Part shown: positions 1-20,971 of the stretch, piece by piece
Position numbering within the stretch: the first letter of the stretch is position 1
How the letters are laid out: each line of letters opens with the position of its first letter
Source: a virus
IMG/VR virus record: IMGVR_UViG_3300025889_001150
Location: 1-20,971 of that record
Reading direction: 5' to 3' (one strand)
Length of the DNA stretch: 20,971 nucleotides
Notes under the pieces: model-generated
Told to the model about the DNA's origin: nothing
Databases searched by the model: none
The model's input: only the letters and a program-made list of their open reading frames with translations
Translations under genes and position numbers: made by a program

Positions 1-31
1 ATTTTTGCTTTTTAAAAACAGCTTTCGCGCC

Positions 32-60
32 ATTTTAAGTGCAAAAGCGAAATTTGTCAA
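32..60 (-). promoter_or_regulatory. Leftward sigma70 promoter
   Basis: On the minus strand a perfect -35 TTGACA (55-60) is followed after 17 bases by TAAAAT (32-37). The left flank ACTCTTGACA resembles the other promoters of the window. Transcription would leave the window to the left, so its gene is not visible. Confidence 0.6.
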
Positions 61-360
61 GAGTTTTTTGCACTTATCGCGAGATTTTTTGAGATTAGTA
101 GTCTTTTGCGGGGTTGGGGTAAGTTTTTGCAAGTTTTTTGAAGTTTTAAGAGCAAATAAGTCTTGCAATTTTTGGCCTCGCGGGCCCGCCCCCGATAAAA
201 TTTGCGTCTGCTCTCAGAAGCCCCGGAAAGTAAGAAAACCACCTAAATTTTGTGTACATCTACCTAATTTTTAGGTGGTTTTTAGTTTTTGACGTTGTGC
301 CTAAATTAGTTTTTTAGGTAAAATTTACGATTTTTTTCAGTTAATGGAGGTAAAAAGTTC
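61..360. other. Gene-free region between divergent promoters
   Basis: I see no credible gene here; the open frames are low-complexity and lack ribosome binding sites. The stretch is rich in T-runs, with a short GC-rich island around 175-230. An inverted repeat sits at 235-282 and a small hairpin (CCTAAA/TTTAGG) at 300-318. The region separates a leftward promoter from the rightward early-type promoter and may hold regulatory sites; an origin cannot be shown. Confidence 0.5.
235..287. terminator. Probable bidirectional terminator
   Basis: The arms AAAACCACCTAAA (235-247) and TTTAGGTGGTTTT (270-282) are perfect complements. The right arm runs into a T-rich tail and the left arm is preceded by A residues, so it could act in both directions. 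The 22-base loop is long, but a nested ACCTAA/TTAGGT hairpin (262-276) could shorten it. Confidence 0.5.
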
Positions 361-389
361 TTGACTCAATTAACTCTTGCTCGTATAAT
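361..389 (+). promoter_or_regulatory. Rightward sigma70 promoter
   Basis: TTGACT (361-366), 17-base spacer, TATAAT (384-389), preceded by AAAAAGTTC, the same left flank as other promoters here. It lies 24 bases upstream of the gene at 413 and should drive the small-gene block that follows. Confidence 0.85.
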
Positions 390-412
390 ATACGCAAATT
401 GGGAGTGAAATT

Positions 413-823
413 ATGATGTTAAAAAAATTAGACATTGCAAGAATCACGATTGAAATGGTCACAGACTACTTCGGGCTTCATGGCACGAGTGTAAAAGTAG
501 TACCAACACGAGAAGTAGGAGACCAAGAAAACGCATACCTCAAGGTTGTATCAGATTGGGAGTATGAAATCGAAATTCATCCTGACTTCATGAAAAACTG
601 CACTGAGCAAGAGCTTGTACAAGTAATTGCTCACGAAATGACTCATGTAAAGCAGTATGAATACGATGATCTTGAGCTTGGTGTAAAAATGTGTTACTGG
701 AAGGGTGAGCTTTATGACGAAAAAGTAGAAGGTTATTGGTTTCTACCTTGGGAGATCGAAGCTCGTGGCTATGAAATGGCTTTCTGGGCACTTTACTCAG
801 AAAAGTGGGAGAACTATGTCTGA
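413..823 (+). CDS. Zincin-like metallopeptidase family protein
   Basis: The 136-residue protein has the zinc-binding motif HEMTH at residues 74-78 and a downstream WEIEAR segment (113-118) that could supply the third, glutamate ligand, the layout of HExxH zincins. There is no signal peptide, so it would act in the cytoplasm. Small HExxH proteins of unknown substrate occur in many phages; here only the motif is seen, and peptidase activity is inferred. The start is the first ATG of ATGATG after GGGAG, directly downstream of the 361 promoter; the second ATG is equally possible. Its stop overlaps the next start. Confidence 0.75.
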   Translation: MMLKKLDIARITIEMVTDYFGLHGTSVKVVPTREVGDQENAYLKVVSDWEYEIEIHPDFMKNCTEQELVQVIAHEMTHVKQYEYDDLELGVKMCYWKGELYDEKVEGYWFLPWEIEARGYEMAFWALYSEKWENYV

Positions 824-1004
824 TCGAAAGACACTAATGTATAAAATGGATAAATTCGGTGAGCAGTATGGACACAAGTATGTTCTCACCGAGTTTATGC
901 TCTATATGAACGATAATCAACTGGAGGAATTTTATGAAGCGTTCGCAAGGCTTCATCCACAATCTCTCTATGATGAAGAAGGCAAGTTACTCCGAGAGAG
1001 TTGA
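816..1004 (+). CDS. Hypothetical protein, 62 aa
   Basis: I do not recognise this small hydrophilic protein. The ATG at 816 follows GGGAG and overlaps the end of the metallopeptidase-like gene, which favours it over the longer open frame. It has no evident membrane segment; the middle (EFMLYMNDNQLEEFYEAFAR) looks helical. Its 3' end is overlapped by the next small gene. Confidence 0.65.
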   Translation: MSDRKTLMYKMDKFGEQYGHKYVLTEFMLYMNDNQLEEFYEAFARLHPQSLYDEEGKLLRES

Positions 1005-1083
1005 TCTTGCTTATTGGATTGGTTTACTTCACGGAGTAATAGTAGCAAATCTAATATTTTGGGGAATAATATGGTTAATATAA
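934..1083 (+). CDS. Small single-pass membrane protein, 49 aa
   Basis: An ATG preceded by GGAGG opens a 49-codon frame with a basic N-terminal half and a hydrophobic segment at about residues 28-49 (from AYWIGLLHGVIV to the end). It overlaps the preceding gene by 71 bases and the following gene by 13. Function unknown. The strong ribosome binding site is the main reason to accept it. Confidence 0.55.
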   Translation: MKRSQGFIHNLSMMKKASYSERVDLAYWIGLLHGVIVANLIFWGIIWLI

Positions 1084-1370
1084 CAGAACCGCTAGAAAAG
1101 GTAAACGAAGAGTTTCCTAAAACATTGGGAGGCTTAGACGATAGAGAGACTTATTGGAACTATCGAGTAGTAAAACGAGGGCACTACTACGGTATATACG
1201 AAGTATATTACTGCAAGGGTGGAAAGATTCAGTTTATAGGGTCAGAAGCTACTCCTGTAGATGGTGACAGTAAAGATTCTCTAAAATGGATATTAAGAAT
1301 GATGCAGGCAAACTGGGTTTTGCCTACAATCGACTACGAAACTTTGGAGGAAATTGATGACATTGTATGA
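1071..1370 (+). CDS. Hypothetical protein, 99 aa
   Basis: This soluble acidic protein is not recognised. The ATG at 1071 follows GGGGA and fits the overlapping layout better than the upstream in-frame start at 1014. Residues around 25-60 alternate aromatic and polar residues (YRVVKRGHYYGIYEVYY), suggesting a small beta-sheet fold. Confidence 0.65.
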   Translation: MVNITEPLEKVNEEFPKTLGGLDDRETYWNYRVVKRGHYYGIYEVYYCKGGKIQFIGSEATPVDGDSKDSLKWILRMMQANWVLPTIDYETLEEIDDIV

Positions 1371-1518
1371 GCTTTTTATGATGCCTGTAGAGTTATTTAA
1401 AATTGCGTTTGCTCTTGTAATCTGGGGTATCATGGTCATGGGAATCTATGAGTTTATATTCAAATGGCTTGATGCAAATGCACTGATTGAAAAAGTGCGA
1501 AACAAATGGAGACGTTAG
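1357..1518 (+). CDS. Small membrane protein, 53 aa
   Basis: The frame starts at an ATG behind GGAGG, overlaps the previous gene by 14 bases, and encodes one hydrophobic helix at about residues 14-36 (FKIAFALVIWGIMVMGIYEF) with a basic tail ending RNKWRR. Function unknown. Confidence 0.6.
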   Translation: MTLYELFMMPVELFKIAFALVIWGIMVMGIYEFIFKWLDANALIEKVRNKWRR

Positions 1519-1595
1519 AATTATTGGGCGGCCTATGGTTTCTGATAGTAGGAATCTGTGGCTGCCTATATCCATTTCTGGAGGATAAAGAATAA
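1506..1595 (+). CDS. Possible 29-aa membrane peptide
   Basis: A short frame overlapping the previous gene encodes a hydrophobic peptide (LLGGLWFLIVGICGCLY) with an acidic tail. Its ribosome binding site is poor, so this is the least certain of the small membrane genes. Its stop is joined as TAATG to the next start. Confidence 0.35.
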   Translation: METLELLGGLWFLIVGICGCLYPFLEDKE

Positions 1596-1711
1596 TGGAA
1601 TTTATAGTTGGAGGTATTATCTTTCTCAGTTTCTTTTATTTCGCTCTGCTGATATCTTATAAGTTTGGGCGAGATGACGACGAATACTGGAGAAACAAAG
1701 GTGGAAAATAA
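1595..1711 (+). CDS. Small membrane protein, 38 aa
   Basis: The ATG at 1595 follows GGAGG in the preceding frame. One hydrophobic helix at about residues 3-21 is followed by a charged tail (FGRDDDEYWRNKGGK). Translation is likely coupled to the preceding frame. Function unknown. Confidence 0.55.
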   Translation: MEFIVGGIIFLSFFYFALLISYKFGRDDDEYWRNKGGK

Positions 1712-1799
1712 ATTAGATAAGTTTATTAAAGCACTTGATGTGTTTGTAATAGTAATGGCAATAATAATGATGTTTATAATAGTGGAGCACGCATATTGA
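1674..1799 (+). CDS. Possible small membrane protein, 41 aa
   Basis: An ATG at 1674 behind GGGCGAG opens a frame with one hydrophobic segment at about residues 24-37 (FVIVMAIIMMFIIV). A GTG at 1701 is an alternative start. It overlaps both neighbours. Function unknown. Confidence 0.4.
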   Translation: MTTNTGETKVENKLDKFIKALDVFVIVMAIIMMFIIVEHAY

Positions 1800-2014
1800 A
1801 AAATCTGAAAAAAGTGGTTTATATTGGAGTAGAACCGGACGGTCCTTTCTATGGGTTTCCAAAACGTGTACCAGACGAGCTTGTAACTTGGTTCGGTGAC
1901 ACAGACTATGAACTTGCGCCTGGAGTGCGCAAATGGATGTCTACAGAAGGTTATCCTGCCATTAATGGAAAGAATGTGAAAGTATGGCATCAAATGAGGT
2001 TGGTAGATGAATAA
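1796..2014 (+). CDS. Hypothetical protein, 72 aa
   Basis: A soluble protein translated from a TTG start, supported by GGAG eight bases upstream and by a 4-base overlap with the previous stop. The sequence (GVEPDGPFYGFPKRVPDELV) suggests a compact folded domain, but I do not recognise the family. Confidence 0.6.
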   Translation: MKNLKKVVYIGVEPDGPFYGFPKRVPDELVTWFGDTDYELAPGVRKWMSTEGYPAINGKNVKVWHQMRLVDE

Positions 2015-2099
2015 TCTACTGTTTCTTTTAAAAATGATTGCTATATGGTCTTTAATTATTTGGATAGTAGTAGAAATTATAAGAGTTATAATAACATGA
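2007..2099 (+). CDS. Possible 30-aa membrane peptide
   Basis: The ATG overlaps the previous stop and is followed by 30 codons of almost purely hydrophobic sequence (LLFLLKMIAIWSLIIWIVVE). It is accepted because it continues the unbroken chain of overlapping small membrane genes; the ribosome binding site is only moderate. Confidence 0.4.
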   Translation: MNNLLFLLKMIAIWSLIIWIVVEIIRVIIT

Positions 2100-2218
2100 A
2101 TGAAGATGACCAACTACTCGATTCTTTAATACAGAAAAGAATAAGTATCTTTACTATTTCTGATGAAAAGCTCAGAAAATTATTTATAATCTTACTAAGA
2201 AGGATAAGAACTCGATGA
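2096..2218 (+). CDS. Possible 40-aa basic peptide
   Basis: Starts in an ATGA overlap with the previous frame and ends in an ATGA overlap with the next. The N-terminus is acidic, the C-terminus basic (LRRIRTR). The ribosome binding site is weak. Function unknown. Confidence 0.4.
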   Translation: MNEDDQLLDSLIQKRISIFTISDEKLRKLFIILLRRIRTR

Positions 2219-2430
2219 AAACTAAAATCTTTTGTGTAGTGGAAGATAACTCTGCTTGGATTCGTGGAGCTTACACTACGTTTGAAGTGGCTATGAAGAT
2301 GGCAAAAGCCTACAACGGGGTCGATGAGACTAAACACAGCATTCGAACAGTGGACTTTGACTTCATTGATTTTGACATCATCGCACAACACGTCGAGAAA
2401 AAAGTTCTTGACAATCGAAGGTGTTCATAG
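2215..2430 (+). CDS. Hypothetical protein, 71 aa
   Basis: Preceded by AGAAGGA and starting at an ATGA overlap. It is a small soluble protein (KIFCVVEDNSAWIRGAYTTF) of a type seen in phages, possibly a small alpha/beta fold; function unknown. Its last codons contain the -35 box and spacer of the next promoter. Confidence 0.65.
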   Translation: MKTKIFCVVEDNSAWIRGAYTTFEVAMKMAKAYNGVDETKHSIRTVDFDFIDFDIIAQHVEKKVLDNRRCS

Positions 2431-2436
2431 TATAAT
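2408..2436 (+). promoter_or_regulatory. Rightward sigma70 promoter inside a gene end
   Basis: TTGACA (2408-2413), 17 bases, TATAAT (2431-2436), with the shared flank AAAAAAGTTC. It overlaps the 3' end of the 2215 gene. The expected start of transcription, near 2443, almost coincides with the next start codon at 2444. Confidence 0.85.
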
Positions 2437-2443
2437 TGAGCAC

Positions 2444-2659
2444 ATGACTGTTATCGATCTAAAAGAGCACACACGACTCCGCAAAGTGAGAGAGCTGAGT
2501 GAATTCATTGACTCTAAAATTCGGATAAGCCAGGAGTTAGGAGCTGAGATTCAACTTTTGCTGCTTGAATATTATGCGATACAGTTACAGCTAACGCCTT
2601 TTGAAAAGGCTGAACTAAAACCAAAACAAATGGAGTTTGATTTTGTATACAAAAGATGA
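2444..2659 (+). CDS. Hypothetical helical protein, 71 aa
   Basis: The ATG at 2444 is the first start after the promoter and only about 7 bases past the -10 box, so the transcript from that promoter would be leaderless or nearly so. The protein is rich in charged and leucine residues and looks alpha-helical. An extension upstream would run through the promoter and is rejected. No family is recognised. It overlaps the next gene by about 17-23 bases. Confidence 0.55.
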   Translation: MTVIDLKEHTRLRKVRELSEFIDSKIRISQELGAEIQLLLLEYYAIQLQLTPFEKAELKPKQMEFDFVYKR

Positions 2660-2945
2660 AGAAAACTATTTGTTAGAAGCCTACAGCGGGGCAGAGGACA
2701 AGCAACTCGTCATCGACGAATTAGCCAGCCAACTCTCAAAAAGTCGAAGAAGTATTATCGGCAAGTTGTCCCGTCTTGGTGTGTACGAAAAAAAGGTCTA
2801 TCTGACCAAACGAGGGGAAAACCCCGTAACAAAACTAGAACTTGTGGCGGAGATCGCAGCATCTCTCAATATCGAGCTGGCAAAGCTTGAAGGATTGGAA
2901 AAAGCTCCAAAGGAAGTTCTAAAATGCTTGAAATGTAGTGTTTAA
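2637..2945 (+). CDS. Probable phage DNA-binding (HTH-like) protein
   Basis: About 100 residues. The N-terminal half (YTKDEENYLLEAY, then SQLSKSRRSIIGKLSRLGVY) resembles the Myb/SANT-like helix-turn-helix of small marine myophage proteins, from memory of that family. It could regulate transcription, but this is inference. No ATG is available; a TTG at 2637 or at 2643 follows GGAG. The stop is joined to the next start as TAATG. Confidence 0.65.
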   Translation: MILYTKDEENYLLEAYSGAEDKQLVIDELASQLSKSRRSIIGKLSRLGVYEKKVYLTKRGENPVTKLELVAEIAASLNIELAKLEGLEKAPKEVLKCLKCSV

Positions 2946-3289
2946 TGCTTGAAACACTAGAAATTATCTGTGTAGCACTCGCAGTTTATTTCGAATCCCG
3001 AGGGGAAGAGCTACAAGGCCAACGTGCCGTTGCTTCTGTTGTCTGGAACAGAACTGACGATCCACGTTGGCCTTCTTCGTCTTGTGAAGTAGTAAAACAA
3101 CCCAACCAATTTGCCACTCTCTTTGAGCCAACTGATCCAAAAGCTTGGCAGACTGCTGTTTTAGTGGCGGCTGAAACACGCAAGAATCGAACCACTCCCG
3201 CCTTCTTTTTTGCCACTCCGGGGTTACATAACTATAAATACCTAGAGACGATTGGCAACCACGAATTCTTCGGTCTAGAAGAAGACTAA
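2945..3289 (+). CDS. SleB-type cell wall hydrolase
   Basis: The 114-residue protein matches the Hydrolase_2/SleB family (spore cortex-lytic type). The N-terminal signature VALAVYFESRGEELQGQRAV carries the expected catalytic glutamate (E17), followed by VVWNR and later a conserved CEVVKQPNQF segment. The family cleaves peptidoglycan glycan strands. No signal peptide is seen, so export would need a holin. It is a second candidate peptidoglycan hydrolase besides the lysozyme at 18539, at the end of the rightward block. Confidence 0.8.
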   Translation: MLETLEIICVALAVYFESRGEELQGQRAVASVVWNRTDDPRWPSSSCEVVKQPNQFATLFEPTDPKAWQTAVLVAAETRKNRTTPAFFFATPGLHNYKYLETIGNHEFFGLEED

Positions 3290-3709
3290 AGCCTTCGTTC
3301 TACTACGGCGGGGCCGGTCCACCTGTTCGGCTAAGGGGAAACTTCTCCATCACCGTTCATGTTTACACAAAATTTTTATTAAATTTTTGAGCTTTTTTCA
3401 GGCAAAAAGAGAGCAGCCAATTAGAAAGGCCGTTTGACAGAAGGCGGTTGACCCAATCGACCATCCGCCATATCCCGTATCAGAAGCTTTAGTTTCAACT
3501 TCGTATACGTGGGGTATCAGATCCCTCGTACTTTGACTTTAGTGGAGCAACGCACAACATTTACTATCCGCCTCTCCCTTAGTTCCGAGGCGGGATGTAA
3601 GTGTGCGCGAAGCAGCACCCTATTGAATCAAAGCTCGGGATCTGTCTGATTGAAAAGAATTTTGAATCCGCTAATGCGTGGTTGGACTTTGTTGCCAAAA
3701 TCTTTACAT
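3290..3709. other. Structured gene-free region, possible ncRNA
   Basis: No convincing gene is seen on either strand. Several hairpins are present: CCGCCTC/GAGGCGG at about 3569-3593, a GGTTGA/TCGACC hairpin inside the 3444-3470 segment, and a longer imperfect one at about 3474-3514. A strong leftward promoter (3710-3739) fires into the region. A 33-codon minus-strand frame (MVDWVNRLLSNGL...) exists but lacks a good ribosome binding site. A noncoding or antisense RNA is possible but unproven. Confidence 0.4.
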
Positions 3710-3739
3710 ATAATAGCATACTGAGTACCAAAATGTCAA
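3710..3739 (-). promoter_or_regulatory. Leftward promoter with no clear gene
   Basis: Minus strand TTGACA (3734-3739), 18 bases, TATTAT (3710-3715), with flank AAAAAGTTC as in the other promoters of the window. There is no recognisable gene for 400 bases downstream, and further on the transcript would be antisense to the cell wall hydrolase gene. Confidence 0.65.
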
Positions 3740-3790
3740 GAACTTTTTACACTCAGTACTCGGTAGAAAAAGATGCAACACCTAAAAATA

Positions 3791-3812
3791 AAAAGGCCCC
3801 TTAAGCGGGGCC
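3791..3812 (-). terminator. Rho-independent terminator of the nuclease-methylase cassette
   Basis: On the minus strand GGCCCC-GCTTAA-GGGGCC is followed by TTTTTATTTTT. The stop codon of the methylase lies in the hairpin loop (3801-3803). Confidence 0.9.
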
Positions 3813-4364
3813 GTAAAGTTCAGAGGCAAGTTCGTTTGCCAACGCGTTTTGCTCTTTTGAAGGAGGTGGAACGAAGAAAACACCTCGCTTCATTCTCTCA
3901 GTTTTATCCCAAACAAACCAAGCGTAATCCGTTGCATCGGTTCCTTTTCCAGTGAAGCTGGGGCGTTTACTCAAAACGTGTAAAGCTGCAGGAGTATTCT
4001 CTTTCCACCAGTTGTGTCTCGAAATACTTCCAAGATAGTTAATTCTCAACAGCATAATACAGGTGTTCGAAGTTTCAAGTGCGTGTGAAATAAACTCCTG
4101 TGCGATAGAGAAAGGCGGATTACTGAGAATCAGGTCCGTTCCTTCGTCCCAGTCGAAGAAGTCTTTTCCTTCGTTTATCTCGCTGTAAGTGCATGTTAAA
4201 CCACATTCTTCTTCCAGAAAAAACTGAATACGCCCATCGCCTCGACAAGGCTCGTGAGCATTCTCAAACTGTGACCAATCAATTTCTAGGTTTTCGTAAC
4301 ACCAGGGTGGTGTTGCGTAAAAGTCAGTGGCGTTAAGCCGCTGACCTGTCTTCTGTCTCGACAT
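3801..4364 (-). CDS. Phage DNA N6-adenine methyltransferase
   Basis: The 187-residue protein has an AdoMet-binding motif I-like EPCRGDGRI (residues 38-46) and the catalytic NPPF of amino-methyltransferases (82-85), in the order of phage Dam-like adenine methylases. It would methylate adenine in DNA; the target site cannot be read from the sequence. It overlaps the helicase gene by 32 bases, with AGGAAAAGGA upstream of ATG, and ends inside the terminator. As third gene behind nuclease and helicase it may protect phage DNA against the cassette's own cleavage; this is inference. Confidence 0.82.
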   Translation of the reverse strand: MSRQKTGQRLNATDFYATPPWCYENLEIDWSQFENAHEPCRGDGRIQFFLEEECGLTCTYSEINEGKDFFDWDEGTDLILSNPPFSIAQEFISHALETSNTCIMLLRINYLGSISRHNWWKENTPAALHVLSKRPSFTGKGTDATDYAWFVWDKTERMKRGVFFVPPPSKEQNALANELASELYGPA

Positions 4365-5865
4365 AAAATAAATCCTTTTCCTCTTTCTCTTTGTTAATTT
4401 CCCAAAGACCTATCTGTACTTCATAGGTGTATGGGTCAATATAATATGAAGCAAACTTTGTCATACTTTCTTCAAAAAAGAAACCCATTCTTATAGATGT
4501 TGCAACACCTTTTTGAGGTATAATTCCATCTTCGTTTGGTATAACTAACCTTCTGTTTGGCTGTACACGGTCTTTTGAGAAGGTATTTACAAGACTCTCA
4601 ACAATATACCTTTCATCCTTATCACCGTATACCCGAGTACCTTTAGTTTCATTGTAGTTAATGTCATCAATCATTGGATAGAGAATTGTTAAAGCACCCG
4701 TGTATTCTTCCTTAGAAAGTACCATCTTTGGAGTTGCTTTATATTTTTCTCTTTTTTGACCTTTAACTTTATCAGGCAGTGGCTTGCTATGTCGTGAAAT
4801 TAAGACTTTTCTCTCTTTTTCACAAGACCAATCAGCATTTTGAATTTCTAACTCACTTTCAATAGCTGCATCTAACTTTTTACGTCTAGATTCAGAAATA
4901 TAAAGAATAGGAGTGTAGGGTCTCGCCCCACACAATCGAAGAGACTGTATAATCGCTCCGTTCCACAAATCTTCTCCAAAGTCAAGATACTGAGTATAAA
5001 TATCTTTAAACTCTTTGGTACGGTTTGCCATAGCACCTGTAATAATCACTACAGCCGAATCATATTCTTCCTCTGTTGGCTTAGAGTATCCATTCATTAC
5101 TACAGCATTGATACCCGCATCTAGAAATTGGTCTAATAAATTAGCATGTGTTTTGGGGTTGTCTTGGTCCCAATTAACATAATTTGTTACTTTAACGAGA
5201 GCTTTGCGTTTAGTGTTATTTTCTTGTTTAATTCTATTAATTAAAGAAGAACCAACTACTCCTACTGAAAGTTCTTGAGCAGTAAAATCATCTATATTTT
5301 TAATCTGAATATCTGTCATACCTTTGTATGATGGATGCCAAGGACCAACTTTTTTAACTTCAGTCCATTTAACCATAGAGTGAAAACCAACAGCATTTGT
5401 TGCACTTACGCAGGTAAAGACATCTTTCTCACTAAGAGCAGTTACCCATCTTTCTTCAATGCGATGCCTTGTCAGATCCTGCTTCATACAGAGAATCATA
5501 GCATTTACATCATATTCGTCAGAGGTGTAATTAACTAATAGATTTTGACGATGAGCTTCTCCAATAATATCAGAAACTTTTGCATCATAATTTTCATTAA
5601 GATTTACAATAAGTATTTTTCCAGCTAAAGAACCGTACTTATTGTTTTGTTTTCGAAGGTTTTGAGGAAGAATAACATCTTCCTCTTTAAAACCTATTTC
5701 CAATGCTTGCTCTTTTGTTTGGTCTCTTGAAGCCGTTTGATTGATTGTTACAATTATTGAAAAACAATAATCTTTCATTTTAAACATACGAAGAATTTCT
5801 TCATACGTTTTTCCAGCCTTTACCAAACCCATGATAAGTCTTCGCACTTCGCACGCAATTTGCAT
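4333..5865 (-). CDS. SF2-type helicase/ATPase
   Basis: A 510-residue protein with a Walker A motif GLVKAGKT (residues 13-20), DEYD resembling a Walker B/DExD box (116-119), SAT resembling motif III (154-156), and C-terminal segments VIITGAMANRT (274-284) and QSLRLCGA (307-314) placed like motifs V and VI. This is the order of superfamily 2 helicases and restriction translocases. Family assignment is uncertain; it loosely resembles Z1-type ATPases. The ATG overlaps the nuclease stop as TAATG behind GGAGG, so the two are translationally coupled. No nuclease or methylase domain is fused to it. Confidence 0.7.
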   Translation of the reverse strand: MQIACEVRRLIMGLVKAGKTYEEILRMFKMKDYCFSIIVTINQTASRDQTKEQALEIGFKEEDVILPQNLRKQNNKYGSLAGKILIVNLNENYDAKVSDIIGEAHRQNLLVNYTSDEYDVNAMILCMKQDLTRHRIEERWVTALSEKDVFTCVSATNAVGFHSMVKWTEVKKVGPWHPSYKGMTDIQIKNIDDFTAQELSVGVVGSSLINRIKQENNTKRKALVKVTNYVNWDQDNPKTHANLLDQFLDAGINAVVMNGYSKPTEEEYDSAVVIITGAMANRTKEFKDIYTQYLDFGEDLWNGAIIQSLRLCGARPYTPILYISESRRKKLDAAIESELEIQNADWSCEKERKVLISRHSKPLPDKVKGQKREKYKATPKMVLSKEEYTGALTILYPMIDDINYNETKGTRVYGDKDERYIVESLVNTFSKDRVQPNRRLVIPNEDGIIPQKGVATSIRMGFFFEESMTKFASYYIDPYTYEVQIGLWEINKEKEEKDLFYVETEDRSAA

Positions 5866-6248
5866 TAGAGGTTTTCCTCCAACCAATCACCAAGCTCTTC
5901 TATAAAACACCAGTCAAAAGTATCACTTACCTTACTATTGAGATAGTTTAAAATACCTTCTCGTCGTCGATAGTGCTCCCCATCAAGAACAAGAAGTCCA
6001 CGAGGAAAGAATGAAAGATTTTCTAATACGAAAGGCATTTTTTGGTCGGCTGTACCACTGACCTCTTGGCGTTTACATTCTATAGCTAAATCGTCCAGAA
6101 CAAAATCCATCTTAGATCGACTGTTTCCATAACAATCTGTGAATTTGACCTGAGAGCCAAAATCCAGGTTAAAGCTGGAGAGAATATTCGCCACAGCAGA
6201 TTCAAGTTTTTGTCCAGAGTAGTTAGCTTTTGCTCCCTGAGATACCAT
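5865..6248 (-). CDS. PD-(D/E)XK family nuclease
   Basis: The 127-residue protein carries E16 in a first helix, D48 in SKMDFVLDD, then E57-C-K59 with Q61 (ECKRQ), and SGTADQKMPF (64-73): the core layout of PD-(D/E)XK endonucleases, as in many restriction-type enzymes. It would cleave DNA using Mg2+. The start at 6248 follows GGAGG and lies downstream of the promoter; a longer upstream frame crosses that promoter and is rejected. It is the first gene of a three-gene cassette with helicase and methylase. Confidence 0.75.
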   Translation of the reverse strand: MVSQGAKANYSGQKLESAVANILSSFNLDFGSQVKFTDCYGNSRSKMDFVLDDLAIECKRQEVSGTADQKMPFVLENLSFFPRGLLVLDGEHYRRREGILNYLNSKVSDTFDWCFIEELGDWLEENL

Positions 6249-6311
6249 AAGGTTTCCTCCTATTAAGGGTTGTTGATTTTTAAGGTTACATTCCTGTTTC
6301 GGAATACAGAT

Positions 6312-6340
6312 ATTATACACGGATCGAGGATCGATGTCAA
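6312..6340 (-). promoter_or_regulatory. Leftward sigma70 promoter of the nuclease cassette
   Basis: TTGACA (6335-6340), 17 bases, TATAAT (6312-6317) on the minus strand, with the shared flank AAAATAATTC. Located 64 bases upstream of the nuclease start. Confidence 0.9.
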
Positions 6341-6362
6341 GAATTATTTTTAGTTCATGTAC

Positions 6363-6386
6363 AAAAAACCCGTCACTTGGACGGGT
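6363..6386 (-). terminator. Rho-independent terminator
   Basis: Minus strand ACCCGTC-CAAGT-GACGGGT followed by a T-run. The stop codon of the 54-residue gene lies within it (6373-6375). It insulates the nuclease cassette from upstream transcription. Confidence 0.88.
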
Positions 6387-6537
6387 CAATTGTAAGTCCG
6401 ACTTCAATACTCCAAAATAGCCAAGCAAGTGTTAGGCTCTTATCTCTTACAAAACCGGAGTCCTGGTAATAGACAAGTGATGGAAGTATGTAGAAAAGTT
6501 GACTTCGTTTCCAACAGTTTTCGCTTCTACACCACAT
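6373..6537 (-). CDS. Small conserved phage protein, 54 aa
   Basis: This frame has its own promoter, an AAAGGAG ribosome binding site and its own terminator, making it a monocistronic gene. The protein is rich in aromatic residues (MWCRSENCWKR, then YILPSLVYYQD, then LTLAWLFWSIEV). I recall similar tiny tryptophan-rich proteins from other phages but know no function. The C-terminal hydrophobic stretch could be a buried strand or a membrane contact. Confidence 0.7.
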   Translation of the reverse strand: MWCRSENCWKRSQLFYILPSLVYYQDSGFVRDKSLTLAWLFWSIEVGLTIDPSK

Positions 6538-6560
6538 AATATTCTCCTTTAAGTGCGTAT

Positions 6561-6589
6561 ATTATAGTGGATAAAGCAAATTATGTCAA
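6561..6589 (-). promoter_or_regulatory. Leftward sigma70 promoter
   Basis: TTGACA (6584-6589), 17 bases, TATAAT (6561-6566) on the minus strand, with flank AAATAGTTC. It lies immediately after the stop of the EF-hand gene and drives the 54-residue gene. Confidence 0.9.
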
Positions 6590-6592
6590 GAA

Positions 6593-6919
6593 CTATTTTT
6601 TACCTACTGCGTCGGCAGCAAAAAATGCCGAAACCAATACTGCAATTGATGCGAAGTATGTTGGTGCGATATCTGCAATTAGATTGGCTGCAGTTTCAAG
6701 ACCAAATAGGGAAGTGCAAAAGATACCAAAAGGATAGAGCAATAAACCAAAGAGCGAAAACCAGGCCATTTTACGAATCGCGTCACGTTGCGCATCTTTA
6801 TCCTCCAATTCCTTACGCTTGAACTCCATGTGCATATCCCATTCTTCTTTTGAGATATGTCCATCACCGTTTGCATCAATGCTTTTTGCTACTTCAGAGT
6901 CTACTGTATGTTCACTCAT
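6593..6919 (-). CDS. EF-hand membrane protein
   Basis: A 108-residue protein with one canonical EF-hand calcium-binding loop at residues 15-26 (D15, N17, D19, E26) in the N-terminal soluble part, then two predicted membrane helices at about 51-73 and 83-104. The topology, two helices with a short soluble domain, is compatible with a holin or a calcium-sensing membrane regulator. Starts behind GGAGGG and overlaps the lipase stop by 8 bases. It is the last gene of the long leftward unit. Function inferred only from architecture. Confidence 0.75.
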   Translation of the reverse strand: MSEHTVDSEVAKSIDANGDGHISKEEWDMHMEFKRKELEDKDAQRDAIRKMAWFSLFGLLLYPFGIFCTSLFGLETAANLIADIAPTYFASIAVLVSAFFAADAVGKK

Positions 6920-7652
6920 TTACCCAGCCCTCCAGGTGTTTTGCATATTCTGTGATGCTATGATCAGAGAAGTTATCAATTCGACCCTCTTTCAGGCCCA
7001 TCCACATACCACGAAACTTATCTTTTACACGCTGCCAACCAGTAAGATTTCTCACCTTTCCATAGGCATTAATGTACATTGAAGTGCCGTGATGTTTGAA
7101 ACCCATAAATGCGGGAGGAACAGTAGTAACGATATCGTTATTATTTCTCCAGCGATAATGACGAATACCTAAACTCTTGCAGTATTTATTCCAGCCAACA
7201 CGAGGCGAACCGTAAGTGTAGAGAGCTTCAATATTGTGCATCGTCGGGTCAAGCTGACAGCGAGAAGCCACAATCGTAGCCATTGCTGCTCCGAGACTAT
7301 GACCACAGAACCAAACATGCTTTTGCTTATCACACTTTTCAAGATCAGCTTTAATCATTGGCCAGAGTTCGTCAACTTCTGATTTAAATCCTTTATGCAC
7401 ACGACCCACCGTTTCAGCAAGTACAGGAATTGCACGTAAATCTGCCTTGATATCATTAAATTCACTCGGCTGCGTGCCCCTGCACGCAATCACAATATCC
7501 GTTTGATCTTCAAATTTATAAGCCTGGGCTCCATCTTTATTGTAAAAAGTCGCATTAAATTGCTGGAATGACGGCAAGCCATCTTCATATGCTGCTTCCG
7601 CCATTCGAGCAAACAAATGACTTTTTTGAGGTAAAGTCATTTCATTGATCAT
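6912..7652 (-). CDS. Class 3 lipase (alpha/beta hydrolase)
   Basis: The 246-residue protein has the lipase class 3 signature: CRGT (57-60) for the oxyanion region, nucleophile elbow GHSLG (117-121, Ser119), YTYGSPRVGW (145-154), catalytic Asp in NNDIVTTVPP (D173) and a His in FKHHGT near 187-188. It would hydrolyse acyl glycerols or phospholipids. No signal peptide is visible. The ATG overlaps the stop of a holin-like gene by 4 bases. The setting among membrane proteins suggests attack on host membrane lipid during lysis, or lipid remodelling; this is inference. The longer frame upstream overlaps the holin-like gene and is rejected. Confidence 0.85.
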   Translation of the reverse strand: MINEMTLPQKSHLFARMAEAAYEDGLPSFQQFNATFYNKDGAQAYKFEDQTDIVIACRGTQPSEFNDIKADLRAIPVLAETVGRVHKGFKSEVDELWPMIKADLEKCDKQKHVWFCGHSLGAAMATIVASRCQLDPTMHNIEALYTYGSPRVGWNKYCKSLGIRHYRWRNNNDIVTTVPPAFMGFKHHGTSMYINAYGKVRNLTGWQRVKDKFRGMWMGLKEGRIDNFSDHSITEYAKHLEGWVNE

Positions 7653-7810
7653 TTTTCTTTTTTCCACAACGTCCATGCTCCGTAACCGAGCAAGCCGTAG
7701 GCAGCCAGTTTTGACAGCGGGCCTAAAATCAAAATTGCCGCTCCAGCAGCAACCATAATCGCACCATCCCAAGAAGTACGTTCTTTCAATCTATCAAGAA
7801 TCCAGTTCAT
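7649..7810 (-). CDS. Small holin-like membrane protein, 53 aa
   Basis: Starts behind GGAGGGG in an ATGA overlap with the preceding gene. N-terminal amphipathic segment (ILDRLKERTSWDG), then a hydrophobic stretch at about residues 17-45 able to form one or two helices, and a basic tail (WKKEK). Similar small proteins with a LKERTSWDG-like start are common in marine myophages and are often suspected holins. Followed directly by the lipase. Confidence 0.65.
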   Translation of the reverse strand: MNWILDRLKERTSWDGAIMVAAGAAILILGPLSKLAAYGLLGYGAWTLWKKEK

Positions 7811-8076
7811 TTCCCCTCCAGTTTTTCCAGACGAGCTTCAAGTTCGTCGATTTTCTTTGTAACGAAAGGATATTTGGTTCTCCAAGCATCCGTTGGCTGC
7901 TCGAACCAAGTAAGTCCCCACCGCTCTACCAAGTAATCTAAAAATTGATCCAGCTTTGCATAACACCACAAGCCTGCTCGCGTATCTTTAAAGTACGCAA
8001 GAAAGGCGGCTCCCGCAAGAGAACCGCCGATTGCAGTGTAGATCCAAAGTGTATCTTCAAACATTCGGTCTAACAT
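7807..8076 (-). CDS. Membrane protein with C-terminal coiled coil, 89 aa
   Basis: One hydrophobic helix at about residues 10-29 (LWIYTAIGGSLAGAAFLAYF) followed by a soluble part ending in a short coiled coil (KKIDELEARLEKLEG). It starts in a TAATG overlap behind GAGGAAAA. Function unknown; the position next to holin-like and lipase genes suggests an envelope role. Confidence 0.6.
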   Translation of the reverse strand: MLDRMFEDTLWIYTAIGGSLAGAAFLAYFKDTRAGLWCYAKLDQFLDYLVERWGLTWFEQPTDAWRTKYPFVTKKIDELEARLEKLEGK

Positions 8077-8270
8077 TAATTTTCCTCGGCAATCGTTGCA
8101 ATTGCATTCTTGGAAAGTTGAAATTCTTTCCCATCAGGTCTCTTGAGAGGAATAAAATTACGCTCATCATTCAGAACCCAGTCAAGTGCTCTTCCTTTTA
8201 AAGCGTTATAGTCTTCTTCAAGTGTCCCTGTTACTACGTGTCCATTGGTAAGTGTGATTTTGACTTTCAT
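8076..8270 (-). CDS. Hypothetical protein, 64 aa
   Basis: A small soluble protein beginning MKVKITLTNGHVVTGTLEED, a pattern of beta strands that suggests an SH3- or Sm-like barrel. Overlaps its upstream neighbour by 4 bases and its downstream neighbour by 1 base. Function unknown. Confidence 0.6.
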   Translation of the reverse strand: MKVKITLTNGHVVTGTLEEDYNALKGRALDWVLNDERNFIPLKRPDGKEFQLSKNAIATIAEEN

Positions 8271-8368
8271 AGTAGTACCAACCCTACTAAAAAGCCGATA
8301 TTAAGACCAATTGAACAAGTCAATAAAAAGTCTCGCCCATAGCTTCGCTGTACGAACTCTATTACCAT
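8267..8368 (-). CDS. Possible 33-aa membrane peptide
   Basis: An ATG preceded by GGGGGGAG opens a 33-codon frame with a hydrophobic C-terminal half (CSIGLNIGFLVGLVLL), ending in an ATGA overlap with the next gene. Too short to classify. Confidence 0.5.
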   Translation of the reverse strand: MVIEFVQRSYGRDFLLTCSIGLNIGFLVGLVLL

Positions 8369-8389
8369 AACTCCCCCCGAGCTGTGGTG

Positions 8390-8848
8390 CTAGTTTGCTA
8401 ATGGATTATCTAAAGCTGTCTGGATCTTTTTTCCTAATCTATCTTCTAGCGCCTGGAGCTTGAGCTCCGTATCGTTATAGAGGCTATCCCTCTTGTTGTC
8501 GAACCTTTCAGTTGCTTTGTCAATCATTTCAGCAACCTTAGTATCATTCTCACGAACCATATCTTCGACTCGATCTACATTTTTCTCCATGCGATTAAAG
8601 TCATCACGCAGATCATTCTTAATGCTGCGTGAGTAGTCTATTGCTTCGTCAAGTTTTGTTTCGATGACTGCGTTGCGAGCTGCAATCGCATCAGTGTCAA
8701 TATTTGCAATAATCTCTTTCATGTCCATGTAGTCTTTGTAAAATTCAAAGACACCCCATGTAGCTCCACCTAACGTCGAGAGAGCAGTCAGAAGAACCAT
8801 CATCTTCCCACCCTTGAAAGTCATACCCCCGAATTCAACTTCCGCCAT
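8390..8848 (-). CDS. Membrane-anchored coiled-coil protein, 152 aa
   Basis: A short N-terminal domain with one hydrophobic segment at about residues 16-37 (MMVLLTALSTLGGATWGVF) is followed by about 100 residues of charged helix with heptad-like spacing. I recall comparable proteins from marine phages, but no function. It could form an oligomeric stalk anchored in the inner membrane. Confidence 0.65.
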   Translation of the reverse strand: MAEVEFGGMTFKGGKMMVLLTALSTLGGATWGVFEFYKDYMDMKEIIANIDTDAIAARNAVIETKLDEAIDYSRSIKNDLRDDFNRMEKNVDRVEDMVRENDTKVAEMIDKATERFDNKRDSLYNDTELKLQALEDRLGKKIQTALDNPLAN

Positions 8849-8850
8849 AG

Positions 8851-9261
8851 TTAGTTCTCAAATTGTAGTGCCTGAAGATTGTTCAATTCCTGTCGAAGCT
8901 TGATAAGTTCTAATCTCTGTTTCTCAAGTTCAATTCGATACAGTTTTGTACAATCAATACGTTCCTTTGGTGCTCCAATCGGTATATTTATCTTCGCATA
9001 CACACCAATGTCGCGAATAAATTTTCTATCGTCTACCGGAGCGTCTGGATTCAGGTAGAGAGTTTCATATGGATTATGTTGGTTAAGAATACCAACAACA
9101 CCGAACTCCACGCTTTTGGCAGCTCCGATTGCCATTGAACAATCGACATTGCCAGATCGAATACGGTCTTGTTGATAGCCTCCACTCGTATTTGGTAAGT
9201 TTAAATTCAGAGAGCTCGAAGCTCCCATTAGCAGTGGCAGAACTAAAAGTAGATATTTCAT
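8851..9261 (-). CDS. Exported protein, 136 aa
   Basis: The start at 9261 gives a clean signal peptide (MKYLLLVLPLLMGASS) and an ATGA overlap with the preceding gene behind GAAGG; an upstream extension would destroy the signal. Two cysteines at about 43 and 108 could form a disulphide, and the C-terminus is a coiled coil (ELEKQRLELIKLRQELNNL). The product would be periplasmic or outer-membrane associated. Last of six exported proteins encoded in a row. Confidence 0.65.
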   Translation of the reverse strand: MKYLLLVLPLLMGASSSLNLNLPNTSGGYQQDRIRSGNVDCSMAIGAAKSVEFGVVGILNQHNPYETLYLNPDAPVDDRKFIRDIGVYAKINIPIGAPKERIDCTKLYRIELEKQRLELIKLRQELNNLQALQFEN

Positions 9262-9638
9262 TGGACCTTCGAGCAAATTCGTGATGAAATTGAAGTAATT
9301 TGCTTTGTTTGTCCTGCCAAAATCTTTGACTTTGAACAAATATACTTTACTCTGTCTGCATCCTGCTGGCGTATAAATACGCGAATGTCTTTTCTTTCCA
9401 GGTATTTAATTCGCACAATTCGATCACCGCTCAGTGCAAATGGAACACCACCCCAGTCTTTATCAAATACTCCAAACTCAAAATACTCAACATCCTGTCT
9501 CATGTTGAGAAGATTCATGTCAGCTTTCCAAATCTTTGCTACATACGAAGGAGCAAGTTTTGGGTAGGCTGGCGTAAACTGGTGGGCCATTGCTGACCCA
9601 CCAAAAAGTGCTGTTACTAATATTATAAAGCGATACAT
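9258..9638 (-). CDS. Exported protein, 126 aa
   Basis: Signal peptide MYRFIILVTALFGGSAMA with an AxA-type site near residue 18, then a beta-rich region and two C-terminal cysteines (CSKSK, ICSKVQ). Overlaps the preceding gene by 16 bases. The features suggest a periplasmic, disulphide-bonded protein, possibly chaperone-like; the family is not recognised. Confidence 0.65.
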   Translation of the reverse strand: MYRFIILVTALFGGSAMAHQFTPAYPKLAPSYVAKIWKADMNLLNMRQDVEYFEFGVFDKDWGGVPFALSGDRIVRIKYLERKDIRVFIRQQDADRVKYICSKSKILAGQTKQITSISSRICSKVQ

Positions 9639-10123
9639 TCAGCGTTCACCACGGCGTTATAAGAGCCCGCAGGGAACGACTTTTGATAGCCATATTCAGC
9701 TACAGAAGAAACTTTAAACCAAGTAGAACCTGCTACTGTTAAATCAAAATCAGTAACATTGTTATACTCAATCTTATCAGCTTCATAAGAAGCCATCGCT
9801 ACATCAGATACTTCGTGAACTTCCGTCTCGCCAGTCCACGTAACGGTATCGTCAAGTGATGGGCTGCTCGTAAATTCTTCTGGATGTGAAATCGAGGCTT
9901 TGTAATAGTCTGCGCTAATTACGTCATATCGGATGATGGGTAAAACACCCCCATCGGCTGCTGCGGTGCTCAGTTTGTATGGAACAGGGTTGCCATAAAC
10001 ACCAGTAGTTTCAGTAGTAATTACACACTTTGCTTCTACTGTCCCTTCAATCGGTGCTTCCTCTGCCAGCGCACTTCCGGCGCATAGCAACAGACCCCCT
10101 GCAATCAGGTTTCTTACGTTCAT
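9623..10123 (-). CDS. Exported pilin- or fimbria-like protein, 166 aa
   Basis: Signal peptide MNVRNLIAGGLLLCAGSALA (cleavage after ALA, residue 20). The mature part begins with a cysteine-containing strand (EAKCVITTETTGVYGNP) and ends in VVNAECIAL, so Cys33 and the cysteine near residue 163 may pair, as in Ig-like fimbrial subunits. Related proteins occur in marine phages as far as I recall; their role is unknown. Strong GAGGGGGG ribosome binding site. Confidence 0.65.
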   Translation of the reverse strand: MNVRNLIAGGLLLCAGSALAEEAPIEGTVEAKCVITTETTGVYGNPVPYKLSTAAADGGVLPIIRYDVISADYYKASISHPEEFTSSPSLDDTVTWTGETEVHEVSDVAMASYEADKIEYNNVTDFDLTVAGSTWFKVSSVAEYGYQKSFPAGSYNAVVNAECIAL

Positions 10124-10137
10124 AGAGTTTCCCCCCT

Positions 10138-11013
10138 CTAATCCTTGTACTGTGATTGTACCATTTCTTCATGGAGCAACTGTTGTGCTAAGCCTACTCG
10201 CTTTCCTTGGGAATTCGACGGCAGTGTGGCGTCTGGAATTTCTACTTCTTCTTTGTACACTCTACCATCCAGCACAGATAAATATGTTGGTGGAATATAA
10301 TTCATCGCCATAAGCTCTGCGTGTCTGGCCTGAGCTTCTGCACTAAGAACTAGTGAGTTGATTCCTCCCAAGAGGGCTTCGAGTCCGCCTAGTTTTTCAA
10401 TTTTCTCCATTCTTTCACGATCCTCTTGCTCTTCTTCATCTTCATCGTCTTCGGCTTTTCGCTCAAGTTCGTCTTGAATGAATTCATCATCCAAAGGATC
10501 TTTCACATATTCCATTCCGTCGATAACGGTTACAAGAAAAGGATCGATATACCCTGGACACGTTGGATTGCTCTGCGGGTCAAAACAGGGTTCGTATTGG
10601 TAATTATAAATTACCGTTGCATCAGAGACTGTTCCGAAGCCTTCAACTTCAATGGAACCTTGTCCCCACCTCTCAAGTGGAATATCTCCCACCTGAACTA
10701 ACTTATTAATCGTGTTTCCAGGACGGTATGACCAGTCGTCTGTCTCCCGAAAAATATATCCTGGACCTTGTGCATCTTCATTTTGTACGTGCACAAGCAT
10801 ATAATCATTGGTATCTTTTGTAACCGTATAGCGATAAATTACACTTCCAACAGTCAATCCGGCTTGCTGAGGAAGAATAGAATTCATACTCCATCCCAAG
10901 CCAAATGCCGCTGCGTTTGGTGTCTGCCCGTAGACAGTACTTAGCTCGCTAGAGTAGGAGTAAGAAGAGCAGGCTAGCAACGCCAGCCCCACCAAGAAGT
11001 GTCTTCGTACCAT
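10138..11013 (-). CDS. Exported protein with acidic helical segment, 291 aa
   Basis: A signal peptide (about residues 1-22, ending SSYSYS) is followed by a beta-rich domain of about 150 residues, a cysteine pair near CFDPQSNPTC, an acidic charged helix around 185-210 (EDDEDEEEQEDRERMEK), and a C-terminal part. It overlaps the preceding gene by 65 bases, unusually long for this window. Not recognised; likely part of the same envelope-exported system as its neighbours. Confidence 0.65.
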   Translation of the reverse strand: MVRRHFLVGLALLACSSYSYSSELSTVYGQTPNAAAFGLGWSMNSILPQQAGLTVGSVIYRYTVTKDTNDYMLVHVQNEDAQGPGYIFRETDDWSYRPGNTINKLVQVGDIPLERWGQGSIEVEGFGTVSDATVIYNYQYEPCFDPQSNPTCPGYIDPFLVTVIDGMEYVKDPLDDEFIQDELERKAEDDEDEEEQEDRERMEKIEKLGGLEALLGGINSLVLSAEAQARHAELMAMNYIPPTYLSVLDGRVYKEEVEIPDATLPSNSQGKRVGLAQQLLHEEMVQSQYKD

Positions 11014-11506
11014 CGCTTATACCTTTTTCTTTGCCTTCACCTTGTGGTTGAGCACTTTCGTCTCCCTCCCAGGCGGCCTTCGCCGCATCTCCAATCATGC
11101 CATCATAGGGGCAAGGAGTTCCTGCAGCCATCATTGCATCAAAGACTCGTTTGTCTTGACACATTGTGGAAACTGCGGCAACTTTCATTCCCATATCGTA
11201 GAGAGTTTTTGAAAGTTTCAATCGCTCGCAGTTCATATCTCTCACAGTTTTACCCGCTGAGAGACCTAAAATCTGTGTTTGCACAGCTCCTGCAATTCCG
11301 ACAGTACACAAATCACTGTTTGAATTATTCATAGTTGGCAGAATTGCAGAAGGCGGAGGCGACCTTAAAGTTGTATCCGTTTTACTATCTGTAATTACTG
11401 TGCTATTTGTTGTAGCTTCAGTTCTTATTGTATCATCTACGGGGGCTTCGGCTGCTGTAGCCGAAAAAGCTACAAATGTAGCCAAAATTAATACAAGTCT
11501 TACCAT
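10949..11506 (-). CDS. Exported protein with C-terminal membrane helix, 185 aa
   Basis: Signal peptide at about residues 1-19 (MVRLVLILATFVAFSATAA), a threonine-rich linker, a helical domain with several cysteines (two of them in CQDKRVF and TPCPYDG), and a C-terminal hydrophobic anchor (GGAGVASLLFLLLL). This would place the domain in the periplasm, anchored by its tail. Starts in a short overlap with the upstream gene. Confidence 0.65.
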   Translation of the reverse strand: MVRLVLILATFVAFSATAAEAPVDDTIRTEATTNSTVITDSKTDTTLRSPPPSAILPTMNNSNSDLCTVGIAGAVQTQILGLSAGKTVRDMNCERLKLSKTLYDMGMKVAAVSTMCQDKRVFDAMMAAGTPCPYDGMIGDAAKAAWEGDESAQPQGEGKEKGISDGTKTLLGGAGVASLLFLLLL

Positions 11507-11841
11507 GTATACCGAATCTCCGTCTCTAATTTAGTTTTAGAGTCCATCCCCCGTTCCCTTTTTCCTTCAAGCTTACCCTTAATTATAAGAGTATCTGATA
11601 GTTTCGTTTTGTATCCTCCTTCCCAGGAAGAGCCGCCGGTCATGTGCCCGGCTTCAAAATAAATACTTCTACCAGGTACAAGTGATTTCTTTTCATATCC
11701 AAAGCGTGTATGGTTTACCTGGTCTTTTATTTTAAAATCTTTATACTCTACTTCAGACTTAATTTCAATGTAAGGACCGGCATAGACATCACAAGCTGCC
11801 AAAACGCAAAGAATACCGATACACAAAACTAACCATCTCAT
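11500..11841 (-). CDS. Exported beta-rich protein, 113 aa
   Basis: The signal sequence MRWLVLCIGILCVLAACDVYA is followed by about 90 residues of alternating strands ending in ETEIRYTW; the final aromatic residue recalls outer-membrane beta-barrel proteins. LAAC could be read as a lipobox (Cys17), so a lipoprotein is possible. The start is a TAATG overlap with the fibre gene. Function unknown. Confidence 0.6.
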   Translation of the reverse strand: MRWLVLCIGILCVLAACDVYAGPYIEIKSEVEYKDFKIKDQVNHTRFGYEKKSLVPGRSIYFEAGHMTGGSSWEGGYKTKLSDTLIIKGKLEGKRERGMDSKTKLETEIRYTW

Positions 11842-13640
11842 TAGTCTTCAATCCAAGTAAGAGTACCCTCGCCCTGTCTATTTGAAGTACCTCCCACAAT
11901 ATTAATACCTACGGTCAATATATTATTTGGAGGTACAGCAATTCGTAAATTTTCAAGATCTACAGTTTGTGGAGCGTCTTTCGAAAGAGTAAAAGAGGCT
12001 AAAGGATCTTCAAGAGTAATTTCTCCAGCAACATCTGAATAAGATACATGACTATTTGGACCTATATTTTTCCAAACGTGATCCACGCTGTTAGTGGGAT
12101 TTAAAAATAAATAAACAGACCCAAAAGTGTTAGCTTGAGCTGTAATTGCAGCACTTAATTGTTTAATTAAAACTTCTCTTAAATTAATTTTATTATCAAA
12201 AGTAAGTTTATTTTTAATACTGAAGAGATGAGATACCACACCACTTGATAGCCCAGATTTGCTAGCAGCATGAGTAGAGGGAAAGGAAGTTGTATTAATA
12301 CTACCTTCAATTGCTCCCATCATTGAAGCGCCTTCAACAACTATATTTTTTCCAATACCTCCAAGACTTGCCGCAACATAGCCAAGTTTCATTGAAGGAT
12401 TGTCAAGGTGTACATCTGCATTTGAGTTTGCGTAAGTTTCGATATGAAAAGGAATCATTGCACCTACAGGATCTTCAATGGCATATTGAATACGCCCAGC
12501 TCCTAACCAACGAAGATTAATTTGAAATACATTTAATTTCGTGGGGTCGAAAGTCATACCTGAAGGGCCAGTTCCATCAAGTTTATCCAAAGTAAAAGAG
12601 TCTTGATAAGTCCAATTTGTAGTATGAGCTACTCCTGTTTGAGCAACTGTTAAAGTATATGTACCACCAGGACTTGCGTCACTTGTAACACTAAAAGCAC
12701 CTGCCAAAGGTCCAACACTTGTAGAAAGAGCCGTAACTGTATTTTCACTCCACTCAAGAATCCATTTTGCAGCTATGGTTCCGTTTGCAGTTAAGGCATC
12801 ATAGATTTCTTTTGCTTGTCCTGCTGGAGTAGTTGCTACCGAAGCAAAAACTACAACATCATCATTCAAAGTAACAGTTAGATTTTCTCCAGTATCTACA
12901 GTAAGAACTTGAATTTTTTGGATATGGGCCTTTCCACCATTCTGACGAAGTACACCAAACTTTCTTCCGTCAAAACCAACTTGAAGTCCTTGTTCTTGTG
13001 TAAAAAACCCAGCACGTTGTGAATATCCCTCTACCCCAAGAGGAACGCCGTCATAAGTTTCTCCTACGATAGTTCCGGCCGTTTCTGCTAGAGCATTTCC
13101 TGCACCATAAAAAGTAAAGTTATCTGAATCAACAAAAGTAATAGGACCAAAAGTTCCATTAAAGTTTGTAGTTCCTGAAATATTTATATAGTCGCCTGTA
13201 GAAAGACGGTGGTTTATAGCTTCTACGGATACTGTTCCAGTTCCACTAATGTTTGTAATACTTGTAGAAACTTGAGTAAACTTTGCGGTAAATCGTCCAA
13301 GCATACCCTGACCAGGACGATAGCGAACTGCTCGACGAGAACGAATAACCCCATAACCATATAAGCTAGTTCCTGTCTCACATCTCATTAGAGTTCCTGT
13401 ACTAGAAACAGTTCCTCCAAGAGCGTTATAAGTCTCAAACTTTCGAGAGTCTAGACCATAGAGACCGTCAAGTTGAATTACAGGATTTATACCTACAGCA
13501 ATAGGCTCCCCAAAAGCAGAGATTGCAGAAGCTTCAATTCCTGTAGATAAGTGACCATATCGATCCGTTAAAATAACTGTATCGCTATTTTCATCACGAA
13601 AATGGTTATATTTTTGATTGTCTCTATTAAATTCGGCCAT
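11841..13640 (-). CDS. Phage structural or fibre protein, 599 aa
   Basis: The largest gene in the window. The N-terminal region (GEPIAVGINPVIQLDGLYG, then RSRRAVRYRPGQGMLGRFTA) is a segment I recall from virion proteins of marine phages. Residues about 130-185 form a small beta module of the HxLSTGDxxxISG...NG...DxDxFTF type found in fibre proteins. The rest is beta-rich, Ser/Thr/Gly-rich and lacks a signal peptide. Likely a tail fibre, whisker or capsid-decoration protein. Preceded by two small basic genes. Confidence 0.72.
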   Translation of the reverse strand: MAEFNRDNQKYNHFRDENSDTVILTDRYGHLSTGIEASAISAFGEPIAVGINPVIQLDGLYGLDSRKFETYNALGGTVSSTGTLMRCETGTSLYGYGVIRSRRAVRYRPGQGMLGRFTAKFTQVSTSITNISGTGTVSVEAINHRLSTGDYINISGTTNFNGTFGPITFVDSDNFTFYGAGNALAETAGTIVGETYDGVPLGVEGYSQRAGFFTQEQGLQVGFDGRKFGVLRQNGGKAHIQKIQVLTVDTGENLTVTLNDDVVVFASVATTPAGQAKEIYDALTANGTIAAKWILEWSENTVTALSTSVGPLAGAFSVTSDASPGGTYTLTVAQTGVAHTTNWTYQDSFTLDKLDGTGPSGMTFDPTKLNVFQINLRWLGAGRIQYAIEDPVGAMIPFHIETYANSNADVHLDNPSMKLGYVAASLGGIGKNIVVEGASMMGAIEGSINTTSFPSTHAASKSGLSSGVVSHLFSIKNKLTFDNKINLREVLIKQLSAAITAQANTFGSVYLFLNPTNSVDHVWKNIGPNSHVSYSDVAGEITLEDPLASFTLSKDAPQTVDLENLRIAVPPNNILTVGINIVGGTSNRQGEGTLTWIED

Positions 13641-13946
13641 CTACCATTTTACCTTATTTGCCCAATATGCTGCGGACATTTTGCCCTTCTTTATATTTGC
13701 GGCGTGCCTTGCCTTGAACGAACGGCGACGAGCAGCGTAAGACGAAGACTCACCCTTTTTCTTTGGTGAACCTTTTACGCCTTGCTGCCCAAATCGAATA
13801 GTTTTAACTTTGCTGCCGACTTTTGCGACAACAACATGAGATTTTTTAGGATGCTTTGGAGTACGTTTGGGCTTATTAAAACCAGAAACACCCGCACGTT
13901 TGAGTGCAGGATGTTTTTTACGAACGCTTCTTTTTCTTGCTGCCAC
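13641..13946 (-). CDS. Very basic conserved phage protein, 101 aa
   Basis: Rich in Lys and Arg, with the segments RFGQQGVKGSPKKKGES and FKARHAANIKKGKMSAAYW, which I recall as a conserved small protein next to structural genes in marine phages. Its charge suggests binding to DNA, possibly as a virion-packaged protein; this is inference. The start is GTG behind AAGGAAG, overlapping the previous gene by 29 bases. Confidence 0.7.
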   Translation of the reverse strand: MAARKRSVRKKHPALKRAGVSGFNKPKRTPKHPKKSHVVVAKVGSKVKTIRFGQQGVKGSPKKKGESSSYAARRRSFKARHAANIKKGKMSAAYWANKVKW

Positions 13947-14079
13947 GCTTCTTCCTTTTCTTAAACCCTGCTTTCATCAGAGCATAAGCCTTGGGAGAAA
14001 TAGTAGATTTTTTCTTTGATCTACTAATACCCTTCTTGCGTCTGCGGTTTATATTTGCATACAGTCCGCGAGAGGCCAT
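13918..14079 (-). CDS. Very basic conserved phage protein, 53 aa
   Basis: Starts MASRGLYANINRRR and has a long run of Lys/Arg toward the C-terminus (FKKRKKRGSKKKKRS). The MASRGLYANI start is typical of tiny proteins found in many marine phages, from memory. Start coupled by TAATG to the preceding 22-residue gene. Possibly nucleic-acid binding. Confidence 0.7.
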   Translation of the reverse strand: MASRGLYANINRRRKKGISRSKKKSTISPKAYALMKAGFKKRKKRGSKKKKRS

Positions 14080-14147
14080 TAGTATTTACGCTTTTTAGAA
14101 GATTTTTTCTTCTTCTTCTTCTTCTTTTGCATTGAGTGACGAGCCAT
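14079..14147 (-). CDS. Lysine-rich 22-aa peptide
   Basis: An ATG with a perfect AAGGAG site opens a 22-codon frame: MARHSMQ, eight lysines, then SSKKRKY. Six consecutive AAG codons make it prone to slippage. The strong ribosome binding site and TAATG coupling to the next basic gene support it. Confidence 0.6.
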   Translation of the reverse strand: MARHSMQKKKKKKKKSSKKRKY

Positions 14148-14165
14148 AAAAACTCCTTCGAGACC

Positions 14166-14413
14166 TTGCGTTAGAATTAACGCAAATGTATCCAATTCTG
14201 TTGCCAAGCTGGATACCCACTCCGCAATGCGCTACTGTTTAGGCAGCCATTGCAAGATCATAAACTTCATCGTTTGCGTTTATGTTTAAATTGACTCTAT
14301 TAAGTCCTATTCACACAGCGTCGAATCCAGTACGCCCCCGTCGATTTTTATTGGTGGAGGCGGGCGGAGTTGAACCGCCGTCCGTCATGTCTTAATAACT
14401 CAAATCATTGAGT
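14166..14413 (-). ncRNA. ssrA: Circularly permuted (two-piece) tmRNA
   Basis: The normal 3' part comes first on the minus strand: a hairpin (14398-14413), TATTAAG (14391-14397), the T-arm GGCGG-TTCAACT-CCGCC, acceptor strand CGCCTCC and ACCA (14352-14355). Twelve bases later the normal 5' end follows: GGGGGCG (14333-14339), then TACTGGATTCGACG. The two acceptor strands pair over 7 bp with the alanine identity pair G3-U70 and A73. CTTAATA (14298-14304) pairs with TATTAAG as helix P2. The tag frame (14277-14239) encodes ANDEVYDLAMAA then TAA. Two further helices close the coding piece (14188-14216 and 14166-14185). tmRNA rescues stalled ribosomes and tags products for proteolysis. Exact ends are estimated. 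Confidence 0.9.
14239..14277 (-). other. tmRNA tag reading frame (ANDEVYDLAMAA)
   Basis: Twelve codons beginning with the resume codon GCA and ending in TAA. The start ANDE matches the commonest proteobacterial tag start, and the end AMAA is a degron type recognised by ClpXP, close to the ALAA/AVAA ends seen in alphaproteobacteria. Confidence 0.85.
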
Positions 14414-14581
14414 CTATGCGGGCTGATCCTCTTTACTACTGTGTAGATAAGTAATCTGCCCACAAGTATATTGTGGCGTGTCTTCGACACATTTACCACA
14501 TTTAGAGCCGACTAAGTGATAGTAATAATCGTTTTCTTGCAACATCTTGTCAGTTATTGCATTACAGATACATACATACAC
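14414..14581 (-). CDS. Bfd-like [2Fe-2S] protein, 55 aa
   Basis: A GTG eight bases after AAGGAG opens a frame beginning MYVCICNAIT and containing VGSKCGKCVED: the C-x-C (C4, C6) and C-x-x-C (C28, C31) ligand pattern of bacterioferritin-associated ferredoxin. In bacteria Bfd reduces bacterioferritin to release iron. This version has a shorter middle (21 residues between the cysteine pairs, against 31 in E. coli Bfd) and an extra Cys40. The stop lies directly before the first hairpin of the tmRNA. Cluster binding and any link to host iron stores are inferred. Confidence 0.75.
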   Translation of the reverse strand: MYVCICNAITDKMLQENDYYYHLVGSKCGKCVEDTPQYTCGQITYLHSSKEDQPA

Positions 14582-14607
14582 TCACTCGTCTCCTTATAAA
14601 TTAGGTC

Positions 14608-14660
14608 GGGGGCGCAAGTAAATGCTTTAAGGCGTCCTATGTGTGCTAATAGCCACCCCC
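14608..14660 (-). other. GGGGGTG/CGCCCCC paired segment
   Basis: Minus-strand GGGGGTG (14654-14660) and CGCCCCC (14608-14614) can form a 7-bp helix enclosing 39 bases, followed by GACC. The helix resembles the tmRNA acceptor stem nearby, but no T-arm or anticodon arm is present, so it is not a tRNA. It lies just upstream of the Bfd-like gene. Confidence 0.35.
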
Positions 14661-14812
14661 TAGTGAGTTGTGCTGCCTCGTGAACCTTTGAAAGTTTTAA
14701 TGGTCTTATGCACTAGAAGCTCACTTGGAACTTCGAAGTTTTTGTCTTAGGTCCAAACTTCATAACCCAAGCCTTGATCGTTTTTGAGAAAACGGGCAAG
14801 AAACTCGCGCAT
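14660..14812 (-). pseudogene. Small frame interrupted by an in-frame TAA
   Basis: An ATG at 14812 opens 21 codons (MREFLARFLKNDQGLGYEV, then WT) to a TAA at 14749-14747; the same frame continues for 28 more codons (DKNFEVPSELLV, then HKTIKTFKGSRG) to TAG. Both halves look protein-like, so this may be a 50-residue gene broken by one stop, or only the first 21 codons are used. The ribosome binding site is weak. Confidence 0.35.
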
Positions 14813-14839
14813 TTAGAGTCTACCGTTGACTAGCAAATA

Positions 14840-14989
14840 CTACTTTTTAGTGTAGTACCTACGACACTCTTGAACGCTTTCTGCAATGCCTTGTTCGACT
14901 TCAGCCTTGCATTTTTCGTTCAGAGCCTTGTTATCGCTCGGTATGATTAACAGAGCAATAACGATCAATGCGATGGTGACACCATCCAT
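14840..14989 (-). CDS. Small membrane-anchored protein, 49 aa
   Basis: AAGGAG upstream of ATG. The N-terminal hydrophobic helix (MDGVTIALIVIALLIIP) is followed by a charged helix with two cysteines (KCKAEVEQG, ECRRYYTKK). It is either membrane-anchored or exported. It is the first clear protein gene after the long structured leader. Function unknown. Confidence 0.6.
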   Translation of the reverse strand: MDGVTIALIVIALLIIPSDNKALNEKCKAEVEQGIAESVQECRRYYTKK

Positions 14990-15115
14990 GATCTTCTCCT
15001 TCTTTGTACACTAAGTAAGTGGGCTGTGGATGAGCATTATACTTTCACCACGATCTTTACTACCTTATCCAGTAACATTGAACCTGCTTCAAGAGCGAGG
15101 ACTGGTCTCTGGTTT

Positions 15116-15155
15116 CCCACTAATAAACATACTCGCAAATATGCTTATTAGTGGG
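15116..15155 (-). repeat. 16-bp perfect hairpin
   Basis: The arms 15116-15131 and 15140-15155 pair over 16 positions with one G-U pair, around an 8-base loop (minus strand TTTGCGAG). No T-run follows on either side, so it is not a standard terminator. It may be an RNA stability or processing element. Confidence 0.75.
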
Positions 15156-15399
15156 CAGGACTTTTTGCGCTGAGGAAGCCCTGCGAAACCTCAAATGCAC
15201 ATAGGAATGATACCAATTTAGCGTGCTTCGTATTTATCTGCGTGCTCAGGACGACTCCCGAGGAGAATTAAATTGAATTCTCACTGGTCTGTTTTTGTAT
15301 AGCCAAAAGGGTCCGAAAAAAAGCTGCGAGGTCTACGCGCCCAGAATATATCTGCTTTTCGCCGTCGCCCAAGTTATTATAGAGCACTTAGGATACACT

Positions 15400-15490
15400 G
15401 GTAGAGAGTGTCTACCCCACCCATCATCAGGGAGATGGCACCTCGACAGAAAATGTCTGTCACATCCAACGTCAGCAGGGAGTTGGCACC
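15400..15490 (-). repeat. Tandem structured RNA units with compensatory changes
   Basis: Unit 1 (15490-15445) and unit 2 (15442-15400) share GGTGCCA, then TCCCTG, A or C, TGA within a loop, then a 6-bp hairpin. Stem arms differ but still pair: CCAAC/GTTGG versus CCATC/GGTGG, and GACAGA/TCTGTC versus GGTAGA/TCTACC. The second stem shows two full base-pair replacements, the signature of a selected RNA fold. Confidence 0.65.
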
Positions 15491-15535
15491 TTGCAGAATT
15501 TTGTTGAGTCTCTGCTCCTCTCATTCAATACAAGT

Positions 15536-15564
15536 ATTATACAAGCTTAAGGATTATAAGTCAA
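15536..15564 (-). promoter_or_regulatory. Leftward sigma70 promoter of the tmRNA and structural unit
   Basis: TTGACT (15559-15564), 17 bases, TATAAT (15536-15541) on the minus strand, with flank AAATAATTC. No promoter of similar quality was seen from here down to 6593, so it may drive the whole unit. Confidence 0.88.
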
Positions 15565-15574
15565 GAATTATTTT

Positions 15575-15763
15575 TCACATGGGGTCTAATAAATTTTCTG
15601 TTGGAACCGTTACTTTAAAGTCTTCCCCGTCAATAGTTAAAGTATATGTTACTGTATCATAATCAGGAACATAAGCTTCTACAAAACCACTGCCGAAAAT
15701 ATTATTAATAATTTTTTTCTCTTTCCATTTCTGGAAATCAATTACTTTAGAAGTAGTCTTCAT
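15575..15763 (-). CDS. Hypothetical protein, 62 aa
   Basis: Starts at an ATG overlapping the end of the preceding gene with AGGA upstream. A basic helical N-terminus (KVIDFQKWKEKKIINN) is followed by a beta-rich C-terminus (VTYTLTIDGEDFKVTV). Not recognised. Ends directly before the next promoter. Confidence 0.6.
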   Translation of the reverse strand: MKTTSKVIDFQKWKEKKIINNIFGSGFVEAYVPDYDTVTYTLTIDGEDFKVTVPTENLLDPM

Positions 15764-16007
15764 CTGTTCCAAATCCTGCGGAAGCTAGTGCGTCACCGTC
15801 CCAATCTGTTAGCCATTCGTCTTCATCATACATAGCTTTTTCTACGGCTAACTCTTCTTCTATAGCTCTTTGAACAAGTTCAAGCGCATAGTCAAGAGTA
15901 ACATCAAAACGAGCTACTACTTCTTCAGCCATTTCGTATGGCTCAGTATCCCACATTGCTAGTACAATATGAGAAACTTCTTGATAGAGTTCTCCAATAC
16001 TACCCAT
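15747..16007 (-). CDS. Acidic hypothetical protein, 86 aa
   Basis: A helical acidic protein (AEEVVARFDVTLDYALELVQ) with an Asp/Glu-rich tail. The helix pattern suggests a small UBA-like or antirepressor-type fold, but I cannot name it. The start has a weak GGTAGA upstream and lies one base from the preceding gene. Confidence 0.6.
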   Translation of the reverse strand: MGSIGELYQEVSHIVLAMWDTEPYEMAEEVVARFDVTLDYALELVQRAIEEELAVEKAMYDEDEWLTDWDGDALASAGFGTDEDYF

Positions 16008-16008
16008 A

Positions 16009-16299
16009 TTATCTACCTATATCTTTTACATTCTCTTTCGAGATGACCATGTAGCCGCCTTTGTTATAGGCAATCGCTACAGTGTGGTTTTTACTTTCTG
16101 TTTGCTTGTACGAAGTATCTGCTGGTGGCACATACTTTGTCATAGGCACAGAAGGATATTGAGCACTTTCACCTGCTCGATCATTTCTAAGTAAAGCTTC
16201 TTCCGCTGCTCGAAATGCAGGTTTTGCTTTTGTTACCCGATAACCAGGTTTTCTACGTCTACCTGAGTAAGTGTGGTTAATACTTCCTTGGATTATCAT
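16009..16299 (-). CDS. Conserved phage protein of unknown function, 96 aa
   Basis: Begins MIIQGSINHTYSGRRRKPGY, followed by AKPAFR and a C-terminal IAYNKGGYMVISKENVKDIG. I recall this pattern from small proteins of marine phages with no assigned function. The start at 16299 follows AGGAGAG and lies downstream of its own promoter; a longer frame would cross the promoter and is rejected. Confidence 0.7.
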   Translation of the reverse strand: MIIQGSINHTYSGRRRKPGYRVTKAKPAFRAAEEALLRNDRAGESAQYPSVPMTKYVPPADTSYKQTESKNHTVAIAYNKGGYMVISKENVKDIGR

Positions 16300-16324
16300 A
16301 TACTCTCCTACTGTCAATATGTAT

Positions 16325-16353
16325 ATTATAGTAGCAAAGAGCATTATTGTCAA
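16325..16353 (-). promoter_or_regulatory. Leftward sigma70 promoter
   Basis: TTGACA (16348-16353), 17 bases, TATAAT (16325-16330) on the minus strand, with flank AAATAATTC. It serves the 16299-15575 genes. Confidence 0.9.
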
Positions 16354-16356
16354 GAA

Positions 16357-16536
16357 TTATTTACCGTGAAGTGCTTTTAAAATTTCAATCCAATCTTCGT
16401 CACTAATTTTTCTAGAATCATGATGAAAAGGCGCTACAGGGCTTTCATCTTCCCCATAGCGTCCTCGCTCACCGTTTCCATCTGCGTTCAGTTCAGTCAA
16501 TTCTTTCTGAACCCCTCTATAGTTCGGACTCGACAT
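16357..16536 (-). CDS. Hypothetical protein, 59 aa
   Basis: A small hydrophilic protein (MSSPNYRGVQKELTELN, then DEDWIEILKALHGK). A TTG two codons upstream is an alternative start. It overlaps the preceding gene by 20 bases and ends just before the promoter. Function unknown. Confidence 0.55.
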   Translation of the reverse strand: MSSPNYRGVQKELTELNADGNGERGRYGEDESPVAPFHHDSRKISDEDWIEILKALHGK

Positions 16537-16813
16537 ACTCAATTACCTCGGTTACCGAATGAAGTATATCAGTTAATCTTTCTTCTTCAGCCGGATCGTT
16601 ACCTGCGCTAAACACGGAGGTGATCTTTTCTTCAATTCCTGCTTTAATGCAGTAGAGTTCATCAACGATAGAAGGCTCTTGCTCTCCTGTTACGTGACCA
16701 CAAACATTCAAAAAGGAACTAATTTTTTCTGCTAAAACTTTTGACGATCCTGTCTCAAAATCAAAATTGATGGAGTCCGTTCCATCTCTCATATTTAGGG
16801 ACCAGTTTTTCAT
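16517..16813 (-). CDS. Hypothetical protein, 98 aa
   Basis: A soluble acidic protein with an N-terminal beta part (MRDGTDSINFDFETG) and helical C-terminus (EERLTDILHSVTEVIEYVES). GGAG lies upstream of the ATG, which overlaps the previous stop. Not recognised. Confidence 0.6.
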   Translation of the reverse strand: MKNWSLNMRDGTDSINFDFETGSSKVLAEKISSFLNVCGHVTGEQEPSIVDELYCIKAGIEEKITSVFSAGNDPAEEERLTDILHSVTEVIEYVESEL

Positions 16814-17019
16814 CGTTGTGCTCCATGTCCATTTTCTAATACTTCAAGTAACTCATGATAATGTGCTACTTGTGCTAATTCTGTTTCAAGAGCTTCCATA
16901 AAATTTGTATGCTCTGGAATTGGTCTAGGATTGTCTAAAAGCAACTCAAAATTCATACGATGGTATGACAGCTTCCCTTTGAGGTAATCTCGTAGAGCAT
17001 ACTCTACCTTTGCACTCAT
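16810..17019 (-). CDS. Hypothetical helical protein, 69 aa
   Basis: A helical protein (KVEYALRDYLKGKLSYHR, then ELAQVAHYHELLEVLENG) with ATGA overlaps at both ends. No family recognised. Confidence 0.6.
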   Translation of the reverse strand: MSAKVEYALRDYLKGKLSYHRMNFELLLDNPRPIPEHTNFMEALETELAQVAHYHELLEVLENGHGAQR

Positions 17020-17219
17020 ACAGAAACTCCTCTTAATTTAAGTTCTTTTCTTGCTTTTACACGAAGTTTACGTTCACCCTTACGAAGAGTAGAATCTTCT
17101 TTTGTGCAAAGCTCTACAAGAGTAGAAGTCTTAACACCTGCAATCGGAAATACTTGAACAGTTTTCTCTCCAGTTTTTCGGTTGTAGTTAATTTGGTTGG
17201 GTTTCCATTTCATAGCCAT
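17016..17219 (-). CDS. Basic hypothetical protein, 67 aa
   Basis: Starts at the ATG behind GAGGAG (17219) rather than six codons further upstream, because that longer start would place the ribosome binding site inside the gene. The C-terminal half is very basic (LRKGERKLRVKARKELKLRG), suggesting nucleic-acid binding. First gene after the 17273 promoter. Confidence 0.6.
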   Translation of the reverse strand: MAMKWKPNQINYNRKTGEKTVQVFPIAGVKTSTLVELCTKEDSTLRKGERKLRVKARKELKLRGVSV

Positions 17220-17244
17220 ATTGCTCTCCTCATTCAATGTAGAT

Positions 17245-17273
17245 ATTATACCGGCTAGAGATTACTTTGTCAA
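17245..17273 (-). promoter_or_regulatory. Leftward sigma70 promoter
   Basis: TTGACA (17268-17273), 17 bases, TATAAT (17245-17250) on the minus strand. Its left flank (AAAAGAT) differs from the TTCTTGAC type. It overlaps the end of the DUF3310 gene. Confidence 0.85.
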
Positions 17274-17555
17274 ATCTTTTTTGGTGCTCTTGAAGTATTC
17301 TTTTAAGGCTGCATTATCTGTTAAGTAGAAGTTTTCTACTTGTTCAGCATCTTGAGCAAGGTCTATTAGAATTTCAGCATAGTGTATAATCTTTTTCAGA
17401 TCTTCCACACCACCTTTATCACGCCAGCGGGTCACGTATTTTACAATACAACCTTCCGCAAAACTTAATTTATTCTTCTCTGCATATTCTGTTGGCTGAA
17501 TTGCATACTTTTTATAATGTTCTCCGCCAACTTGTTTTTCCCATGGATTAGACAT
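17262..17555 (-). CDS. DUF3310 family protein (T7 gp1.7-like)
   Basis: The 97-residue protein has the family pattern: NPWEKQVGGEHYKKYAIQP (residues 3-21), FAEGCIVKYVTRWRDKGG and EDLKKIIHYAEIL. DUF3310 is related to the C-terminal part of T7 gp1.7, a nucleotide kinase acting on dTMP/dGMP; kinase activity here is inferred only from that relation. The ATG follows GGGAGTGGA and overlaps the previous gene by 8 bases. It belongs with ThyX and the MazG-like protein in nucleotide metabolism. Confidence 0.8.
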   Translation of the reverse strand: MSNPWEKQVGGEHYKKYAIQPTEYAEKNKLSFAEGCIVKYVTRWRDKGGVEDLKKIIHYAEILIDLAQDAEQVENFYLTDNAALKEYFKSTKKDLTK

Positions 17556-17721
17556 TCCACTCCCATCCTTCATTAATTGAGTCCTGTGCACATTGAATAT
17601 ATTCTTTATCCTCTTCACTGAGTACAGACCAAAACTTACTTACACTTAAAGTAAGTGCATAGACTTCTGTCGGATTTTTCAGGTGGTAGTTATTCTCCAT
17701 CCAATTTTGGAGAGTATCCAT
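17548..17721 (-). CDS. Hypothetical protein, 57 aa
   Basis: A helical, acidic protein (ENNYHLKNPTEVYALTLSVS, then SEEDKEYIQCAQDSINEG). The ATG at 17721 lies just after the o-spanin stop; longer frames overlap the spanin gene. An AAGGAG is present but 14 bases away, so the start is not certain. Confidence 0.55.
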   Translation of the reverse strand: MDTLQNWMENNYHLKNPTEVYALTLSVSKFWSVLSEEDKEYIQCAQDSINEGWEWNV

Positions 17722-17728
17722 TCTAAAT

Positions 17729-18163
17729 TTAATTCTCTCCTTGATGCTCAAGCCATTCCTCCGCAGTAGTTCCTTCGCTTTCAGTAGTTGCTTCTCGATA
17801 ATAAATGATGAGTTCTTTCTGTTGGCGCACGTACCGGCGCACTTCTTGAAAGTTCTCCGCCATTTTCTCATACCCATCTGGAGTAAGTGCGAATACGACA
17901 AACTGACCATCCAATAATTTTTCGATGATCTTCACTTGCTCGTCGAGGTTCTCCTCCGTAATTACAAAAAAATTTACATCGAGTAAATCAATCTCCTGTG
18001 GGAGGGGCGGCTGGTAGATCCGAAGCGGAACTTTCTCCGTCACTGTTATTATTTGTGGCTCCGGTATCACTGGGTCCGGCTTGCTCGGCCACTTTGGAAT
18101 CCACTGACAACCCTGGAGTAGTAGGCTCGCCGTCATCAGCGTCCATAAGTTCTTTTGTATCAT
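17729..18163 (-). CDS. Probable outer-membrane spanin (o-spanin) lipoprotein
   Basis: Hydrophobic N-terminus with the lipobox LQGC (Cys19), then a proline-rich stretch (PKWPSKPDPVIPEPQ) typical of o-spanins, and a helical charged C-terminus. At 144 aa it is longer than lambda Rz1. It begins inside the i-spanin gene in another frame (176-base overlap), the Rz/Rz1 arrangement. It would join inner and outer membranes at lysis. Confidence 0.7.
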   Translation of the reverse strand: MIQKNLWTLMTASLLLQGCQWIPKWPSKPDPVIPEPQIITVTEKVPLRIYQPPLPQEIDLLDVNFFVITEENLDEQVKIIEKLLDGQFVVFALTPDGYEKMAENFQEVRRYVRQQKELIIYYREATTESEGTTAEEWLEHQGEN

Positions 18164-18539
18164 TTTCTAGTGCCCTAAATACTTTTGCAGTTCCATTGTT
18201 AATTCGAGTTTCAATCAGACCAGGCTTTGCTCGTGCAAGACGAGTAAGATTGTGATCTTTAAAAACTTTTAGATAGTTCTGCTTTTCTTTGTTCAGTTCA
18301 TTGTTTCTTTGAGTAAGCTGCGTCATTGCTGCTTCAGACTTTTTTGCGTTTTCTTCCGCAGCACGAAGCGAATCTTGTGCAGTTTTGACTGCCAACTCCA
18401 TCTGAACTTGGTTTTCTTTTAAAGTACGATTGTTGCTTTCTAACTGAACTACCGTACTTTCCAAAGTCGAGACAGTAGCTACATGATATGCGTAGCCACC
18501 GCCTGCAGCCATTAAAAAGACTAAAATAAGCCAGGGCAT
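17988..18539 (-). CDS. Probable inner-membrane spanin (i-spanin)
   Basis: One N-terminal membrane anchor (about residues 2-22, MPWLILVFLMAAGGGYAYH) followed by about 75 residues of coiled coil (STLESTVVQLESNNRTLKEN onwards) and a disordered acidic tail. The architecture and position directly after the lysozyme, with a lipoprotein gene overlapping its 3' end, fit an Rz-type i-spanin. Start coupled to the lysozyme stop as TAATG. Confidence 0.72.
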   Translation of the reverse strand: MPWLILVFLMAAGGGYAYHVATVSTLESTVVQLESNNRTLKENQVQMELAVKTAQDSLRAAEENAKKSEAAMTQLTQRNNELNKEKQNYLKVFKDHNLTRLARAKPGLIETRINNGTAKVFRALENDTKELMDADDGEPTTPGLSVDSKVAEQAGPSDTGATNNNSDGESSASDLPAAPPTGD

Positions 18540-18982
18540 TACATAGCCTCTAGACGCACCATGAGCCTTTCTGCTCGATTGGTTACTTGCTTATGCCAGC
18601 GAGAGTCCCGTCCTTCGACGGCAGCTTTCGCCCAGTCGTGCTCGCAAAGTGCGGCATTGAACTTTTTAAACTGTGATAAACGAGGGCGTCCCATATTAAA
18701 CATCATGTTTACTACAACTTCTTGAACTTCCCCAGGAAAATCATGCCATGCGTTTTCATATAGTTTTTCACACTCATCAATGGCAGTATCTAAATCTTTT
18801 TCAAAGGCTTCCCAGACACGCTCTTCTGAAACCGGAGTTCCTTCATCGCAACCGTGTTCTGGGTCACCTTCAACAATTAAATGTCCCACACCAAATGTAG
18901 GATAGCCAAGATGGTCTTTGTAGATTTTATATTCTACGCCTTCGTCAACTTTCAGTGTTTCAAATACTGATTCTCTATTCAT
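18539..18982 (-). CDS. T4-type lysozyme (endolysin, GH24)
   Basis: The 147-residue protein has the GH24 catalytic triad with exact T4 spacing: E14, D23 and T29 (E-x8-D-x5-T), followed by GVGH and later NMMFNMG. It hydrolyses the MurNAc-GlcNAc bonds of peptidoglycan. There is no signal peptide, so a holin is required. The ATG at 18982 follows GGAG and overlaps the previous stop by 4 bases. It heads a lysis cassette with the two spanins. Confidence 0.9.
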   Translation of the reverse strand: MNRESVFETLKVDEGVEYKIYKDHLGYPTFGVGHLIVEGDPEHGCDEGTPVSEERVWEAFEKDLDTAIDECEKLYENAWHDFPGEVQEVVVNMMFNMGRPRLSQFKKFNAALCEHDWAKAAVEGRDSRWHKQVTNRAERLMVRLEAM

Positions 18983-19191
18983 GCTACTCTCCATTCTATA
19001 ATGGTAGACTTATGTATGTCTTCCCATTCCTTGGCTATCGGATTATAGCCTACAATTTTATCTGACTTTGGGTTTTGAGGTACTTTAAAACAAGTATTCA
19101 AAGTAAATGTTTTTGTTATCTCTTTTCCGCTGTTTAAACTTTTAAATGTAATATCAACTTCACCTTTTAGTAAAGCATCTATTAAGTTCAT
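18979..19191 (-). CDS. Small beta-barrel-like protein, 70 aa
   Basis: The pattern LLKGEVDITFKSLNSGKEI, TKTFTLN and a C-terminal YNPIAKEWEDIHKSTIIEW resembles phage WYL_2/DUF2693 proteins, small SH3-like proteins. The match is by pattern only; function unknown. Overlaps both neighbours by 4 bases. Confidence 0.6.
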   Translation of the reverse strand: MNLIDALLKGEVDITFKSLNSGKEITKTFTLNTCFKVPQNPKSDKIVGYNPIAKEWEDIHKSTIIEWRVA

Positions 19192-19520
19192 AAATCCTCT
19201 TGTTTTACAAAGATGCCATCAATCATCTTTCCTTTTCTGTCTTTAATATCCATCCATGCAACTTCAAGGCAGTCGGTCATATGCAGATTATTTCTTTCCA
19301 TAATATTAATCATTACTACAAGCATATCTCCAAGATCATCACGAATATCTTTTCCTTTGCAAACACTATCTGAAAGCTCTCCAAGTTCCTGCATTAGTTT
19401 GAGAACTTGGTCTTTGTCAGTGCTGCCTTCAATTAGATTTCGGTCACGATGCCAAGTCTTAATTCTTGACACCATTACATCAGTGATACCTCTTGCCTCT
19501 CCGTTCCACTTATCATTCAT
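19188..19520 (-). CDS. MazG-like nucleotide pyrophosphohydrolase
   Basis: The 110-residue protein carries LMQELGELSDSV (E45, E48) and DDLGDMLVVMINI (D61, D62, D65), the ExxE and (E/D)xxD metal-binding pattern of all-alpha NTP pyrophosphatases. The family hydrolyses (d)NTPs; phage versions may rebalance nucleotide pools. The usual Glu of the second motif appears as Asp. Start overlaps a small membrane gene by 4 bases. Confidence 0.8.
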   Translation of the reverse strand: MNDKWNGEARGITDVMVSRIKTWHRDRNLIEGSTDKDQVLKLMQELGELSDSVCKGKDIRDDLGDMLVVMINIMERNNLHMTDCLEVAWMDIKDRKGKMIDGIFVKQEDL

Positions 19521-19639
19521 ACTAGAAAATTTCCCATAGGTAAATTATACTTTACTGCATACATATATCCAACCCAGTTCATATAAGTAATTAAACCAAG
19601 AACTGATAATGCCACTGCACTATTTCTTATACGTTTCAT
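19517..19639 (-). CDS. Small membrane protein, 40 aa
   Basis: An ATG behind GGGGAG, overlapping the ThyX stop by 4 bases and the MazG-like start by 4 bases. Basic N-terminus (MKRIRNS) and one hydrophobic helix (AVALSVLGLITYMNWVGYMY). Function unknown. Confidence 0.6.
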   Translation of the reverse strand: MKRIRNSAVALSVLGLITYMNWVGYMYAVKYNLPMGNFLV

Positions 19640-20262
19640 TCGTCTCCCCAGACGTCAGCCCCGTTTTCCACGAGTATTCTTTTGCACTCAAGTGCAATTA
19701 GTTGATGTTCTTTCTGAGTACCGTTTCCGCCACGTAATTCTACGAAGTGCATCCATGATCTCAGCGTTCCTGTCATGTACAGTCGAGATTGTATAAGTCC
19801 TTCCGGTAATACTGCCCTCGCCTGTTCTTTTGCAATTCCGTTTTTTATTGCCCACTGATAAGCAGCTAATGAAACATCCGTTACTGAATCTTGAAAATTT
19901 TTCCATCCAGTAGCAAGATTTTTATCGTCTGTTTCAATACTGTTTTGTCTATTTTTCGTATCTTGTAGTCTGGCTTCACGAGTAACAAACTGTAAATCTT
20001 CTGTGGGGTCTGCATATCTCTGACTAAACTCTTGAAAAGAAAAAGAGCGGTGTCGAAGAATTTGTCGAGCAATATCTCTTGTAGTAGTAATCTCCATACA
20101 AGCAGAAGCCATTTCAAAAGGACTAAAATGCCCTTCTTTTTTTAGATACTTAAGTAGCTTTGGTGCTGTTTTGGAATTATTTTGGTTGGCGGGATTACTT
20201 ACACGAGCACAATAAGCGATAACGTCCATCGCATTCGGCGTTACCCAAACTAAATTTATCAT
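19636..20262 (-). CDS. thyX: Flavin-dependent thymidylate synthase
   Basis: The 208-residue protein has the ThyX signature RHRSFSFQEFSQRY at residues 70-83 and a conserved C-terminal LRSWMHFVELR segment. ThyX makes dTMP from dUMP using methylene-tetrahydrofolate, FAD and NADPH. Length is normal. The ATG at 20262 follows GGAG and lies downstream of a strong promoter. First gene of the nucleotide-metabolism and lysis unit. Confidence 0.95.
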   Translation of the reverse strand: MINLVWVTPNAMDVIAYCARVSNPANQNNSKTAPKLLKYLKKEGHFSPFEMASACMEITTTRDIARQILRHRSFSFQEFSQRYADPTEDLQFVTREARLQDTKNRQNSIETDDKNLATGWKNFQDSVTDVSLAAYQWAIKNGIAKEQARAVLPEGLIQSRLYMTGTLRSWMHFVELRGGNGTQKEHQLIALECKRILVENGADVWGDE

Positions 20263-20287
20263 TGAATTCTCCACTATCTAAGAGCAT

Positions 20288-20316
20288 ATTATATAGTATA
20301 TGGCATTGTATGTCAA
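20288..20316 (-). promoter_or_regulatory. Leftward sigma70 promoter of thyX
   Basis: TTGACA (20311-20316), 17 bases, TATAAT (20288-20293) on the minus strand, with flank AAATAATTC. Divergent to the Hsp20 promoter 39 bases away. Confidence 0.9.
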
Positions 20317-20354
20317 GAATTATTTAGCCGATGGTAGTTGAGCAAAAAAAGTAT

Positions 20355-20383
20355 TTGACACAAAAGGTCAAAGCTTGTATAAT
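20355..20383 (+). promoter_or_regulatory. Rightward sigma70 promoter of hsp20
   Basis: TTGACA (20355-20360), 17 bases, TATAAT (20378-20383). Transcription should begin near 20390, giving a leader of about 104 bases before the Hsp20 start. Confidence 0.9.
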
Positions 20384-20445
20384 ATCCTCTGAATTAAGTG
20401 CCAGAATGTCTGCGCTTAGTTCAATTCCGTATAAACGAATGTTAG

Positions 20446-20486
20446 TGCTTCCGAAAGGGGCAAGTCGATTCTTACTGAAAAAGGAG
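20446..20486 (+). promoter_or_regulatory. Hsp20 leader hairpins, possible RNA thermosensor
   Basis: TGCTTC (20446-20451) can pair with GGGGCA (20457-20462). Immediately after, TTCTT (20469-20473) can pair with AAGGA (20481-20485) with one G-U pair, covering the ribosome binding site. The weak pairing of U-rich sequence with AGGA resembles FourU or ROSE thermometers of bacterial small heat shock genes, but the stem is short. Confidence 0.4.
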
Positions 20487-20493
20487 AAAACTT

Positions 20494-20883
20494 ATGAATG
20501 CTATAAACTTAGATAAATTTTTTGTCGGCTTCGACAATTTTATGAACAACCCGTTGTATACTCAACAGGCTCCAGAATACCCACGTTACAACATTGAAAA
20601 AGTAAAGGACGGCTACGAAGTGCAAGTAGCTGTGCCGGGATGGAAAAAAGAACAGATTTCAGTGAACGTTCACAAAAACGTCCTCTCCATCAAAGGGGAT
20701 AAAAAAGATTGTAACGAAGGTAGAAACTGGGTCCACAAAGGTATCAGTGGTAAGAGTTTCGAAAAGCACTTAAAGCTGGACAACAGCTTAGAGGTGACCG
20801 AAGCTTCCATGGAAGATGGAATGTTGATTATCAGTTTAACGTATTCGCCCTCTAGTAAGCCCACATCAATACCTATTGGGTAA
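20494..20883 (+). CDS. hsp20: Hsp20 small heat shock protein
   Basis: The 129-residue protein has a full alpha-crystallin domain (about 28-118; YNIEKVKDGYEVQVAVPGWK, then VNVHKNVLSIKG, and MLIISLTY) and a C-terminal IPI motif (IxI type) in TSIPIG. It binds unfolding proteins without ATP. Phage Hsp20 is known in marine myophages, where a role in virion assembly is suspected. AAAGGAG precedes the ATG. It is divergent to thyX. Confidence 0.92.
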   Translation: MNAINLDKFFVGFDNFMNNPLYTQQAPEYPRYNIEKVKDGYEVQVAVPGWKKEQISVNVHKNVLSIKGDKKDCNEGRNWVHKGISGKSFEKHLKLDNSLEVTEASMEDGMLIISLTYSPSSKPTSIPIG

Positions 20884-20897
20884 TTATTGGAGATTCA

Positions 20898-20971
20898 ATG
20901 AAGAACTTCGTTAATAAGAGGTGGGACGTATTAGAGGCTGCAATGCAGATTAGCTTGGTGTTATTTACGCC
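20898..20971 (+). CDS. Start of a gene cut by the window end
   Basis: An ATG behind GGAG, 15 bases after the Hsp20 stop, opens a frame (MKNFVNKRWDVLEAAMQISL) that runs out of the window. Too short to identify. Confidence 0.55.
   Translation, partial: MKNFVNKRWDVLEAAMQISLVLFT

Follow-up and report, generated by a model that had tools for sequence, protein, structure and literature searches.

Permuted (two-piece) tmRNAs are already known from bacteriophages. Of the 133 unique tmRNA structures from phages in the survey of Buchholz et al. (2022, PMC9004378), 53 are two-piece forms, 50 of these being marine or aquatic, and roles in rescue or tagging are proposed for them. The tmRNA database of 2025 has 79 unique sequences from bacteriophages (PMC11915505). 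Other phage-borne ssrA genes comparable to the one described here are the mycobacteriophage tmRNAs of the Bxz1 group and the tRNA-like RNA of phage DS6A (PMC4131195). Unlike the tmRNA studied here, the DS6A RNA is tag-less and not permuted. The tmRNAs of the Bxz1 group are one-piece and not permuted.

Permuted tmRNAs are also common in IMG/VR: with simple patterns we find at least 120 viral contigs with an alpha-type permuted tmRNA and about 20 with a canonical T-loop, where the first scan demanded a canonical T-loop and was hence biased, while the second used the alpha T-loop pattern. A preliminary description of the present locus had implied that a two-piece tmRNA in a phage is novel, which cannot be upheld given the published survey and these numbers. 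What this copy adds is a tag that is not found in the scanned bacteria and a clear insertion context.

A permuted tmRNA gene on the minus strand

The window, i.e. the whole stretch of DNA that was analysed, is a complete IMG/VR record of 20,971 bases; it is linear and probably a fragment of a genome. ARAGORN finds a single gene in it, a permuted tmRNA at 14444-14148 on the minus strand, with the tag ANDEVYDLAMAA. The Rfam family tmRNA_permuted (RF04321) matches 14414-14239 on the same strand over the full model, scoring 102.3 bits where the cut-off is 47 (E 2.8e-19). Within its Rfam clan, among the older subtype models, the top score for the window is that of beta_tmRNA (RF01850), which aligns 14454-14161 at 82.6 bits, 1.4 bits short of the family cut-off of 84. 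Further, the predicted fold of the precursor is more stable than that of 200 out of 200 shuffled sequences (z -4.26).

The central claim of the preliminary description, a permuted tmRNA with its own tag in a phage, is thus borne out by ARAGORN and by the Rfam permuted model. Its placement of the gene at 14166-14413 is accurate, but it left out the strand, which is the minus one. ARAGORN extends the gene by about 30 nt at the 5' side; these nucleotides belong to the 3' end of a small conserved ORF (14581-14414), which makes 14413 the better limit.

On the minus strand the order is acceptor piece, intervening sequence, coding piece. The features are:

14166..14414, minus: permuted (two-piece) tmRNA gene, precursor core (ARAGORN, RF04321, RF01850 and fold stability)
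14352..14414, minus: acceptor piece, ending in an encoded CCA (pair table and sequence)
14414-14410 and 14397-14391, minus: 3' strands of P2 in the acceptor piece (pair table)
14390-14384, minus: stem adjoining P2 in the acceptor piece (pair table)
14379-14363, minus: T-arm (pair table)
14362-14356, minus: 3' strand of the acceptor stem, followed by A73 (pair table)
14354-14352, minus: encoded CCA (read from the sequence)
14340..14351, minus: intervening sequence of 12 nt, expected to be removed (variable in L014 and L015, flanks conserved)
14166..14339, minus: coding piece, with the acceptor 5' strand, a D-like loop, the P2 5' strands, the tag frame and two 3' hairpins
14339-14333, minus: acceptor 5' strand GGGGGCG, start of the coding piece
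14239..14277, minus: tag reading frame ANDEVYDLAMAA and stop codon TAA (ARAGORN; identical tag in L015 and L014)
14188..14216, minus: 3' hairpin with the loop CTTGGCAACAGAA (loop motif also in L370 and L375-L378)
14166..14185, minus: last hairpin, TTGCGTTA/TAACGCAA, without a U-tract (sequence and fold)

The acceptor stem (7 bp), the T-stem (5 bp) and the P2 helices are all paired in the window. The acceptor helix with G3-U70, the A73, the T-arm and P2, all noted in the preliminary description, stand in the pair table, and the 12-base gap that it saw between CCA and the 5' end is exact. In the alignment G3.U70 occupies columns 61/138, and the pairs of the alanyl tRNA-like domain, which consists of the acceptor stem (G3.U70 included), A73, CCA and the T-arm, are complete in all three phage sequences described below. 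After the tmRNA no intrinsic terminator is predicted; the last hairpin is not called as one.

Conservation in related phages

Two sister viral contigs, L015 and L014, carry the gene at the same locus as the window and are related to it along their entire length or the greater part of it, with 71-93% DNA identity in blocks. The mature parts of the tmRNA align among the three but the spacers do not: they are 12 nt in the window, 68 nt in L015 and 58 nt in L014, with little sequence conservation. Between the window and L014, 16 of 63 positions differ in the acceptor piece and 12 of the 62 that precede the tag in the coding piece, while the tag has one mismatch in 36 nt, which is synonymous.

In a structure of 31 named pairs, 94.6% of the cells are paired in the three sequences, compared with 41-48% when the partners are slid. 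L014 shows five compensatory double changes (two in the T-stem and one each in P2, the adjoining stem and the acceptor), against 0-1 with slid partners; as two of the three sequences are close, this represents one lineage split and is supportive, not statistical proof. P2 is paired in the window and L015 and has one double change in its outer part; in its inner part L014 loses three of seven pairs.

Scanning viral contigs for DNA that encodes the tag shows ANDEVYDLAMAA to be shared by the window, L015 and L014. Across these three the 12 tag codons hold one synonymous change, and the stop codon swaps between TAA and TAG. In the bacterial genomes scanned (84,980 species, tags of the form ANDE?Y??A?AA) the phage tag is not found; the pattern has eight matches, and those that were read are ANDENYSMALAA, ANDEAYAPAMAA and ANDEVYAPAMAA. 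The phage tag can be divided into AANDEVY, DL and AMAA, so that it keeps the AANDE.Y front and the A.AA end of the E. coli degron AANDENYALAA, which is listed with SspB and ClpX (PMC8138137).

Among other viral permuted tmRNAs, nine (L236, L240, L257, L267; L223, L226, L243, L244, L248) have predicted tags of 22-31 residues, where 10-14 is usual; one such tag, ANDNALSNVTFVDFSAPVTAVNEDFALAA, occurs in four contigs. Two bacterial permuted tmRNAs (L373 and L374, from the order of G329) have the frame ANDSVYDVALAA and are found by RF04321 but missed by ARAGORN.

A BLASTN search with the tmRNA finds no match among named phages, and none of the seven named phages that share single genes with the window has a permuted tmRNA. 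Among the 80 listed relatives of the neighbouring gene, about 65 of which hold at least 1 kb upstream and which do not include L015, ARAGORN finds no tmRNA, indicating rarity and not absence.

A probable insertion in a phage operon

The tmRNA lies between small genes, with a promoter candidate upstream:

15536..15564, minus: sigma70-like promoter TTGACT-17-TATAAT, 11 of 12 consensus positions, nearest strong candidate upstream
14414..14581, minus: Bfd-like [2Fe-2S] ORF of 55 aa, directly upstream (PF04324, E 3e-4, below the curated cut-off)
14079..14147, minus: Lys-rich micro-ORF, next gene downstream, with the RBS AAGGAG about 10 nt past the last tmRNA hairpin

The stop codon of the Bfd-like ORF touches the first base of P2. 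Homologues of this ORF are present in L015, L014 and a further syntenic relative, L032; among named phages it has no match. Farther downstream of the micro-ORF follow phrog_7595 and a virion structural protein of 599 aa.

L032 has no tmRNA: an empty gap of 23 nt separates its Bfd-like ORF from its Lys-rich ORF. This arrangement indicates that a cassette of some 250 bp with the tmRNA was either gained or lost within the operon. Together with the conservation and the compensatory changes in the sister contigs, it suggests that the tmRNA is mobile, was inserted into a phage operon and is kept there by selection.

The promoter at 15564-15536 is conserved in L015 and L014, and TTGACA-17-TATAAT stands in the corresponding position of L032. 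The tmRNA is presumably transcribed from this promoter, and the precursor would be processed at its outer ends.

Downstream of the promoter lies a long, mostly non-coding conserved region (15530-14600, minus), with counterparts in L015 (about 5215-6170), L014 (about 1210-410) and L032 (2640-3190). It contains strong hairpins such as CCCACTAATAA/TTATTAGTGGG and folds better than shuffled sequences (z -3.85; -1.76 for the L032 counterpart). No Rfam family matches it even at E 5. It is a candidate for a large phage non-coding RNA.

Some other genes of these phages should be mentioned. An IscU/NifU_N iron-sulfur scaffold gene is found in L015 (3746-4126; PF01592, E 2e-53), L014 (2067-1684) and L032 (1825-2202) but is missing from the window, at 16007/16008; taken together, it and the Bfd-like gene hint that Fe-S clusters are of interest to the phages. 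A Lys/Arg-rich micro-ORF (14079-13918, minus) lies in DNA shared with pelagiphage HTVC010P, where it is unannotated, and with the OM43 phage MEP301. The window also encodes an HSP20 chaperone (20494-20883, plus), a class 3 lipase (6912-7772, minus), a MazG-like protein (19188-19520, minus) and ThyX (19636-20274, minus). ThyX is closest to phages of Limnohabitans and Curvibacter, while other genes of the window look like those of phages infecting roseobacters, cyanobacteria, SAR11 and OM43.

Origin of the gene

The preliminary description implied an alphaproteobacterial source and proposed a comparison with alphaproteobacterial tags. The traits of the alpha type (RF01849), a T-loop GGCGGTA or GGCAGTA and an ANDN tag, are not those of the window. 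The T-loop is the canonical TTCAACT in the window and L015, and TGCAAGT in L014. In the bacterial sample, which is drawn from Pseudomonadota and by tag is nearly all alpha-type, 59 of the 70 extracted permuted tmRNAs have GGCGGTA or GGCAGTA; among the viral matches listed the figure is 119 of 119, by design of the alpha pattern. Further, almost every alphaproteobacterial tag in the sample is of the ANDN or ANNN kind, whereas the phage tag begins with ANDE.

The nearest bacterial tmRNA is L370, with 58.4% identity to the phage sequence, against at most 50.5% for the sampled alphaproteobacteria. Related chromosomal permuted tmRNAs occur in G898 and its family members (1.6-4.9 Mb) with the tags ANDENFALAA, ANDESYALAA and ANDDKFALAA; the one in G898 adjoins ispH and an FKBP-type isomerase gene. 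Judged by their match to beta_tmRNA, the genomes of this family (about 2 Mb for the closest) appear to be Burkholderiaceae-like.

In a tree of 80 sequences the phage clade groups with the Burkholderiaceae-like group of L370 (UFBoot 100). With different taxon sampling a partial viral sequence, L002, comes between the phage clade and the Burkholderiaceae group, which is then the next-nearest; trees on about 260 columns are unstable, and the sister group shifts with the sampling. A first AU comparison on 80 sequences did not separate the placements. In the AU test nesting within the mainstream alphaproteobacteria is rejected (p 0.005), while a basal branch next to them, outside the Burkholderiaceae group, is not (p 0.41).

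This basal placement could be taken as a sign that the gene came from Alphaproteobacteria after all, as could the fact that L015 also passes the alpha_tmRNA cut-off (55.9 against 50) and that phages of roseobacters and of other hosts have relatives of the neighbouring phage gene. Given the T-loop, the tag, the identities, the higher beta score in the window and the rejected nesting, such an origin seems unlikely. The T-loop, the ANDE tag, the Rfam subtype scores and the trees favour a gamma/betaproteobacterial type that would be closest to Burkholderiaceae-like genomes.

Proposed function

Our best joint explanation, to which we give a probability of roughly 0.8, is that the phage acquired a two-piece tmRNA of the gamma/betaproteobacterial type, which is cut, paired and used to rescue ribosomes with host factors. 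A complete gene, most probably of the Burkholderiaceae-like type, would have been inserted cleanly between the Bfd-like gene and the micro-ORF, in an operon leading into virion genes. Host tRNA-processing enzymes would cut the operon transcript at CCA and G1, removing the 12-nt spacer, and endonucleases would cut the outer ends, with the two pieces held together by the acceptor and P2 helices. G3.U70 may then recruit the host AlaRS and the RNA may bind the host SmpB, so that ribosomes that have stalled on broken mRNAs of phage or host could be rescued, AANDEVYDLAMAA being added and the tagged products degraded by the host ClpXP. No SmpB gene is present in the 21-kb fragment, and the function would thus depend on the SmpB of the host. 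The role would most likely be ordinary trans-translation during infection, with the tag as a functional degradation signal.

The tag bears on an alternative in which the RNA is a decoy or modulator that competes with the host tmRNA for SmpB and AlaRS, and blocks or redirects trans-translation without itself rescuing. A precedent exists, as a tag-less tRNA-like RNA of the DS6A type is reported to inhibit the endogenous tmRNA (PMC4131195; cited in PMC11915505). Here, however, the whole tag frame, the resume region and the stop codon are under strong constraint. In the degron the front is read by SspB and the end by ClpX; the phage tag keeps both, and a decoy would need neither, which makes this alternative improbable. 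Just as doubtful is that the phage reprograms trans-translation, its tmRNA being expressed from the operon, outcompeting that of the host and adding a tag that is handled differently. If so, the longer spacing of the tag (two more residues) would shift proteolysis or the recycling of amino acids to the advantage of the phage, and a tag that works unlike that of the host would give the phage a route to steer host protein turnover.

The gene could also be without function, a copy of an attachment site left from prophage integration into a host tmRNA gene. Such genes are common integration sites, and integration has been suggested as the source of other phage copies (PMC9004378). We reject this as very improbable: both pieces are complete, the gene lies inside an operon, it is kept with compensatory changes in three diverged phages, and among 20 proteins of the record, itself a fragment, a scan against PHROGs shows no integrase. 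That the assembly is metagenomic raises the question of an artefact or of bacterial contamination. This is effectively refuted and hardly credible, since the gene and its phage neighbours recur at 71-93% identity in three contigs from different data sets, and the tag occurs in no bacterial genome searched.

Comparison with known two-piece tmRNAs

The Burkholderiaceae-like tmRNAs (L370 and L375-L380; RF01850/RF04321) share the permuted order, the canonical T-loop and the tag front ANDE..[FY] with the phage copy, and most of them also the 3' hairpin CTTGGCAACAGAA. Their tags ANDESYALAA and ANDENFALAA have ends like those of ANDEVYDLAMAA but are two residues shorter between them, and their spacers are 30-51 nt, compared with 12 nt in the phage. 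They are followed by T-runs, whereas the phage copy lies inside a phage operon and has no called terminator.

Methylophilales phage Melnitz also has a two-piece tmRNA (MZ577097, 45984-46436; RF04321, 113.4 bits). It has the alpha-type T-loop GGCAGTA and a spacer of 142 nt, in contrast to TTCAACT and 12 nt in the window. Melnitz is a 141-kb myophage, and its tmRNA adjoins a glutamine riboswitch (PMC9004378). A number of viral contigs (L002-L013 and L327-L335) have the same canonical T-loop class as the window, with tags such as ANDDVYEMALAA and ANDDVYALAA, but none has ANDEVYDLAMAA.

To these systems the present locus adds a conserved and structurally supported viral two-piece tmRNA of a probably non-alphaproteobacterial type. 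With three related phages that carry the gene and a syntenic one that does not, the use of trans-translation by phages becomes testable, and the comparison shows a tmRNA moving as a cassette between phage genes.
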